Shown here: positions 1-64,000 of the stretch, in pieces
Position numbering within the stretch: position 1 is the first letter of the stretch
Layout of the letters: each line of letters begins with the position of its first letter
NCBI RefSeq assembly: GCF_003151135.1
Contig: NZ_QEQK01000001.1
Span: forward strand, 292,829 to 356,828
DNA from: Abyssibacter profundi
Lineage (GTDB): Bacteria; Pseudomonadota; Gammaproteobacteria; Nevskiales; OUC007
Direction: 5' to 3'
DNA: 64,000 bases
Position numbers and translations under genes: made by a program
Notes under the pieces: generated by a model
What the model saw: the letters and a program-made list of their open reading frames with translations, nothing else
Told to the model about the DNA's origin: nothing
Databases searched by the model: none

Positions 1-1
1 G

Positions 2-832
2 CTGTTGCATGCGCTTGCGGCGGCCCTGGGCTGGCTGCTGTGGTGGATTCCCAATCGTCGGCGCGAAGTGGTGCTCACCAATCTGCGTCACTGCTTCCCC
101 GAGCTACCCAAGCCCGCGCTGCATCGCCGCGCCCGACGGTCGCTGGGCCATGAGCTGAAAACCCTGTTCGAGTCGCCGGTGATCTGGATGGGCAGCGAAC
201 GCCGCCTGCAGCGCCTGATGCGTGAAATGCGGGGTCTGGAGCATCTCGACGCCGCACTGGCAGCTGGTCGGGGTGTTCTGTTGCTCACACCTCATCTCGG
301 CAGCTTTGAGGTGCCGGCGCTCATGCTGTCGCGCCAGCACAGCATGGTTGGCCTCTACAAGCCCCAGCCCGGCAGCCTCAATCGCCTCTCTATCGAGGGC
401 CGCACCCGCTTCGGCGCGCGCATGGTGCCAACGGAAGGCAGCGTGACGGTCCGGGCCCTGCTGCCGCAGCTACGCGACAACGGAATTGCCTACTTTTTGC
501 CAGACCAAGACCCGCCTGCCGGCCGCGGCGTGTACGCACCGCTCTTCGGCATTCCCGCTCATACACCCAAGCTCGTCGCCAGACTGGTGCAGTCGACCGG
601 CGCACGGGTGGTGTTTTATGTCGGCGAGCGCCTGCCGTGGGGCCGTGGCTATGTGACGCACTTCTGTCCGGCACCCGAGGGCATCGACGACCGGGATATT
701 CAGCGCGCGACGCAAGCCCTCAATGCTGGAGTCGAAGCCTGTATCCGCCGCTGCCCGGACCAGTACTGGTGGGGCTACAAGCGGTTTCGGCGCCGGCCGC
801 CAGGCGCAGCGGCGTTTTATCGCACCCCCTGA
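2..832 (+). CDS. LpxL/HtrB-family lipid A acyltransferase, 5' end cut off by the window
   Basis: Late acyltransferase that transfers a fatty acyl chain from acyl-ACP onto lipid A at the inner face of the cytoplasmic membrane. The frame is open to the window edge, so the true start lies upstream and about 20-30 N-terminal residues are missing. A hydrophobic stretch (LAAALGWLLWW) opens the visible part and fits the N-terminal anchor. The catalytic HX4(D/E) signature is seen as HLGSFE, and the later DQDP segment is typical of the family. Lauroyl and myristoyl transferase types cannot be separated from sequence alone, so no symbol is given. The convergent YceK-like gene starts only 14 bases past the stop. 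Confidence 0.9.
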   Translation: MLHALAAALGWLLWWIPNRRREVVLTNLRHCFPELPKPALHRRARRSLGHELKTLFESPVIWMGSERRLQRLMREMRGLEHLDAALAAGRGVLLLTPHLGSFEVPALMLSRQHSMVGLYKPQPGSLNRLSIEGRTRFGARMVPTEGSVTVRALLPQLRDNGIAYFLPDQDPPAGRGVYAPLFGIPAHTPKLVARLVQSTGARVVFYVGERLPWGRGYVTHFCPAPEGIDDRDIQRATQALNAGVEACIRRCPDQYWWGYKRFRRRPPGAAAFYRTP

Positions 833-846
833 CTCCGCCGGCCGGG

Positions 847-1194
847 TTAATCGGCAGAGTCGCCCCAGCGTAGCGCAAGCGCGTGCGGCACGGTCACGGG
901 CAACAGCAGGGTATCTGCAAGCGCGCTAGGCACGAGGTCCAGCAGGGCCTGCTCCCGGTCGCCGGCGTGTATCACCGGCATCAACGGGAACGGATAGTGG
1001 GGCGGCATCACACCCGACTCTGCCAGCCGATCCAGTGTTGGGCCGTCTGCGCTCAGAACCGCCGCATTCAGCCGGGTACCCGAGTAGACCTTGGGGGCGG
1101 CTGGCGGCCCATAGCGCAGCGTGTTGTGGGTCGCGCAGCCGGACAGGCTCAGCAGGCAACTCGCCGCCAACAAGACGAGCAGCCCGGCCCTCAT
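847..1194 (-). CDS. YceK/YidQ-like (DUF1375) lipoprotein
   Basis: Small lipoprotein of unknown function, 115 residues. The start at 1194 gives a clean lipoprotein signal peptide ending in the lipobox LSGC; a start further upstream would bury the signal. The C-terminal segment ALADTLLLPVTV matches the conserved end of the YceK family. Its ATG overlaps the stop of the SRPBCC gene (ATGA), so the two genes are probably co-transcribed and translationally coupled. Confidence 0.75.
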   Translation of the reverse strand: MRAGLLVLLAASCLLSLSGCATHNTLRYGPPAAPKVYSGTRLNAAVLSADGPTLDRLAESGVMPPHYPFPLMPVIHAGDREQALLDLVPSALADTLLLPVTVPHALALRWGDSAD

Positions 1195-1640
1195 GGGCGA
1201 ACCGCCTCGCCGGTTTCCGCGTAGCGCTTGAAATCGAGTAAATAGGAGCGCGTCTGCTTGCGAAACGCCCAGGGCATGAGCCACCCCATGCAGCGCATGG
1301 GCAGGCTTGAGAATCGAAACTCGCAGTCAGACTCCCAGCGCGTCTGTCCGGCCTGCTCGATCAATCGATTGACCTGCCTGTTCCAGACGCCATCGGCCTC
1401 ATAGGTTGCGATCCACCCCGCCGGCCAGTCGGTTGATTCCATCGTCTCCAGCATGCTGAGCTCTCGCTTGCCCATCTGGTAGGCGAGCATGGCTGTCGAA
1501 CCTGGCGCGCCGGGCTCCCCCTGCTGCGGCGTAATGGACACAAAGCCCTTCTGCCAATGCGGCAGCGCATCTGGGTCCTGCAATAGCTGTGCGACCCGGT
1601 CACGCGGCTGATCGATCACGACAGAAACGCTGTAATGCAT
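1191..1640 (-). CDS. SRPBCC/polyketide-cyclase-like protein
   Basis: 149-residue protein with the START-like fold pattern: an N-terminal strand (HYSVSVVIDQPRDRVAQLL), a central region with WQKGFVSI, and a long C-terminal helix ending YLLDFKRYAE. Members of this superfamily bind hydrophobic ligands in a deep pocket; the ligand here cannot be read. A Shine-Dalgarno-like GGGGAG lies 7 bases before the ATG. First gene of a two-gene unit with the YceK-like lipoprotein. No catalytic residues can be assigned. Confidence 0.7.
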   Translation of the reverse strand: MHYSVSVVIDQPRDRVAQLLQDPDALPHWQKGFVSITPQQGEPGAPGSTAMLAYQMGKRELSMLETMESTDWPAGWIATYEADGVWNRQVNRLIEQAGQTRWESDCEFRFSSLPMRCMGWLMPWAFRKQTRSYLLDFKRYAETGEAVRP

Positions 1641-1659
1641 GGCAGGCTCCCCGGCGCAT

Positions 1660-1712
1660 TAGGGTTGATTCCCACCACCAAGCTAGCGCCGGAAATTCAG
1701 CCAGGCAAGGCG
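1660..1712 (+). repeat. Decayed copy of the inverted-repeat (MITE-like) element
   Basis: In this divergent intergenic stretch TAGGG is followed by CACCACCAAG (1673-1682) and then by the 13-mer GCCAGGCAAGGCG (1700-1712). In the element at 50736-51005 the same three blocks occur in the same order, and the spacing between the second and third blocks is identical (27 bases between block starts). The first spacer is 9 bases shorter here. No right-hand repeat is visible, so this would be a 5' remnant. Confidence 0.4.
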
Positions 1713-1773
1713 GCATCGAATGCCTGGGGATTTCTTGGGGCCTCGCCAGTTCACGTCGGCATGTGATTCCGGC

Positions 1774-2736
1774 ATGCTCGTGGCCATGCCCTCCGCGACG
1801 CCCCGCTGGCCGCTCTGCGCACTTGTTCTCGGCACGCTCTGCATCGGCCTGGCTCCTATTTTCGTCCGGCTCACCGATGTTGGCCCGACGGCCGCCGCAT
1901 TCTGGCGGTTGGCGCTGGCCAGTCCGCTCCTGCTGCTGGCCTGGTCATTCCGGCGCGAGCGCCCAAGCTGGCGCCTGCTGTGGCCGGGCCTGCTCTTTGC
2001 GGGTGATCTGGCGGTGTGGCATCAGGCCATTCATCTGACCAGCGTGGCCAACGCCACCTTGCTGGCGAATCTACAACCGGCACTGGTCGCGGTGATCTCG
2101 GTGATCTGGCTGGGCGTGCGCCTGTCGCGTGGTTTTGTCGCGGGGCTAAGCCTGGCCATGGCGGGTGCCACCGTGCTGCTGGCCGATAGTCTGAGCGTGT
2201 CACTGCAGCAGCTTGGCGGCGACCTACTGGGCGTGCTCACGGCCTGCTTTTATGCCGGATACATTCTGACCGTGGCCGCAGCGCGTGAACGCCACTCGGT
2301 GATCAGTGTCATGGCCGCAGCCACCGTCGTCGGCGCCGTGCTACTCGCGCCGCTGGCCTGGCTGAGCGGCGAGACTCTCTGGCCGCAGACGCGCGAGGAC
2401 TGGGCCGTGCTGCTGGGGCTGGCGTTCGTCAGTCATGTCTGTGGCCAGGGCCTGATCGCCTGGTCGCTACGTCACCTCAGCACCCAGTTCTCGTCGGTGA
2501 GCCTGCTCATTCAGCCGGTTGCGGCTGCCCTGTTCGCCTGGATGCTGCTCACCGAGCCATTCGGCCTGTGGCAGGCCCTGGGTGGGGGGCTGGTCCTGGC
2601 CGGCATCGTGATCTGCCGGCAGAACACGCCCGGCGTTACCCGCCCGCCGACACCCGAGTCAGGTTCAGGCGCACCTGCACATCCACCTGAAGCCCCACGG
2701 TGCTGCCATCAGACCACTCACCCTCGCCGACGTTGA
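1774..2736 (+). CDS. EamA/DMT-superfamily transporter
   Basis: About 320-residue integral membrane protein with ten predicted hydrophobic segments in two EamA repeats, the drug/metabolite exporter architecture. The start is placed at 1774 (MLVAMPS); 1786 is equally possible, and the open frame reaches 1720 without membrane character. The last transmembrane helix ends near GIVICRQ. After it, about 38 hydrophilic residues overlap the 3' end of the convergent yceI gene by 101 bases, which is unusual for a tail with no obvious function. The substrate is unknown. Confidence 0.85.
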   Translation: MLVAMPSATPRWPLCALVLGTLCIGLAPIFVRLTDVGPTAAAFWRLALASPLLLLAWSFRRERPSWRLLWPGLLFAGDLAVWHQAIHLTSVANATLLANLQPALVAVISVIWLGVRLSRGFVAGLSLAMAGATVLLADSLSVSLQQLGGDLLGVLTACFYAGYILTVAAARERHSVISVMAAATVVGAVLLAPLAWLSGETLWPQTREDWAVLLGLAFVSHVCGQGLIAWSLRHLSTQFSSVSLLIQPVAAALFAWMLLTEPFGLWQALGGGLVLAGIVICRQNTPGVTRPPTPESGSGAPAHPPEAPRCCHQTTHPRRR

Positions 2737-3196
2737 ACGCGGTGCGGGTCAGGGTGACATCGCCTCGCATCGTCGCGGTGTTGCCATCGATGATCCAGCG
2801 AAAGGGCAGCTCGATTGACCGCCCGACGCCCTTGATGGTCAGCATGCCGGTGGCTTGGTAGCGCTCATCACCCAGCGCCTCGAAGCGCTCGGTGACAAAG
2901 CGGGCCTCCGGAAAACGCTTGAACCAGAACCAGTCCTTGCCGGCGACGGTGGAATCGCGGTCCTGACTGTTAGAGTCGAAGGAGGTCACGTCCACCGTCA
3001 CGTCGAACAGCGCCTCATCCAGCGCAGCCGGGTCGAAGCGCATGGTGGCCTCGAAGCGCTGGAACTCACCAGAGAACTTGGCGCCCGACTGCGTGGCCTC
3101 AAAGCCCAGCCGGCTGTTGGCATGGTCGATCGACCACTCGCTGGCCTGGGCCACGCCGGCCCACAGGACCAGCAACAAGGTGACGAGCCGCCGCAT
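2636..3196 (-). CDS. yceI: YceI-family periplasmic lipocalin-like protein
   Basis: 186-residue exported protein with signal peptide MRRLVTLLLVLWAGVAQA and the YceI fold markers WSIDHANSRLGFEA, DFNVGEGEW-like and strand-rich C-terminal region. YceI proteins bind isoprenoid-type lipids in a barrel. The start overlaps the stop of the cytochrome b561 gene by one base (TAATG), and a second YceI paralogue lies just upstream. The YceI-b561-YceI grouping is a common bacterial arrangement suggesting a shared role in periplasmic lipid/quinone or acid/redox stress. The 3' end overlaps the EamA gene. Confidence 0.88.
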   Translation of the reverse strand: MRRLVTLLLVLWAGVAQASEWSIDHANSRLGFEATQSGAKFSGEFQRFEATMRFDPAALDEALFDVTVDVTSFDSNSQDRDSTVAGKDWFWFKRFPEARFVTERFEALGDERYQATGMLTIKGVGRSIELPFRWIIDGNTATMRGDVTLTRTAFNVGEGEWSDGSTVGLQVDVQVRLNLTRVSAGG

Positions 3197-3768
3197 TAGA
3201 TCTCTCCGTCGGAACCGCGCAGCCGAACACCCGGCAACATGCGTCGCAGCACATCATCCCGCAGCACGAAGTGATGCTTAAGCGCTGCAGCTACGTGCAG
3301 CACCAACACGCCGACGATGGTCCAGGCCAACACGCCATGCACATCGCTGGCCAGCGACTTGAGATCGTCATCCGGCCCCACAATCGCCGGCACTTCGAAC
3401 CAGCCGAATACGCTGAGCGGGAAGTTCGCCGCCGAGTTAATCACCCAGCCGGAGAGCGGCATGGCCAGTAACAGCACATAAAGCCCGTAGTGGGTGACAT
3501 GCGCCGCCCCGCGCTCCCAGGCCTTGAGGCCACCGGGCAGCGCAGGGGCCGGGTTGGTCAGCCGCCACAGCAACCGCAGCGTCATGGCGGCAAGCACCAA
3601 CATGCCCAGCGACTTATGCACCCAGAACAAGTCCACTTTGAGCTTGCTGTAACCCAGGCTTTCCGCCCACCAGCCCAGACCCAGCATGACCAGCACTGCG
3701 GCCGCGATACTCCAGTGCAGCAACTGCGCTGCGGCACCCCATCGCTGTCGCGTATTGCGAATCTGCAT
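3196..3768 (-). CDS. Cytochrome b561 (CybB-type)
   Basis: 190-residue four-helix membrane diheme cytochrome. Candidate haem ligands are His18 (LLHWS), His51 (WVHKS), His144 (DVHGV) and His158 (LVLHVA), the usual spacing for prokaryotic b561. It should pass electrons between the quinone pool and a periplasmic acceptor. A GGAGG precedes the ATG by 5 bases. It sits between two yceI genes on the same strand with a one-base overlap downstream, so a three-gene operon is likely. Confidence 0.9.
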   Translation of the reverse strand: MQIRNTRQRWGAAAQLLHWSIAAAVLVMLGLGWWAESLGYSKLKVDLFWVHKSLGMLVLAAMTLRLLWRLTNPAPALPGGLKAWERGAAHVTHYGLYVLLLAMPLSGWVINSAANFPLSVFGWFEVPAIVGPDDDLKSLASDVHGVLAWTIVGVLVLHVAAALKHHFVLRDDVLRRMLPGVRLRGSDGEI

Positions 3769-3797
3769 GCCTGCCTCCGGCGGGTCGCTGCGCAGCC

Positions 3798-4376
3798 TTA
3801 CTTGGCCGGCTTGGTCAGCTCTGTGGTGATCTCCAGCGTGATTTCATCGCTGACGGCGGGCACATATTTGTCCAGACCCCACTGGCTACGCTTGAGCGTG
3901 CCGCTGGCGTCAAAGCCCATGACGTACTTGTCGGCGAAGGGATGCTTGCCCTGCTTGTTCAGCGTGGCATCGAGCGTGACCGGGTGCGTCTGGCCATGCA
4001 GGGTCAGATCACCCACCACCTTGAAGCTGTTGTCGCCCGTCTTGGTGATGGCCGTGGAGATGAACTTGCCGGTGGGATACTGCTTGGCGTTAAAAAAGTC
4101 CTCGCTCATCAGGTGCTTGAAGAACTCACCATGACCGGGATCAATGTCCACGACCCGGAAGTCCAGCTGCACGATTGACTGCGTCAGGTCGCTCTCGTCG
4201 ATGGCCACGCCACCCGTGAAATCGGTCAGGCGGGCCGAGGGATTGGAAAAGCCGAGATGGTTCCAGCCGAAGCTGACGACGGTGTGGGACTGGTCAAAGC
4301 TATACTTGACCGGTGCGGCGCTTGCCGTGCCGACCATGAGCAGGCTAGCCGCTGCGAGTGTGAGTAAACGGGCCAT
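3798..4376 (-). CDS. yceI: YceI-family periplasmic protein, second paralogue
   Basis: 192-residue exported protein with signal peptide ending GTASAA and the YceI markers YSFDQSHTVVSFGWNHLGFS and MGFDASGTLKRSQWGL. It is clearly diverged from the paralogue at 2636-3196, so this is not a recent duplication. AAGGAG lies 6 bases before the ATG. First gene of the likely yceI-cybB-yceI operon; the region to mtgA (4377-4501) must hold both divergent promoters. Confidence 0.9.
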   Translation of the reverse strand: MARLLTLAAASLLMVGTASAAPVKYSFDQSHTVVSFGWNHLGFSNPSARLTDFTGGVAIDESDLTQSIVQLDFRVVDIDPGHGEFFKHLMSEDFFNAKQYPTGKFISTAITKTGDNSFKVVGDLTLHGQTHPVTLDATLNKQGKHPFADKYVMGFDASGTLKRSQWGLDKYVPAVSDEITLEITTELTKPAK

Positions 4377-4501
4377 GTAACGCTCCTTGTAGGAATGACC
4401 CAGGCAAGGTAACCAAGCCCCCTTGAGAATAAAAGCGAAGCTTTCAGCGTGTTCACTTCAAAATCGATGAACTGTCACCCCAGCCGCACGGAGGTCGTCT
4501 G

Positions 4502-5482
4502 ATGCCGGACAAGCCGCGCCGCATCGCCCCCAGCCTGGATGACGACGGCGAGTTTCGCCCGCTGCCACCCGGGCGCGCCGAGCGACTGCTCGCGCCGGTG
4601 GCCGACCCCGTCGACAGCCTGGCCGAGCCCCCCTCGTCGCCTCCACCGGCCAGTTCGACGCCCCCGCAGGACGATGACCCCATTAACGACCTGACCACGG
4701 AGATGACGCCACCGCGCCAGCCCGCCCAGACACCGACGACACCGACCCGCGGCACGGCAGCGCCCAGGATGCGCACCCTGCCACCGGCCCAGCCGGCGCG
4801 GGCCATTTACAAGGTGAAGCGCACGGTCCCGGCACCGATCCGCTGGCTGGGCTGGAGCGTGTTGGCCCTGGTACTGGCCAGCCTGGCGCTGATCGCCCCT
4901 TGGGCGGTGATCAACCCGCCAACCTCGGCCTTCATGGTCCAGGACGCCCTGGCCAACGAGCGCCCGGTCACCCAGCAATGGGTCGATGCCGATGCCATCG
5001 CCGACACCGCCTTCGCCGCGGTCATCGCTGCTGAAGATCAGCGATTCCGCCAACATTTCGGGTTCGACGTGGAGTCCATGCGCAAGGCCTGGGAGGCGCA
5101 TCAACGCGGCGAGGCCCTACGCGGGGCCAGCACCATTACCCAGCAAACCGTGAAGAATCTCTGGCTGACTCCGCATCGCAGTGTCGTCCGCAAGGCGATC
5201 GAGGCCTGGCTGACCGTGGTCGCCGAATTGGTCTGGACCAAGGAGCGCACGCTGACGCTGTATCTGAATCTCGCCCAGTTTGGCGATGGCCTGTATGGCA
5301 TTGAGGCTGCGGCGCAGCACTACTTCGGCAAACCGGCCTCGCAGCTCAGTCGCAGCGATGCCGCCTGGCTGGCCGTGCTACTGCCCGCCCCCACCCGTTA
5401 CCGCATCGATCCGCCAACGGATTACACGCGCGGCCAGCAGGCCTGGATTCTGAGCCAGATGGCCCCCACGGTCGGTCGCTAG
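4502..5482 (+). CDS. mtgA: Monofunctional peptidoglycan glycosyltransferase
   Basis: Polymerises lipid II into glycan strands at the outer face of the inner membrane. The GT51 domain is clear: the catalytic Glu178 in AAEDQRF, GASTITQQ (208-215), and the KxRT-like KERTLTLYLNLAQFG region. One membrane helix spans about 113-135. At 326 residues it is about 80-90 longer than typical MtgA because of a proline- and acid-rich cytoplasmic N-terminal extension (1-108). GGAGG precedes the ATG by 7 bases, supporting this start and so the extension. Confidence 0.92.
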   Translation: MPDKPRRIAPSLDDDGEFRPLPPGRAERLLAPVADPVDSLAEPPSSPPPASSTPPQDDDPINDLTTEMTPPRQPAQTPTTPTRGTAAPRMRTLPPAQPARAIYKVKRTVPAPIRWLGWSVLALVLASLALIAPWAVINPPTSAFMVQDALANERPVTQQWVDADAIADTAFAAVIAAEDQRFRQHFGFDVESMRKAWEAHQRGEALRGASTITQQTVKNLWLTPHRSVVRKAIEAWLTVVAELVWTKERTLTLYLNLAQFGDGLYGIEAAAQHYFGKPASQLSRSDAAWLAVLLPAPTRYRIDPPTDYTRGQQAWILSQMAPTVGR

Positions 5483-5505
5483 ACCCGCACTTTTCGACAC
5501 ATCGC

Positions 5506-6354
5506 ATGGAGTTCGAACCCCGTCGCCTGCCGGGTCACCCCCGCGACATTCGCAATCGCTGGCTGCGCACGGCCTGGTCGCTCATCCGCCGCAAGCTGCT
5601 GACGGCCGTGATTGGCTGCCTGCTCTATGGTGCCGCCATCGAACTCATCGACCATCACGGCACCCCAGCGCTGGATGACCCCTGGGGCCTGATCACCTGG
5701 CTGACGATGGTGCTGGCGATCTGCGCCACCGCGCCGTGGTTCATGGCGGCCATCATGGGCGTGGCCTACGCTGCGGATCACAGCCGCAATGCCTTTGCGC
5801 TGTGGCGCGACCTGTTCCTGGGGTCGTCACGTCGCCTCATCGGCCCGCTATCACTGCGGACCATGCTGATCTACGGCGGCGTGCTCTGCGGTGCGCAGGT
5901 GGCCCTGCTGGCGCTCACCGAGTGGCTGCTGGTGCCCGCCGAGCCGGAGCAGTCACCACCCGTGCTCTGGGAGCCGTCTGGCCCCATTGCCTGGCTGCTC
6001 ATCGGCTGCGCCGAGCATGTCTGGTATGCGGTACTGGCGTCGCCGCTCGCGGTGGCCCTGGCCGAGTTGTTCGCCATTCCTGTGCTGATGCGCACCGAGT
6101 CCGACCGGGTGCAGGCGATCAGGCTGTCGGCCCTGGGCGTGCAGCGCAATCTCGGGCCCATCCGCCGCTGTTATGTGGGCCTGCCCCTCATGCTGCTGGC
6201 TGCGCTGCTGCCGGGGCCCATCACCATTCTGGGGTTCGGGTTTGCGTCGGTGGTGGTGTACGTCGCGTATCGCGAAATCTACGAGGCCCGGGCAGAGAAC
6301 CTGCCAGAGACCGCGCACAGCGCCGCCTTCGTTCCGGCCGCGCCACCAGGCTAG
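5506..6354 (+). CDS. Multi-pass membrane protein of unknown function
   Basis: 282 residues with about five or six hydrophobic segments (for example 32-50, 62-90, 123-142, 160-190, 225-255) and basic cytoplasmic loops. I do not recognise a named family or catalytic motif. It begins 23 bases after mtgA on the same strand and probably shares its transcript. No clear ribosome binding site precedes the ATG. Confidence 0.7.
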   Translation: MEFEPRRLPGHPRDIRNRWLRTAWSLIRRKLLTAVIGCLLYGAAIELIDHHGTPALDDPWGLITWLTMVLAICATAPWFMAAIMGVAYAADHSRNAFALWRDLFLGSSRRLIGPLSLRTMLIYGGVLCGAQVALLALTEWLLVPAEPEQSPPVLWEPSGPIAWLLIGCAEHVWYAVLASPLAVALAELFAIPVLMRTESDRVQAIRLSALGVQRNLGPIRRCYVGLPLMLLAALLPGPITILGFGFASVVVYVAYREIYEARAENLPETAHSAAFVPAAPPG

Positions 6355-6404
6355 CTGCATCGGGCAGATGGCCGCATGGGCGTGCGAATTTCGCATAGGC
6401 AGTC

Positions 6405-6674
6405 ATGAGACCCGATACCGACCGAGCGCCTCTGTATGCCTGGCGCCAAATCTTCGAAACCTTTGATGCGGTTTGCACCGCAGACTGTCCGGATCAGATG
6501 CTGAGGTCGCTGCCCGCCGATTTGGCGACACCCGTGCGAGCCTTGATCAAGGCCGCGCAGCTTGCGCCAGACACCGAGTCACGCGGGCTGCTCATCCGCA
6601 GATCACCGCCGACGCGGCCAGCCGCCACGCAGGGTCTGCTGCCGCATCAGCCGCGCCTAAGAATCCGCGGCTGA
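6405..6674 (+). pseudogene. Short ORF resembling the lead segment of an ECF-linked Ser/Thr kinase (possible remnant)
   Basis: An 89-codon frame whose middle part (WRQIFETFDAV ... ADLATPVRALI) resembles the short helical segment that precedes the kinase domain in many proteobacterial Ser/Thr kinases paired with SigK-type ECF factors. The kinase domain itself is absent. The frame ends inside the 3' end of the convergent ECF sigma gene. It may be a decayed kinase start, a small unknown gene, or a chance ORF; no ribosome binding site is seen. Confidence 0.25.
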
Positions 6675-7199
6675 GCCTGACCCGGATTCCTTGAGGACCA
6701 CGCGCAACCACGCGCGTGCCTTGATCCAGTCACGGCGTATCGTGCGTTCGGTCAAACCGAGAATCTGCGCGGTCTCGGCATTGGAGAATCCTGCGAAAAA
6801 GCGGCATTCGACCACCCGCGCCAACCGAGGCTCCAGGCTATCCAGCTGGGACAGCGCCTCGTCCAGTTCAACCAGTTCGGCATCTTCATCGACACCGACA
6901 TCGCCCAGGGCGTCCAACGACAGCGCAGGCTGTTTGCCCCCCCGCTTGAGCGCCGTTCGGGCACGGGCTTCGTCGACCAGAACCTGTCGCACGCAGTTGG
7001 CGGCGGCAGCCATGAAATCCTCGACACTGGCCCAGCGATGGTCGGTCGCCAATCGCAGGTAGGCGCTGTGCACCAGTTCGGTGGTCTGGGGATTAGCCGC
7101 CCCCGGCCAGCGCCGTAGCTCCCGGCGTGCGGTGTGCTTGAGCCGGCTGTAACACAGCTCCACCAGCGCATCAGTTTGAATCGCGTGTTCCACGGCCAT
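6657..7199 (-). CDS. ECF-type RNA polymerase sigma factor (SigK-like, TIGR02999 type)
   Basis: 180 residues. Region 2 covers about 8-85 (TTELVHSAYLRLA, then FMAAAANCVRQVLVDEARAR) and region 4 about 115-170 (RVVECRFFAGFSNAETAQILGLTERTIRRDW), which binds the -35 element through the helix-turn-helix. This ECF subgroup usually lacks an anti-sigma gene and is often next to a Ser/Thr kinase with a repeat-rich C-terminus. Here no kinase is adjacent; the only such kinase in the window is about 44 kb away (51714-54107). The gene is 97 bases downstream of the barrel-like gene on the same strand. Confidence 0.88.
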   Translation of the reverse strand: MAVEHAIQTDALVELCYSRLKHTARRELRRWPGAANPQTTELVHSAYLRLATDHRWASVEDFMAAAANCVRQVLVDEARARTALKRGGKQPALSLDALGDVGVDEDAELVELDEALSQLDSLEPRLARVVECRFFAGFSNAETAQILGLTERTIRRDWIKARAWLRVVLKESGSGSAADS

Positions 7200-7295
7200 C
7201 CGTCGCGTTGAACCCCGGGCTCATCCTAGCGTCCCTGCACCCCGACACCGGAACTGGGTCTCATCCTAAGGCCCAGGCCCTGGTCGCTTTGAGCA

Positions 7296-8462
7296 TCAGC
7301 GCACAGTCCAGATCAGCATGAGCGTGGGATCGGCCAGCTCAGCGTCGCCACCGCTGCGGCGCTCGCGCAAGTCGGCGACCAGTTCCAGTGAGGGCCGGGC
7401 GCTTGGCGAGAAATAGCCCCCTAAATGCCGAGGCGTCCAGCGCAGGCGGCCGTTCGCATGGGATTCGGTCACCGAAGCCTGCGCCCAGACCTGGTCGCGA
7501 TAGGCGCGGTCCACCCCAACTTCAAGATGAACGTCCGACCACAGGGTGTCGGCGATGGCCTGAACCCCCGCATGTACGGCCATGTTGTGTCCGGCCGCCA
7601 GGTCATAATTCGACGCGGTGGTCCACGCCCGCAGCCGCAGGCGACGCCACGGCAACTCGGCAGACAGGTTCACAATGCCGGCCCGGGTGAGCGACCGGGT
7701 CTGATGCCTGCGTGTCTGCTGGTGAAACCATTCGGTATTGAGGTTGAGCAGCACCCGGCCCAGCTGCTGCCCCATGCCCAGGCGCAGACGTGTTTCGGTT
7801 TGTTGCCTCCAGCCCACCGCCACGCCGGCCGGCGCGCGATCCAGATGCTCCAGTTCGACACGCAGGCTGCGCCCACCGCGACGGATGCCATGCCAGCCCA
7901 CCCAGCGTCGCTGCGTACGGGTACGCTGCGGTTTGGAACGTTGCTGCACTTGCTCCGCCAAGCCGAGATTGATCTGCCCCCCCGCCCAGGGGCGTTCGAC
8001 ACGCAGCGCGCGACGCTCGCGGTCGCCGGCAAACCAAATATCGGTTGGCAAGGCGTAGTCCTCGCCAAACTGCTGCCAGTCCACCGCAACGCGCCAGACC
8101 CCGAACCGCCGCTGCACCGATGTCTGCAGGCTGGCGTCCTGACGCTTGCGATGGTTGAAGGCAGGGCGAGGCGCCAGCGAGTGGTAGTCGATGCGCGAGA
8201 CCACACTGAGACTGTCATCGCGCCATGCGAAGTCGCCGGCGAGCGATAGGTCAGACACATCGCGCACCCGCGCATCCGGCTGCAGCCACAGCCGATCGGG
8301 TTCGCGGGCCTGCGAACGGATACCCGCCTCCCAACCATCGGCCGTCAGGCGAATGGCGGACCCGTTGATATGTTGAATCCACTGCACGCCGATGGGCGGG
8401 TTATCCACGGCCTGTGCCGCGCCTGGCAGGGCGACGGATAGGCCAAGCAACAACCGGCGCAT
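7296..8462 (-). CDS. Predicted exported beta-rich (outer-membrane barrel-like) protein, unknown family
   Basis: About 388 residues. The start at 8462 gives a clean signal peptide (MRRLLLGLSVALPGAAQA); an ATG ten codons upstream at 8492 is the alternative. The rest is dominated by alternating polar/aromatic strands with frequent W, Y, R and short turns (for example GVWRVAVDWQQFG, RVLLNLNTEWFHQQ), ending LMLIWTVR. A terminal hydrophobic/aromatic strand is typical of outer-membrane barrels. I do not recognise a named family. It may share a transcript with the downstream ECF sigma gene. Confidence 0.65.
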   Translation of the reverse strand: MRRLLLGLSVALPGAAQAVDNPPIGVQWIQHINGSAIRLTADGWEAGIRSQAREPDRLWLQPDARVRDVSDLSLAGDFAWRDDSLSVVSRIDYHSLAPRPAFNHRKRQDASLQTSVQRRFGVWRVAVDWQQFGEDYALPTDIWFAGDRERRALRVERPWAGGQINLGLAEQVQQRSKPQRTRTQRRWVGWHGIRRGGRSLRVELEHLDRAPAGVAVGWRQQTETRLRLGMGQQLGRVLLNLNTEWFHQQTRRHQTRSLTRAGIVNLSAELPWRRLRLRAWTTASNYDLAAGHNMAVHAGVQAIADTLWSDVHLEVGVDRAYRDQVWAQASVTESHANGRLRWTPRHLGGYFSPSARPSLELVADLRERRSGGDAELADPTLMLIWTVR

Positions 8463-8492
8463 GGCGCGAGCAGACAGCCCGAGGCACTTCAC

Positions 8493-8923
8493 CGCACTAC
8501 CCTGGCCCGCATCTGCAGGGCCGCTGTCACTCAGTCAATTTGAAGTGGCCGCCGGCATCCAGTGATGACCGCAGCCACAGCGCAACGCCGCACAGATTAA
8601 GGGATCGGGGCTGAAGAATTCGAGAACTGGCGCGCGATTTAACCCCGTGGACCCCTCCGTTGGTCACGGTCAAAACCACCGGTCGTCGCCCCTGCAGGAC
8701 GGAGCTGGGCTGACGCGCCGAACAACAGGGCAGGACGCAGGCAAAAAAAACCGGCGGTGGTCGCCACCACCGCCGGAATTAGGGGGAGCGAAGATCACCA
8801 AGGTGACCGACGCACGTCCCGACGCGTGTCAGAGACCGGAGGACCTCTGGGAACCACACGCGTCAGGTCATAAAACGCATTCCGTCGACAAAACCGGACA
8901 TCCGCCCGAAATTTTTATCTGCG
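8493..8923. other. Gene-free interval between the barrel-like gene and ppc
   Basis: About 430 bases with no convincing ORF. It holds the ppc terminator (8743-8776). The parts at 8493-8742 and 8777-8923 show no repeat, RNA or regulatory motif that I can support. The right part should carry the ppc 3' UTR and the left part the promoter of the leftward barrel-like gene. Confidence 0.6.
8743..8776 (-). terminator. Rho-independent terminator of edd-eda-ppc
   Basis: Perfect 10-bp GC stem CCGGCGGTGG (8751-8760) with CCACCGCCGG (8767-8776) and a 6-base loop. It is flanked on the low-coordinate side by eight A (8743-8750), which read as a U tract on the minus strand. It lies about 150 bases past the ppc stop. 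Confidence 0.9.
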
Positions 8924-11683
8924 CTACCCGGTATTTCGCATGCCGGCTGCGATGCCATTGATCGATCGCAGCAGCGCTTCCTTCCACACCGGCTCGTCCG
9001 GGCGCTCCCGACACCGTTCGATCAGCAGGGTCTGGATCGCGTTCAGCGGATCGAGATACGGCCTGCGCCGTTCCAGCGACCGGCCGAGGGCGGGGTCTTC
9101 GCCCAGTAACTGCGCCTGCCCGGTGATCCGCAAAATCTCTGTGCAGGCACGGCGGTACTCGGCCTCAATCACCGAGAAAATGGCCTGCGCCTTCGCCTGA
9201 TCGGGGGCGAGTTCGGCATAGCGGCGGGCAATGTCCATGTCTGCCTTGGTCAAGGCCATCTGCGTGTTGTTCAAAAAGTTGGCGAAGTACGGCCATTGTT
9301 CGGCCATCTCCCGCAGCAGGGTCGTGGCATCCGGGTGCTCGGCCTGGAAACGCTCCAGCGCCGTGCCCACACCCAGCCAAGCCGGCAGTGTGTGCCGCGA
9401 CTGCGCCCAGGCAAACACCCAGGGAATGGCGCGAATCGAATATTTGCCCCGCTCGGCCTTCTTGCGGTGGCTGGGGCGCGAGCCAATGTTTAGCGAGCCG
9501 ATCTCTGCGACCGGCGTGGCATCGTAGAAATAGTCAAAAAAGCCTTCCGTGTGCTCGGTCAGCTCCCGGTACCAGGCCTCGCCCTCGGCGGCCAGACGCG
9601 CCATGGCGTCGAGGTGGGCCTGGGGTGCGTCGTCGGCGTACAGCGCATGCTTGATCACCCCGCTCACCCCCACCGTCAGCTCGTAGACCGCGGTCTCGGG
9701 GTTGTTGTAGCGGTAGAAGATCATCTCACCCTGCTCGGTGAACTTGATCCGCCCGTTCACGGTGTCTGGCGGCTGGGCCAGAATCGACGAATGCGTCGGG
9801 CCGCCACCGCGACCGACGGTGCCGCCACGGCCGTGGAATAGCAGGCAACCCACGCCCTGCTCACGACAAAGTGTGGTGACTTCGCGCTGGGCGTTATAAA
9901 GGTTCCAGCTCGAAGCGAGGATGCCGCCATCCTTGCAGGAATCCGAATACCCCAGCATGACCTCCTGATCCCCGCCAGAGGCCTCGAGCATCTGCCGGTA
10001 CACCGGGTTGGCCAGCAAGGCCTGCATCACGGGCCGGATGTGGGCCAGATCCTCGATGGTTTCGAACAGCGGCGCGATTCGCATCCGGCAGACCGCGCCA
10101 TCGGCCTGCCAGCCCGTGAGGCCGTAAACCGACCCCAGCGCCAAGACTTCCATCACATCGCTGGCACTGTGAGCCATGGAGATCACATAGGCGCCGAAAG
10201 TCTCCTCACCAAAGACATTCTGCGCCTGGGCCATCATCTGGATCGGCGCCAGTACCTGACGCACCGACTCGCTGAAGAATTCCAGCGGTGGTGGTGACGG
10301 CGGGTTCTCGACGATCCGGGTGAGCAATTCCATGCGCTGCGGCTCGTCCAGCGCGGCGTAGTCTTCGCAGCGTCCCGCCTCGCGCAGCAGGTCGGCCACC
10401 GCCTCCTCATGGCGCGGCGACTCCTGGCGCAGGTCCAACCGGGCCAGCGAGAATCCGAAGGCCTCGGCGGCGAAGATCAGATCCTTGAGCCGGCGATTGG
10501 CGATGTTGTCGTCGCCGTGGCTGCACAGCGACTGATGAATCAGCCGCAGGTCATCAATGAAATCGGCCACCGAGGCATAGCCGCCCGAAGCACGGCGAGA
10601 CCGCTGGGCGCGGTTTTCCAGTTCGACCTGGACCTGCTCGACCATGGCCGTCAGCCGTTCGCGCATCAGGTAGAGCTTGCGACGGTACGGCTCCTGGGCA
10701 AAGCGCTCAGGCAAGGCGCCGGTCCGGTTGAGGTACTCGGCCTCATCCTCGGCCAGCGAGGCTTCGAAGGCGGGGGTGGGCGCACACCAGCGCCGTGAAT
10801 GCGACAGCTCATCGGCCAGCACATCGGTTTGACGCAGGTAATAGGTGAGCACCTCACGAATCTGCATGCGCAACGCATACCAGGAGGTATTCACTGTCAC
10901 GAAGGGGTTGCCGTCGCGGTCTCCGCCCACCCAGGAACCAAAGCGTAGAAAAGCCGGAAAGCGAATACGTTGCTCGTAGCTGCGACCGAGGGCGCGCTCC
11001 AGGTTGCGACAAAGCACCGGCACGGCCTGGATGATCGACTGGTTGAAATAGTGCAGCGTGTTGCGGATTTCGTCCTCCGCCGTCGGCCGCTGCCCACGCA
11101 GTTCCTCGGTCTTCCACAGCGTCTGGATCTCGCGGCCAATGGCCTCGACGATCTCGGACGACTCGCCATCCTCCAGCCGCTCGTTGAGGACGAAAATGCG
11201 CCGCAGCGCCTCCATGACCGTGCGACTCTTGGCCTCGGTGGGGTGCGCGGTGAACACGGGGTTGTAGCGCATGCGCCCCAGCAGCTCGGACATGGCCGTG
11301 GCGTCCAGCCCGGATTCCACGGCCGAAGCCAGCGCATCATCAAAAGACCCCACCCACAGCCGGCCACCCTGGGCCACCTGCTGGCGCCGCGCCCGGTGCT
11401 GGTACAGCTCGTCGGCGATGTTCACCAACTGGAAGTAAATTGTGAACGCGCGGACCACCTGCATCAGGGTCTCGGCATCCAGGGCGCGGATCATGCGATC
11501 CAGGCCCTCCAGGCCGTCCCGCTCGCCGTTTCGTAGCGCGATAAAGCCGGTACGCAGCTCCTCGACCACTTCGAACACCCCGGGCCGGGCGTGCCGGGCA
11601 ATGACCTGCCCCAGGAGCTTGCCCAGCAGCTTGACGCGGGCACGCAGGGCGAAGTCTTCAGGGTCCATGGCAAGTTCGTTCAT
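8924..11683 (-). CDS. ppc: Phosphoenolpyruvate carboxylase
   Basis: Carboxylates PEP with bicarbonate to oxaloacetate, the anaplerotic feed of the TCA cycle. 919 residues, normal for bacterial PEPC. Signatures in order: FTAHPTEAKSRT (144-155, catalytic His147), GYSDSCKDGG (578-587), and the glycine-rich FHGRGGTVGRGGGP (616-629). The C-terminus ends MRNTG, the conserved PEPC end. Its ATG overlaps the eda stop (TGATG), so it is the last gene of an edd-eda-ppc operon. That links oxaloacetate supply to Entner-Doudoroff flux. Confidence 0.97.
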   Translation of the reverse strand: MNELAMDPEDFALRARVKLLGKLLGQVIARHARPGVFEVVEELRTGFIALRNGERDGLEGLDRMIRALDAETLMQVVRAFTIYFQLVNIADELYQHRARRQQVAQGGRLWVGSFDDALASAVESGLDATAMSELLGRMRYNPVFTAHPTEAKSRTVMEALRRIFVLNERLEDGESSEIVEAIGREIQTLWKTEELRGQRPTAEDEIRNTLHYFNQSIIQAVPVLCRNLERALGRSYEQRIRFPAFLRFGSWVGGDRDGNPFVTVNTSWYALRMQIREVLTYYLRQTDVLADELSHSRRWCAPTPAFEASLAEDEAEYLNRTGALPERFAQEPYRRKLYLMRERLTAMVEQVQVELENRAQRSRRASGGYASVADFIDDLRLIHQSLCSHGDDNIANRRLKDLIFAAEAFGFSLARLDLRQESPRHEEAVADLLREAGRCEDYAALDEPQRMELLTRIVENPPSPPPLEFFSESVRQVLAPIQMMAQAQNVFGEETFGAYVISMAHSASDVMEVLALGSVYGLTGWQADGAVCRMRIAPLFETIEDLAHIRPVMQALLANPVYRQMLEASGGDQEVMLGYSDSCKDGGILASSWNLYNAQREVTTLCREQGVGCLLFHGRGGTVGRGGGPTHSSILAQPPDTVNGRIKFTEQGEMIFYRYNNPETAVYELTVGVSGVIKHALYADDAPQAHLDAMARLAAEGEAWYRELTEHTEGFFDYFYDATPVAEIGSLNIGSRPSHRKKAERGKYSIRAIPWVFAWAQSRHTLPAWLGVGTALERFQAEHPDATTLLREMAEQWPYFANFLNNTQMALTKADMDIARRYAELAPDQAKAQAIFSVIEAEYRRACTEILRITGQAQLLGEDPALGRSLERRRPYLDPLNAIQTLLIERCRERPDEPVWKEALLRSINGIAAGMRNTG

Positions 11684-12387
11684 CAGCGCAGGGTCTCCAG
11701 AGCAGCTCCAGGGTCTTCTTCACCAGCCTGCGGTTGCACGCCGGCAGCCTGACCGGTGGTGGTCGGTTCGTCGTGGGCGATCTGCACGGCGCGACGCGCT
11801 AATGTCTCGATCAACCCCCAATCCTTGCGCGCCAGGGCATCGGCTGGCGCCATCCAGGTGCCGCCGACGCAGGCCACATTGGGCAGCGCCAGATAACGCG
11901 GCAGGTCCTCTTCGCGAATACCGCCGGTGGGGCAGAACACGGCATCGGGGATGGGTCCGGCGATTGCCCGCAAGAAATCCGAGCCGCCCGCCAGCTTGGC
12001 GGGAAACAGCTTCATGGCGTGAAAACCCAGCTCGTAGGCCGTCATCACTTCGGTCGGCGTCATCACGCCAGGCAGCAGTGGAATCGGGTGCTCGATTGCA
12101 CGTAGCGAGGGCGGCAGCCCCGGCGAGACCGCAAAACTGGCACCGGCATCCCAGGCCGCGCGGATATCAGCGTCGCTGCGCACGGTCCCCACGCCCACCC
12201 GGGCATCCGGCACCTGACGCGCAATCCGTTCGATGGCCGTCAACGCCGCTGGCGTGCGCAGCGTGATCTCCAGATTGGGCAGCCCCCCGCTGACCAGCGC
12301 CTCGGCCAGCGGTACGGCGTCGTCCGGCGACTCAATGACCAGCACCGGAATCACCGGTGCCGCGTGCAACAACTCCATGAGTGTCAT
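11683..12387 (-). CDS. eda: KDPG/KHG aldolase
   Basis: Cleaves 2-keto-3-deoxy-6-phosphogluconate to pyruvate and glyceraldehyde 3-phosphate. 234 residues; Glu40 and Thr45 in LEITLRT, and the Schiff-base Lys126 in KLFPA followed by GG and the CPTGGI phosphate-binding loop. It is about 20 residues longer than E. coli Eda, the extra being a polar C-terminal tail (GQAAGVQPQAGEED). GAGGAG lies 6 bases before the ATG. Between edd (15-base gap) and ppc (overlap). Confidence 0.96.
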   Translation of the reverse strand: MTLMELLHAAPVIPVLVIESPDDAVPLAEALVSGGLPNLEITLRTPAALTAIERIARQVPDARVGVGTVRSDADIRAAWDAGASFAVSPGLPPSLRAIEHPIPLLPGVMTPTEVMTAYELGFHAMKLFPAKLAGGSDFLRAIAGPIPDAVFCPTGGIREEDLPRYLALPNVACVGGTWMAPADALARKDWGLIETLARRAVQIAHDEPTTTGQAAGVQPQAGEEDPGAALETLR

Positions 12388-12402
12388 CGCGAACTCCTCG
12401 AA

Positions 12403-14211
12403 TCAGAACAGGCTGGCGGCACCGGCCTCGGCGCCGTTATTGGCCGCACGCAACGCGGAGAACAACTCGCGTCCGTAACCGGGCGGGCTGGTCGGCACCG
12501 CCGCGACCTCACGCATGGCCCAAACCGACGCGGAGACCTGCGCTTCCAAGGTGCCGCGCTCACCGTCCAGGCGAATCACATCGCCGTCTCGCACCTTGCC
12601 CAACGGTCCGCCGTCGGCCACCTCCGGGGTGACATGGATGGCGGCCGGCACCTTGCCGGATGCGCCTGACATGCGCCCGTCGGTGACCAGCGCCACCTTG
12701 AAGCCGCGATCCTGCAAGACACCGAGCTGCGGGGTGAGCTTGTGCAGTTCCGGCATGCCGTTGGCTTTGGGCCCCTGACCGCGTACCACCGCGACCAGGT
12801 CATGGTTCATGCGCCCGGCCTGGAATGCGTCGATCAGCGCCTGCTGATCCTCGAAGACCATGGCCGGCGCTTCGATGACGCGGTGCTCCGGCTTAACCGC
12901 CGATACCTTGATCACTCCACGGCCGAGATTGCCATCAAGCACGCGTAGCCCACCCGTGGGCGCGAAGGGGTTGTCCAGACCGCGCAGCACATCGGTGTCA
13001 CCGCTTTGAGCCGGCGCGTCCACCCATTCGACACGACCATCCTCTGCCAGTCTCGGTTCGCGGGTATAGGCCGACAGGCCGGAGCCGACGACGGTCTCGA
13101 CATCTGGGTGCAGCAGCCCGCCGCGCAGCAACTCGGCCATAAGAAAACCCATGCCGCCGGCGGCGTGAAAGTGGTTCACATCCGCGCTGCCATTGGGGTA
13201 GATCTTCGCCAGCGACGGGGTCACCGCCGACAAGGCGCCGAAGTCATCCCAGGTAACGATCAGCCCGGCAGCCCGTGCCATCGCCACCAGATGCAGGGTG
13301 TGATTCGTTGAACCACCCGTGGCCAGCAGCCCCACGATGGCGTTGACGAAGGCGCGCGCGTCGAGCATGTCACCGATCCCGCGCTCGGCCGCATGGGCCA
13401 GCCGACCACATTGCCGCGCCGCCTCGGCGGTCAGCGCATCGCGCAGGGGCGTATTCGGGTTCACGAAGGCGGTGCCCGGCAGGTGAAGGCCCATGACCTC
13501 CATCAACATCTGGTTGGAGTTGGCCGTTCCGTAGAACGTGCAGGTGCCGGGACCATGATAGGCCCGTGATTCCGCCTCCAGCAGCTCGGCCCGACCGATC
13601 TTGCCCTCGGCAAACTGCTGGCGAATACGCGCTTTTTCATCATTCGCCAGCCCGGAGGTCATGGGCCCGGCCGGCACGAACACCGTGGGCAGATGACCGT
13701 AGCTCAGCGCGCCGATGACCAGCCCGGGAACGATTTTGTCGCAAACACCCAGCGCCAACGTGCCGTCAAACATATCGTGGGACAGCGCGATGGCGGTGGC
13801 CATGGCAATGACGTCGCGGGACAACAGGCTGAGCTCCATCCCCGGCTGGCCTTGGGTGACGCCATCGCACATGGCGGGCACGCCCCCGGCGAACTGGGCC
13901 GTGGCCGTCACTTCGCGCGCAGCGGCCTTGATCAGCTCGGGATAGGCGCCCAGGGGCTGGTGCGCGGACAACATGTCGTTATAGGCCGAAACAATGGCCA
14001 GATTGGGCCACTGCAGCCCCGCCAAAGGGGGCTGGTCCGAGCCGGCCGCTGCAAATCCATGTGCCAGATTCGTGCAGGACAGGCGCCCGCGAGCCCGGCC
14101 CTGTGCCCGCGCGGCACCAAGTTGTTCTAGATAGCCTGCCCGCAAATCCTGGCTGCGAGACTCGATCCGTGCCGTGACTTCCGCCACGGTCGGGTGTAGC
14201 GGTTCAACCAT
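12403..14211 (-). CDS. edd: 6-phosphogluconate dehydratase
   Basis: Dehydrates 6-phosphogluconate to KDPG, the committed Entner-Doudoroff step. 602 residues, IlvD/Edd family; it shows [32 protein letters not shown], the GGSTNH segment and [12 protein letters not shown], which supply the iron-sulphur cluster cysteines and active site. First gene of the leftward edd-eda-ppc operon and divergent from zwf-pgl, so one 240-base region controls both arms. Confidence 0.97.
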
Positions 14212-14451
14212 GCGTTGCTCCTTGCTGCACCGGATGTTTGGCGGCGCCGGCAGGCACCGCGCACACCCCCCGGTCTACCCGGCGAGGTGTCCGTTCAACC
14301 ACACCACACTCATCCGACCTTGTCACGCGCCGGTCAAGGCCGGGTGCTTGAATCACCGGCGGGCAGCGGTGGTAACGTGCTGTGGCGTAGATCATGCAAA
14401 CAACGCGCCGGAGACCCCAGCTGCTCCGGCGGCGTCAAAGGAGGCGCAACA
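14212..14451. promoter_or_regulatory. Divergent control region of the edd and zwf operons
   Basis: 240 bases between the edd start and the zwf start. Both operons must be transcribed from here. I see no convincing HexR-type palindrome and no consensus -10/-35 pair, so the regulator is not identifiable. The zwf frame is open through it, but the codons there do not resemble any G6PDH. Confidence 0.5.
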
Positions 14452-15916
<1,465 letters not shown>

Positions 15917-15927
<11 letters not shown>

Positions 15928-16609
15928 CTGGTTTGAATTTCCCGATAGAGATGCACTGGCCGCAGCGCTAGGCGCGCGCATCGGCGAACGACTCGCGGAA
16001 GCGATTGATACCCGCAAGCAGGCCTCGTTGGTGGTTTCGGGTGGTCGTACACCCGTTCGCCTGTTTGGCGCGTTGTCGAAGCTGCCGCTGAACTGGTCCA
16101 GCATTCATGTCCTGCCCGCTGATGAGCGCTGGGTCGACGAACAGGAAGCCGCCAGCAACGTTGGGCTGATCCGCCGTGAACTGGTTCGCGACCAGGCGGC
16201 CGCCGCGCATGTCATCTCTCTTAAGACGCCGCATACATTGCCGGAATCTGGCCAGATGGTGGCCGAGGCCCGCGTAGCCGAGGTCGGTTTTCCGCTGGAT
16301 GTCGTGGTCCTCGGCATGGGCAATGACGGCCATACCGCCTCGTTATTTCCCGACGCGCCAGAACTCACCGGCGTGCTGGACAGCGACCACGCCTGCGAGG
16401 TGGTCCGCCCGCCCAGCCAGCCCACGGCGCGGATGACGCTAACACCCGTGGCCCTGAACAACGCCCGACATCAGTTTCTGCACATCGAGGGTGATGACAA
16501 GCGCGAGACGTTCGAACGTGCCATTGCTGACCGCGATGTCGAGGCGATGCCCGTGCGCACCGTGCTGTTCGATCGCGGGCCCCGTCTGCAGGTTTACTGG
16601 TCGCCCTGA
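15917..16609 (+). CDS. pgl: 6-phosphogluconolactonase
   Basis: Hydrolyses 6-phosphogluconolactone to 6-phosphogluconate, between Zwf and Edd. 230 residues from the ATG at 15917 (preceded by GGAGG). Signatures SGGRTPVRLF (41-50), PADERWV and LGMGNDGHTASLFP match the DevB-type family. It overlaps the zwf stop by 11 bases and the convergent gene at 16594 by 16 bases. Genes for all the Entner-Doudoroff steps from glucose 6-phosphate are thus in this locus; no glucokinase is nearby. Confidence 0.95.
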
Positions 16610-17679
16610 GCGCCCTGCCCCGTCCATTGCTCGAACCCGGGATTGCGAACGGCGTTGGGTGTGGGCCGTTCACCAGGTCGTAACGCGGGCTCGTGCGGCA
16701 CGAGTTGCACATCGTCCATGTCGATGCCCCCCTGCCCGGCCAGCACAATACCCAGCTCGACGCGCCGACCCTGTAGATCAGCGCTCCCGGTGATGACCCG
16801 ATGCACCGACCAGTCCGTTGTCAGCGCATCGCGCGCCCCATATCCCGGGGCGGAATGCCATTCCTGTCTGCGCGTGCCCGCATATTCCACATGCCAACGT
16901 CCACCGGCGGCTTGCCGCGCCAGTGCGCCACGCAACCACCAGCGGGCTTCCAGTTGCGGCGCTGTCCACTCGGACACATCGACGGTCTGAATCAGCACAG
17001 CCTCGCCTTCCGGATTCTCGACGGCGTTGCGTAGACGCGCAGCCCAGCCTCCGCCACGGCCCGCCACACGCTCGGCTGTGTATTGGCCGTCAACCGTCTG
17101 GCGCAATGTCCAGTGCCGAGGCAGCTCCAGCGTGATGGCCGGGTCCGAAGCTTCCCTGGCTGCCTGGGCGGCTAGCCAAGCGTCGGTTGGATGGACCGGT
17201 TCGGCCGGTAAGCTTGAGTGCAATGCGTGATCCTCCGGCTCATCGGCAGCCTGCAGGCCATCAACGACACTCCGTGCCCCAGTCATCTCCCCGTTCTGGG
17301 TTGGTGCAAGGCTGACCGGCTCCCGACCGGCATTGCCCTGTGCAAGTTGGCGCAGCCGGGCCAGCAAGGCGTAAGCGATGACCCATCGGGCCTCGCCAAC
17401 GCTGGCCCATGCGGCATCCTCGTCACCACCGACATTCAGAATGGCCTGGCCATCGGGATGATCCAACCGCAGCCAGGCTGCCGCATGGTCCACACGCAGG
17501 TCTGAATACGGCAGTTCAGCGGGTGCGTTGGCCATCAGGTCATCGCGTAAGTCTGACGGCAAAGCCTGCCCGCTGGGCCAGGACAACTCCGTCGGCTCCT
17601 CACGGGTCCGGTCGACGAGCGTGATCCATGCCGCTACGGCGACGAAGACTGCGAGAGCGATAGGGCCGACGCGCTGCAT
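16594..17679 (-). CDS. Membrane-anchored protein of unknown function
   Basis: 361 residues with one N-terminal hydrophobic anchor (IALAVFVAVAAWITLV) and a large extracytoplasmic part. The C-terminal 150 residues are beta-rich, with W(R)AGRGGGWAARL and IDMDDVQLVP followed by NAVRNPGFEQW, which recalls carbohydrate-binding or jelly-roll modules. That is only a resemblance. Its ATG overlaps the stop of the ABC exporter gene (TAATG), so it is probably made together with it. Confidence 0.65.
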   Translation of the reverse strand: MQRVGPIALAVFVAVAAWITLVDRTREEPTELSWPSGQALPSDLRDDLMANAPAELPYSDLRVDHAAAWLRLDHPDGQAILNVGGDEDAAWASVGEARWVIAYALLARLRQLAQGNAGREPVSLAPTQNGEMTGARSVVDGLQAADEPEDHALHSSLPAEPVHPTDAWLAAQAAREASDPAITLELPRHWTLRQTVDGQYTAERVAGRGGGWAARLRNAVENPEGEAVLIQTVDVSEWTAPQLEARWWLRGALARQAAGGRWHVEYAGTRRQEWHSAPGYGARDALTTDWSVHRVITGSADLQGRRVELGIVLAGQGGIDMDDVQLVPHEPALRPGERPTPNAVRNPGFEQWTGQGAQGDQ

Positions 17680-19496
17680 TACCGACCTGTTGAGTCAGAT
17701 GGCCCCGACGCCTGCTCGGCCTGTTGCAAGGCCCACAGATCGGCATAGCGGCCGCCACGCGCCAGCAGCTGGCTGTGATGGCCGGTTTCGACAATACGTC
17801 CCTGCTCCAGCACCACGATCCGGTCGGCATCGGCCACGGTGGACAGGCGATGGGCAATGATCACCGTGGTCCGGTCAGCCGCCACGGCGCGCAGGGCGCG
17901 GACCACCGATTGCTCGGATTCCGAGTCCAGCGAACTGGTGGCCTCATCGAACAGCAGAATGCCCGGCTGCTTAAGCACCGCGCGCGCAATGGCAACGCGT
18001 TGCTTCTCGCCGCCGGACAGCTTGAGCCCCCGTTCGCCGACCTGGGTGTCCAGGCCGTCCGGCAAGCTGGCGACAAAGGCTTCCAGGTGGGCCAGACGCA
18101 ACACCTCGTCAATCGCCTGCTGGCTCGCCTGGGGATTGCCGTAGGCGATGTTGTAGCCCAGCGTATCGTTGAACAGCACCGCGTCCTGCGGGACCACACC
18201 GATATTGCCGCGCAGGCTGGCCTGGCTCAGCCTGCGGACATCATGGCCGGCAACCCGGATGACGCCGGTGTCTACGTCGTAGAAACGGAAGATCAATCGG
18301 GCAAGCGTTGACTTGCCGGCACCGCTGGAACCGACCACAGCAACCGTCTCCCCAGCCGCAACCTCCAGACTCACGCCCTGCAAGATGGGCCGGCGACTGT
18401 CGTAGCCGAAGTGGACGTCTTCGAAGGCGATGGCGGCTGGAGCGCGGGGTATGTCCACGGCGGGCTCCGGGTCCTGGACCTCCGGCTCGATATCGGTGAG
18501 CCGGAACATGCGACCAATATCGGCCAATGCCTGTTTGATCTCGCGGTAGACGAAGCCCAAAAAGTTTAGCGGCACGAACAACTGCAGCATGTAGGCGTTG
18601 ACCAGCACCAAATCGCCCAGCGTCATCGTGCCCGCGACCACTTGACGACCCGCCAGCACCATCATGACCGTCACGGCGCCACCCACGATCAGCGCCTGAC
18701 CGAGGTTCAGCGTCGCCAGCGACACGCGGTTCTGGGCCATGGCGGATTCCCACTCACCCAGGCTATCGGCGTAACGGCGAGCTTCGAAGGCCTCATTACC
18801 GAAGTATTTGACAGTCTCGAAGTTCAGCAGCGCGTCGATGGCGCGGGTATTGGCACGCGATGCCAGCCGGTTCTGACGACGCACGTAGCCGGTTCGCCAT
18901 TCGGTCACGACCACGGAAAAGACGATGTAGAGGGTCACGGCCACGGCGATGACTGCGGCATAGGTCCAGGAGTAGCCCACCAGCAGAATGCCGGCGACCA
19001 GGCCGATCTCGATCAGCGTGGGCACGATGTTGAATGCCATGAACCGCAGCAGGAACCGGATGCCCGCGACGCCACGCTCGATGTCCCGCGACAATCCGCC
19101 CGTGCGCCGCGCCAGATGAAAGCCCAGATCCAGCCGATTGAGGTGATCAAAAACCTCCAGCGCCACGCGGCTCATCGCGCGCTCGGTCACCCGGCCAAAG
19201 ACCACATCGCGCAACTCACCAAACGCCACGGTGGCAAAGCGTAACGCGCCGTATGCCAACAACAGGGCCAACGGCAACACGATGACGGTCTGCTCCGCGA
19301 CATCCAGTGCATCGACGATGTGTTTGAGTACGACGGGCAAGGCCACCGTTGCTGCCTTGGCCGCGATCAGGCACAGGGTGGCCAGCAAAACACGGCCACG
19401 AAATGTCAGCAGATAAGGCGCGAGCCGCACCACGGCACGCCATTCACCGGGCTCGGGTGGACGCTGATCATCGGCTCCGGCGGTCGATGGCCTCAT
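17679..19496 (-). CDS. ATM1/HMT1-type ABC transporter, fused permease-ATPase
   Basis: 605 residues. The membrane domain (about 35-330) has six helices with the conserved ERGVAGIRFLLRFM and NFETVKYFGNE segments seen in ATM1-type half exporters. The ATPase domain has Walker A GSSGAGKST, the signature LSGGEKQR, and Walker B ILLFDEATSSLD. ATM1-like proteins export glutathione-type or sulphur-containing compounds and can confer heavy-metal tolerance; the substrate here is inferred only from the family. Translationally coupled to the downstream anchored protein. Confidence 0.92.
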   Translation of the reverse strand: MRPSTAGADDQRPPEPGEWRAVVRLAPYLLTFRGRVLLATLCLIAAKAATVALPVVLKHIVDALDVAEQTVIVLPLALLLAYGALRFATVAFGELRDVVFGRVTERAMSRVALEVFDHLNRLDLGFHLARRTGGLSRDIERGVAGIRFLLRFMAFNIVPTLIEIGLVAGILLVGYSWTYAAVIAVAVTLYIVFSVVVTEWRTGYVRRQNRLASRANTRAIDALLNFETVKYFGNEAFEARRYADSLGEWESAMAQNRVSLATLNLGQALIVGGAVTVMMVLAGRQVVAGTMTLGDLVLVNAYMLQLFVPLNFLGFVYREIKQALADIGRMFRLTDIEPEVQDPEPAVDIPRAPAAIAFEDVHFGYDSRRPILQGVSLEVAAGETVAVVGSSGAGKSTLARLIFRFYDVDTGVIRVAGHDVRRLSQASLRGNIGVVPQDAVLFNDTLGYNIAYGNPQASQQAIDEVLRLAHLEAFVASLPDGLDTQVGERGLKLSGGEKQRVAIARAVLKQPGILLFDEATSSLDSESEQSVVRALRAVAADRTTVIIAHRLSTVADADRIVVLEQGRIVETGHHSQLLARGGRYADLWALQQAEQASGPSDSTGR

Positions 19497-19520
19497 GCGC
19501 GGTCACGCTCTGCGCGGGCA

Positions 19521-20564
19521 TCAGCCACCGAGCACCTGCTCGGCGCGGGTGTCGATGCTGCGCAGCCGTTGCTCCAGTGTCTGACGTTCCTGGGCATCGG
19601 CGGTACTCAGAATGGCTTGCTGCATGTACGCCAGCCCGACATCCACATCGCCGGCCAGGTAATGGGTTTCGCCCAGCGCGAACATCAACGCCGCCTGCAT
19701 GGGCGCGACATCCTCACCGCCCATTTGCAGTTCATCGTAGGCACGCTGCGCGTCTTGGACGGCCGTCAGCGCCGATTGGGCTTGCCCTTGCAGTGACAGG
19801 TTCTCGGCCAGGCGCAATTGAGCCCGGACCCGCGCTTCGCCCGTTTGCTCGGCCACCAGGCGGCGCAGGGCGGACTCGGCACGTTGCAGGCGTCTGCGGT
19901 TGTCGGCCGGATCAAGCTGGAAGCGCTCGTCAGTGGCGCGCAGCGTTTCGATCTGCGCGAGCAGATCCAGGGTATCGGCGTCCATCACCGTATCGAGCAG
20001 CGGCGACAGCGCCAGCCACGCGCCCTCGGCATCCTGCTGCAGGAACAGCACGCGTGCCAGCGTCGTTTGCAGCGCTGCATCATCCGGGTGGCGGGCACGC
20101 GCCTGATGCAGCGCCCGCTCGGCATCCGCCGGGCGGCCCAGCATGACGAGGCATTCGGCCTGTCGGCGCAGCGACTGATGCCAGGGCCGTGAGCCTTCGG
20201 TGAGCGTCCGGGTCAGACCCTCCAGCCGCGGCAGCCAGTCCGCGCAAAGCTCGGGATTCAGCCGGTAACGCGCGAAGGTTTGCTGCATGCGCAGGTAGGT
20301 GTCCGGCAAAGGGTCGCCAGCAACCGATTCGGGAATATCCGCGACACGGTCCCGCTTCGCAGGCAGCTGATTCCCCAGCTGCGGATCAGATCCATTGGGT
20401 GAATGCGCCAGCAGCTTGGCGGGGGGAGCCATCGGCGCAGTCGGGGGCGCGGCAGTCACTGCCGGCGCTGTCGGCACTTGCTCGGGCTGAGGCTCGGGCC
20501 ACCACCACCAAAGCAGCAAGCCGCCACCCAGTACGGCGCAGAGCAAAACAGAGCCGCGCTTCAC
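19521..20564 (-). CDS. Signal-anchored TPR-like protein of unknown function
   Basis: 347 residues. An N-terminal hydrophobic anchor ending WWWW is followed by a proline/alanine-rich linker (about 25-55) and a helical domain. The helical part (about 90-345) has tetratricopeptide-type patterns such as AECLVMLGRPADAERALHQARARHPDD and LARVLFLQQDAEGAWLAL. It probably acts as a periplasmic interaction scaffold. It lies 24 bases upstream of the ATM1-like gene on the same strand and may be part of that transcript. Confidence 0.6.
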   Translation of the reverse strand: MKRGSVLLCAVLGGGLLLWWWWPEPQPEQVPTAPAVTAAPPTAPMAPPAKLLAHSPNGSDPQLGNQLPAKRDRVADIPESVAGDPLPDTYLRMQQTFARYRLNPELCADWLPRLEGLTRTLTEGSRPWHQSLRRQAECLVMLGRPADAERALHQARARHPDDAALQTTLARVLFLQQDAEGAWLALSPLLDTVMDADTLDLLAQIETLRATDERFQLDPADNRRRLQRAESALRRLVAEQTGEARVRAQLRLAENLSLQGQAQSALTAVQDAQRAYDELQMGGEDVAPMQAALMFALGETHYLAGDVDVGLAYMQQAILSTADAQERQTLEQRLRSIDTRAEQVLGG

Positions 20565-20681
20565 GAAGAATCCATCAGCTGAACTGGTTCAAACCGCCAC
20601 CGGGGAGTGCGCTGCCGAACATCGGCAGGCATGCGGCACGCGTGAGCCCATGATTGCGCACGCAGGCCGCGGACGTGCGGG

Positions 20682-21089
20682 CTACCAGACGTGCTCGTGA
20701 ATCGCGAGAATCGCCTTCAGCACGTCACGGCGGGAGATGGAACCGATGAGACGGTTGTCATCCATCACCGGATACCGTTTGAACGGCTTTTCCATGAACA
20801 TCTTGGCGATCTCGATGACGCTGGTGTCGCCTTCCACGGTGATGACGTCAGGGCTCATAAACTCCGACACCTTGCCGCCAGCCTCGCCGTAGTACCCGGC
20901 GTGCGTTGCCACGCGCATGCAGTCTTTCTCAGACAACAGGCCAACCAGACGACCCATTTTGTCGACAACCGGTGCGCCCGAAATCCCCTTGTCCAGGAGA
21001 ATGCGGATGGCTTCCATGACGCTGGTATCGGGTGACAGGGTCACCAGATTCGCCGTCATGTAGTCCTTGGCCTTGATCGAGTGCAGCAT
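20682..21089 (-). CDS. Two-CBS-domain protein
   Basis: 135 residues made of a tandem CBS pair: the first at about 8-65 (MTANLVTLSPDTSVMEAIRIL), the second at about 77-130 (MSPDVITVEGDTSVIEIAKM). Bateman pairs bind adenine nucleotides and act as energy sensors, usually attached to or near a target. A strong GGGGAGG precedes the ATG by 3 bases. It lies 39 bases downstream of nqrM on the same strand, so it may be the last gene of the nqr transcript. Confidence 0.85.
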   Translation of the reverse strand: MLHSIKAKDYMTANLVTLSPDTSVMEAIRILLDKGISGAPVVDKMGRLVGLLSEKDCMRVATHAGYYGEAGGKVSEFMSPDVITVEGDTSVIEIAKMFMEKPFKRYPVMDDNRLIGSISRRDVLKAILAIHEHVW

Positions 21090-21128
21090 CCGCCTCCCCT
21101 TGCCTCGTCGTGGTCCGATATTCGCAGT

Positions 21129-21332
21129 CTAAGCCCGATAGGCCCGTGATGCATCGTGGGCCGGCGCGCTGAACTCGGCCTCACACTTGGTCTTGCAGGC
21201 GCAGTCGATGCCGTCGATCTTGTTCAGACCGCCGCAGGAGCCCTTGATGGGGTCGCGCTTGGCCATCACGCCAACCGACATGGCGGCGACGACGGCCGAC
21301 ATGATCACGAAAGTGACGATAAACATTGCCAT
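21129..21332 (-). CDS. nqrM: NqrM, NQR maturation protein
   Basis: 67-residue membrane protein needed to insert the iron centre between NqrD and NqrE. One N-terminal membrane helix (FIVTFVIMSAVVAAMSVGVM) is followed by the hallmark IKGSCGGLN and a CACKTKC cysteine cluster. AGGAG lies 9 bases before the ATG. Directly downstream of nqrF; the apbE flavin transferase gene that often lies here in other bacteria is absent. Confidence 0.93.
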   Translation of the reverse strand: MAMFIVTFVIMSAVVAAMSVGVMAKRDPIKGSCGGLNKIDGIDCACKTKCEAEFSAPAHDASRAYRA

Positions 21333-21401
21333 GAAGCTTGCTCCTGCCTGAATTCGGAGGACTGTAACGGTTCGGACAGCCCTGAGTATGGACGTTCCGT
21401 A

Positions 21402-22619
21402 CTAACCGCCGAAATCGTCCAACATGATGTTCGAACGCTCGACACCGAGGTTCTCCAGCATGTCGATGACCGCAGCATTCATCATCGGTGGTCCGCAGAG
21501 GTAGTACTCGCAATCTTCCGGCGCCGGGTGATCCTTCAGGTAGTTGTCGTGCAGGACCTGATGGATGAACCCGGTGTAACCCTCCCAGTTGTCTTCCGGT
21601 TTGGGGTCGGACAGGGCCACATGCCATTCGAAGTTATCGTTCTCTTCGGCCAGCTTGTCGAAATGATCGACGTAGAACATCTCGCGCTTGGAGCGGGCGC
21701 CGTACCAGAAGCTCATCTTGCGGTTGCTGCCAAGACGCTTGAGCTGGTCAAAGATATGGCTGCGCATGGGCGCCATACCGGCACCGCCACCGACGAAGAC
21801 CATTTCGTTCTCGGTCTCGCGAGCGAAGAATTCACCGAATGGACCGGAGATCGTCACCTCATCGCCTGGCTTGAGGCTGAAGATGTACGAACTCATCTGG
21901 CCCGGCGGGTAATCCTTGCCCGGAGGCGGCGAAGCGATACGCACGTTGAGCATGATGATGCCGCGCTCTTCCGGGTAGTTCGCCATGGAATACGCGCGAA
22001 TCACCGGCTCCTTCACCGTTGAGGTGTACTGCCACTGGTTAAAGCGATCCCAGTCTTCGTGGAAACGCTCTTCCACCTCGAAGTCCTTGTAATGCACCGT
22101 GTGCGGCGGGGCTTCGATCTGGATGTAACCACCGGCGCGGAAGTCGACGTTCTCGCCTTCCGGCAGCTCCAGCACCAGTTCCTTAATGAACGTGGCCACG
22201 TTGTGGTTGGACCGGACCTTGGCCCGCCACTGCTTGACCCCGAACACCTCGTCCGGGACCTGGATCTTCATGTCCTGCTTAACGGTCACCTGGCAGGACA
22301 GGCGATCACCGTCGCGGGCCTCACGCTTGGTGATGTGCGATTCCTCGGTCGGCAGGATCGAGCCGCCACCTTCCATCACCTTCACGCGGCACTGCGCGCA
22401 GGTGCCACCGCCGCCACAGGCCGAGCCGACGAACAGCTGATTGTCTGCCAGCGCGCCCAGCAACTTGCCGCCCACCGGGGCCTGAACGGTCTTCTCGCCA
22501 TTGATCTCGATATTGACCGTGCCCGATGCGACGAGCTTCGACTTGGCGAACAGAATCACCATCACCAGGAACAGCACGACGGCGGTGAACAGTCCGACTC
22601 CGAGTCCGATTTCAACCAT
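21402..22619 (-). CDS. nqrF: Na+-translocating NADH:quinone reductase subunit F
   Basis: NADH-oxidising entry subunit of Na+-NQR. 405 residues: membrane helix 1-25, a 2Fe-2S ferredoxin domain with Cys68, Cys74 and Cys77 ([12 protein letters not shown]) plus the later LSCQV cysteine, then FAD- (RAYSMANYP) and NAD-binding domains ending [12 protein letters not shown] and the short conserved tail MLDDFGG. GAGGT precedes the ATG. Last structural subunit of nqrABCDEF. Confidence 0.97.
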
Positions 22620-22684
22620 GGTGTTACCTCTACCTGCGGCGAACCGGCCTTATCGACCCGCCCGCGATTGTTGCGTGATGGCGC

Positions 22685-23296
22685 TTAAAGCTGGATGCCC
22701 GAGAACGCCATGAAACCCAGCGCCATCAGACCCGTGGTAATGAACGTGATGCCCAGGCCCTGCAGGCCATCCGGTACATCGGAGTACTTCAGCTTTTCGC
22801 GCACGCCGGCCAGCGCCGTGATGGCCAATGCCCAACCGACACCAGAACCCAGCCCGTAGGTCACAGACTCGGCGAAGTTGTAGTCGCGTTCCACCATGAA
22901 CAGGCTGCCGCCCAGAATGGCGCAGTTCACTGTAATCAACGGGAGGAAGATCCCGAGGGCGTTGTAAAGCGCCGGCACGAACTTATCGAGCGTCATCTCC
23001 AGAATCTGCACCGAGGCCGCAATCACGCCGATGTAGCTGATCAGGCCCAGGAACGACAGATCCACCTCCGGCAGACCCGCCCAGGCCAATGCGCCTTCCT
23101 TGAGCAGGAACTGATAGATCAGGTTGTTCAGCGGCACGGTAATCGTCTGCACCGCGACCACGGCGGCACCCAGACCAATCGCCGTCGAGATCTTCTTGGA
23201 CACGGCCAGGAAGGTGCACATGCCCAAGAAGAAGGACAGTGCGAGGTTCTCGACGAAAACCGCCTTGATGAAAATGTTGATCAGGTCGGTCATCAC
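22685..23296 (-). CDS. nqrE: Na+-NQR subunit E
   Basis: 203-residue membrane subunit with six helices, in the RnfA/NqrE family; together with NqrD it holds an iron centre via cysteines such as Cys27 ([13 protein letters not shown]) and Cys120 (TVNCAILGG). ATGA overlap with nqrD. Confidence 0.96.
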
Positions 23297-23958
23297 ACGA
23301 CCTCCGTGCGGTGAACTTCATGAATCTGATAATCCGGGTGCTCGACCTGCTCGGTCTTCTTGCTCCGCAGAATCCAGATGAAGATGCCAATAATGAAAAA
23401 CGCGCTGGGCGGCAACAGCATCATGCCGTTGGCCTCGTACCAGCCACCTTCAGTGGCCAGCGGAAGAATCTGGTAGCCCAGCAGCGAGCCGGAACCGAAC
23501 AGCTCGCGAATGGTGCCGACCACGATCAGGATCAACGAGTAACCCAGCCCGTTCCCCAGACCATCCAGGAAGGACACGCCTGGCGGGTTCTTCATGGCAA
23601 AGGCTTCGGCGCGGCCCATGACGATGCAGTTGGTAATGATCAGTCCAACAAACACCGACAGCTGCTTGCTGATCTCGAAGGCATAGGCCTTGAGAATCTG
23701 ATCCACCACGATTACCAACGAGGCGATGATCGTCATCTGCACGATAATGCGGATCGACGACGGGATCTGATTGCGAATCATGCTGATCGAGGCGTTGGAA
23801 CAGGCCACGACGCTGGTCAGGGCCAGGCACATGATCAGAGAGGTCACCAGATTGCTGGTCACCGCCAGCGCAGAGCAGATTCCAAGAATCTGCAGCGCAA
23901 TCGGGTTGTTATCCAGCAGCGGATCGAGAAGAGCTTTTTTCGGAGATTCTTCAGCCAT
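23293..23958 (-). CDS. nqrD: Na+-NQR subunit D
   Basis: 221-residue six-helix membrane subunit of the RnfE/NqrD family. Cysteines in IGICSALAV-like and [14 protein letters not shown] positions pair with those of NqrE for the iron site. The C-terminus carries a longer polar tail ([19 protein letters not shown]) than in Vibrio. Starts 9 bases after the nqrC stop. Confidence 0.96.
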
Positions 23959-23967
23959 GATGTGACC

Positions 23968-24753
23968 TCAAGCGTCTGCGACGCGCTGGATGAAGGGCTT
24001 GTAGCCGTCTTCCGACAGCCAGAACTGAACGAGATTGGCGACACCGCGACTGGTCAGCGTGGCGCCCGACAGGCCGTCGACCTGGTACTTGGCGTTCTCG
24101 CTGGTGGGGTCAACCGCACCCTTGACCACGGTGGCTCGCGGCTCCCACTCGGGCCCGTAGGCCAGCTTGCCGCGCCACTGCGCCTTCCACTTGGGATTGT
24201 CGACTTCACCGCCCAGCCCCGGGGTTTCGGCATGCTCGTAGAACGACAGGCCGACGATGGTCTTGCCGTCTCCTTCCAGCGCCAGGAACCCGTAAAGGGT
24301 CGACCAAAGGCCGTAGCCACGCACCGGCAGCACCATGAACCGGATCGAATCGTCGTCGTTGCGGACCAGGAAGACCTGACCGTAGTTCTCACGACGCTTG
24401 ATGTCGGCCATGTCCTGCTCGGCCGTCAGGTTGATCGACAGCTCCGGATCCTTAGAGGACTTGCGTTGGTCGAACTCCTCGGTGTTCATCTCCGGGGCGT
24501 ACTCGCCGGTGTCGAAGTTGATCACCCGCGTCTCGAAAGCCGAGAACTGCTCATCGATCGGCCGTGACGGATCCAGCATGCCGACCACCGACAGGATGTT
24601 GCGCTTGAAATCCTGCGTCTTGTTCGTGTCCTGAATCGGCCGCAGCGTCACCGCTGCAAACGACACGATCACGGAACAGACCAGACACACGGCCAGCGCG
24701 ACCACAATCGTGCCGACGGTGCTGTCCTTACCTTGTTGCATCAAACCGGGCAT
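23968..24753 (-). CDS. nqrC: Na+-NQR subunit C
   Basis: Periplasmic FMN-carrying subunit with one N-terminal anchor. The start at 24753 (MPGLMQQGKD) is chosen because the 25 codons upstream overlap nqrB and have no family similarity. The flavinylation motif SGATLT near the C-terminus gives the threonine that receives FMN from ApbE. 261 residues, normal for NqrC. Confidence 0.95.
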   Translation of the reverse strand: MPGLMQQGKDSTVGTIVVALAVCLVCSVIVSFAAVTLRPIQDTNKTQDFKRNILSVVGMLDPSRPIDEQFSAFETRVINFDTGEYAPEMNTEEFDQRKSSKDPELSINLTAEQDMADIKRRENYGQVFLVRNDDDSIRFMVLPVRGYGLWSTLYGFLALEGDGKTIVGLSFYEHAETPGLGGEVDNPKWKAQWRGKLAYGPEWEPRATVVKGAVDPTSENAKYQVDGLSGATLTSRGVANLVQFWLSEDGYKPFIQRVADA

Positions 24754-24763
24754 TGCTGGGTCC

Positions 24764-25975
24764 TCAGGCGGCGTCGGCCACAGCCGTGCGGCGAAGCCGG
24801 CGACGGATGTTGGCCTGCATAACGCCATAGTCGATCAGTGGCGCGAAGATGTTGGCGAACAGGATGGCGAGCATGATGCCTTCCGGGAACGCCGGGTTGA
24901 CCACACGAATCAGCACGGTCATGAAACCGATGAGCGCACCGAAAATCCAGCGGCCGGTGTTGGTATGCGATGCCGACACGGGATCGGTGGCCATGAAGAA
25001 CATGCCGAAGGCCATACCACCGAGCACGAAGTGCCAGGCCGGAGTGACGGCCATCATCGGGTTCTCGCCACCGATGGCATTGAACAGCCAGGCGGTCAGC
25101 ACCATACCCACCGCAACACCGGCGGGAATCCGCCAGTTGGCCACGCCGGTCAGCATCAGGAACCCGCCACCGACGATGCACAGCAGCGCCGAGGTCGAGC
25201 CCACCGAACCCTGGATCGTGCCGATGAAGGCATCCATCCAGGTAATCCCGTTGGCTGCCAGGGCTTCCAGACCACCCGTGGCCGCCAGGCCCAGCGGCGT
25301 GGCGCCGGAGAAACCATCCACCGCCGTCCAGACCGCATCACCCGACAGCGCAGCGGGATAGGCGAAATACAGGAACGCGCGTCCGGTCAGCGCCGGGTTC
25401 AGGAAGTTCTTGCCGGTGCCGCCAAAGACTTCCTTGCCGATCACCACACCGAAAATAATGCCCAGTGACACCATCCACAGCGGCGTTGTCGCCGGCAGGA
25501 TCAAGGCGTACAGAATCGAGGTGACGAAGAAGCCCTCGTTAACCTCGTGGTTGCGGATCGCCGCGAAGATCACCTCGCAGACACCACCGGACACGAACGT
25601 CACGATGTAGATCGGCAGGAAATACCAAAGCCCGTGCCAGAAGTTGTCCCACAGGCTCGTCGGATCGGTGCCGGCAAACAGGTGGATCAACGAACCGCGC
25701 CAGCCGGGGATGGTTTCCACGCCCAGATTGGCCATGGCGGTGTTGGCCTGGTAGCCAATGTTCCAGGCACCGAAGGCGGCGCAGGGCAGCACGGCCAACC
25801 ACACGTAGATCATCACCCGCTTCAGGTCGATGCCGTCCTTGACGTGCGGCGCGCCCCGGGTGAGATCACCCGGCGAGTAGAAGAACGTGTCCACCATCTC
25901 GTAGACGGCGTAGTACTTCTCGAACTTCCCGCCCTTGGCAAAGAGCGGGTGCATCTTGTCCAGAAACTCGCGCAT
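24764..25975 (-). CDS. nqrB: Na+-NQR subunit B
   Basis: 403-residue membrane subunit that carries a covalent FMN (SGAT in DGFSGATPLG) and riboflavin and forms part of the Na+ path. RnfD/NqrB family, with the conserved N-terminal MHPLFAKGGKFEKYYAVYE. The ATG overlaps the nqrA stop (TGATG). Confidence 0.97.
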   Translation of the reverse strand: MREFLDKMHPLFAKGGKFEKYYAVYEMVDTFFYSPGDLTRGAPHVKDGIDLKRVMIYVWLAVLPCAAFGAWNIGYQANTAMANLGVETIPGWRGSLIHLFAGTDPTSLWDNFWHGLWYFLPIYIVTFVSGGVCEVIFAAIRNHEVNEGFFVTSILYALILPATTPLWMVSLGIIFGVVIGKEVFGGTGKNFLNPALTGRAFLYFAYPAALSGDAVWTAVDGFSGATPLGLAATGGLEALAANGITWMDAFIGTIQGSVGSTSALLCIVGGGFLMLTGVANWRIPAGVAVGMVLTAWLFNAIGGENPMMAVTPAWHFVLGGMAFGMFFMATDPVSASHTNTGRWIFGALIGFMTVLIRVVNPAFPEGIMLAILFANIFAPLIDYGVMQANIRRRLRRTAVADAA

Positions 25976-27333
25976 CAGCCTTCCACCTCAATCTGTTCCA
26001 GGCTGGCCCGCAGATGCGGACCAAAGTCGTACTTGCCGACGCAGACGAACGAGCAAAGCGCCAGATCCTCCTCGTCCAGCTCCAGGCAGCCGAGTTGCTG
26101 GGCCGAATCGGTGTCGCGCACGACAATGGCGCGCAGCAGCTGGGTGGCCAGCACATCCAGCGGCATCACCTTCTCGTAGTTGCCAATCGGCACCATGGCG
26201 CGCGGGCTGCCGTTCTCGGCGGTGGAAAACGCGAAACGCCGCGAACCGCGCTGCAGCGCCGAGAAGAACACGTTCATTACCGAGAACTTGTCGCCACCCG
26301 GGCGCACCCAGCCGAACAGCTGGCGCTTGCGGGCCTCGGCCACAAAGGTGATCTGCGTATGGAAGCGCCCCAGATAGGCGGCCCAGCCGCTGGCCCGGCG
26401 ACCATTCCAGACGGAGCCACTAATCGGGCGGCAGTCCACATCCTCGATGGTTTCCGGTTCGATGATGGCTTCGACGCAGGCACCCAGGCGCGTGCGAATC
26501 AGACGCGGCTTGGCAACCGGTGGGCCGGCAATGGCCACGACGCGATCGGTGTATAGACGCCCCTCGGTGAACAGCTTGCCGATGGCAATGACATCCTGGT
26601 AGCCCACATGCCAGACCGTGCGGCCAACACCCGCCGGGTCCAAGTAGTGAATATGCGTGCCCGGCAATCCGGACGGATGCGGCCCTTCAAAGGTCGCGGT
26701 CTGCACCTGCGCATCGTCGGAATGCGGCAGCGTCACGCCAGGACGCTGGCAGACGAAGACCGGGCCATCCGTCAGGCGCTTGAGCACGGCCAAGCCGTTA
26801 TTAAAGGCTTCGGACTGCTCGGCAATGATGACTGCCGGGTCAGCCGCCAGCGGATTGGAATCCATGGCGGTAACAAAAATCGAACGTGGCGACGAGCCAA
26901 CGGCTGGCGACTTGCTGTACGGCCGCGTGCGAAACGCCGTCCAAAGCCCGGACTGCACCAGCTGGTCACGCACGGCGTCACCTTCCAGCGTCCCCAGCTC
27001 AGCCGCGGAATACGCATTGAACTCGACGGCATCATTGCCTTCGATGCGAATCACCACCGACTGCAGCACACGCTTGTTGCCGCGGTTGATGGCCTCAACC
27101 ACCCCGCCGGCAGGCGCGGTGAACAGCACGCCTGGATTTTTCTTGTCCTCGAACAGCGGCTGTCCGCAGGCGACGGTCTCGCCTTCGGTCACGAGCATCG
27201 TCGGCTTCATCCCGACGTAGTCATGGCCAATCACGGCGACGCGCTGGATCTCGGGCCCGTCATGGATCACCTGCTCAGGTGCCCCGTCGATGGGAAGATC
27301 CAACCCTTTCTTGAGTTTGAAGTGTCGTGTCAC
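25975..27333 (-). CDS. nqrA: Na+-NQR subunit A
   Basis: Soluble cytoplasmic subunit linked to quinone binding, first gene of nqrABCDEF. The family start (KKGLDLPI) lies seven residues after a GTG at 27333. I prefer that start over an ATG at 27387, whose extra 18 codons do not match the family. A GGGA precedes the GTG. RnfC-like features include the conserved VGMKPTMLVTEGETV and the long run of C-terminal DVLATQLLRAI. Confidence 0.93.
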   Translation of the reverse strand: MTRHFKLKKGLDLPIDGAPEQVIHDGPEIQRVAVIGHDYVGMKPTMLVTEGETVACGQPLFEDKKNPGVLFTAPAGGVVEAINRGNKRVLQSVVIRIEGNDAVEFNAYSAAELGTLEGDAVRDQLVQSGLWTAFRTRPYSKSPAVGSSPRSIFVTAMDSNPLAADPAVIIAEQSEAFNNGLAVLKRLTDGPVFVCQRPGVTLPHSDDAQVQTATFEGPHPSGLPGTHIHYLDPAGVGRTVWHVGYQDVIAIGKLFTEGRLYTDRVVAIAGPPVAKPRLIRTRLGACVEAIIEPETIEDVDCRPISGSVWNGRRASGWAAYLGRFHTQITFVAEARKRQLFGWVRPGGDKFSVMNVFFSALQRGSRRFAFSTAENGSPRAMVPIGNYEKVMPLDVLATQLLRAIVVRDTDSAQQLGCLELDEEDLALCSFVCVGKYDFGPHLRASLEQIEVEG

Positions 27334-27477
27334 GTGTTTTCCCGGCGTGTGTCGGCCTAGCCCGCGCGCAAAGTGAGTTCGGCGCATGACTGGCTGGCGG
27401 ACCGTGGCGGCGTCAAAGACGCAGAATCAAGAGTTGCCCCGCACACAGCGATCGCGCGGCGTGTCGAGCGACGCGGG

Positions 27478-27486
27478 AGTATATCA
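27478..27486 (-). promoter_or_regulatory. Candidate nqr promoter (extended -10)
   Basis: On the minus strand the sequence TGATATACT (27486-27478) gives an extended -10 (TGnTATACT). The -35 region at 27500-27507 is poor, as is usual when an extended -10 is present. It would leave a leader of about 135-140 bases before nqrA. Not supported by anything but the motif. Confidence 0.4.
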
Positions 27487-27558
27487 CCGCCGACCCCGGC
27501 CTTTGCAGGGGTTGTCCATCAAACCTGCATGAAGGGCCGGCTGACGCCGCCCATCGAA

Positions 27559-28593
27559 TCAGACGATTCGCGGCTCCGGCGGCAGGCCTTCCATCTCGGC
27601 CACAGACCCCGACAGCGGCTCGCCCTCGCGCGCACCGTTAATCCGCGCGACATGCATGACCGCATCACCCTCGTGGACCAACGGCAGGCACAGCCGACCA
27701 ATGACCACGCCGGGGCGCGGCGCATTCAGCGTGGTTTCGCTCTCACCGAAAGGATCGGCCACCACAGCCAGTGCCTGACCGGGCTCCACCCAGGCGCCCA
27801 ACGGAACCAGTGTGCGCAACACGCCGGAGCGTGGCGCGCGCACCCAGTGGCTGCTGTCGGCGACGATGGGCTGCTTCTGCGCCCGCCGGCGCGGCGACCG
27901 CGAGGGCGGCAGCATGCCCAGTTCACGCATGACACTGCGCACCCCGGCCACGCCGATGCGAATGGCCGTCTCATCAAAGCGCAAGGCCTCGCCGGACTCG
28001 TACAGCAGCACCGGGATGTCCCGTTGCGTGGTGTAGTCGCGCAGCGTGCCTTCCACCGGCGGCGAGTCGAGAATCAACGGCGCGCCAAAGGCCCGCGCCA
28101 GATTGGCGGTTTCGGGATTGGAGAGGTTGGCCCGAATCTGCGGATAGTTCGGGCGGTGGATGGCGCCGGTGTGCAGGTCGATCCCCACATCGGAGCGGGC
28201 TACAACCTCTTCCAGAAACAGATGCGCCAGCCGCGCCGCAACCGAGCCGGTCTCACTGCCGGGAAAGCTGCGGTTCAGATCACGACGGTCGGGCAGGTAG
28301 CGCGAATGCCGCAGAAAACCATGCACATTGACCACCGGCACTGCCAGCAGCGTACCGCGTAGCGACTTCAACCCCGGCAGGCGCAGCACGCGGCGGATGA
28401 TCTCCACGCCGTTAAGCTCATCGCCATGAATGGCCGCCGAGAGAAACAGCGTTGGTCCCGGCTTGCGCCCGCGCAGCACCCGCACGGGCATGGTCATGGG
28501 TGCGTCGGTATAAAGCTGGGCCACCGGCAGGTCGACGGTCCGGCTCTCGCCGGGGGCAATCTGCTGGTCGTGAATCTCCAGCAAATCAGTCAT
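27559..28593 (-). CDS. Succinylglutamate desuccinylase/aspartoacylase-family zinc hydrolase
   Basis: 344 residues; the M14-like zinc site is visible as HGDELNG (His and Glu ligands) and the later GIDLHTGA (His ligand), with RDLNRSFPG between. The start at 28593 (MTDLLEIHDQQ) overlaps the upstream gene by 8 bases. Such enzymes cleave N-acyl or gamma-glutamyl-type amide bonds. Homologues commonly sit near rimK, so it may reverse or trim a RimK-type product; this is an inference from context. Confidence 0.85.
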   Translation of the reverse strand: MTDLLEIHDQQIAPGESRTVDLPVAQLYTDAPMTMPVRVLRGRKPGPTLFLSAAIHGDELNGVEIIRRVLRLPGLKSLRGTLLAVPVVNVHGFLRHSRYLPDRRDLNRSFPGSETGSVAARLAHLFLEEVVARSDVGIDLHTGAIHRPNYPQIRANLSNPETANLARAFGAPLILDSPPVEGTLRDYTTQRDIPVLLYESGEALRFDETAIRIGVAGVRSVMRELGMLPPSRSPRRRAQKQPIVADSSHWVRAPRSGVLRTLVPLGAWVEPGQALAVVADPFGESETTLNAPRPGVVIGRLCLPLVHEGDAVMHVARINGAREGEPLSGSVAEMEGLPPEPRIV

Positions 28594-29032
28594 TCGCGCC
28601 CTGCTCGTCACCAATCTGCTTCAGCGCGTCCAGATGCCGCCGCACCGCGGCCTGGTGCTGGGCCAATAGCTGGTCCATCGGCGCATCCACCTGGGCCCGC
28701 GCCGCACCCAAGGCCTGATCCAGCCGGGATTCAATCTCCGCGAAGGTCTCGGCCAGCGACGCTTCGCGGCGCGGCGAGAAGAAGCTCTTCACGTCGGCCA
28801 CCAGCCGCTCGACACCCAGCCGTTCGGGGTCTTCTTCGGCCGGCAGGTCGCCCTGGCGACGAATTTCGGTTGCCAGTTCATCGGCAAAGCGGTCATGCGC
28901 CCGAGCGCAATCGTCAAACAGCGCCTTGCTCTGCGCATCCACGGCCATGCGATCACCGCCATACAGCTCGGCCAACTCTCTGCAGTGACCCAACACCGTA
29001 TTCAGGGCCACCAGACGTTCATCCATCAACAT
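28586..29032 (-). CDS. Four-helix-bundle protein, DUF2383/PA2169-like
   Basis: 148 residues, almost wholly helical, with the ferritin-like pattern LNTVLGHCRELAELY ... AHDRFADELATEIRRQG and a last helix HQAAVRRHLDALKQI. AGGAG six bases before the ATG at 29032 fixes the start; ATGs at 29050 and 29026 are the alternatives. The gene overlaps its neighbours on both sides, which ties it to the rimK transcript. Function unknown. Confidence 0.7.
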   Translation of the reverse strand: MLMDERLVALNTVLGHCRELAELYGGDRMAVDAQSKALFDDCARAHDRFADELATEIRRQGDLPAEEDPERLGVERLVADVKSFFSPRREASLAETFAEIESRLDQALGAARAQVDAPMDQLLAQHQAAVRRHLDALKQIGDEQGAND

Positions 29033-29930
29033 GTGCTGCTCCTGCATCATCCTGAGCCACTCTGACCGCAACCCGCGCCGGATGTAACCGGAACGTCGCC
29101 GGCGTATGACCAAACTCCTCGCCGTCGGCGGTGAGCCGGAGCGGGACGTCGGTGTCGATTTCTATCGCCGATGCCGAGGCCTGCAAGACCTCGCTAAAGT
29201 AGCGGTGCTGCCCGCGTCGCATGGCCAGACCAATCAGCACCAGCCGCCAAAACGAACGCAGCTTCCAGCTCGATAACACCAGCTGACCACTGTCGAGACG
29301 GGCATCGGCGTCAATCACCATGCCGCCACCGAAATGCCGGCCGTTGCCCACCGACAACTGGGTGCAGCGCAGCCGCTGCGGCCGGCCATCCAACTGAACC
29401 CTGGCGTTAAAGCTGCGATGGCTGCGCCAGGTGCGGATAGCCGCGAGCAGATAGCTCAGGGGGCCGAAGTAGCGCTTCTCCACCTGGCTGGTGTTGCGCG
29501 GAATCTCGGCGGCAATCCCGACATGCGCAACATTGAAGAACGGACGCCCGTTGACCTCGCTCACATCGATCCGAACGGTCCGGCCCTCGGCAATAATGGC
29601 TGCGGCGGCTTCCAAATCGTCCGGAATGCCGAGGCTGCGGGCCAGGTCGTTGGCCGTCCCCAGCGGGAGCACGCCCAGCGTCAGATCCGTATCCATGAGG
29701 GCTTCGGCCACCGAATTCATCGTGCCGTCGCCGCCGCCAGCGATGAGCAGCTCTGCATCATAGGCATGGCGGCGAATGCAGGACGGCACATCGTCGGGCC
29801 CATCGGGGTCCAGCTCGATGAGTGTAAGCCCGGCGTCGCGCAACCGCTGCAGCGCTGCGTCGACATCCTGGTCACCGTTGCGCGCATTGGGATTGAGCAG
29901 CAGCAGCGCTCGGCGTTCAGCCAAGGTCAA
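29019..29930 (-). CDS. Diacylglycerol/lipid kinase family protein (YegS/DgkB-like)
   Basis: 303 residues of the DAGK catalytic family. The nucleotide-binding loop LLIAGGGDGTMNSVAEAL and the GVLPLGTANDLARSLGIP segment are intact, and the C-terminal half has the GNGRHFGGGM motif. It should phosphorylate a lipid alcohol at the membrane; the substrate is unknown. Lies between rimK and the four-helix-bundle gene. Confidence 0.9.
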   Translation of the reverse strand: MTLAERRALLLLNPNARNGDQDVDAALQRLRDAGLTLIELDPDGPDDVPSCIRRHAYDAELLIAGGGDGTMNSVAEALMDTDLTLGVLPLGTANDLARSLGIPDDLEAAAAIIAEGRTVRIDVSEVNGRPFFNVAHVGIAAEIPRNTSQVEKRYFGPLSYLLAAIRTWRSHRSFNARVQLDGRPQRLRCTQLSVGNGRHFGGGMVIDADARLDSGQLVLSSWKLRSFWRLVLIGLAMRRGQHRYFSEVLQASASAIEIDTDVPLRLTADGEEFGHTPATFRLHPARVAVRVAQDDAGAAHVDG

Positions 29931-29955
29931 AGCCTCTCAACAGCCATTGCGACAT

Positions 29956-30861
29956 CTAGCCGGCACCCCGCGTGCGCGTCTTGCCCGGCTTATGGTTTTT
30001 CTCGATGAATTCGATGATCTGGCCAGCGATGTCCTTGCCGGTGGTGGTTTCGATACCTTCCAGACCCGGCGAGGAGTTCACCTCCATCACCACCGGCCCG
30101 TGATTGGAGCGCAGGATGTCCACGCCCGCCACGTTCAGCCCCATGATCTTGGCCGCACGAACGGCGGTGGACCGCTCTTCCGGCGTGATCCGGATAGACG
30201 TCGCCGAGCCGCCACGATGCAGATTGGAGCGGAACTCGCCTTCCTTGCCCTGACGTTTCATCGACGCGACCACCTTGTCGCCGATGACCAGGCATCGAAT
30301 ATCCGAACCGCCCGCCTCCTTGATGAACTCCTGGGCCAGGAAATAAACGTTCAGCCCACGAAAGGCGTCGATCACACTCTCGGCTGCCTTTTCGGTTTCG
30401 GTCAGCACCACGCCCACGCCCTGGGTGCCTTCCAGCAGCTTGATCACCATCGGCGCACCGCCAACGATGTTCATCAGGTCTTCGGTGTCATCCGGCGAAT
30501 GCGCAAAACCGGTCACCGGCATGCCGATACCGCGCCGTGCCAGCAGCTGATGGGCACGCAGCTTGTCGCGGGCACGCGTAATCGCCACGGACTCGTTCAC
30601 CGGGTAGGTGCCCATGATCTCGAACTGCCGCAGCACGGCCGTACCGTAGAACGTGATCGACGCGCCGATGCGCGGGATCACGGCATCAACGTTTTCGACC
30701 TTCTCGCCCTTGTAGTGGATCTCCGGCGAGTGCGACACGATCTTCATGTAGCAGCGCAGCGGGTCGATCACCCGCACATCGTGGCCGCGCGCCCGGCCGG
30801 CCTCCACCATCTTCCGGGTCGAATACAGCTTGGGGTTGCGGGACAGAATGACGATCTTCAA
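29956..30861 (-). CDS. rimK: RimK-type glutamate ligase (ATP-grasp)
   Basis: 301 residues. RimK adds glutamates to the C-terminus of ribosomal protein S6 and can make poly-glutamate. The start is a TTG at 30861, giving (M)KIVILSRN, exactly where family members begin. GAGGAG lies 8 bases upstream, and the TTG overlaps the stop of the preceding gene (TTGA). ATP-grasp features: [34 protein letters not shown] and [14 protein letters not shown]. Confidence 0.94.
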
Positions 30862-31328
30862 GTCGGCGTCTCCTCGGGTGGGGGTGCGCTGAGATAGGAG
30901 GCCGCAGGATCGACCAGGGCGCGGCCACGCAGCGCCGTGCGGCCCAACAACATGCGGAACAACATCGTATCCCGGTCCGTCAGCGTCATTTCGATGGGCC
31001 AGACCAGCTGACCGACGCGCACCGGGGTCAGAATCACGGGGCGATTTTCGCGATGCCCACCGGAATCGGTGACCACGCGCTCGTCGATGACCGGGGCCTG
31101 GCACCAGCACTCGCGATCCGAGTCCTGCTGAGGATGCACGCCAAACCGTGCGTAGCGTCCATCATCCCCGTCGAGAATCTCGACCGAGAACGCATGCAGG
31201 GCCGATGTGCGCGCGCCGGTATCGACCTTGGCCTTGATATGGGCGATGCCCAGTTCAGGCAGGCCAACCCATTCGCGCCAGCCCACCCGTAGCGAGATGT
31301 CCTGATTGTCCAGAGTCTCCTTACTCAT
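30858..31328 (-). CDS. rimB: RimB-like retropepsin-fold protease (ATP-dependent zinc protease family, DUF785)
   Basis: 156 residues. The aspartic-protease-like signature [13 protein letters not shown] (about 34-46) and the later MLLGRTAL, as in retropepsins, identify the family found with rimK. In Pseudomonas the protein is called RimB and is part of the S6-modification module. First gene of the leftward rimB-rimK-lipid kinase-DUF2383-hydrolase run, in which adjacent genes overlap or nearly touch. Confidence 0.85.
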
Positions 31329-31369
31329 TGTCCCGATGCTAACAGGCAGGCCAGAAAACCGAAGGGCGC

Positions 31370-31397
31370 TTCGGTGAAGCGATGCGCACCGTATAAT
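31370..31397 (+). promoter_or_regulatory. Candidate promoter for the DUF945-mnmG unit
   Basis: A perfect TATAAT at 31392-31397 lies 29 bases before the DUF945 ATG. The matching -35 (TTCGGT, 31370-31375, 16-base spacer) is weak. It lies in the 97-base gap shared with the divergent rimB gene. Confidence 0.5.
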
Positions 31398-31425
31398 TCA
31401 GGACTGCCCCGCCGACAACCGTCTT

Positions 31426-32808
31426 ATGCGCGCCACCATTGCACTCGGCATTGCCGTCCTCTTCGCCCTGCTGGGCGTGTCGCCCGTGTACTTCGGTGGC
31501 GTGATGGCGGATGCGTATTACGAAGGCCTGGAGCAGTGGATTCCCGACTGGGCGTTTCAGGTTCGCTCGGAGCGCTACCACCGGGGCTGGTTCTCTTCCA
31601 CCGCGCATGTCGAGCTGTCGCTCACACCCAGTCTTTGTGACACCCCGCCCTGCCCGGTGCTGCAGATGCAGACCCAGCTCACCCACGGCCCAATCCCGTT
31701 TGGCGCCACCGAGGCCTTGGGTGGCCAGAACCGCCTGCTGGGCGGGGTGATCCAGTCCACCATCGACCCCGCACCGCTGTTCCGTGCCGGCCGCATCGAA
31801 CCCGGCCTGCCACCGCTCAAGGCCTTCACCAAGGTGTATCTGACCGGCAGCAGCAGCACGCGCCTGGAAATGCCGGCATCAGGGCAAACCCTGCAAGCCG
31901 ACAGCGAACAGTTCAGCTTGGCCTCAGAGGGCCTGCTAGGCGTGATTGACCATCGGGGTGCCAGCGACCTGACCACCCATTTTGAAATGCCGCGCCTGGA
32001 AGCCACCGGCCAGCAGGGCCGGCAAGCCTTACTCAAGGGCATTAGCGTAGATTTCAGCGGCTCGCGCGAAGGCGAGTTGCTGCTGGGCGATTGGTCCGGC
32101 CAGCTGGATCGCATCCGCTTTCTGGCCCCGGAAGAAGACGCCCGCTACGCGCTCGATGCCCTGCGCCTGGGCGCCTCCACGCGACTGCGTGACGGGCTGA
32201 TTTCGGGCGACCTGAACCTCACGCTCGACCGGCTGGCCACCCCACAACAAACCGTGGGCGCCAGCCGCGGCAATATTCGCTTCGATCGCCTCGACGCCGC
32301 CACGTTGGTGCGTATTCGCAATGCCCTGCGGCCGGTGATTCGCGGCGAAGCGCCCTCGCCCGAGGCCCGGTTGGCGATTGCCGGCCTGCTGATGCAGTAC
32401 GGCCCGGCGCTGCTGCACCCAGGCCCGGAAATCACCTTTAACGACCTGCGCCTGGTCACCGACCGCGGCGTGGCGGCCGCCGACGGCAAGCTGCAGGTTC
32501 TGCCTGGCGCCGTCGACGGCCGACTCACGTTGGGCAAGCTGCTACGCCGCCTGGAGGGTGAGGCCGATATCGTGGTCGACGAACCCCTGGCCCGACAGTG
32601 GATGGACATGAGCGACCGTCCGGACCTGGCCTCCGCCCAGATGCCCGGCCTGATCGAAGACAACATTCTGCAGCGCACGCCAGATGACCAGATCGCCGTG
32701 AATCTCGAGTACAAGCAAGGCCGCCTGTGGATCAACGGCATCGAGAATGAACAATGGGCCGCGCTCATGGTCTTGCTGGACATGGGTTCCCTGGAGATCG
32801 ACTCGTGA
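31426..32808 (+). CDS. DUF945 (YdgA-like) family protein
   Basis: 460 residues with an N-terminal signal/anchor ([23 protein letters not shown]) and the family opening [28 protein letters not shown]. The rest is a long repeated beta-strand structure typical of the AsmA/DUF945-like envelope proteins. Function in the family is unknown. Its stop overlaps the mnmG start (GTGA), so mnmG translation is probably coupled to it. Confidence 0.82.
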
Positions 32809-34670
32809 ACACGGCATTCGATGTCATCGTTGTTGGTGGCGGCCACGCCGGCACCGAGGCCGCGCTGGCCGCCGCACGCATGGGTCGACGCACGCTGCTG
32901 GTGACCCACAGCATCGACAGCCTCGGCCAGATGAGCTGCAACCCGGCCATCGGCGGCATCGGTAAGGGCCACTTGGTGAAGGAGATCGATGCGCTGGGCG
33001 GCGTCATGGCCCGCGCCGCCGACGCCGCAGGTATCCACTTCCGCCGTCTCAATGCCCGCAAGGGCCCGGCCGTGCGCGCCACCCGCGCCCAGGCCGACCG
33101 CATGCTCTACCGCTACTTCGTGCGCGAGGCGCTCGAGCGGCAGGAGAACCTGTCGCTGTTCCAGCAGCCGGTCGCCGATTTGCTCTTCGAGGGAGAGCAT
33201 GTCGCCGGTGTCGAGACCGAAGGCGGGCTGCGTTTTCATGCCCGCGCCGTGGTGCTCACGGTCGGCACCTTCCTGGCCGGCAAGATTCATGTCGGCGAGC
33301 AGCAATCCGAAGGCGGCCGCGCCGGCGATGCGCCGTCCAACCGTCTGGCCGCCAAGCTGCGCGAACTGCCGTTCACCGTCGGCCGTCTCAAAACCGGCAC
33401 GCCGCCGCGCATTGACGGTCGCAGCATCGATTACTCACGTCTGCAAGAACAGCCGGGTGATGACCCGCGTCCGGTGTTCTCATTCCTCGGCAGCCGCGAC
33501 CAGCACCCGCGCCAGGTTCATTGCCACATCACCCGGACCAACGCCCAAACCCACGACATCATCCGTGGCGGCCTCGACCGCTCGCCCATGTATGCCGGCC
33601 GAATCGAGGGTGTGGGCCCGCGCTACTGCCCCTCGGTGGAAGACAAGGTTGTGCGTTTTTCCGACAAGGATTCGCACCAGATCTTCATCGAGCCGGAAGG
33701 CCTCAACACGACGGAGATCTACCCCAACGGCATCTCCACCAGCCTGCCTTATGACGTGCAGGTGGCGCTGGTGCATTCCATCGAAGGCTTCGAACAGGCG
33801 CATATCACCCGCCCCGGCTACGCCATCGAATACGATTACTTCGACCCGCGCGAGCTCAAGGCCACACTGGAGACCAAACATGTGCCCGGCCTGTATTTCG
33901 CCGGCCAGATCAACGGCACGACCGGCTACGAAGAAGCCGCTGCCCAGGGTTTGCTCGCCGGCCTCAACGCCGCCCGTGCCGTGGCGGACCAAGCGCCCTG
34001 GGTGCCGACCCGCAGTGAGGCCTACATCGGCGTGCTGGTGGACGACCTGGTGACCCGCGGCGTGCTGGAGCCCTACCGCATGTTCACCTCCCGCGCCGAG
34101 CATCGGCTGCTGCTGCGTGAAGACAACGCCGACCTGCGCCTGACCCCAACCGGCCGCGAGCTAGGCTTGGTCGACGACAACCGCTGGCAACACTTCGACG
34201 CCAAGCGCGCAGCCATCGAAACAGAACACCGGCGTCTGGCCACCACGCTGGTGCGTCCCGACGCCGCCCCTGCCGACTGGTCGCTCACCCAGGGGGTCCA
34301 CGCGCTGGAACTGCTACGCCGCCCGGAAATCACCCACGCAGGCATCGCCGAATGCATCGGTGACGGCAACGCTGCAGAAGATGTCGCCGAACAGGTCGAA
34401 ATCCAGGCCAAATACGCCGGCTACATCGACCGGCAGGAAAGCCAAATCAACCGCCAGCGGGAACTCGACCACACGCCGTTACCGGATGACCTCGACTACG
34501 CACAAGTCCACGGCCTGTCCATCGAAGTCCAGCAACGCCTCAACGAAGCCCGCCCCGACACCCTCGGCCGCGCCTCACGCCTGCCCGGCATCACCCCGGC
34601 GGCAATCTCGATCCTGGCCGTACACCTGAAGAAAAGCGGATATCGCGTGTCGGGAGAATCGGCGGCCTGA
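32805..34670 (+). CDS. mnmG: tRNA uridine-5-carboxymethylaminomethyl modification enzyme MnmG (GidA)
   Basis: FAD enzyme that, with MnmE, modifies U34 of several tRNAs. 621 residues from the GTG at 32805: FAD-binding [17 protein letters not shown], the second signature [17 protein letters not shown], and [11 protein letters not shown]. The GTG overlaps the DUF945 stop. In many gammaproteobacteria mnmG is followed by rsmG-parA-parB; here none of these follows, and a parB lies 20 kb away on the other strand. Confidence 0.97.
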
Positions 34671-34863
34671 TCCGTTGTCCGGGATGGCGCCGGAAACTCT
34701 ACGCTTGAACTGTCGTTGATTCGGGGGAGCTTACGCTGGGTCCGCCGGGATCGGCTCTGGAGTAGTTGAGAATCGGGCAAGAAGTAGCGCGAAAGCACAA
34801 CAAAGGCTGACGAAAGGACCGCAGTGCGCTCGATTCCTGCTGATTTCCTTAAATAAATAGGAA

Positions 34864-34924
34864 ACATAACGTCCGAATTCGGCCTGCCCAGCGAAGCTGG
34901 GCAGGCTGCAATGAGTTGTTATAC
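34864..34924 (-). other. attC-like integron recombination site after higA
   Basis: On the minus strand a 61-bp structure begins GTATAAC (34924-34918) and ends GTTATGT (34870-34864), matching R''/R' boxes with the core AAC and GTT bases. Between them is an 11-bp perfect stem (34882-34892 with 34896-34906, 3-base loop). The flanking L-box-like parts (ATTGCAGCC and GGCCGAAT) pair with one extrahelical base, and an unpaired spacer separates them from the R boxes. The higA stop codon TAA sits within the first box, as is common for cassette genes. There is no U tract, so a terminator is less likely. One position in each R box departs from consensus. Confidence 0.55.
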
Positions 34925-35209
34925 GGCTACTTTTTCGAGTGGCTGGATATGCTGGGATGGCCGTGTGGCCGATAGATCGTGGTTAGCCTGAAGGTTCAGC
35001 CAGAACTCCGGGGATGTGTTCAGTGCTTCCGACAGCAGCCACGCCGTTTCTGGAGTAACCCCGCGTTTCCCACGAACAATTTGATTGATGCGCTGTATGG
35101 GGATGCCGAGGTGATCTGCCAAAGCGCGTTGCGTCTGCCCCATTGGCTCCAGAAATTCCTTGAGCAAAATCACTCCAGGATGGGTTGCTTGGCGGTTTGA
35201 AGGAATCAT
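34919..35209 (-). CDS. higA: HigA-family antitoxin
   Basis: 96 residues, XRE-type helix-turn-helix (QRALADHLGIPIQRINQIVRGKRGV) in the VapI/HigA subgroup, with the typical opening HPGVILLKEFLEPMG. Start at 35209 with AGAGG six bases upstream. It neutralises HigB and usually represses its own operon. The gene is 16 bases behind higB, the usual toxin-first order of higBA. Confidence 0.9.
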   Translation of the reverse strand: MIPSNRQATHPGVILLKEFLEPMGQTQRALADHLGIPIQRINQIVRGKRGVTPETAWLLSEALNTSPEFWLNLQANHDLSATRPSQHIQPLEKVAV

Positions 35210-35225
35210 GATTGACCTCTCAACA

Positions 35226-35516
35226 TCAATGATAATCAGCGATTCGGACTTCGCTACAGTTCGATCCGAGCCACCGAAACACGATGCGCCACTGTGCGTT
35301 AATGCGGATGCTGTGAAATCCTGCGAGATCGCCGCGAAGTGCTTCAAGCCGATTACCCGGAGGTGAACGCAAATCGTTCAGGGATACCGCAGCATTCAAC
35401 AGATCGAGCTTGAGCAGGGCGGCATCAACGATGCTCGCTGGAATCCGCCGTGCTCGGGCACTGTTCTTGCCGTGGAACAGATCTTCAGTTGCCCGATCTC
35501 CGAATGACTGGATCAT
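35226..35516 (-). CDS. higB: HigB-family mRNA-interferase toxin
   Basis: 96 residues, RelE/ParE fold, plasmid-maintenance killer subgroup: MIQSFGDRATEDLFHG at the start, LNDLRSPPGNRLEALRGD in the middle, and the conserved IRINAQWRIVFRW before the end. It cleaves mRNA on the ribosome unless bound by HigA. The pair lies directly before the attC-like site and behind the PLD-SNF2 gene. Confidence 0.92.
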   Translation of the reverse strand: MIQSFGDRATEDLFHGKNSARARRIPASIVDAALLKLDLLNAAVSLNDLRSPPGNRLEALRGDLAGFHSIRINAQWRIVFRWLGSNCSEVRIADYH

Positions 35517-35535
35517 GCTCCGACATTAACGGATA

Positions 35536-35548
35536 CACGACATTCGTG
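35536..35548. promoter_or_regulatory. Short palindrome upstream of higB (possible HigA operator)
   Basis: CACGA-CAT-TCGTG, a 5-bp inverted repeat with a 3-base centre, about 20 bases before the higB ATG. It lies near a weak minus-strand promoter-like pair (TTGCTA and TATCCG). HigA proteins autoregulate from such palindromes, but this motif is short and could be chance. Confidence 0.3.
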
Positions 35549-35630
35549 CAATAGCAAGGGCGGGATCAGTTTGGTGGAAAGACGCATGTAACTGAACAGG
35601 ACACTGCGGCCGTACAGCACAGCGTGGCGT

Positions 35631-38600
35631 TTACGAAGAGTCGCCACCTGGCACGCCGACGATGCAGGCACGGATGCGCCGATCCAGCCCCTGCATCACC
35701 GGGATCTCGTCAAAATGCTGCATCACTTCCCTCTCCAACCAGTCGGCTCGCTCCGTCAGCGCGCCGCGCAGATCCTTCAACAAAAGCGGGCGAGTGCGAC
35801 GCGGCGCTTCGAGTTGTGAAAACCAGACCGGGCGAATCAAGTCCAGCCAGCGGGTTGCCAGTTCGTCCCAGTCGGGCTGCGCGTCCGGCGCCGGCGAATC
35901 AAGCAATCGAATCAGCGCATCCACGACGTCCACGGCCAGTTGTCGCTGCTGCTCAGCGGCACGCGCCCGCAAGTGCTTCAGGCACCACGCCATCTCCGCC
36001 AGAGCCCGTTGCTTCTTGCGCGACAGCAGCTCCCGTTCCACGAGCACGAGGCGACGGATGAACCGCTGCAACTCCTCGGCTCCGGCCTCGTGATCGGAAA
36101 GTGACACCACCTCGGGCCCCAACCGCTTTCGTAATCCATTGGCGACATCCAACAGCTCCGTCACGGCGGCGGCGTTGTAGCTGGGCAGCAAAATCCATCG
36201 AGGTGCGGCGAACGCACCGGCGGTGATACAGAAAAATGCCCACGGGCGCTTTGCGCCCACGAGGCTGACGCGTGACATAACGCGCTCACTGACGTGCCGG
36301 TAGTGCGCATAGGTTTGTGCATCGACCAGCGCCGATTCACCGCTGATCAGCATGCGGGCCGGAGCAAACGCATCATCCAGCCCATCCCAGGGCTGGGTTG
36401 CTGCCTGTTCGTATTCCTCGATCATCGATTCGACCCGGACCCGCGGCGTCTCATCGCGAAGGTGCTCGGGCAACGGCATGTTCGCGCCAAGCAGACTGTC
36501 CACGGTTTCGTAGCGCTGCACGAACTTCTCGTCGGCTGCCAGCGCAAACTCCGGTGCGTCATCAGGCCACCACACCTCTATTTCCTCATGTGCCGTATCC
36601 AGGCGATCCACGCGGCCCGCACGCTGCTCGGCGATTCGAACCACCGTCGGCATGTCCAGGTGGACCAGCGCCGAGGCGCGCTGAAGGTTGACCCCTTCGG
36701 AAAGGCTGTCGGAGCACAGGCCGATCACGTTGCGCGCATCCGAACCGGGCGCGAAGCGCTGCATTAGTTCGGCGCGTTCGCGCTCCGCTTCGCCCCAGCC
36801 CATCAAGGTCTCGAAGCCGCGCACCTTGCCGAGTAACTTGCGGATCACGGCCAGCGTGATCGGGCGCGAATCAAACGCCAGAATCAGAGAATGATGGCGC
36901 ACGTTCACCAGCAATTGCGCGGCCTTACGCTTCTCACGCGCATCCGACATCTCGCGGCAGCACGCCGCGATTTCCCGATAGATCGCCGCATCCTGTTCAC
37001 AGGCCCGCCGATGCGCCCGCGCATCGCTGAGCCAATCCGGCAACGCGATGCTCAGCTTGTTATTCGGCAGCTTTCCGGCCTGCTTGGCCAGCCGAGCCAG
37101 AATGTTGCCTCCCGGCGTCTTCTTTCGGAAGCCGGAGAGCCCGAACGCAGACACCGCGGCCTCTGTTCCCTCGATGTGTTCGATCAATGCCGCACGCGAC
37201 GAGCGCAGCGACGAAAGAATCAGGTACTGCACCAACTTGCACGCCCCGTGCAGGCGCCCGTTCAGATAATGATCTTCGGTCACGCCGAGGCGCTTCAAGC
37301 CCTTCGGCAACTCAATCGGTCGCTCGAAATGGGTCACACCGTGCAACTGGCTGCTCAGTTCCCGTACCCGCAGCGCTAAGGCCCGATCGGATTGCGGTTC
37401 GTCCAGGCGGTAGACCCGTGCCCGATGGCGCGGAAACCGGCAGCGCCGTCCGCCTTGATCCCGATAGCAGTCTGGATCGCGTTCAATCAGCGTATTGAGC
37501 ATCGCCTTGGTGCGCCGCACCGTGAACTTGCGAATCTCGTCTCGGAGTAACCGCGTCTCCTCCTCCGACAAGGTCCGCGACAGCCGGCGTGCACCCAGCA
37601 TCTTGTCGAAGGCTTCCAGCGTGGACGGCTCCAGGTTGTCGGCGCCCAGCATGTCGGCAATACGCAGTAAATCGGTCACGCTGCGATTGATCGGAGTGGC
37701 GGTCAGCATCACCACGTGATCGGCCATGTTGCGCAGCAACAGCTGCGTGCGCTTGGTCGCCAGGTTGAGGAAATTGTGGCCCTCATCTACACACAGGATT
37801 TGCGCGCGCCGCAGCGCCTCGACCTTGAGTTCATGCCCGTGGCTGGACTGATGGCTGAGGCCACCATGGGAGTAGACTTCCATGTCGATATTGGCGGCAC
37901 GCTTCTCCCGCTCCCAGTTCTGCATCACCGCTGGCGGGCATACCATGACCGTGTTGGCGCGACTTCGCATGCGCCCGCGCCGCGTGATCTGGTCGCGAAG
38001 TGCACCAATCAGATAGGCCCCCATGCGGGTCTTGCCGGCACCGGTGGCGTCGGCGATCAGCACGCTGTCGTGGTTGGAAACCACCGCCAGTGCCTGTGCG
38101 ATGCCCTGCCGCTGCGACGGCCAGAGACTGTCGGCATCGCTGAGGTAGTCGTCGCGCAGATAGTCTGCCGCCCACTCGCCCTCTAGCAGTTCCGCTGCCG
38201 CCCGAGCCAATGCCTCCTGCCAGCTCACGAAGCGCAACAGCTTGTGCAATAACGCAAGCAGATCTGCGTTGTAGTCTCGGCCCAGGCTCCAGTAACTCTC
38301 AGCCAGCCTCTGCAATTCCTCATATCGCTTGGGCTGCTCGGCCCGCTCGAAGCGGGCGTTGGCCTCGTACTGCGAACTCATGCCCGGATCGGTGAAATTG
38401 CTTGATCCGACACTGGCCGCCCGCTCACCGACGTAGATCTTCGCGTGCATGCGCCGCCCGCCACCCACGAACCGGGCCTGAACGCGGCCGGTTTCGAGCA
38501 GCTCGATGGCATGAATCAGCGCCGCCGAATGCATCAGCGAGATGTGCTGCTCCAGCCAGTAGGCCTCCACTTCGCGCGGAAAATCCTGGCCGTCGAGCCG

Positions 38601-38894
38601 GAACGAGCGGCTGCCATGAACGAACGGTTCGTGCCCGAACAGCACGCGCACCTGCTGCGCACGCACCTGGCCACAGAAGACGATGAAGCGATCCAGTGCG
38701 GCGTAGCCGGTCACCAGCAGCGGTGAGGCGGATTCCAGCAGATCGGCCTCCACCGGCTGCGCCACGCGGTAGTCGCCCAGATTGGTGGGGAAGCGCCGCT
38801 GGTCCGGTGGCGCGTGGCGCAGCTGCTTGTCTTCGTATCGAGCCTGGGCGTCGGCGAACAGGTCCAGGCTTTCGGTATCACGGCGACGCGGCAT
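35631..38894 (-). CDS. PLD-SNF2 helicase fusion, candidate antiphage or DNA-processing protein
   Basis: 1087 residues. An N-terminal phospholipase-D-like module (about 50-200) shows HAK (150-152) and GSSNFT (163-168); the usual HKD aspartate is replaced by Glu157. It is followed by a SNF2/superfamily 2 helicase: Walker A ADATGAGKTR (281-290), DEGH (370-373), LTATP (397-401), SEGVNLQ (about 732-738) and QRAGRVDR (757-764). The C-terminal 300 residues are helical and unassigned. Similar PLD and SNF2 parts occur as separate genes (drmC, drmD) in DISARM. Here they are fused and no methylase is present, so the role is inferred only. Confidence 0.85.
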   Translation of the reverse strand: MPRRRDTESLDLFADAQARYEDKQLRHAPPDQRRFPTNLGDYRVAQPVEADLLESASPLLVTGYAALDRFIVFCGQVRAQQVRVLFGHEPFVHGSRSFRLDGQDFPREVEAYWLEQHISLMHSAALIHAIELLETGRVQARFVGGGRRMHAKIYVGERAASVGSSNFTDPGMSSQYEANARFERAEQPKRYEELQRLAESYWSLGRDYNADLLALLHKLLRFVSWQEALARAAAELLEGEWAADYLRDDYLSDADSLWPSQRQGIAQALAVVSNHDSVLIADATGAGKTRMGAYLIGALRDQITRRGRMRSRANTVMVCPPAVMQNWEREKRAANIDMEVYSHGGLSHQSSHGHELKVEALRRAQILCVDEGHNFLNLATKRTQLLLRNMADHVVMLTATPINRSVTDLLRIADMLGADNLEPSTLEAFDKMLGARRLSRTLSEEETRLLRDEIRKFTVRRTKAMLNTLIERDPDCYRDQGGRRCRFPRHRARVYRLDEPQSDRALALRVRELSSQLHGVTHFERPIELPKGLKRLGVTEDHYLNGRLHGACKLVQYLILSSLRSSRAALIEHIEGTEAAVSAFGLSGFRKKTPGGNILARLAKQAGKLPNNKLSIALPDWLSDARAHRRACEQDAAIYREIAACCREMSDAREKRKAAQLLVNVRHHSLILAFDSRPITLAVIRKLLGKVRGFETLMGWGEAERERAELMQRFAPGSDARNVIGLCSDSLSEGVNLQRASALVHLDMPTVVRIAEQRAGRVDRLDTAHEEIEVWWPDDAPEFALAADEKFVQRYETVDSLLGANMPLPEHLRDETPRVRVESMIEEYEQAATQPWDGLDDAFAPARMLISGESALVDAQTYAHYRHVSERVMSRVSLVGAKRPWAFFCITAGAFAAPRWILLPSYNAAAVTELLDVANGLRKRLGPEVVSLSDHEAGAEELQRFIRRLVLVERELLSRKKQRALAEMAWCLKHLRARAAEQQRQLAVDVVDALIRLLDSPAPDAQPDWDELATRWLDLIRPVWFSQLEAPRRTRPLLLKDLRGALTERADWLEREVMQHFDEIPVMQGLDRRIRACIVGVPGGDSS

Positions 38895-39037
38895 TGCTCA
38901 GGCCACCGGCATCAAGACACGCGCTGCGCTTGAAATAGTGAAACGTGAAAAACGGGCCAGACCACGGTTTCTACAAGAACCCTCATCCCACTCAACTTCT
39001 GTCATTCGGAGCACTCCGGATGGCCCCGCCGCCCCGC

Positions 39038-40114
39038 TCACTCGCCCGCTGGCACCAGCGTCATGGCCGCATGAGGTGACACATCGCCCTTGATCAGCCG
39101 CTGGTATGTCGCGTCGACGGCGTCAACGCCTTGTTGGTCCTCAAATGAGAAGGCGCCGACGGCCCAGGTGGCGAAGGCTTGCCAGGCTGCGCCGTAGCGG
39201 GCCTCGAAGGTCTCGCGGCCCCAAGCTTTGTTGAGGCGCAGGACGTGGTCGGGGGCGAAGAAGAACGTGGGCTTGGGCGGCGGCAGGTCTTTGGGTGGGG
39301 CCGAGGCCATCCAGTGAGCGCCGCCGACGCGGATGTTGGCCTGCAAGCCGCCAGTGAGATGGCTGTGCAGTTGCCGGTTGAGCGATGCATCACCCGCAAA
39401 GTCGACAATCACGCTGGGTGTCCCGGCATCCAGGTCTGTCAGGGCATCGTAGGCAACCACACGGTCGTAAAGGCCCAACCCTTCGACAAACGCCACGTTA
39501 CGCGCCGAGGTGAGCCCGATGTGGGTCACGTCATCACGCTGGGCCAGGCAGTGCGCCATGGCGATGGCGGTTTTACTGGAGGCGCTGGTCGATAGAGTCT
39601 GCGCGCCAGCCCAGGGCTGAACGGGGTCAGCCACCACCTGATCCAGCAGGAAGGCGGTGATGTAGAGCGGCTGCAAGACCATTCGGGCCTGCTCTGTGGC
39701 CAGCGGCTGCGGCTCGGCCGGCAAATACCGGTTGTAGACCGGCGGCAGCGGTTGGCGATGCTCGGCCACATCGGTCCAGCCCCGCGCCGAGACATCACCC
39801 GGTGTCATCACCCACTGGCTGGCCGCGGGCAGGTAGCCATACCAGCGACTGCCTGCGGGCACCTCGGGGTGTTCGGATTCGCAGACGGTGGCGATACCCC
39901 AAACCGGCAAGCGGCCACGCCCGTCAGCACCCGGAAAGAAATCCCAGTAGCGCATGGCGCGCCCAAAGGTCGCGTAGGTGATGTTGTTGGCGGTTAGCGC
40001 GAACCGCTCCATGCGGAGCCTGACCTGACCCGCTGTCAGCGGCTCGGGCTTGAGCGGGACCGGCCGGGCGTCGGCTGGGTTGTCGAGTGCGATGGATAAG
40101 GCCCAGTCCTGCAT
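39038..40114 (-). CDS. DUF2855-family protein (quinone-oxidoreductase-like fold)
   Basis: 358 residues with the DUF2855 pattern: RMERFALTANNITYATFG near the start, FFPG...GRLPVWGIATV, and STSASSKTAIAMAHCLA where a dinucleotide-binding loop would be. It resembles medium-chain dehydrogenases without their zinc ligands. Biochemical role unknown. In the middle of the seven-gene minus-strand run, 143 bases before the PLD-SNF2 gene. Confidence 0.8.
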   Translation of the reverse strand: MQDWALSIALDNPADARPVPLKPEPLTAGQVRLRMERFALTANNITYATFGRAMRYWDFFPGADGRGRLPVWGIATVCESEHPEVPAGSRWYGYLPAASQWVMTPGDVSARGWTDVAEHRQPLPPVYNRYLPAEPQPLATEQARMVLQPLYITAFLLDQVVADPVQPWAGAQTLSTSASSKTAIAMAHCLAQRDDVTHIGLTSARNVAFVEGLGLYDRVVAYDALTDLDAGTPSVIVDFAGDASLNRQLHSHLTGGLQANIRVGGAHWMASAPPKDLPPPKPTFFFAPDHVLRLNKAWGRETFEARYGAAWQAFATWAVGAFSFEDQQGVDAVDATYQRLIKGDVSPHAAMTLVPAGE

Positions 40115-40179
40115 ACGTGTCTCCCGGTGAAAGCGCCGCTGCAGTCGATGGCCGCAGCAGTCAGTGAACCAGGATGCTA

Positions 40180-40908
40180 TCAGTCCGGCGGTAGCACCTG
40201 CCGTAACAGGTCCCCGTTGCGGCGCAGCCAGCGGCGATGGCTATCATGCCCGGGCATGAGGCGCTCCACCTCGGCCCAAAATGCCGGGCTGTGGTTGGGA
40301 TGCGTCAGGTGGGCCAGCTCGTGGTTGACCACATAGGTCAGCACATCGGGCGGCGCCATGATCAGCCGCCAGTTCAGCGACAGGGTGCCGCGACCGGACA
40401 GGCTCCCCCAGCGGGTGGCCTGATCACGAATACTCAGCCGTTGCGGCACACGCGGAAGCCGGTGGGTCTGGGCATTGATGACCTGCTGGGCATCCACACG
40501 CGCCAATTCGCGTAGTCGTGCCGCCAACTGCGGGGTGCGGGCGTTGGCTGCCAGTGGCAAGGGGCCCTCGCCACCCCAATGCAAATCGATCCATTCACCC
40601 CGGAGCAACACGCGGGTCGGCCGGCCCAGTGCATCGGGCTGCATGTGCGCCTGGGCCGAGGCCCCGGCTTGGCGCCCCTTGCCGGCGTGCCGTTCCAACC
40701 AGGCTGACTGTGCCTGCACAAACGCCCGGGCCTGGGCCAGCGTAGCGCGGCGCGGTAACACCACCGTGGCCTGCCCCTGGGCATCGACCGTCAAGCGCAT
40801 GCGTCGCGCACGGTCACTGCGACGCACCTGCACCGGCAGGCCGCCCTCTGTGCTCAGGCTGGCGGGGGTGGGCTGGTCGCGACCCAACAAGGGAATCCAT
40901 CGGTTCAT
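40180..40908 (-). CDS. YgjP/DUF45-type zinc metallopeptidase
   Basis: 242 residues. The zinc site HELAHLTHPNHSPAFW (HExxH plus a downstream histidine) is intact near residue 195-215, after the RWGSLSGRGTLSLNWRL segment typical of the WLM/SprT-like M48 group. Substrate unknown; homologues are often paired with restriction or repair genes. Its ATG overlaps the stop of the DUF6498 gene (ATGA). Confidence 0.88.
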   Translation of the reverse strand: MNRWIPLLGRDQPTPASLSTEGGLPVQVRRSDRARRMRLTVDAQGQATVVLPRRATLAQARAFVQAQSAWLERHAGKGRQAGASAQAHMQPDALGRPTRVLLRGEWIDLHWGGEGPLPLAANARTPQLAARLRELARVDAQQVINAQTHRLPRVPQRLSIRDQATRWGSLSGRGTLSLNWRLIMAPPDVLTYVVNHELAHLTHPNHSPAFWAEVERLMPGHDSHRRWLRRNGDLLRQVLPPD

Positions 40909-41723
40909 GGCGGCGAGACAGTGGCCTTGTCACGCGCCGGACGCAAGCCATGCCAGAGGTCGCCCAGCGGTATGAAGTACACGGCCAGCACCAGATAGTT
41001 CACCCAGTGCGCCATCCCCCCGGCCTCCAGGAATCCAATGGCGAGAATGGTCAGATGTAGTTTCACCACCGTGACGTAGGGGGTAAACATCCCCTGAGCG
41101 GGATTCAGCGGCCGGCTGAAGTCATCCCACTGCACGATCAACGCCACAACCACCATGACCAGATACTGGCTGCCGGCCGCCGCAATGAGTACGGGAAAGG
41201 CCGCGAACGGATCGCGGTCGGCCTCGGGCACCAACGGGAAAAAGCTGTTGAGAAACAAGGCGTGGATGGCATGAAAACCGCCGAAGTGCACGCTAAAGAA
41301 GGCCAGAAAGAACAGGCCGCCCACCAGCGCAACCGCGACCCTCAGCCAAGCCTCACGCGTGGCCTGGACCTCCAGCGCCAGCAGGGCCAGACCGGCGGCG
41401 ATGATGACGGCGGACAGGATCAGGGCCTCGCCGCTGCGCAGCAAAAAGAGCAGCGTGACCAGCCCCACAGCCGCTCCAACCACTGCATGTCGCAGGGCGG
41501 CGGATAAGTTGTCGCCCACCAGACAGCGCACCAACAGCCCCAGAAACGCGGCCACGAAGCAGACAGCCCCGACGCTCAGACTGGAGATCCACAGGCTCCA
41601 GACCATGTCGCCAGCGCTCCAGGCCCGTAGCCGCATCCAGCTCACAATGCCGGCAAAGGCCAGGGCATCGATGAGCCAGCCGGTCACCCGGGACGCGTGC
41701 AGCAGGCGGGTCACCGCCCACAC
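40905..41723 (-). CDS. DUF6498-like integral membrane protein
   Basis: 272 residues with seven or so hydrophobic helices; the central FFSVHFGGFHAIHALFLNSFF is the most family-like part. The start used is a GTG at 41723, which keeps the first helix; ATG 41636 would remove it. Function unknown. Follows the WYL regulator by 18 bases and overlaps the peptidase gene. Confidence 0.7.
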   Translation of the reverse strand: MWAVTRLLHASRVTGWLIDALAFAGIVSWMRLRAWSAGDMVWSLWISSLSVGAVCFVAAFLGLLVRCLVGDNLSAALRHAVVGAAVGLVTLLFLLRSGEALILSAVIIAAGLALLALEVQATREAWLRVAVALVGGLFFLAFFSVHFGGFHAIHALFLNSFFPLVPEADRDPFAAFPVLIAAAGSQYLVMVVVALIVQWDDFSRPLNPAQGMFTPYVTVVKLHLTILAIGFLEAGGMAHWVNYLVLAVYFIPLGDLWHGLRPARDKATVSPP

Positions 41724-41741
41724 CCCCTGCTGGGGCCGTGG

Positions 41742-42608
41742 CTAGGCCAGCCGGTCCAGGTCACTGAGTTCCTCCGGATTGAGCAGAATGATCTGCTGTT
41801 GCTCGGGCGGTCGCTGGCGATCATCCCGGCCCACGTTCATGAGCCGCAGGTAGTACGGCACCAGCGCCACGCGCAACCGTCGCTCCAACACCCCACCCTG
41901 CATGTTGTAGTCGGTTTCGATCACCGCCTGCTGGTAGCCAGACAGCCCCGGATGCGCCCCGATACGCACCGGCACAATAGTCTTCCACTCCCAGTCTTCA
42001 TCAACGCCCACCGCCGGATCATCCAGCACCACGGGCACACCGCGCATGCGGGACAGCAGCACGTCGATGAAGCGACCGTGTGAAGCACTGTGCGCGCGCA
42101 GGTGCCAGCGCAACCCCGTATGCACCAGCGCCGTGGGCGACAACCGCAGCGGCCGAGGCTCGGGCACGCGCATGCTTTGGTAGTCCACCTCGATCTGCAG
42201 CCCTTCGCGGATGGCGGTATTGACCCGCTGCAGCGTGAGCACATCGAACTCGCGCTCGGGCATCTCCAGCAGTTCGACGGCGGCGGTTTCGGCCGCCAGC
42301 GTGACCAATGGGTGATCAGATTCGGGATCAAACAGACGTAGCGCCCGCAGGAACTCCCGCGACGTACCGTGCAGGAACCGCGGGCGGAACGCGCGGGAGG
42401 CTTGGTAGCAGCGCGCCCGCAGGTCGTAATGCAGATTGCCAGGCGCCAGCGATTCGTACAGAGCGATGTCCTTGCTGGCCTGTGACCGGCTAATGCCGAA
42501 GGCGCCCCGCAGGTCCTGGGTGGTCAGCCAGCCCGACCAGATCAACCGCGCCTCGATCAGGATCAGGCGCTGGCGCACTTCCCAGCGCAGCGGTTTGTCG
42601 TTGCTCAA
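41742..42608 (-). CDS. WYL-domain regulator, BrxR/CapW-like
   Basis: 288 residues. N-terminal winged helix (about 12-75) with RLIWSGWLTTQDLRGAFGIS and a conserved LAPGNLHYDLRARCYQAS hairpin; the WYL domain (about 135-205) has RWHLRAH in place of the classical WYL triad; a C-terminal WCX-like part follows. BrxR and CapW, the regulators of BREX and some CBASS loci, share this layout. Neither system is present, so it is an orphan or controls the genes behind it. It is the first gene of the minus-strand run ending with higA. Confidence 0.82.
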   Translation of the reverse strand: MSNDKPLRWEVRQRLILIEARLIWSGWLTTQDLRGAFGISRSQASKDIALYESLAPGNLHYDLRARCYQASRAFRPRFLHGTSREFLRALRLFDPESDHPLVTLAAETAAVELLEMPEREFDVLTLQRVNTAIREGLQIEVDYQSMRVPEPRPLRLSPTALVHTGLRWHLRAHSASHGRFIDVLLSRMRGVPVVLDDPAVGVDEDWEWKTIVPVRIGAHPGLSGYQQAVIETDYNMQGGVLERRLRVALVPYYLRLMNVGRDDRQRPPEQQQIILLNPEELSDLDRLA

Positions 42609-42636
42609 CCCGGGTCTCCTTCAGAGGACTGACGAC

Positions 42637-42666
42637 ATTCTATGCATGCCTAGTTTCTGGACACAA
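42637..42666 (-). promoter_or_regulatory. Candidate promoter and operator of the WYL regulator gene
   Basis: On the minus strand TTGTGT (42666-42661) and TAGAAT (42642-42637) are spaced 18 bases apart and lie about 30 bases before the WYL ATG. The spacer contains the palindrome GCATGC, a possible autoregulatory site. Motif-based only. Confidence 0.4.
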
Positions 42667-42692
42667 CAGACAAATTGCGCAACCATGCCGCC

Positions 42693-44081
42693 ATGGACAG
42701 CTTGCTCAATACCCTCACACCCCTGCAGGCGCTGGGCCTCGGCGCCGCGCTAGCGATTGTTCTGATCACGCTACCAGCGGTTTTGCTGCTGCGCCTGCGG
42801 GCCGGGCGCGAGCAGTTCGCGTTGCAGACGCGGCTAGCCGTGCTGGAGGCTCAGGCCGAACAACAGACCGAGCAAGCCGCCTTGCTGGCGCAGGAATCCG
42901 AGGCCCTGACCCAGCGCCTGGACCACCGCCAGAACGAGCTGGGCGAGGCCCGCGCCACCATCGCGCGCCTGCAGGCCGAACAGACCAAGACCGTCGAGGC
43001 CATGAACACGCGCATCGAAGAGCTAAAAGCCGCACGCGAGGACTTTCGCAAGGATTTCGAAGCGCTGGCCAACCGCATTTTCCAGGAGAAGTCCGACCGC
43101 TTCTCCCGTCAGAGCGGCGAGGCGCTGACCGCGTTGCTCAATCCCATGCGTGAGCAGCTGGGCGAGTTTCGCAAGCAGGTCACCGAGGCCTATGGCACAG
43201 AGGCCCGCGAGCGCGCGGTGCTGAAGAGCGAGATCGACCGTCTGGCCAAGCTCAACGAGCGTATCGGTGAGGACGCCCTAAACCTGACGCGCGCCCTCAA
43301 AGGCGAGACCAAAACGCAGGGCAACTGGGGCGAGATGATTCTGGAGCGCGTGCTCGAAGCCTCGGGCCTGCAGGCGGGGCGCGAGTACGAAACCCAGATC
43401 AAAGTCTCGGGCGACGCCAGCCAGCGCCTGATCGCCGATGCCATCGTGCGCCTGCCCGGCGAGCGCGACATCGTGGTCGATTCCAAGGTTTCGCTCACGG
43501 CCTACGAGCGGTTCATCGCCGCAGAAGACGACGTCGAGCGTGAGCGCGAGCTTAAGGCCCATGTGCAGTCATTACGCGCCCATGTGAAGGGCCTGGGCAA
43601 CAAGGCCTACCACGATGCGCCGGGCGTGCGGTCACTGGATTTCACCGTCTTGTTCGTGCCAAACGAGCCGGCCTTTACCGAAGCCTTGCGCGCCGACCCC
43701 GGCCTGTACCGCGACGCGCTGGATGCCGGCATCGGCCTGGCCAGCCCGTCGACACTGCTGGCCATTTTGCGCGTGGTCGAGAATCTGTGGCGCACCGACC
43801 GGCAGAACCGTAATGCGCAAAAAATCGCCGAGCGGGCCGGCGCGCTGTACGACAAGTTCGTCGGGTTTGCTGAAGACATCGACAAGATCGGTACGCATCT
43901 CGACCGTGCCCAATCCAGCTACCGCGATGCCCGTAGCAAGCTCATCGAAGGTCGTGGCAACCTCGCCCGCCAGGCGGAAATGCTCAAGGACCTGGGTGCC
44001 AAGACCGCCAAATCGCTGCCGGCAGGGCTTGAGCCCGATGGGCTGGATCACCCGGCCGATCCCCCCGCCAGCGCAGACTGA
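42693..44081 (+). CDS. rmuC: DNA recombination protein RmuC
   Basis: 462 residues from the ATG at 42693 (a TTG at 42675 also keeps the frame). N-terminal anchor helix, then a long coiled coil (about 40-140, rich in A, E, Q, R), then the RmuC nuclease-like domain with GNWGEMILERVLEASGL, PGERDIVVDSKVSL and ATPSTLLA-like SPSTLLAILRVVENLW. It limits rearrangement at inverted repeats. Divergent from the WYL gene with 84 bases between. Confidence 0.93.
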   Translation: MDSLLNTLTPLQALGLGAALAIVLITLPAVLLLRLRAGREQFALQTRLAVLEAQAEQQTEQAALLAQESEALTQRLDHRQNELGEARATIARLQAEQTKTVEAMNTRIEELKAAREDFRKDFEALANRIFQEKSDRFSRQSGEALTALLNPMREQLGEFRKQVTEAYGTEARERAVLKSEIDRLAKLNERIGEDALNLTRALKGETKTQGNWGEMILERVLEASGLQAGREYETQIKVSGDASQRLIADAIVRLPGERDIVVDSKVSLTAYERFIAAEDDVERERELKAHVQSLRAHVKGLGNKAYHDAPGVRSLDFTVLFVPNEPAFTEALRADPGLYRDALDAGIGLASPSTLLAILRVVENLWRTDRQNRNAQKIAERAGALYDKFVGFAEDIDKIGTHLDRAQSSYRDARSKLIEGRGNLARQAEMLKDLGAKTAKSLPAGLEPDGLDHPADPPASAD

Positions 44082-44187
44082 TCAGCGCCGGCTGCACTCC
44101 GGCCACCTCACCAGCTCGGACCATCATCGGCCTGCAACACAGCGCCGCTAGATTGCGCGGTCCTGTTTTGACCCTGGTGTCTCCGAC

Positions 44188-45717
44188 GTGGCCAATCACG
44201 CTTCCATCACGCTGTCGCGGCGTTCCGTTCTCAAGTCCATGTTCATCGGCGCGGCGGCGGCCAGTTCGCCCCAGGTGCTGATCGGCCGTGCGCAGGCCCA
44301 GATGGCCTCCGAACTCCCGCTACCCGTCGGTCCGCTGGCCAATATTCCGGATGTGGAACACAAAACGCTCACCGCCGGCGCCATCGACGGGGTGGATGAT
44401 GAAGTCTTCGCGCCGCCCGGTTTCGATGTGCGCTGCGTCGCGCGCGAAGGGCTCAATCCGCTCACCGGTGAGCCCGCCCCCTTCGGCTATGAATGGCACC
44501 TGGACCCCGACGGCGGAGCGGTGTACCCCGCGGCCGACGATGGCGGCTGGGTCTATGCCTCCAATTCCGAGGACACGCCAGGCGGCGTGGGCGCGCTGCG
44601 CTTTGATGCCGACGGCAACCTGATCGACGCCTATTCCATCCTGGAAGGCACCCGGAACAACTGCGCCGGCGGCCAGACACCCTGGGGAACCTGGCTGTCC
44701 TGCGAGGAGACCACCGGCGGGCAGGTCCACGAGTGCGATCCCTTTGGCTCGGCCGCCACGGCCGTGCGCAAGCCCGCGCTGGGCTCCTTCCCGCATGAGG
44801 CGGTGGCCATCGACCCGATTCATCATGCCTGTTACATGACCGAGGACGGCGGTAACCAGCGCTTCTGGCGCTTTGTGTCGGATGAAAGCGACCTCAGTGA
44901 CGACAATGGCGTGACCCGTATGGGGTTGGAGTCCGGCACGCTGCAGGTGCTGAGCATCCAAGGCTTCGAAGACGGCGGCTATCCCGAGGCCGCCGATGCC
45001 CGCAGCCCGCAGCCGGTAACCTGGGAGACCGTGGACATCGACACCTCCGGCCGAGTGCTGTTCCCGACCTTCCAGAACGACGAGACCACCCAGGGCACGC
45101 GTTTCGCGGGTGGCGAGGGGATCTGGTACTACGAATTTCCCGAGGCCCTGCGACAAACCCCAGCAGGTGGCAGTGTCCCGACACGGGGCGTGATGTTTTT
45201 CGCTACGAAGGGCGACAACCGCGTCTGGGCTTATGACATCGAGAACCAGCTGATCGAGATCATCTACGACAACGACAACATGCAGATGGAGACCGGCTTC
45301 GACCAGGTCGACAATGTCGTGGTCAGCCCCTCCGGCGATGTGCTCGTCGCCGAAGATGGTGCCTTAATGCGTCTGGTCGTCGTTGTGCCCAACGGTCAGG
45401 CCAAACTGCTGATGCAGATCACCAAGGGCGGTTCGGAAATCACCGGGCCGGCGTTCACGCCGGATGGTTCGCGCCTGTACTTCAGCAGCCAGCGCGGCCC
45501 CAGCGGGGCCGACGGCAGCGGCACCGGCGGCGCCACGTTCGAAATCACGATCCCCGAGGAATATCGCACCGCTCCCGTCGCCTCCACGCCGGATGGCGAG
45601 ACCCCGGACACCGATCGCCCGCCCACCGGCAGCGCCGGGGCCCTCACCGCAGCCACTGTCGCCGGCGCGGGTATCGCGGCACTGGCCAACCGCGCGCTGC
45701 GGCCCGCAGACGAGTAG
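44188..45717 (+). CDS. PhoX/DUF839-like Tat-exported phosphatase
   Basis: 509 residues from a GTG. A twin-arginine signal (SRRSVLKSM) is followed by a long beta-propeller-like region with conserved Tyr/Asn/Trp motifs (FGYEWHLDPDGG, WLSCEETTGG, FPHEAVAID, MTEDGGNQRFWRFV) of the PhoX/DUF839 family. Those are calcium/iron-dependent phosphatases. A C-terminal hydrophobic segment (GALTAATVAGAGIAALA) preceded by a Pro/Thr linker may anchor it. It may serve phosphate scavenging, but no pho box is visible. Confidence 0.85.
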   Translation: MANHASITLSRRSVLKSMFIGAAAASSPQVLIGRAQAQMASELPLPVGPLANIPDVEHKTLTAGAIDGVDDEVFAPPGFDVRCVAREGLNPLTGEPAPFGYEWHLDPDGGAVYPAADDGGWVYASNSEDTPGGVGALRFDADGNLIDAYSILEGTRNNCAGGQTPWGTWLSCEETTGGQVHECDPFGSAATAVRKPALGSFPHEAVAIDPIHHACYMTEDGGNQRFWRFVSDESDLSDDNGVTRMGLESGTLQVLSIQGFEDGGYPEAADARSPQPVTWETVDIDTSGRVLFPTFQNDETTQGTRFAGGEGIWYYEFPEALRQTPAGGSVPTRGVMFFATKGDNRVWAYDIENQLIEIIYDNDNMQMETGFDQVDNVVVSPSGDVLVAEDGALMRLVVVVPNGQAKLLMQITKGGSEITGPAFTPDGSRLYFSSQRGPSGADGSGTGGATFEITIPEEYRTAPVASTPDGETPDTDRPPTGSAGALTAATVAGAGIAALANRALRPADE

Positions 45718-45774
45718 CGCAGGAGTCGGCTCATCCAGCCGATGCGTCGACCTATGTTCAGACCGTCTGGAATC

Positions 45775-45808
45775 GGCGGCGCTGGGTCTGGGACGCCCCA
45801 GCGCCGCC
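45775..45808. terminator. Long hairpin between convergent phoX-like and glycosidase genes
   Basis: 12-bp perfect stem GGCGGCGCTGGG (45775-45786) with CCCAGCGCCGCC (45797-45808) and a 10-base loop. It lies in the 107-base gap between convergent genes. There is no U tract on either strand, so it may act as a 3'-end stabiliser instead. Confidence 0.45.
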
Positions 45809-45824
45809 ACACCGCGGACCGGGA

Positions 45825-47243
45825 TTACTCAGCCACGATGAGCAGGGCGTCGGAGACCGGTCGTTCGGCACCATCGGACGGCCGGTTCACCACCTGACCA
45901 CGCACCACCAGGGTGGACGAACCACCCCCATCCAGGTTCATGGCATCGGTCGCCCCCAGATGCTGCATGACCCGTGCTGCATCGCGCAGCGGCAGCCCCA
46001 CACTCCAGTCCGGCTGGCGGCCATCACAGACGACCAGCAGCCACCGACCGCTGGCGGTGCGGCCCACCAGCGTGCGTGGGTTGGGGCCATCGACCCAGGT
46101 CAGGCCAAAGAACGGATTGTCGGGATGGCGAAAGCCGCCCTGCGCATCGGTGAGCGCAACCGCGCCATCCCGGAGCAGACCGGGACCGCCGTTGAGCAGG
46201 TGCTCTCCCGAGGACAATTCGGCTGATTCACCCTCCAGCTTCAACTCGACATCCAGCTGCAGAGGCTGGGCTGTGGCCAGCATCGCCTCCAATTCGGCCA
46301 CCCGGGCGCCGGTCGCGACGACGACACGGCCCTGCGCAGGGATGGCGCCACCCGGTGTGCGTGTGGACAGTAGCTGACCGTCCTGCCCCAACACGGCTTC
46401 GAGTCCATCGACGGGGGCCGTGACCTGCCCCCAATGCGGGGTATACACGACCAGTTCATCGGCGTCGGTGCAGGTCACATCATGGCGCGCCGCTTCGGTG
46501 GGGCTGTCGCCACCAACACCACCGCAGTTGCGGATTGCACCCGGCACACGGTTCAGCCCGTCGACTAGCGCCCGCGCCGATCCCGCCTGCAACGCCAGCG
46601 TGGTGGATGTGCGCGGAAAACGAAGCTGATGGCCCGTGGTGTCGAACAGCAAGGCCTCGCGTGAACCGACGGCCTCGGAGATCAGCTGACCGCTGAGGGC
46701 GGTCACACCGGCCGGGTCGCCGGCCATCCCGTCGTCGCCCATCTGTGCCGCCGCATCGCCGGTCCCACCCGGCCCCACAACAAAGAAACCGGCATTCATC
46801 GCCGCCAGCGCGCCCCGGCTGTTCGCCATTTGCGAGGTGGTCGCCTTGCCGGCGATCTGACCCTGGGCCAGCGCCGGCTCCAGCCGGCCCTTGAACACCG
46901 CGGGGTCCAGCTCCAGCACATGGAAGACATAAGGCCCGCTGACAAACACCGAAGCCAACGAACCGCCGCCAAACTGAACCGACTGCCGAATCTGTTCGCA
47001 GGGTAGCGGGAGTGGTTCCACGCTGGGCGAACCGCGGATGATGCGATGCAGCCGAACACCCGGCGCCAACAGGCAGTCCTCCCGAACTTCGGAGAGCATC
47101 CACCCCACCGGCAACGGGTCGTCGTTGAGTTCTGATGCCCAACCGGTCGGGGCCGGCGTTTCGGTGACACGAGGTGGCGCATCCTCGTCCGTGCAGCCAG
47201 TCACCAGCAGCACCGCCGCGACAGCCACCATCAGCCGCGCCAT
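45825..47243 (-). CDS. Phosphodiester glycosidase (NAGPA/DUF2233-like) lipoprotein
   Basis: 472 residues from 47243, where a lipoprotein signal (ARLMVAVAAVLLVTGC) begins. Family hallmarks are NAGFFVVG (centre), LVVCDGRQPDWSVGLPL and AMNLDGGGSSTLVVRG near the end. Such enzymes remove alpha-N-acetylglucosamine from phosphodiesters; the substrate in bacteria is usually a capsule or teichoic-like polymer. The open frame extends to 47582, but those codons lack family similarity. Confidence 0.8.
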   Translation of the reverse strand: MARLMVAVAAVLLVTGCTDEDAPPRVTETPAPTGWASELNDDPLPVGWMLSEVREDCLLAPGVRLHRIIRGSPSVEPLPLPCEQIRQSVQFGGGSLASVFVSGPYVFHVLELDPAVFKGRLEPALAQGQIAGKATTSQMANSRGALAAMNAGFFVVGPGGTGDAAAQMGDDGMAGDPAGVTALSGQLISEAVGSREALLFDTTGHQLRFPRTSTTLALQAGSARALVDGLNRVPGAIRNCGGVGGDSPTEAARHDVTCTDADELVVYTPHWGQVTAPVDGLEAVLGQDGQLLSTRTPGGAIPAQGRVVVATGARVAELEAMLATAQPLQLDVELKLEGESAELSSGEHLLNGGPGLLRDGAVALTDAQGGFRHPDNPFFGLTWVDGPNPRTLVGRTASGRWLLVVCDGRQPDWSVGLPLRDAARVMQHLGATDAMNLDGGGSSTLVVRGQVVNRPSDGAERPVSDALLIVAE

Positions 47244-47439
47244 CCCGACCACTGCTGATCCAGGCTTGGAGCGTGCCGGGGGCCTGAAACCCGCCTCGAG
47301 ACAGGGCACGCTCGTCCTCACGAGCTGGGTCATTAGACGCGGCCCGAGACCATTACCGCGCCCACGCCCACTCCAAGCGCGATTGAGCCAGCCATGACAC
47401 ACCATGATCGAGCACCCCACGCAGTTGCCGACACGCAGG

Positions 47440-48048
47440 CTAACCGCCCTCGGTGACAGCCTGGTGACCTGTGGATGCCTCGTCATTCGAGGCCTGCCCC
47501 AGTGCCGCGCGAGCCTGTTCGTAGGACAGCCCGGCCAGCCCCGCACGAGACAGCGAAGCACCCAGCGAATGCCCCAGCGCAAAACTCAGCACGCGTTTGT
47601 AATAAGACCGCTCGCGCGCGAACTCGGGCAAGGCGTCTTCGACCTGGGCCGCCTGGCGCAACCGGGTATCAAAATCGGCACGCGCCTCGTCCAGTTGCTG
47701 CATGAAGGCCACGTCAGTGGAGGCAGCATCGGAGAGCGCCAGCGTCCAGGTCATATCGTTCTGCAGTACGCACCGCCCAATGAAAACACCGGCCACCGCC
47801 TCGCTCCAGTGCTCCGGGCCCAACATCGACAACCAGAACTTGTCCGGTTTGCGATAGAGAAAATAGGTCCGGCCAGCCACCGGGCGAAACCCGAACTGGC
47901 TCCCGAGAACGAAGAGCGAGGTGAACAACTCGGCCGACACCTGCTCGACCGCCTTGGCCGGCGCTGCCAGCCATTGGCCACGGTGCCGCGACAAATCGGC
48001 GAGCACGGGAACCAGTCCCTTGCCCTGGGGGTTGGGGTGCTTGGGCAT
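47440..48048 (-). CDS. DUF2452-like protein
   Basis: 202 residues with a conserved middle block (AGRTYFLYRKPDKFWLSMLGPEHW ... RCVLQNDMTWTL) similar to the DUF2452 domain, also found in human C1orf50, of unknown function. The conserved opening is NPQGKGLVPVL. No signal peptide. The C-terminal 40 residues look disordered. Divergent from the FecR-type gene. Confidence 0.6.
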   Translation of the reverse strand: MPKHPNPQGKGLVPVLADLSRHRGQWLAAPAKAVEQVSAELFTSLFVLGSQFGFRPVAGRTYFLYRKPDKFWLSMLGPEHWSEAVAGVFIGRCVLQNDMTWTLALSDAASTDVAFMQQLDEARADFDTRLRQAAQVEDALPEFARERSYYKRVLSFALGHSLGASLSRAGLAGLSYEQARAALGQASNDEASTGHQAVTEGG

Positions 48049-48233
48049 GTCAGAAGAGCTGATTGCGATGCCACCAGCCTACGCTGCCGGGTGATCGTGG
48101 TCAGCCCGTGCAAAGCACGCGCAATGTCCTGGGGCTACGCAGACTGGCGTGCTGCACGGGCATGACCGACCATGTGTGCCCCGACTCCAAACGAGCTCTC
48201 ATGACCCAGAAGCGCCTGACCCGAGGAATGACG

Positions 48234-49274
48234 ATGCGAGCCCTGGCCTGGCTTCTGCTTGGTCTGACCAGCAGCTTGGCGATCGCCGCGCCCCGCTTTG
48301 ACCCGCAACTCGTCCCCTTCGAGCAGGCGGGTGAATACGACTACACCGTGCGCCCTGGCGATTCGCTGGGCAGCATTGTGATGCAGCAGTACCCGGATCA
48401 GCGCGGGCACTGGCAAGACATGATGCGAGCCATCTTCACCGTCAACCGAGAACAGTTTGTCGGCACCGAGCACCGCCTGCCGGTCGGGACCACGCTGGCG
48501 CTGCCTGCCGTGGCCCAGCCAACGCCGGCGCCTGTGCCTGCGCCGACACCACCGGCGCCGCTGTACACAGCCGGCAGCGTGGTGAGTCTGGAAGGGACGG
48601 ACGCGCAAGCCCTGCGTAATGACCGGCCGGCCCGCGCACTGGACCGCGGCGCAGCGGTCCACGTGGAAGACACAATTGCGACCGGCGAAGACAGTCAGGC
48701 CGTCGTCCGGCTCGTGGACGGACGCCTGCTGGTCGTCCGCGAATCCAGCGAGCTCACGATTAACAGCCTGGATGTGGACGCGCGCGGCAATGTCCGCAAG
48801 TCCTTGCTCACACTGGCCCGCGGCGGTCTACGTTGGGTTAGCAACCTCATCCAGCGGGACCCCACCGCAGACCCAGATGAAGCGCAGCCCGCGAATGACG
48901 CCGAGGCGCCCACCAACTATCAGTTGCGGACGCCGACGTCCGTTATCGGCATCCGCGGTACCGACTTTGCGGCGCAGCTTTGCCTGCCGCCCAGTTGCCA
49001 GCGTCCGCCCTCGGACGAAGGCACCGTGGTGGGGCTGCTGGACGGAGCCGTGGGCCTGAGCAACGATGCCGCCGCCAATGTGGAACTGGCCCCAGGCGAT
49101 GTGTTTCTGGTCAGCGACCCAACCACACCACCCGTTTCCCGGCCCGACCTAGCCGCGTTCGTTTTTGGTGATGCGGCGCAGGGCAAGATGGTGACCCGCT
49201 GCATCGGATCCCCCACCAAACAGCGCCTGCACCGCTGCAGCCAGACCTATGAGCGGCCCGCAGACGCGCCCTGA
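48234..49274 (+). CDS. LysM-FecR-domain exported protein
   Basis: 346 residues from 48234, chosen because CGAGGA precedes it by six bases and the signal peptide MRALAWLLLGLTSSLAIAA starts there (ATGs at 48201 and 48228 are alternatives). A LysM-like motif (about 30-85: YTVRPGDSLGSIVMQQY) precedes a Pro-rich linker and a FecR domain (about 115-290: ALDRGAAVHVEDTIATGEDSQ ... TPTSVIGIRGTDF). It probably binds peptidoglycan or glycans; there is no associated FecI sigma. Confidence 0.78.
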   Translation: MRALAWLLLGLTSSLAIAAPRFDPQLVPFEQAGEYDYTVRPGDSLGSIVMQQYPDQRGHWQDMMRAIFTVNREQFVGTEHRLPVGTTLALPAVAQPTPAPVPAPTPPAPLYTAGSVVSLEGTDAQALRNDRPARALDRGAAVHVEDTIATGEDSQAVVRLVDGRLLVVRESSELTINSLDVDARGNVRKSLLTLARGGLRWVSNLIQRDPTADPDEAQPANDAEAPTNYQLRTPTSVIGIRGTDFAAQLCLPPSCQRPPSDEGTVVGLLDGAVGLSNDAAANVELAPGDVFLVSDPTTPPVSRPDLAAFVFGDAAQGKMVTRCIGSPTKQRLHRCSQTYERPADAP

Positions 49275-49281
49275 TCCCGAC

Positions 49282-50697
49282 CTACCAGACCCCGTTCGTT
49301 ACCCGCAGCACGTAGAAACCGCTGTAGCCGTCGGTGTACCAGATCTCCTTGCGCTCCGGTGCAAAGGCCGGGCTGGACATGGCCCAGTTACTGGCCTCGA
49401 ACACCGGGGTGATCCGGGGATTCACCGGCGCGTTGAAATAGGCGATTTCCTTGGGATTGGCCGGGTCGCGGATATCGAATACGCGAAGACCCGACACAAT
49501 CATGCTGCAGGCCACGATATCCGGATTCACGCGCGTGGGGATATTGCAGTAATGCCCGGCATACCCCTGCACCGGTAATTGCGCACCGGGATCACCGGCG
49601 ATTTCGTCCCGGTTTTCCGGTTCATGCACCTCCAGGCGCAGGTCGGACACGATCACCGGCTGGGTTTCATCGGAGATGTCGATGATGCGTCCGGCCCCGA
49701 CCACGTCGCCATGCGCGGCCACGCCGCCATCCGGCGAATCGGCGGAGTACTCGTCGATCTCGATGACGTACTCGCGGCCATCCCGGGTGAACGGAATCGC
49801 GTTTTGCGGAATCGTCAGGTTGGGCCAGGTGATGTTGGCGACCTCGTAAACCTGAGGGTCTTCGGCACGCGCCTGGATCTCGGAGACATCCAGAATCAGC
49901 ATGCCCTGGCCGTCTCCCGAGGCGATGTAGGCGCGGTTGCCATCATTGCTGATGGACAGGCCATGCGAGTAGTACGGCCCGGTCCACAGCCGTGTCGGCA
50001 CCAGGGGATTGGTGATGTCCAGAGCCACCAGCGTGGGTGTCCCGGGGTTGGCCGAGTAGAAGGTTCGACCGTCCGGCGCCAACCCGCTCTCGTGCCCCAG
50101 GTTGCCGACCAGCGCTGAGGAGCGCAGCACCGGATTGCGGCAGTCCTCGGAGATATCGTAGACGTCGACATTGCCCGGATAAAAACCCGGATTGCCCGTC
50201 ACCGCCGCCAGCACGCCTGCCTGCTGCGAGACCACCAGCGATTCGTGCGGGGTCAGCATGGCCGGTGTCAGCAGCCGGGTGACCAACTGCGGATTGCTGG
50301 GGTCCGACAAATCCATGACGTTGACACCCGCCTCTGCATCCAGCGCATTGGTGGGGTATAGCAGCGTCGAATCGTAGTAGGCGCATTCATTGCCCTGGCC
50401 GTCGACGTAGCGCTCAACCTTGAAACCGCCGACGGTGCCGATGGCGTTGGGCACCAGATAGCTGCCGACCACCTCCATGTTGCAGCGGAATCCCTCGGCC
50501 GCGCGCCCTTCGGCGTGATCTTCGGAACTCACCCTCCCCTGCATGCCGGTCTCGGGCACCGAGCCGGGGCCACAGGCGGCCTTGGGCACCGGCCCCTGCT
50601 GGGCGACCGGCGAGGAAGGTGAAGAGTCGCTGCCGCTACAAGCCATCAGCGAACATGCGACCAGCACACCACAGCTGGCAGATAGTAGTGTTCTCAC
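49282..50697 (-). CDS. LVIVD-repeat lipoprotein
   Basis: 471 residues from a GTG at 50697, fixed by GAGGAG seven bases upstream and the lipobox signal (LSASCGVLVACSLMAC). The body has four or more LVIVD-type repeats (GVNVMDLSDPSNPQLV, NVDVYDISEDCRNPV, LVALDITNPLVPT, LRVFDIRDPANPKEI), a propeller fold. Extracytoplasmic; function unknown. It ends 8 bases from the convergent FecR gene. Confidence 0.82.
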   Translation of the reverse strand: MRTLLSASCGVLVACSLMACSGSDSSPSSPVAQQGPVPKAACGPGSVPETGMQGRVSSEDHAEGRAAEGFRCNMEVVGSYLVPNAIGTVGGFKVERYVDGQGNECAYYDSTLLYPTNALDAEAGVNVMDLSDPSNPQLVTRLLTPAMLTPHESLVVSQQAGVLAAVTGNPGFYPGNVDVYDISEDCRNPVLRSSALVGNLGHESGLAPDGRTFYSANPGTPTLVALDITNPLVPTRLWTGPYYSHGLSISNDGNRAYIASGDGQGMLILDVSEIQARAEDPQVYEVANITWPNLTIPQNAIPFTRDGREYVIEIDEYSADSPDGGVAAHGDVVGAGRIIDISDETQPVIVSDLRLEVHEPENRDEIAGDPGAQLPVQGYAGHYCNIPTRVNPDIVACSMIVSGLRVFDIRDPANPKEIAYFNAPVNPRITPVFEASNWAMSSPAFAPERKEIWYTDGYSGFYVLRVTNGVW

Positions 50698-50735
50698 GGG
50701 CAGTCTCCTCAGTGCCGCTTGTTGTGGCACAACAA

Positions 50736-51005
50736 TAGGGAAACACTGACCTATTTGCACCGCCAAGTTGCTGCCTGCAAACAGGCCAGGCAAGGCGCGA
50801 GGAGCGAAGTTTGGTCATTCCAAATAAACGACGAGCAACGCTGTCTGGCCTGTTTGCAGGCGCAATCCAGACGGAACGGGCCGGTTTTCCCGCGATCCTG
50901 CGTTGTCGTTCGCTGACTTGGAATAACCAAGCGGCACTCACTCCGCCTGGGCTCGCGGGAAAACCGGTTCCGTCTTGGTGGCGCAAATAGGTCAGTGTTT
51001 CCCTA
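50736..51005. mobile_element. 270-bp MITE-like inverted-repeat element, copy 1
   Basis: Non-coding element with terminal inverted repeats of about 31 bases, 29 of them identical between ends; the ends read TAGGGAAACACTGACC and, inverted, the same. Internal arms also pair (CTGCCTGCAAACAGGCC with GGCCTGTTTGCAGGCG; CGGTTTTCCCGCGA with CTCGCGGGAAAACCGG). The outer TA on both sides is compatible with a TA target duplication. No transposase is present, so it would be moved in trans. A second copy is at 59806-59967. Confidence 0.75.
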
Positions 51006-51045
51006 GTCGAGGAAACGGCCCGGCGGCGCCCAGTGGTGGTCGCAA

Positions 51046-51714
51046 TCAGCCCGGCGGCCGCGCGGACTCCAGCATTTTTAGCATGATCCGGATGCCGGCA
51101 ATCTCTCTGGATTGCTCGAGGACGATATTCGCCGCCACTCTCCTCACGGCGTGAATTCTGGCATGTCTGGCGGCAAATTGGGCCATCGGCAGCCCGCCCT
51201 CGTGATGCGCCTGCATGAGTTCGAGAAAGCGGCGATCGCGCTCCAGCCCATGCAGGTCGTTCAGCGCGGCCAGCGCCTGGGGCGTGGCCAGCCCGGGCAT
51301 TCCGGTCGGTGAGGCCTCACAATCGAGCAGATATTGCCGCAGCGCCGGGCCAGGCGGCTCGTCGCCCAGCAGCATCCAGTTCATGCTGGTTTCGGGCGGC
51401 AGAAACGACTGGTTCCACAACCGCAGCCAGCCGCGCATCTCGCCCAATTCCAGTAGCTGTGTGCCGATGATATTGCGCGCCAGACCGGTAATCGCCGTCG
51501 AGTCGCTCCGCGTCATCATCTGGGCCATTTGCACCGCCTGCTGATGGTGCAGGCTCATCGATTGGGCAAAGCCGATATCCACCGCGCTCGGTGTCGCCGC
51601 GGCCAGCGCCGACTGTGCCTGCGCCTGCCGCTGCCAATGATGCAACGCCAGCCCGGTGGTGATCATGGCTAGCAGCAGCATGGCTGGCGTAATCGCCTTG
51701 GCCCAACGCCCCAT
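51046..51714 (-). CDS. DUF305-family membrane-anchored protein
   Basis: 222 residues from the ATG at 51714, whose bases overlap the kinase stop (TGATG). An N-terminal anchor (AITPAMLLLAMITTGLAL) precedes a helical DUF305 domain with FAQSMSLHHQQAVQMAQMM and the second half LMQAHHEGGLPMAQFAA; the paired histidines and methionines suggest copper or another metal bound in a ferritin-like bundle. Coupled to the Ser/Thr kinase gene. Confidence 0.85.
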   Translation of the reverse strand: MGRWAKAITPAMLLLAMITTGLALHHWQRQAQAQSALAAATPSAVDIGFAQSMSLHHQQAVQMAQMMTRSDSTAITGLARNIIGTQLLELGEMRGWLRLWNQSFLPPETSMNWMLLGDEPPGPALRQYLLDCEASPTGMPGLATPQALAALNDLHGLERDRRFLELMQAHHEGGLPMAQFAARHARIHAVRRVAANIVLEQSREIAGIRIMLKMLESARPPG

Positions 51715-54107
51715 CAGACTGGGCCCGCCAAGTTGTCGAGGTCTGCCTGCACCCGCAGAGTTTCCGCATGCTCCGCACCCAGTGCATCGGCCAGCAGTGC
51801 GTGGGCTTCGCGCAGGTATTCGGCCGCTCGCCCCGACTGACCGGCGCGCATCAGGCATCGCCCCATATTGCCGATGAAGATGCCCAGCGAAGGCGAGCTT
51901 CGATATTTGAGGGCCCGCGCCTGGGGCTCCATGCGCTCGAACAGCGCCAACGCACGGGCATGCTGTCCCCGGTCGTCCAGCGCTGCGGCGTAATAGCCGT
52001 AAAAGGAGACATCCGGCGAGGTGATCGCACGGTCCATGGCGTCCATTCGCTCCACGACCTGGCCGAGCAATTCAAAGGCCGCTTGCTCATCGCCCTGTGA
52101 GCGCAGCGCAATCGATAAGTCAACCATGGACACCAGCGTCCCGACATCATCCCGCCCCCTGACCCGCTCGAACGTGGCCCAGGCACTGCGCAGCACCGGC
52201 TCGGCCTCGGTCCACTTGGCCCGCCGCAGCAGCAGCATGCCGTAGCGATGCTGGGTCTGAGCGATGTCGATGTTGGCCGTGCCCTGGACACGCAGCCGGT
52301 CATCTAGCAGCGACCGCATACGCTGCTCGGCGGCGTCGAGTCGATCCAGTTCCTGATCGGCGATGGCCAGCCATTGCCGCGCCGGAAACGTGCGCGGATG
52401 ATCCCGGCCATAGCGCTGCTCCAATACCGGAAGCATCTGATTCGCCATGCGAAAAATCTCGTCGTAGCGCTGCTGCGGTGCCAGCGCAAAGCAAAGCCAT
52501 TCCATCATGTCCAGCGTTGTGTCATCCCCCGGGCCGAGTACCGCGCGAGCCTCGGCCAGTGCCGGCTCCAACAAGGCCTCGCAGTCGGCAAACCGCTGCT
52601 GCTCGCAGACGGCGTGACCGAGCCTTGCCACCAACCGCAGGCGCCAGACGGCATCCGCGTCGGCGGCCGGCCCGTCGAGCAGCGGACGCAGAAAGGCCTC
52701 GGCCTCCCGATAGCGACCGGCATTGAGCAACACGCGAGCGCGGTCATTTTCGGTGCGATACCGCGCCACGCTGCCCGGCTCGAAAGCATCGACAGTCAAC
52801 GCATAGGCTTCGTCCAGCAAGCGCTGGGCCGCATCAAGCTCGCCCAGGGCGTTGTAGGACATCCCCAAACCACGCTTGAGCTCGGCCCTAACCCGCGGTG
52901 GATAACGGTCGGCCCTGGCGTCCAGCGAGCGATCCGCAAAGTCGAGAACATCTTGGGCGCTGAGTTGGCGCCCACGGGCGACGGCCGGCGTCGCGGCCGC
53001 GAACATCTGCTGAAGAAAGGCGTTGGCTGCGACAGCTTCGGCGCCGCGCGCCTCGGCGTCTGCTCGTGCACGGGCTTCACCGACGGCAAACCAGGTCGCC
53101 AATCCGGCGCCCAGCAGCAACGACCCCAGCGCCAGACCCGAGGCCGCCGCCAGGCCTTTGTGGCGTCGGATTAGCAAACCCAGCAGATATCCCGCCGTCG
53201 GCGGGCGGGCCTCCACCGGCTGCCTGCGCAGCACGCGCTCCAGGTCGGCCGCGAACTCGGCAGCGGAGCCGTAGCGACGGGCAGGCTCCCGAGACAGCGC
53301 CTTCATCACCACCGTGGCGACGTCGCCCCGGGTATGCGGCGCGGCCTGCGACAACGGGCGTGGCGCCTGCTCGCCCAGCCTGCGAACGGCGCCCACCAGC
53401 GTCATCGACGCCAGACCGGGATAGGGGTGATGGCCGCTGAGCATTTCGTAGGCCATGACACCCAGCGCATAAACATCGCTGCGTGCGTCAACCTGGGTCG
53501 TGTCGACAAGCTGCTCCCAGGGCATGTAGGCGATGGTGCCGATCACCTGCCCCGCGCTGGTCATCTCGGTGGCGCCACGCTGATCCAACATGCGCGCCAC
53601 ACCGAAATCCAGCACCCGCGGCGTGCCCTCGGGGTCGACCAACACATTGGCCGGTTTGAGATCCCGATGGATGACCCCCTGGGTATGGGCGGCATGCACA
53701 CTGCGACAAAGCGAGGCCAGCAGCGTGAGCTGCTGGGGTACGTCCAGACCCTGCGCCCGGACGAAATCAAGCAGTGGCTGGCCTTCGATGTATTCCATGA
53801 CCAGGTACGGCAGCCGGCCACTATCGGTGTCGGCCTCCCCGGCATCGTAAACCCGGGCAATTCCTGGGTGGGCCAATGCGGCCATCAACTCGATTTCGCG
53901 AAGAAAGCGCTTGCGAAACGCCTCCGTGGCAACAGCGCCGCGCAGCACTTTGAGCGCCACCAGCCGGTGCGGTTGCGGCTGCTCGGCCAGATACACACAG
54001 CCCATGCTGCCTTCGCCCAGCAAACGCAGAATCCGGTAGCCCGCGATGCACTCGGGCAGGCCGGTCGCGGCGCCGGCCGTTGGGCTGTCGGAGGGGCTAC
54101 CGCTCAC
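51714..54107 (-). CDS. Membrane Ser/Thr protein kinase with TPR-like sensor region
   Basis: 797 residues from a GTG at 54107; the open frame reaches 54203, but that would overlap the upstream gene by 88 bases. Eukaryotic-type kinase (about 20-290): GEGSMG loop (31-36), Lys53, HRDLKPAN (147-154), DFG (167-169). One membrane helix at about 318-341, then about 450 residues of helical repeats (TPR-like). Such kinases are typical partners of SigK-type ECF factors, yet none is adjacent here; one is at 6657-7199. Weak ribosome binding site; a 9-base gap from the upstream gene implies coupling. Confidence 0.88.
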   Translation of the reverse strand: MSGSPSDSPTAGAATGLPECIAGYRILRLLGEGSMGCVYLAEQPQPHRLVALKVLRGAVATEAFRKRFLREIELMAALAHPGIARVYDAGEADTDSGRLPYLVMEYIEGQPLLDFVRAQGLDVPQQLTLLASLCRSVHAAHTQGVIHRDLKPANVLVDPEGTPRVLDFGVARMLDQRGATEMTSAGQVIGTIAYMPWEQLVDTTQVDARSDVYALGVMAYEMLSGHHPYPGLASMTLVGAVRRLGEQAPRPLSQAAPHTRGDVATVVMKALSREPARRYGSAAEFAADLERVLRRQPVEARPPTAGYLLGLLIRRHKGLAAASGLALGSLLLGAGLATWFAVGEARARADAEARGAEAVAANAFLQQMFAAATPAVARGRQLSAQDVLDFADRSLDARADRYPPRVRAELKRGLGMSYNALGELDAAQRLLDEAYALTVDAFEPGSVARYRTENDRARVLLNAGRYREAEAFLRPLLDGPAADADAVWRLRLVARLGHAVCEQQRFADCEALLEPALAEARAVLGPGDDTTLDMMEWLCFALAPQQRYDEIFRMANQMLPVLEQRYGRDHPRTFPARQWLAIADQELDRLDAAEQRMRSLLDDRLRVQGTANIDIAQTQHRYGMLLLRRAKWTEAEPVLRSAWATFERVRGRDDVGTLVSMVDLSIALRSQGDEQAAFELLGQVVERMDAMDRAITSPDVSFYGYYAAALDDRGQHARALALFERMEPQARALKYRSSPSLGIFIGNMGRCLMRAGQSGRAAEYLREAHALLADALGAEHAETLRVQADLDNLAGPV

Positions 54108-54115
54108 GTCTGGCG

Positions 54116-55096
54116 TCAGGGCGTGAGGGGGCGCAGCACGGTGAGCTGGTTGCCGAATGCTGACGTGGTGTCGCCGATCAAACCTTTTTCGGTAACCAGC
54201 CACTCACCCGGCAAAAACATCGGCGCCTGCCCCACGATCACGGACGAAGGAAACGCAAAGCCGCCGGCATCGGTGGCACTGAGCTGGCGACCGTCCGGAG
54301 CCAGCCGAACCACACGGCCCGTACTGAACTCGGTGACCACCAGATCGGACCCCGCCAGGGAGAGGTCGTCCAGCACCCCGTCCAAGGTGGCGATCGTCGT
54401 GACCTCACCTGCCGAGCCATCGGCCAGAATACGGATGGCACGCACCACGCCCAGCGCAGGCGGAATCACCTCACCATCTGTCACGAACAAGGTATCGCCC
54501 AGGCGCACCAGTCCGTTGGGAAACGCCAGCGGGGCCTCCAGCCAGGTGCTTTGCTCGATGACCTGCAGGGGATTCTGCTCGTCAAACTGCAGGCGGAGAA
54601 TCTTCGGCGAAGGCAGGCCGCCATTGCCCGGCAGCGGACCGTCGGCGATATAAAGGCTGCCATCAGCGCCGGTCGCCATGCCATTGGGCAAGGCGGTATC
54701 GGTGTACTGGTAAATCGATGTCAGTGCGGGCGTGCCCGTCAGCGACCCGGCGTAGAGTTCGCCGCTGGCGCAGCTGGCATAAAGGGTTTCGCGTCGATAC
54801 GCCAGCCCGGTGAAGTTGCAATCCGTTGCCGACAGTGCCGTCAACTCGACCGTGGTGTCACCGGTCCGCACAACCTCGTAAACGTTGGTGCCGCCCGAGA
54901 CGAACAGCCGGCCGTCCGGGGTGAACAAGAGGTTTTCGGCGTCGGGCACCGCCGCCACAGACGTGGCTTGATTACAGGCGGTTTCAATACACAGCGACGC
55001 CGGCGTCTCCGTCGGTGCGGCACCCGACCCGGAGCCAGAGTCTCCGCAACCGGTTAGCAGCAGCGCAAGCAGCGCCCATGGTCGATGACGAATCAC
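54116..55096 (-). CDS. NHL/SMP-30-like propeller lipoprotein of unknown function
   Basis: 326 residues from the GTG at 55096 (GGGGGAG just upstream) with the lipobox ALLALLLTGC. Repeated blocks such as NLLFTPDGRLFVSGG, MATGADGSLYIADG and TLFVTDGEVI are typical of six-bladed NHL/gluconolactonase-like propellers. Directly precedes the kinase gene, so it may be a surface ligand sensor for it. This is a guess from position. Confidence 0.7.
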   Translation of the reverse strand: MIRHRPWALLALLLTGCGDSGSGSGAAPTETPASLCIETACNQATSVAAVPDAENLLFTPDGRLFVSGGTNVYEVVRTGDTTVELTALSATDCNFTGLAYRRETLYASCASGELYAGSLTGTPALTSIYQYTDTALPNGMATGADGSLYIADGPLPGNGGLPSPKILRLQFDEQNPLQVIEQSTWLEAPLAFPNGLVRLGDTLFVTDGEVIPPALGVVRAIRILADGSAGEVTTIATLDGVLDDLSLAGSDLVVTEFSTGRVVRLAPDGRQLSATDAGGFAFPSSVIVGQAPMFLPGEWLVTEKGLIGDTTSAFGNQLTVLRPLTP

Positions 55097-55143
55097 GATC
55101 TCCCCCGTTGTTGTTATTGCAGCCCCGTCGTGGCCCTGCCAGC

Positions 55144-55956
55144 TTAACCGGAGATCTCGACACCCAGGCGCTGCAAGATGCCGTCGAACTCGTCCAGGCT
55201 GTGAAAGGCCACACGAAATTCGCCCTTCTGGCCATCGAAGTCGATTTGTACCCGATTGCCCAGCGCCTCGGTGAGCTGCTGCTCCACGGCCTGCCACTGG
55301 GCATCGCGCCGGGGTTTGTCGGCCTCCGCACCGGCGCGCTTGAGCGCCGCGCGGCAGCGTGACTCCAGCACGCGCACCGACCAGCCACCCGAAACGGCAT
55401 CCATGGCCATGCCCGGTTGCATCACCGAAGGCAGGCCCGCCAGCGCCTTGGCATGGCCCAGCGACAACAGCCGCTCGTTCACCAGCTTCTGCACGGGTTC
55501 GGCCAATTTGAGCAAACGAAGATAGTTGCTCACATACTCGCGTGATTTGCCGATCCGCTTGGCCGCCTCGGCATGCGTCAAATCATAGTGATCGGCGAGG
55601 AACTGCAGGCCGGCCGCGGCCTCGATCGGCGTGAGTGATTCCCGCTGCAGGTTCTCGATCAGGCCCAGAACCATGGCCTCATCGTCACTGAGATCATCCC
55701 GGACAATCGCCGGAATTTCGTGCAATTCGGCTTGCTGAGCGGCCCGCCAACGGCGTTCACCAGCTAGCAGCTCGTAGCCATCACCCAGCGACCGCACAAC
55801 CACCGGTTGCACCACGCCGGACTCTCGAATGGAGCCGGCCAGCTCCTCGATCCCCTGTGGGTCGAATACCCGCCTAGCCTGGAGCGTTCCGGGCTGGATC
55901 AGGTCGATTGGCAGGTGGCGAACCGCGGCTTCCAAGCGTTCAGGACGGTGTGGCAT
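55144..55956 (-). CDS. parB: ParB/Spo0J-family partition protein, no adjacent parA
   Basis: 270 residues from ATG 55956. CTP/parS-clamp signatures: FDPQGIEELAGSIRESGVVQPVVVR, AGERRWRAAQ (GERRxRA box) and LIENLQRESL (ENLQR box). A helix-turn-helix (LTHAEAAKRIGKSREYVSNYLR) and a C-terminal dimer region follow. No parA or rsmG is adjacent, and no parS-like TGTTTCACGTGAAACA is visible in the window. It may be the chromosomal ParB separated from its partners, or a Noc-like relative. Confidence 0.85.
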   Translation of the reverse strand: MPHRPERLEAAVRHLPIDLIQPGTLQARRVFDPQGIEELAGSIRESGVVQPVVVRSLGDGYELLAGERRWRAAQQAELHEIPAIVRDDLSDDEAMVLGLIENLQRESLTPIEAAAGLQFLADHYDLTHAEAAKRIGKSREYVSNYLRLLKLAEPVQKLVNERLLSLGHAKALAGLPSVMQPGMAMDAVSGGWSVRVLESRCRAALKRAGAEADKPRRDAQWQAVEQQLTEALGNRVQIDFDGQKGEFRVAFHSLDEFDGILQRLGVEISG

Positions 55957-56025
55957 CAAGGGCGCGCAGTTTAGCAGCGCACCCAAGGCATCAGGGCCAC
56001 ACGGCCGACGCCAGCTGGCTGCCGA

Positions 56026-56319
56026 CTATCGAATTTCGAATCCGCCACCCAGGCTGTCATCCTCGACGGCATCGGAGAACCAGACACTTTCGACCCGGGC
56101 CGCGGCCGGCCCCTGGTGCAGCCATTCGACCAGGGTATCCAGCGGGGCGGCCTGCCCCAGTGCCACACCTTCGACACAGCCATCCGAACGATTGCGCACC
56201 CAGCCGGTCAGGCCAAGTCGTCGCGCCTGGTCTCGGGTTGCCGCGCGAAACCCGACGCCCTGGACGCGCCCGGACACGACAAAGCCACGACAAGTCTGTC
56301 GCTGCGTGTCCTGTATCAT
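56026..56319 (-). CDS. acyP: Acylphosphatase
   Basis: 97 residues. Hydrolyses acyl phosphates. SGRVQGVGFRAAT (the phosphate-binding loop, Arg25) and VRNRSDGCVEG (Asn43) are intact. AAGGAG precedes the ATG at 56319 by 7 bases. Divergent from the hypothetical gene at 56348 with 28 bases between. Confidence 0.93.
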   Translation of the reverse strand: MIQDTQRQTCRGFVVSGRVQGVGFRAATRDQARRLGLTGWVRNRSDGCVEGVALGQAAPLDTLVEWLHQGPAAARVESVWFSDAVEDDSLGGGFEIR

Positions 56320-56347
56320 TTTCGTTCTCCTTGCTGATGGATCGGTC

Positions 56348-57010
56348 ATGCCGAAGCTGTTGCCTCGCTGGCGCCGTCGAACCGACACCGGCCGTGCAGA
56401 TACGGTGCCGGCCCGCGGGACATCGACAGAGCACGCAAGGTTGAGCGCAACCCTGCCGGGTGTGTTCGGCCGGGAGCCATTGTTGCGCATCGATGTCGAC
56501 GTGGAAACGCGACGAGACACGGATGGCGAAACGCTGCGGATTACGGCGCAGCTCGACGGCCATGTCCATGCGCCACCCGCGCCCGCGCTCACACCACCCC
56601 CCGTACGAGGGCGGTCGCTCAAACTGGCGGCGCAGGCACGCGTCGGCCGCGCTGTCGAACGCGTGGCGCGGCATCCGCTGGTGCGCGAAGGCCTGACACG
56701 GGCCGCCGGGCATTTACGCAGCCAACTGGTCATCGAAGCGTCAACTCGACCGCTGGCCAAAGGCGCCACCGCGTTGATTCCGGCTGGACTCGCCCGGATT
56801 GGATTTGGCGCAACGGCGGCAGATTCGTCGCCGTACCCGGTGGTCGAGGCCTGGCAGGGTCCTGCATCCAAGCGCGGCGGTGCGTCGCATGTCGGCGTGG
56901 TACAGATCAGCAAGCGGCATCTACCGCCGGGCGTTCAACGCTCGCTGGGCGAGCGTCCGTTCAACCTGAGCGCCGTCATCGCCCACCAGCTCACGCCCGA
57001 AGACGATTAG
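56348..57010 (+). CDS. Protein of unknown function
   Basis: 220 residues. No signal peptide or recognisable family. The N-terminal 30 residues are basic and disordered; a beta-like segment (LLRIDVDVETRRDTDGETLRITAQLDGHV) and a central amphipathic helical region follow. Ends before a clear bidirectional terminator. The frame is open upstream to 55829 across acyP and parB, but that part is their shadow. Confidence 0.5.
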   Translation: MPKLLPRWRRRTDTGRADTVPARGTSTEHARLSATLPGVFGREPLLRIDVDVETRRDTDGETLRITAQLDGHVHAPPAPALTPPPVRGRSLKLAAQARVGRAVERVARHPLVREGLTRAAGHLRSQLVIEASTRPLAKGATALIPAGLARIGFGATAADSSPYPVVEAWQGPASKRGGASHVGVVQISKRHLPPGVQRSLGERPFNLSAVIAHQLTPEDD

Positions 57011-57042
57011 TCCGGCCACGCGACCCGCAGGACTGGAGCATT

Positions 57043-57072
57043 AAAAAGGCCGGGACGAACCCGGCCTTTTTT
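57043..57072. terminator. Bidirectional rho-independent terminator
   Basis: GGCCGGG (57048-57054), loop ACGAA, CCCGGCC (57060-57066), flanked by five A (57043-57047) and six T (57067-57072). Serves the rightward gene ending 57010 and the leftward lipoprotein gene ending 57091. Confidence 0.95.
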
Positions 57073-57090
57073 GCCGATGGATTCGCTGGG

Positions 57091-58365
57091 CTACAGCACA
57101 CCAAGCCGGCGGATGGTTTCCATGGTCAACCCACCGGAGGACAGGCCATTGTCCCGCTGGAACCGGCCGACGGCGGCCATGGTCTGCTGCCCGATCCGGC
57201 CATCAATCGGACCCGGCTCGTAACCCCGCTGCTGCAACGCAGCCTGCAGCTTGCGCACCACGTCCGGCGTCGTATTCGTTTCACAGAGAATACTGCGCCA
57301 GGCCACACGGGATTCGCCGACCTTGACGCTCTTGGTCACGGTCTCGTACTCCGCCGGGATGGTCTTGCGCACTTCTCGCGCGGGTTCGACCAGGCGGCGC
57401 ACTCGCACGGTTTCGTATTCGGCAGGTGTGGTGACCTTCTTCACCTCGGCCGGGCGCGACAGCACCTTCTTGCGCACCGTCGTGTACTCGGCTGGCACCG
57501 TGATCTTGCGCGTGGTGGCCGGCGTGACCAGAACGCGTTTTTCCACGTCCTTGTATTCGGCCGGCACCTCGACCAGGCAAAGAATCTCGCCGGTGGCCTC
57601 GTCCAGCTTCTCGATGGGCCCCCGGCCCTTCTTCCAGGTCGTATACGCCGGGCGCACCAGCTGGCGCTCGGTCACGGTCTTGTAGACGGCCGGGATGGTT
57701 TCCACCTTCTCTGTGGCCGGCTTGACCAGAATGCGCTCTTCAACCGTCGTGTACACCGGTGGCGACACCTCGACGATCTTCTCGCCGGCCTCTTTGACCA
57801 GCACGCGCTGCTCGGCCCACTCATACCGTGCGGGAATGACTTCAACCTCCTCGCCGGCGGGCTTGACGAGTACGCGCTCGGTGCGCTCCTCGTAGCTGGG
57901 CGGCGTGACCACCCGTGCGTAGCACTCACCCGGCTTGGGATTGGGCGGCATCATGCCGTCGCCCAGTGATGCATTCTGCGCGGGCGGCGGGGTCGGGATG
58001 GGCGGCTGCTCGGCCAGACGCCGTGCGGTCTCGGCCTGCGCTGCCTGAGCACGGCGCTGGGCCTCCAGCTCCTGTGCCAGCGCCTCGTTACGGGCGCGCT
58101 GAGCGGCCAGTTCGCGCTCCAGCTCCAGGTCACGGTTATTCGACGGCTGTGCCTGGACGGGCTGAGGCGTGGCCGCCGGGCGACGCCGCGCCTGATCCAG
58201 CTCGGCAGATAGCGAACGGTTTGCGGCGCGCTCTTTCGCCAGCTCCCGTTCCAGCGCTGCGACATCAGCGTCGTCGGAGGGCGCAGCAGCAAATGGATTA
58301 CTGGCACAGCCGACCATGGCGGCTGCGCACAGCACGGCGCCTGCAAGTCGTACGTTACGATTCAT
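57091..58365 (-). CDS. Lipoprotein with coiled coil, eight ~23-residue repeats and a peptidoglycan-binding domain
   Basis: 424 residues. Lipobox AMVGC; a coiled coil (about 35-120, ELAKERAANRSLSAEL and similar); then eight repeats of the form PxxYxxVxxRVLVKPAxxxV (about 155-350), with a short insert after the fourth; then a PG_binding_1 domain (about 362-424, VVRKLQAALQQRGYEPGPIDGRIGQQTMAAVGRFQ). The layout suggests an outer-membrane lipoprotein whose repeats form a rigid rod bound to the cell wall. Confidence 0.85.
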   Translation of the reverse strand: MNRNVRLAGAVLCAAAMVGCASNPFAAAPSDDADVAALERELAKERAANRSLSAELDQARRRPAATPQPVQAQPSNNRDLELERELAAQRARNEALAQELEAQRRAQAAQAETARRLAEQPPIPTPPPAQNASLGDGMMPPNPKPGECYARVVTPPSYEERTERVLVKPAGEEVEVIPARYEWAEQRVLVKEAGEKIVEVSPPVYTTVEERILVKPATEKVETIPAVYKTVTERQLVRPAYTTWKKGRGPIEKLDEATGEILCLVEVPAEYKDVEKRVLVTPATTRKITVPAEYTTVRKKVLSRPAEVKKVTTPAEYETVRVRRLVEPAREVRKTIPAEYETVTKSVKVGESRVAWRSILCETNTTPDVVRKLQAALQQRGYEPGPIDGRIGQQTMAAVGRFQRDNGLSSGGLTMETIRRLGVL

Positions 58366-58488
58366 CCTGACTCCCTAGATGGTGAACGTTCGCGATTTCC
58401 GCTTGCCGGATCGTACGCGAGCGGACCCAAATTATCCGCGCGCACAAGTGAACGTGATGTTAAGAACACAGCCCATCGGGACCCGACG

Positions 58489-59808
58489 GTGTTAAGTCGC
58501 CGACAAGTCATTCTGCGGCTCGCGCTGCCCATCATCGGTGGCATGACCTCCCAGAACATCCTGAATCTCATCGATATTGCGATGGTGGGCCGTCTGGGCG
58601 CTGCGGCCCTGGCCGGCGTCGGGATGGCCGGCTTCCTGAACTTCATGGCCGTGGGCGCGATCACCGGCTTGTCCGCAGGCGTGCAGGCAACCAGCGCACG
58701 CCGGGTCGGTGAGGGGCGCGAAGCTGAATCCGCCGTACCGCTGAACAACGGCCTGCTCATTGCCGCGGGAATTGGCCTGCCGCTGTCCGTGGCGCTGTGG
58801 TTCATGGCGCCCGGTATCGTGGCTGCGCTCATCGACGATGCAGCCGTGGCCCGCGAGGGTACGACCTACTGGCAGGGTCGCCTGCTGGGCGTGGTCGCCA
58901 TCGGCGCCAACTTTTGCTTCCGGGGTTTCTGGAGTGGTGTCGGTCAGACCCGGGTCTACCTGCGAACGCTGGTGACCACCCATGTGCTGAATGTACCGAT
59001 TAGCTACTGCCTGATCTTCGGCCATCTGGGCCTGCCTGAACTGGGCGTTTACGGCGCCGGATTGGGCACCAGCATCGCCGTCTGGATCGGCACGGGTATT
59101 TATCTGACGGTTGCCTGGCGCCACGCGCAACCGCGCGGATTTCTGCATGGCCGCGGCCGTGCGGGCGATTTCGGGCGGCTCATCCGATTGGCCTTACCCA
59201 ACTCGCTGCAGCAGGCCTTGTTCGCGGCCGGATTCGCCGTGCTGTTCTGGATGATTGGCCAGGTCGGAACAGCTGAACTCGCCGTGGCCACCGTGCTGAT
59301 CAACATCATGCTGGTCGCAATCCTGCCCGCCATCGGATTTGGCCTGGCGGCCGGCACGCTGGCCGGTCAGGCACTGGGCCGGCGAGCACCCGAGGATGCC
59401 AGACGCTGGGCCTGGGATGTCGCCCGGCTCGGCGGCATTTGGCTCGGCCTGCTGGGCCTGCCCATGTTGCTGCTCCCCAGCCTGCTGCTGGCGCAGTTTC
59501 TGGATGACCCCGGACTGGTTGCGCTTGGCCGCGTGCCCCTGCAGCTCTTCGGTGCGGGGCTGCTCATCGATGGCGTTGGGATCATATTGATGCAGGCCCT
59601 GCTGGGGGTCGGAGCCAGCCGCAGCGTGATGCTAGTTGCCGTGAGCCTACAGTGGTTGCTGTTCTTGCCCGCTGTCTACGTGCTGGGCCCTCTGCTGCAG
59701 TTCGGGCTGATCGCGATCTGGCTGGCCATGCTGGCCTGGCGCGGGTTGCAAACCGGCTTGTTCGTATGGCTCTGGCAGCGCGGTGGGTGGCGCCACGCCC
59801 GCGTCTAG
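58489..59808 (+). CDS. MATE-family multidrug exporter
   Basis: 439 residues, twelve helices, DinF/NorM type; opening SRRQVILRLALPIIGGMTSQNILNLIDIAMVGRLG is typical. Drives export with H+ or Na+; the substrate is unknown. The start used is a GTG at 58489. Its TAG stop (59806-59808) is the outer TAG of the MITE-like copy 2, so the element has set the present 3' end of the gene. Confidence 0.9.
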   Translation: MLSRRQVILRLALPIIGGMTSQNILNLIDIAMVGRLGAAALAGVGMAGFLNFMAVGAITGLSAGVQATSARRVGEGREAESAVPLNNGLLIAAGIGLPLSVALWFMAPGIVAALIDDAAVAREGTTYWQGRLLGVVAIGANFCFRGFWSGVGQTRVYLRTLVTTHVLNVPISYCLIFGHLGLPELGVYGAGLGTSIAVWIGTGIYLTVAWRHAQPRGFLHGRGRAGDFGRLIRLALPNSLQQALFAAGFAVLFWMIGQVGTAELAVATVLINIMLVAILPAIGFGLAAGTLAGQALGRRAPEDARRWAWDVARLGGIWLGLLGLPMLLLPSLLLAQFLDDPGLVALGRVPLQLFGAGLLIDGVGIILMQALLGVGASRSVMLVAVSLQWLLFLPAVYVLGPLLQFGLIAIWLAMLAWRGLQTGLFVWLWQRGGWRHARV

Positions 59809-59967
59809 GGCGGCACTGCGCGATTCACGCCGCCCAGTTGTTGCCTGCAGACAGGCCCGACTGCGTTGCGCGTCGTTCGTTGGGAGTGATCAAGCGGCGC
59901 TCACTCCGATAGGACTCGCGCGAAAACCGGGGCCGTCTTGGTGGTGCGAAGCGATCAGCGCGTCCCT
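59806..59967. mobile_element. MITE-like inverted-repeat element, copy 2 (shortened, diverged)
   Basis: 162 bases related to copy 1: left end TAGGGCGGCACTG, internal AGTTGTTGCCTGCAGACAGGCC (split here as AGTTGTTGCCTGC and AGACAGGCC), then GTCGTTCG, AAGCGGCGCTCACTCC, GAAAACCGG, GTCTTGGTGG and the end CGTCCCTGA. Its terminal repeats match each other at 21 of 31 positions, against 29 of 31 in copy 1, so it is older. About 95 internal bases are missing. Confidence 0.65.
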
Positions 59968-59977
59968 GACTCCGCGC

Positions 59978-61363
59978 CTAGACCGCGAGCAGATGCATTC
60001 CCTGGCCGGTCTCGGCCTTCTGAGCACTGTCTAGCGCCTGCGCCGCCAGGTCCATGAATTCGGACACGCTGCCGATATCACTCGGTCGGCCAAGCGCGAT
60101 GCCCGCGGCGACATGGGGTGGATGCATGGCCGACTCGACGTCGCTGGCACAGGCCCCGCGTATGAGCATGCGCAATCGGTCAGCCAGCTTGCGTGCCACG
60201 ATCTCGTCGCCGCCGGTCGCGATCACCGCAAAGCTGTTCTCGCTGTACCGACCGACTAGCTCGTTGGAGCGTCGCACATTGCCCAACAAAGCCTGACCCA
60301 CCTGCCGCAGCATCACAGCACGCATGTCTTCGGTATACCGTTCGGGCCAGCTGATGGACAGCATCGTGAGCACCAGCGCGGTGTCATCGTTCATCGCCCA
60401 GTTCCAGCTGCGCTCCAGTTCGCCCATAAAGGCTTCACGCGATGGCAGCCCTGTGAGCTGATCGGGGTCGCGCAGGCGGATCACCTCGCGCTCCAGCCCC
60501 CGCTCGCGAGAGACCTCACGGCCCACACAGATCATGTACTGGCGCGGGCCATGTGTGACCCGGCGCGCGCGAATCTCGATGGGCATGCGCCGGCCGGGAC
60601 CATTGAAAACTTCCAGCTCGACGGTGGCCTGACCGTAATATTCGATGGATGCGCGCAGGCGATTCCAGCCGGTGGGGCCGGCGGCGAATATCCTTTCCGC
60701 GCTGAGTTTTCCGGCATGGACTTCCGTCCGGTCGGCACCACTGATCCGCCGGATCTCGGCATTGGCCTCGACAACCACGCCGGTGCTGAGGTCGATCACG
60801 AACAGGTAATCCCGGCACTCATCGGCCAGCGCAAAGAACAGTTCCAGATGCTGGGAGTGCTCGGCCATCTGCTGTCGGACACGCGCCGTCCCAATGGCTG
60901 CATGGATGGCCAGCGACAGGCGTGCGGTATCCATGTCGTCCTTGGGCAGCACATCGTGTGCCCCCAGGCGGATAGCATCCCGCGACAGCGACACGTCCAT
61001 GACACCCGACACGAGAATCAAACCGACCGGCTCGATGTTCGCGAGCATGTTCAGCAGATCAAGGCCGGTCATGTCCGGCAACACCTGGTCGATCAGCATG
61101 CAGGCCACCCGGTGGGTGCGCAGCATTTCAACGGCTTCCTGCGCCGTTTCCGCCTCGACCAGCTTCAGGCCGACGGTGGCACCGTCGGCCAGCAGCCGGC
61201 GTATCAGCAGACGATCGGTGGCATCGTCATCCACGACCAGCAGTTGATCACGCACGGTGTCGCCTTTCGTGTCGGCGCGTTCGCGCGAACTACGACCTAG
61301 CCGCTGGCGCACTGCCTCGCTGGCTTGGGATGCCACATGCGATTCCATGCCAGGAGCATACAC
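59978..61363 (-). CDS. Response regulator with PAS-like and degenerate GGDEF domains
   Basis: 461 residues: receiver (about 38-155; phospho-acceptor Asp92, Lys141), a linker with a PAS-like sensor domain (about 175-285: FALADECRDYLFVIDLSTG), and a GGDEF domain (about 295-460). The GGDEF signature is replaced by SENSF (374-378), so cyclic-di-GMP synthesis is unlikely and it may bind nucleotide or act as a regulatory pseudo-enzyme. The start could also be ATG at codon 6. No EAL domain and no obvious partner kinase nearby. Confidence 0.85.
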   Translation of the reverse strand: MYAPGMESHVASQASEAVRQRLGRSSRERADTKGDTVRDQLLVVDDDATDRLLIRRLLADGATVGLKLVEAETAQEAVEMLRTHRVACMLIDQVLPDMTGLDLLNMLANIEPVGLILVSGVMDVSLSRDAIRLGAHDVLPKDDMDTARLSLAIHAAIGTARVRQQMAEHSQHLELFFALADECRDYLFVIDLSTGVVVEANAEIRRISGADRTEVHAGKLSAERIFAAGPTGWNRLRASIEYYGQATVELEVFNGPGRRMPIEIRARRVTHGPRQYMICVGREVSRERGLEREVIRLRDPDQLTGLPSREAFMGELERSWNWAMNDDTALVLTMLSISWPERYTEDMRAVMLRQVGQALLGNVRRSNELVGRYSENSFAVIATGGDEIVARKLADRLRMLIRGACASDVESAMHPPHVAAGIALGRPSDIGSVSEFMDLAAQALDSAQKAETGQGMHLLAV

Positions 61364-61423
61364 CCCATGCCCCCCATCTGTGCGAGGCGGGGCGGTCCGC
61401 TCATCCCAGAACCGCTTCGAACA

Positions 61424-61458
61424 AGCAGCGCCGTCCGCGCCGAGCGTACGGCGCTGCT
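61424..61458 (-). terminator. Hairpin after the desaturase gene
   Basis: 11-bp perfect stem AGCAGCGCCGT (61424-61434) with ACGGCGCTGCT (61448-61458), 13-base loop, starting 5 bases past the desaturase stop. Only a short TTG follows, so it is a poor terminator by U-tract criteria. Confidence 0.45.
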
Positions 61459-61462
61459 CGAA

Positions 61463-62632
61463 TCAGGCTTGGGCCGGTGTGGCCAGCCGCATCGTTACGG
61501 CCTCACCCAGCATCAGGCGGGCCCGCAAGACGATGTCGTCCATGGACGGTGACTCGGCATATTTCTGACGGGCCTTGGCTCGCAGTTCCTCGACGCTGGG
61601 CAGCTCAGGCAGCTCCGGCAGTTCGAACTGATGGAGCGCATCGCGACCGCGCTCGATGCGCTGGGCCAGATTGCGCTTGAACTCGTCGACCGCGATACCG
61701 CTGCGGTTCAACCGGGCGCGGACGTTCTCGGCCAGAGTATCCACGCAGATGCTGGCCGCCAGCTGTTCGGCAACGCGGTCCTTCAGTTCGGAGGACAGCT
61801 TGCGCTCACCGGCCAGCACATGCTTCGGCGGCTGCTTCAGATCCCAGACAATGCCAACCCAGGACAGCATCTTGAGGATGTAGTAAGTCGGGTCCCACTC
61901 ATACCAGCGGAAGCCCTGGCGGGTGCTGGACATGAAATAGTGGTGGTTGTTGTGCCAGCCCTCACCCATCGTCAAAAACGCCAGCACCGGGTTATTCCGT
62001 GAGTCATCCCCGGTCAGGTAGCGCTGCTTGCCCCAGACATGGCACAGCGAGTTGATGGTGAACGTTGAGTGGTACACCAGCACGGTCGAGAAGAAGAAGC
62101 CGAACCAGAGTCCCGACCATCCGAACAGCGCCAGCACGGCCAGTCCCATGATGATCGCAGGCAGGAAGCGCTGCCGATCCAGCCAGACCAGTTCCGGGAA
62201 CTTGGTCAGATCCGGCACGTTGTCGTAATTCGCTTCCTGGGCCTGGTTGTTCCAGATCCAGCCCATGTGGGAGAACCAGAATCCGTACTGCCGCGGGCTG
62301 TGCATGTCCTTGGGCGTGTCGGAGTGGCGATGGTGGTCGCGATGCTTGGACGCCCACCAGATCAATCCGGACTGGGCGGTGGACTGCGCCAGAAAACCGA
62401 TGATGAACTGGAATACCCGCCCGGTCTTATACGAGCGGTGTGCAAAATAGCGGTGGTAGCCGGCGCCAATCGCGAAGATGCGTACCCAGTAAAGGGTCAC
62501 GCAGACCACGATATCGGTGGTCGACACGCCAGTGAAGAACGCGCCCAGCGCAGCGATGTGCACACCAAAGAAGCCCAGCATCGCGCCAACGCTGGCGGGC
62601 GTAAATTTCTTGTCGTACGTCAGTTCAGCCAT
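61463..62632 (-). CDS. Delta-9-type acyl-CoA desaturase
   Basis: 389 residues. Introduces a double bond into a fatty acyl chain with a di-iron centre. The three histidine boxes are HRYFAH (60-65), HRDHH (97-101) and HNNHH (227-231), between four membrane helices. The C-terminal 100 residues form a helical, charged extension (KLSSELKDRVAEQLAA ... LEELRAKARQKYAE-like) not needed for catalysis. Probably maintains membrane fluidity. Confidence 0.92.
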   Translation of the reverse strand: MAELTYDKKFTPASVGAMLGFFGVHIAALGAFFTGVSTTDIVVCVTLYWVRIFAIGAGYHRYFAHRSYKTGRVFQFIIGFLAQSTAQSGLIWWASKHRDHHRHSDTPKDMHSPRQYGFWFSHMGWIWNNQAQEANYDNVPDLTKFPELVWLDRQRFLPAIIMGLAVLALFGWSGLWFGFFFSTVLVYHSTFTINSLCHVWGKQRYLTGDDSRNNPVLAFLTMGEGWHNNHHYFMSSTRQGFRWYEWDPTYYILKMLSWVGIVWDLKQPPKHVLAGERKLSSELKDRVAEQLAASICVDTLAENVRARLNRSGIAVDEFKRNLAQRIERGRDALHQFELPELPELPSVEELRAKARQKYAESPSMDDIVLRARLMLGEAVTMRLATPAQA

Positions 62633-62733
62633 GAGTCTCTACGTTTGTCTGTCCTGGCAGGGTTCTGCTTCGAACGCAGCTGCCACACACCTAAATGGGC
62701 CTATCATGATCTGAGAGGCAAGTTCGGTGCCCC

Positions 62734-62752
62734 GATTCGCGCAACGCGAATC
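62734..62752. terminator. Hairpin between prfC and desaturase
   Basis: 8-bp perfect stem GATTCGCG (62734-62741) with CGCGAATC (62745-62752), 3-base loop, starting 11 bases past the prfC stop on the minus strand. No U tract. Confidence 0.4.
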
Positions 62753-62762
62753 CGCTCACCGT

Positions 62763-64000
62763 TTAGTTCGTCCCGTGTTCGCGTGTTGATGCAAACCGGA
62801 TATCGGGCCAGCGCTCTTCCGTGAGCTGCAGGTTCACGCGGGAGTTCGCCAGGTAGACATGCGCTCCCGCATGATCGACAGCGATTCTAGCCACGTTCTT
62901 GTTAAGAAAGTCTTTCAGTTTCGACGGATCGTCCGAACTGACCCACCGAGCGGTGGCCACAGGGGCCTGGTCATACTTGCAGTTGACCCCGTATTCATCG
63001 GCTAGGCGCTGACGCACCACGTCGAACTGCAGCACCCCGACCGCCCCAAGAATCACATCGTTGTTGCTCTTGGGTCGGAACACCTGGGTGGCACCCTCTT
63101 CGCAGAGCTGATCCAGCCCCTTGTTCAGCGCCTTGGCCTTGAGCGGGTCGGCCAGCACCACGCGCTGGAACAGCTCGGGCGCAAAATTCGGCACGCCGCT
63201 GTAGACCATCGCGGTGCCTTCGGAGAACGAATCCCCGATGGAGATGGTGCCGTGGTTGTGCAGCCCGATGATATCGCCCGGCCAAGCCTCACGTGCCGCG
63301 CCCCGGTCAGAGGCCATAAAGGTCACCGCATCTGAAATACGCACGGCCTTGCCCTGGCGCACGCTGTGCAACTGCATGCCCGGCGTGTATTTGCCGGAGC
63401 AAACGCGCATAAAGGCAATGCGGTCACGATGCCGCGGGTCCATGTTCGCCTGAATCTTGAACACGAATCCGGTGAGTTCGCCATGCGTAGGCTCGACGGA
63501 TTGCGGCTCGGCGTCACCCACCGTGGCCTGCCTGGGCAACGGTGGCGGTGCCCAATCGGCAAAGCCGTTGAGCAACTCGCGCACGCCGAAATTGGAAATG
63601 GCGGCCCCAAAAAAGACCGGCGTCAGTTCTCCGGCACGGTACAGCTCCAAATCGAAGCCATGGCCGGCTTCCTTGACCAGCTCGATCTCGTCGACCAGCG
63701 TCTGGTAGATCGCACCAAAGCGTTCGGCCATGCCATCGGCGTGCAGGCCGTCAACGGTCTCGATGTCGCTGATCCGCTCCTTGGGCCCGTCGTACAGGTA
63801 GAAACGATCTTCGAGCAGGTGGTAGACCCCTGCGAAATCACGCCCCATACCCAGCGGCCAGGTCACCGGCGCGCAGGCAATCTTGAGCACGTCCTCGACC
63901 TCATCCAACAATTCCATGGGCTCGCGGCCGTCACGGTCCAGCTTGTTGATGAAGGTAATAATGGGCGTGGTCCGCATGCGGCAGACCTCCATCAGCTTGA
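62763..64000 (-). CDS. prfC: Peptide chain release factor 3, 5' part outside the window
   Basis: RF3 is the GTPase that recycles RF1/RF2 after termination. About 412 C-terminal residues are visible; the frame runs off the right edge with KLMEVCRMR, which follows the missing G1-G3 motifs in RF3. G4 NKLDRDGR, the domain [30 protein letters not shown] and the C-terminal [16 protein letters not shown] are characteristic. About 120 N-terminal residues are missing. Confidence 0.95.

Follow-up and report, generated by a model that had tools for sequence, protein, structure and literature searches.

A conserved PLD-SNF2 fusion protein in Abyssibacter profundi as a candidate single-chain DNA endonuclease

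One long gene in the stretch of Abyssibacter profundi DNA analyzed here (64,000 nucleotides, referred to as the window) encodes a PLD/HKD nuclease domain and a SNF2 motor in the same chain, with Glu in place of the Asp of the HKD motif. Two questions follow. Does the Glu mark an altered catalytic site, and what would a protein that carries its own nuclease and its own motor be used for?

The fusion gene and its nuclease and motor domains

The gene occupies positions 35631..38894 of the minus strand (stop codon included) and encodes 1087 residues, as defined by the open reading frame and its homologues. An earlier note on this DNA gave the frame without its strand; the 1087 codons form an intact frame running from 38894 to 35631 on the minus strand, while frame 1 of the plus strand over the same stretch contains many stops. 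Nine further full-length homologues are collinear with the window protein (47-58% identity), and the fusion is therefore not a product of chance; together with the window protein they make up the 10-sequence family alignment referred to below. That PLD and SNF2 modules share one frame, as the note had proposed, agrees with the Pfam matches to SNF2-rel_dom (6e-18), Helicase_C (6e-8), and PLDc_2 (1.3e-5). With the whole protein as query, PLDc_2 (25.5 of 27 bits) falls just short of its cut-off, which it passes, at 29.4 bits, when the PLD domain is scanned alone; PLDc_2 is detected in all 10 members.

The PLD/HKD half-site domain spans approximately residues 45-205 (38280..38762, minus strand), as delimited by Pfam, the profile match to BfiI and SauUSI, and the predicted model. 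It has the superfamily features of one half-site, that is, HxK, GSxN, and a later Glu. The H150-x-K152-x4-E157 motif (38424..38447), the stretch G163-S-S-N-F-T168, which includes the active-site GSSN (38391..38408), and E177 and N179 (38358-38366) all lie on the minus strand, and H150, K152, E157, and GSSNFT (163-168) are positioned as first reported. H150, K152, GSSNF, E177, and N179 are invariant in all 10 members. The Asp of HxKx4D is absent from the window protein, which has Glu instead, and this replacement had been taken to make the motif special. That part of the note does not hold: position 157 is D in six members, E in two, A in one, and Q in one, and SauUSI has the same HxKx4E [PMC7913695]. 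On the same two observations, an altered catalytic site was rejected. Since SauUSI has Glu and BfiI aligns Ser at this position, the missing Asp is not considered disqualifying. Moreover, a search with the PLD profile finds BfiI (2c1l; E 1.6e-4) and SauUSI (7clg; E 0.017), and in both alignments the H, the K, the GSSN/SSGN stretch, and the E line up. Judged from the alignment, a Glu at this place of the "HKD" motif is no defect and nothing unusual for this conserved family of nuclease-motor proteins. Pfam shows a single PLDc_2 stretch and no second half-site within the chain, leaving a pairing of half-sites inside one chain unsupported.

The first lobe of the SNF2 motor (approximately residues 256-470; 37485..38129, minus strand) carries the Walker A sequence GAGK288T, DEGH at 370-373, and TATP at 398-401, and the second lobe (approximately residues 650-775; 36570..36947, minus strand) carries SEGVNLQ at 732-738 and QRAGRVDR at 757-764. 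The helicase motifs are thus complete, as previously stated, and no key residue in them differs among the 10 aligned sequences, the window protein included. Pfam and structure comparison agree on SNF2-type motifs in two RecA-like lobes. The motor model matches the Sulfolobus SWI2/SNF2 core (1z63) with Z 17.6 over 348 aligned residues, the rmsd of 16.8 probably reflecting lobes that are set differently, and Snf2h (9e1u) with Z 16.2 over 329 residues and an rmsd of 5.0.

The C-terminal domain and relation to described systems

The chain ends in a predicted alpha+beta domain (approximately residues 870-1087; 35634..36287, minus strand), and the model of residues 838-1087 has a mean pLDDT of 81.6. 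The last 300 residues were said to match nothing. For sequence families this stands, the last 250 residues having been searched: Pfam gives no meaningful family match for this part of the window protein, among the C-terminal domains of the 10 members a given Pfam family hits two at most and a given PADLOC family one at most, and the best hit of a PDB sequence search with the domain has E 0.75. A match to Sdh5 (best E 0.0046) was taken as chance. For the predicted fold the statement needs amending. Foldseek returned nothing at E <= 0.001 for the C-terminal model; VIA-align placed RapA chains at ranks 1-3 of 499 compared, with Z values (6.7, 6.2, and 5.5) of a size that the program rates as common. 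The likeness is worth mentioning because several RapA entries agree at the same chain end, and we treat the weakly RapA-like predicted fold as a lead. No SRA or B3 chain is among the structural matches listed for this model.

How, then, does the protein relate to enzymes that are already understood? The PLD half-site of BfiI resembles that of the window protein, carrying HxK, SSGN, and E and, in the alignment, no Asp at the HKD position. BfiI is not known to have a motor, and it carries a B3-type recognition domain. RapA shares with the window protein the SNF2 motor (profile E 5e-12) and, as a weak fold match, the C-terminus (Z 6.7). RapA is not known to have a PLD domain. The PLD domain of the window protein occupies the place of the RapA TUDOR domains, as these are described in [PMC12839542]. 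The type IV enzyme SauUSI (PDB 7clg; 953 aa) resembles it in having, within one polypeptide, an N-terminal PLD domain with HxKx4E followed by an SF2-class motor and a C-terminal region; it is reported to dimerize through its PLD domains and to translocate, and thus provides an example of a working PLD-motor nuclease [PMC7913695]. However, in that account the SauUSI motor is closest to HsdR/LlaBIII rather than SNF2, and the C-terminus consists of a helical coupler and an SRA-like recognition domain [PMC7913695]. Neither was seen in the window protein, where an SRA-like domain could have escaped Pfam and the structural matches listed.

Fusions of HKD and SF2/SNF2 modules have already been described. 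Type-2 BREX-related (BR) helicases share this layout, and the combination of HKD and SNF2 by which they are recognized in [PMC12839542] is found in the window protein. Unlike a type-2 BR helicase, however, the window protein has its own C-terminus and N-terminal tail, and Pfam finds no DUF499 ATPase, N6-methylase, or DUF3780 among its 10 window neighbors. PbeA of the PbeABCD systems (CxC ABC-ATPase systems) is likewise presented as joining an HKD endoDNase to an SF2 helicase [PMC10853773], whereas the 10 annotated window neighbors include no CxC ABC-ATPase or DndE gene; the PADLOC PbeA model gives a weak partial match of 18 bits. Further combinations of PLD with a helicase or Snf2 are listed for defense: the NCBIfam phospholipase D-like anti-phage protein NF042964 (37.2 bits against a cut-off of 1100) and the PADLOC models PLD_Helicase and C3a139 "HKD+Snf2" (20 and 25 bits). 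In DISARM (DrmD and DrmC) and Dpd (DpdE and a PLD nuclease), each system pairs a SNF2 motor with a PLD nuclease (PLD genes according to [PMC12458937]), the two being separate genes of multi-gene systems in contrast to the fusion in the window; DrmD (60.7 of 610 bits) and DpdE (74.8 of 500 bits) both match below the curated cut-off. Partial matches below cut-off to NCBIfam DpdE, DrmD, phospholipD_antiphage, and RapA recur in 10 of 10 members each, and when profiles are compared with each other, another HKD-SNF2 family aligns over columns 52-781 (E 3e-35). Whether close homologues have a settled function, a point left for checking by the earlier note, can be answered in part: published work describes this architecture as a restriction effector, and our literature search found neither a characterized homologue nor a defense assay of this exact HKD-SNF2 family. 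The analysis thus delimits an uncharacterized HKD-SNF2 family with nuclease and motor in one chain, which offers a simple test bed for the coupling of SNF2 motors to PLD nucleases.

Proposed function, distribution, and gene neighborhoods

We consider it probable that the protein serves innate defense against invading DNA as an ATP-driven DNA endonuclease of the SauUSI type, with all functions in one chain that acts as a dimer. In this model, two protomers would pair via their PLD domains and build a single active site from two half-sites, each contributing H150, K152, N166, and E177, in the manner of BfiI and SauUSI. Each protomer would load its SNF2 motor on double-stranded DNA and translocate, and the PLD dimer would cut upon stalling or collision, or upon recognition by the C-terminal domain. 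The earlier suggestion that one protein couples translocation to cleavage is, by analogy with these relatives, probable. Dimerization, cleavage, translocation, and the role in defense are all properties that we infer for the fusion protein. Candidate sensors of foreign DNA within the chain are the C-terminal domain and a DLF motif in the N-terminal tail (see below); at some loci, foreign DNA might possibly be marked through methylation by a separate restriction-modification system.

Support for a defense endonuclease comes from the intact motifs, the conservation of the family, the domain order, and a patchy distribution. The family is present in 11 of 369 genomes drawn from the class and in two of 85 from the order (own genome included in both), and in one of 398 from the phylum, i.e., only its own. 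Order draws around two other carriers (G334 and G121) yielded the central genome alone (1/11 and 1/3), and that around G266 yielded two of three. The fusion gene was not found in two genomes of the same genus (88% and 94% complete) or in one other genome of the taxonomic family (98% complete; L055), where the flanking genes are present without it. Phage records gave no match to the fusion protein, plasmids gave 16 remote matches, each short of 80% query coverage, and viral contigs gave six remote relatives (23-25% identity).

Gene neighborhoods speak in part against the defense reading. The window copy is flanked by housekeeping and unclassified genes, outside any defense island (10 neighbors, Pfam), and neither the chain nor these annotated neighbors contain a methylase or a recognized recognition domain. 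At 12 homologue loci, one to four neighbors each were annotated (28 ORFs in all), and at seven of the loci these are ordinary or unclassified genes only. At the other five, the annotated neighbors include genes for restriction, toxins, a patatin, or mobile elements: a type I R subunit, AIPR, HipA, and a relaxase at L002; a type I R subunit directly upstream and an Mrr nuclease directly downstream, with an OLD-type ATPase and RhuM/Fic, at L024; a ResIII helicase and an N6_N4 methylase at L026; HipA and a transposase at L029; and a patatin at L032.

A further possibility, unlikely as we judge it, is that the protein is a partner-dependent effector, either an orphan of a multi-gene system of the type-2 BR or PbeABCD kind or an accessory that uses the self/non-self marks of restriction-modification. 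Type-2 BR helicases and PbeA are described as HKD plus SF2/SNF2 proteins too [PMC12839542, PMC10853773], type I or type III-like restriction genes occur at L002, L024, and L026 (at L026 with the methylase), and the ORF directly upstream of the fusion in L034 recurs in L023 as a 63-residue piece (60% identity; no Pfam match). Against this, methylase, DUF499, DUF3780, ABC ATPase, and DndE are absent from the 10 annotated window neighbors, and beyond the L023/L034 ORF the only neighbors similar across loci are HipA-type and ABC-transporter ORFs, the window never being involved.

The N-terminal tail and the remaining readings

Could the single-chain endonuclease that we favor find its target in another way? 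Residues 1-28 have pLDDT values under 50 and form a predicted disordered tail. Within it, residues 9-13, SLDLF (38856..38870, minus strand; alignment and model), make up a hydrophobic-DLF motif. The motif, new here, resembles a sliding-clamp-binding motif without its glutamine, and hints that the tail might dock on the clamp. Clamp ligands are characterized by Q-hydrophobic-x-[L/M]-[F/L] in a tail that is accessible. DLF or SLF is conserved in the otherwise diverged tail among the 12 N-termini compared; Gln occupies motif position 1 in only one (L026) and Asn in two (L023 and L024). According to a review, this Gln is important and not essential [PMC11139829]. Other observations run counter to this reading. 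In L029, the only DLF precedes the first possible start (ATG/GTG/TTG) and closely follows a stop codon. Three of seven remote HKD-SNF2 proteins (L035 and L037-L042 compared) have [D/E]LF near the N-terminus, as SELF in L035 and L042 and RDLF in L040. By eye these were judged to be the strand "LFIVDN", which aligns with RFPxN approximately 20 residues later, and were rejected as the same motif.

Tentatively, and with a probability that we regard as low, the fusion could act alone as an immune enzyme and locate invaders via the replication machinery, with putative docking of DLF on the beta clamp, the motor moving along freshly replicated DNA, and a cut by the PLD dimer. In this scenario, the beta clamp would belong to the host or sit on the forks of a phage or plasmid, and the recognition signal would be the replication state rather than a modification mark, which would explain a window copy without a recognizable methylase or recognition-domain partner. 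If DLF truly binds the clamp, replication and DNA restriction would be connected by a short element that is easy to mutate. In a full-text literature search for the sliding clamp with defense or anti-phage terms, no title among the matches listed made this link.

The same motif could serve a genome-maintenance enzyme, a nuclease-motor that DLF would recruit to replication forks, where it would act on stalled forks or protein-DNA roadblocks, and not primarily a defense protein. The conservation of DLF in a diverged, disordered tail is consistent with such a role, as is the report that RecBCD, a helicase-nuclease, binds the clamp by a short motif [PMC13254535], and several copies lie amid housekeeping or unclassified genes. 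A presence in two of 85 genomes of the order and in neither of the two same-genus genomes is, however, too sporadic for such a function, and we consider it improbable. Quite improbable is a non-catalytic PLD domain serving as a DNA-binding or dimerization module in a RapA-like, ATP-driven remodeler: the unconserved Asp position and the RapA-like motor and, weakly, C-terminus would fit, whereas none of the 10 members departs from the H, K, GSSN, and E, and BfiI and SauUSI likewise lack Asp at that position in the alignments and in the SauUSI report [PMC7913695].

Least credible of all, and very nearly dismissed, is one functional unit of the fusion gene with the toxin-antitoxin pair adjacent to it on the same strand, as tblastn with HigB and HigA against 13 homologue loci gave nothing better than E 0.09 and the pair has an attC-like end, the two grounds on which HigBA was excluded as a partner. 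The pair comprises, downstream of the fusion gene, a HigB-like toxin gene (35226..35516, minus strand; PF05015, 1.6e-18) and a HigA-like antitoxin gene with HTH_3 (34919..35209, minus strand; PF01381, 4e-12 on the longer ORF). An attC-like hairpin lies at the HigA end (34863..34922, minus strand; from the sequence). A genome search with the 81-base attC-like site gave no further copy at E 0.01, though diverged attC sites could escape such a search. The genome encodes an integron integrase (contig C19; 462 bits against a cut-off of 265) and has six weaker integron-integrase matches, all below the cut-off; each of 14 control genomes likewise has matches below the cut-off and none above it. The hairpin and the integrase suggest that HigBA, which looks like a stray, independent integron cassette, lies outside the system of the fusion. 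The HigA reading frame is open from 35347, and its likely start is the ATG at 35209.

Architecture and active sites of the fusion protein

The fusion gene is an intact reading frame on the minus strand, from 38894 down to 35631, and its product has 1087 residues. An earlier note was correct both on this frame and on the fusion of a PLD module with a SNF2 helicase: Pfam places PLDc_2 (residues 133-193), SNF2-rel_dom (best stretch, residues 362-468) and Helicase_C (residues 693-765) in one chain. The structure was predicted with AlphaFold2, using as input the family alignment (n = 10), i.e., the window protein and nine full-length homologues that are 47-58% identical to it. The model has a mean pLDDT of 74.7, with values below 50 for residues 1-28 and most of 749-839. 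The parts are, in order, a disordered N-terminal tail (residues 1-28), a PLD half-site domain (about 45-205), a helical linker, SNF2 lobe 1 (about 256-470), SNF2 lobe 2 (about 650-775), a loose linker and a C-terminal alpha+beta domain (about 870-1087).

The motor carries G285-x-G-K288-T289, D370-E371-x-H373 and T398-A-T-P401, which we take to be motifs I, II and III, together with E733 and N736-L-Q738 (presumably motif V) and Q757-R-x-G-R-V-D-R764 (presumably motif VI); all are invariant in 10/10 sequences. Among the matches listed, the structures similar to the motor model are SNF2 motors, including Sulfolobus 1z63 (Z 17.6, 348 residues aligned), Chd1 and Isw1 (Z 15-16) and ZorD of Zorya (Z 15.7, 369 aligned, rmsd 5.7). 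The solved proteins that score highest against the sequence profile are RapA (E 5e-12) and 1z63 (E 2e-9).

In the PLD part, H150, K152, G163, S164, S165, N166, E177 and N179 are unvarying in all ten sequences, and the residues at position 157 are E D D D E D D D A Q. The PLD-part profile matches a virion nicking-joining enzyme best (E 9e-7), likewise a PLD protein judging from its alignment. It also finds BfiI (2c1l; E 1.6e-4) and the type IV restriction enzyme SauUSI (7clg; E 0.017), which are aligned with Ser and Glu, respectively, at the Asp position; the SauUSI report gives its motif as 119-H(X)K(X)4E-126 (PMC7913695). Since position 157 varies in the family and the aspartate is replaced in both SauUSI and BfiI, Glu157 is no sign of an altered mechanism, and the importance that the earlier note attached to it is not upheld. 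The sequence suggests one half-site per chain, and therefore two chains would have to pair. For SauUSI, the same report describes dimerisation through the nuclease domains as well as ATP-driven translocation (PMC7913695). The proposal that translocation is coupled to cleavage in the fusion protein is, judged from its relatives, likely right.

Relation to known HKD-SNF2 proteins

The fusion protein belongs, as a variant, to an already known type of nuclease-motor protein. HKD-SF2 fusions are described as PbeA of PbeABCD (PMC10853773) and as type-2 BREX-related helicases (PMC12839542). These have partner genes alongside, whereas the window fusion gene lacks those partners among its 10 annotated neighbours. 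NCBIfam gives only partial, sub-cut-off matches to the fusion family, namely DpdE, DrmD, a PLD anti-phage protein and RapA. A second HKD-SNF2 family, built from remote proteins at four loci (L035, L042, L040 and L041) and presumed to be BREX-related-like, aligns with window family columns 52-781 (hhalign; E 3e-35, probability 99.9) and is likewise without Asp at the HKD position. The fusion protein is probably a SauUSI-like defence enzyme. At L035 (10472-17147, minus strand), in a genome of the window's order, another HKD-SNF2 protein is followed by a 1144-aa protein with no NCBIfam match at 1e-10.

The N-terminal tail and the C-terminal domain

One testable oddity of the fusion protein is its N-terminal tail, predicted by AlphaFold2 to be disordered. 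Twelve N-termini were read (10 full-length, and the partial L030 and L032), and DLF or SLF lies inside the called ORF in 11 (SLDLF, TLSLF, NLDLF, NLDLF, TLDLF, QFDLF, NDLF, TLDLF, TPDLF, TYDLF and TIDLF). In the twelfth, L029, STDLF occurs only upstream of the first common start codon, shortly after a stop. There (about 14150-14210, minus strand), the conserved tail of the G223 homologue is in frame upstream of the first ATG/GTG/TTG; translation may begin at a rare start codon, or the sequence may contain an error or the gene a defect. All 9 sequences that extend to L12 and F13 have the same residues there, and no residue in columns 2-9 or 14-24 is shared by more than 5/10. Shuffling 11 tails yields DLF or SLF in 0.5-6% of shuffles per tail. 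The loci examined gave 221 ORFs of 150 aa or more, of which 13 have [D/S/E]LF within the first 30 residues; nine of the 13 are fusion-family members. The tails of the family are related by descent and hence not independent trials in either statistic.

The motif resembles a clamp-binding consensus, QL(S/D)LF, minus its Gln. According to a review, this Gln matters without being essential, Asn in its place is a mild change, and Hda carries its clamp motif in a disordered N-terminus (PMC11139829); RecBCD is a recent precedent for a helicase-nuclease binding the clamp (PMC13254535). Because Gln is present in 1/12 tails, clamp binding is kept only as a speculative reading. The same kind of N-terminal motif begins a protein at the comparison locus L056 (MQDLF; 14568-16847, plus strand), which we presume to be a UvrD-type helicase.

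For residues 838-1087, no Pfam or PADLOC family is common to more than 2/10 members, and PDB sequences give nothing better than E 0.75. Modelled alone (mean pLDDT 81.6), the region has no Foldseek match at E <= 0.001. RapA chains rank 1-3 of 499 structures compared with this model, at a modest level: 8so8 (Z 6.7, 144 aligned, rmsd 10.9), 6bog_A (Z 6.2, 133 aligned, rmsd 10.9) and 8t0l_F (Z 5.5, 96 aligned, rmsd 3.5). The latter two matches fall on the last 175 residues of RapA; a fourth entry, 4s20_K, ranks 8 (Z 4.3).

Distribution and gene neighbourhoods

The fusion gene is sporadic. Counting its own genome each time, it is found in 11/369 class (E limit 1e-30), 1/398 phylum and 2/85 order genomes (1e-60 for both). 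Seven of the other 10 class genomes have full-length copies, and those in G266, G265 and G362 are partial, at contig ends. The homologue of Povalibacter uvarum is 54% identical, and that of G395, from the window's order, 58%. The gene was not detected in two same-genus genomes (88% and 94% complete) or in the sole other genome of the family examined (G371). In G371 (locus L055), four short ORFs (66-203 aa, resting on crude ORF calling) come after mnmG; next are the genes for YgjP and WYL and then the RmuC region, and the fusion gene is missing. In the window, we take the gene at 32754-34670 to be mnmG. On the same-genus contig L054, similarity to the window breaks right after mnmG (3614), except that an 86-bp mnmG piece (6173-6258; window 34290-34375) appears again 2.6 kb downstream. 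In this genus, insertions may favour the 3′ side of mnmG. The fusion gene was thus either gained in the window's genome or lost in these relatives.

By Pfam, the ten window neighbours are HigA, HigB, DUF2855, YgjP, DUF6498, WYL, RmuC, RimK, a putative zinc protease and DUF945. For the homologues, 28 neighbouring ORFs (1-4 per locus) were annotated with Pfam at 12 of the 13 loci (all except L033); L030 and L031 are separate contigs of a single genome. L002 encodes HipA and a type I R subunit, along with AIPR and a relaxase. At L024, the fusion homologue stands immediately between a type I R subunit (upstream) and an Mrr nuclease (downstream), and the locus also encodes an OLD-type ATPase and a RhuM/Fic protein. 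L026 has an N6_N4 methylase and a ResIII helicase of 1091 aa, L029 HipA, a SprT-like protein and a transposase, and L032 a patatin. The remaining seven have ordinary families (acetyltransferase, DUF1499, DUF488, TENA, GDT1) or no match. Collectively, the homologue neighbourhoods lean towards defence, short of proof. The L026 genes (15093-19879, minus strand) are directly upstream of the fusion homologue and look like a type III-like restriction-modification pair; the helicase, of ResIII/SWI2_SNF2 type, has no NCBIfam match at 1e-10.

When 1024 open frames, each 80 codons or longer, were compared across the window and the 13 loci, cross-locus similarity was confined to HipA (L002/L029), ABC-transporter-like ORFs (L023/L034) and one further L034/L023 ORF. 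In L034, this last ORF (96-812, plus strand) immediately precedes the fusion gene at the start of the contig, and it recurs directly upstream in L023 (8140-8328, plus strand) as a 63-residue piece with 60% identity. It has no Pfam match and, judged from these sequences, is possibly a partner gene that has decayed in L023.

Immediately downstream of the window fusion gene is a HigB-HigA pair (34863-35516 including an attC-like hairpin, minus strand), which is missing from all 13 homologue loci compared. It ends in an imperfect inverted repeat with 27-nt arms (74% complementary) that as single-stranded DNA folds at -17 kcal/mol (z -4.1; 0/200 shuffles as good). The repeat reads TAAC...CGTTATG, a form that we take to be like an integron attC site. 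An integron integrase above cut-off is encoded on another contig of this genome (G000:C19:61757-62701; 462 bits). We interpret HigBA as an integron cassette, probably a lone one, that was inserted next to the fusion gene and away from the integrase gene.
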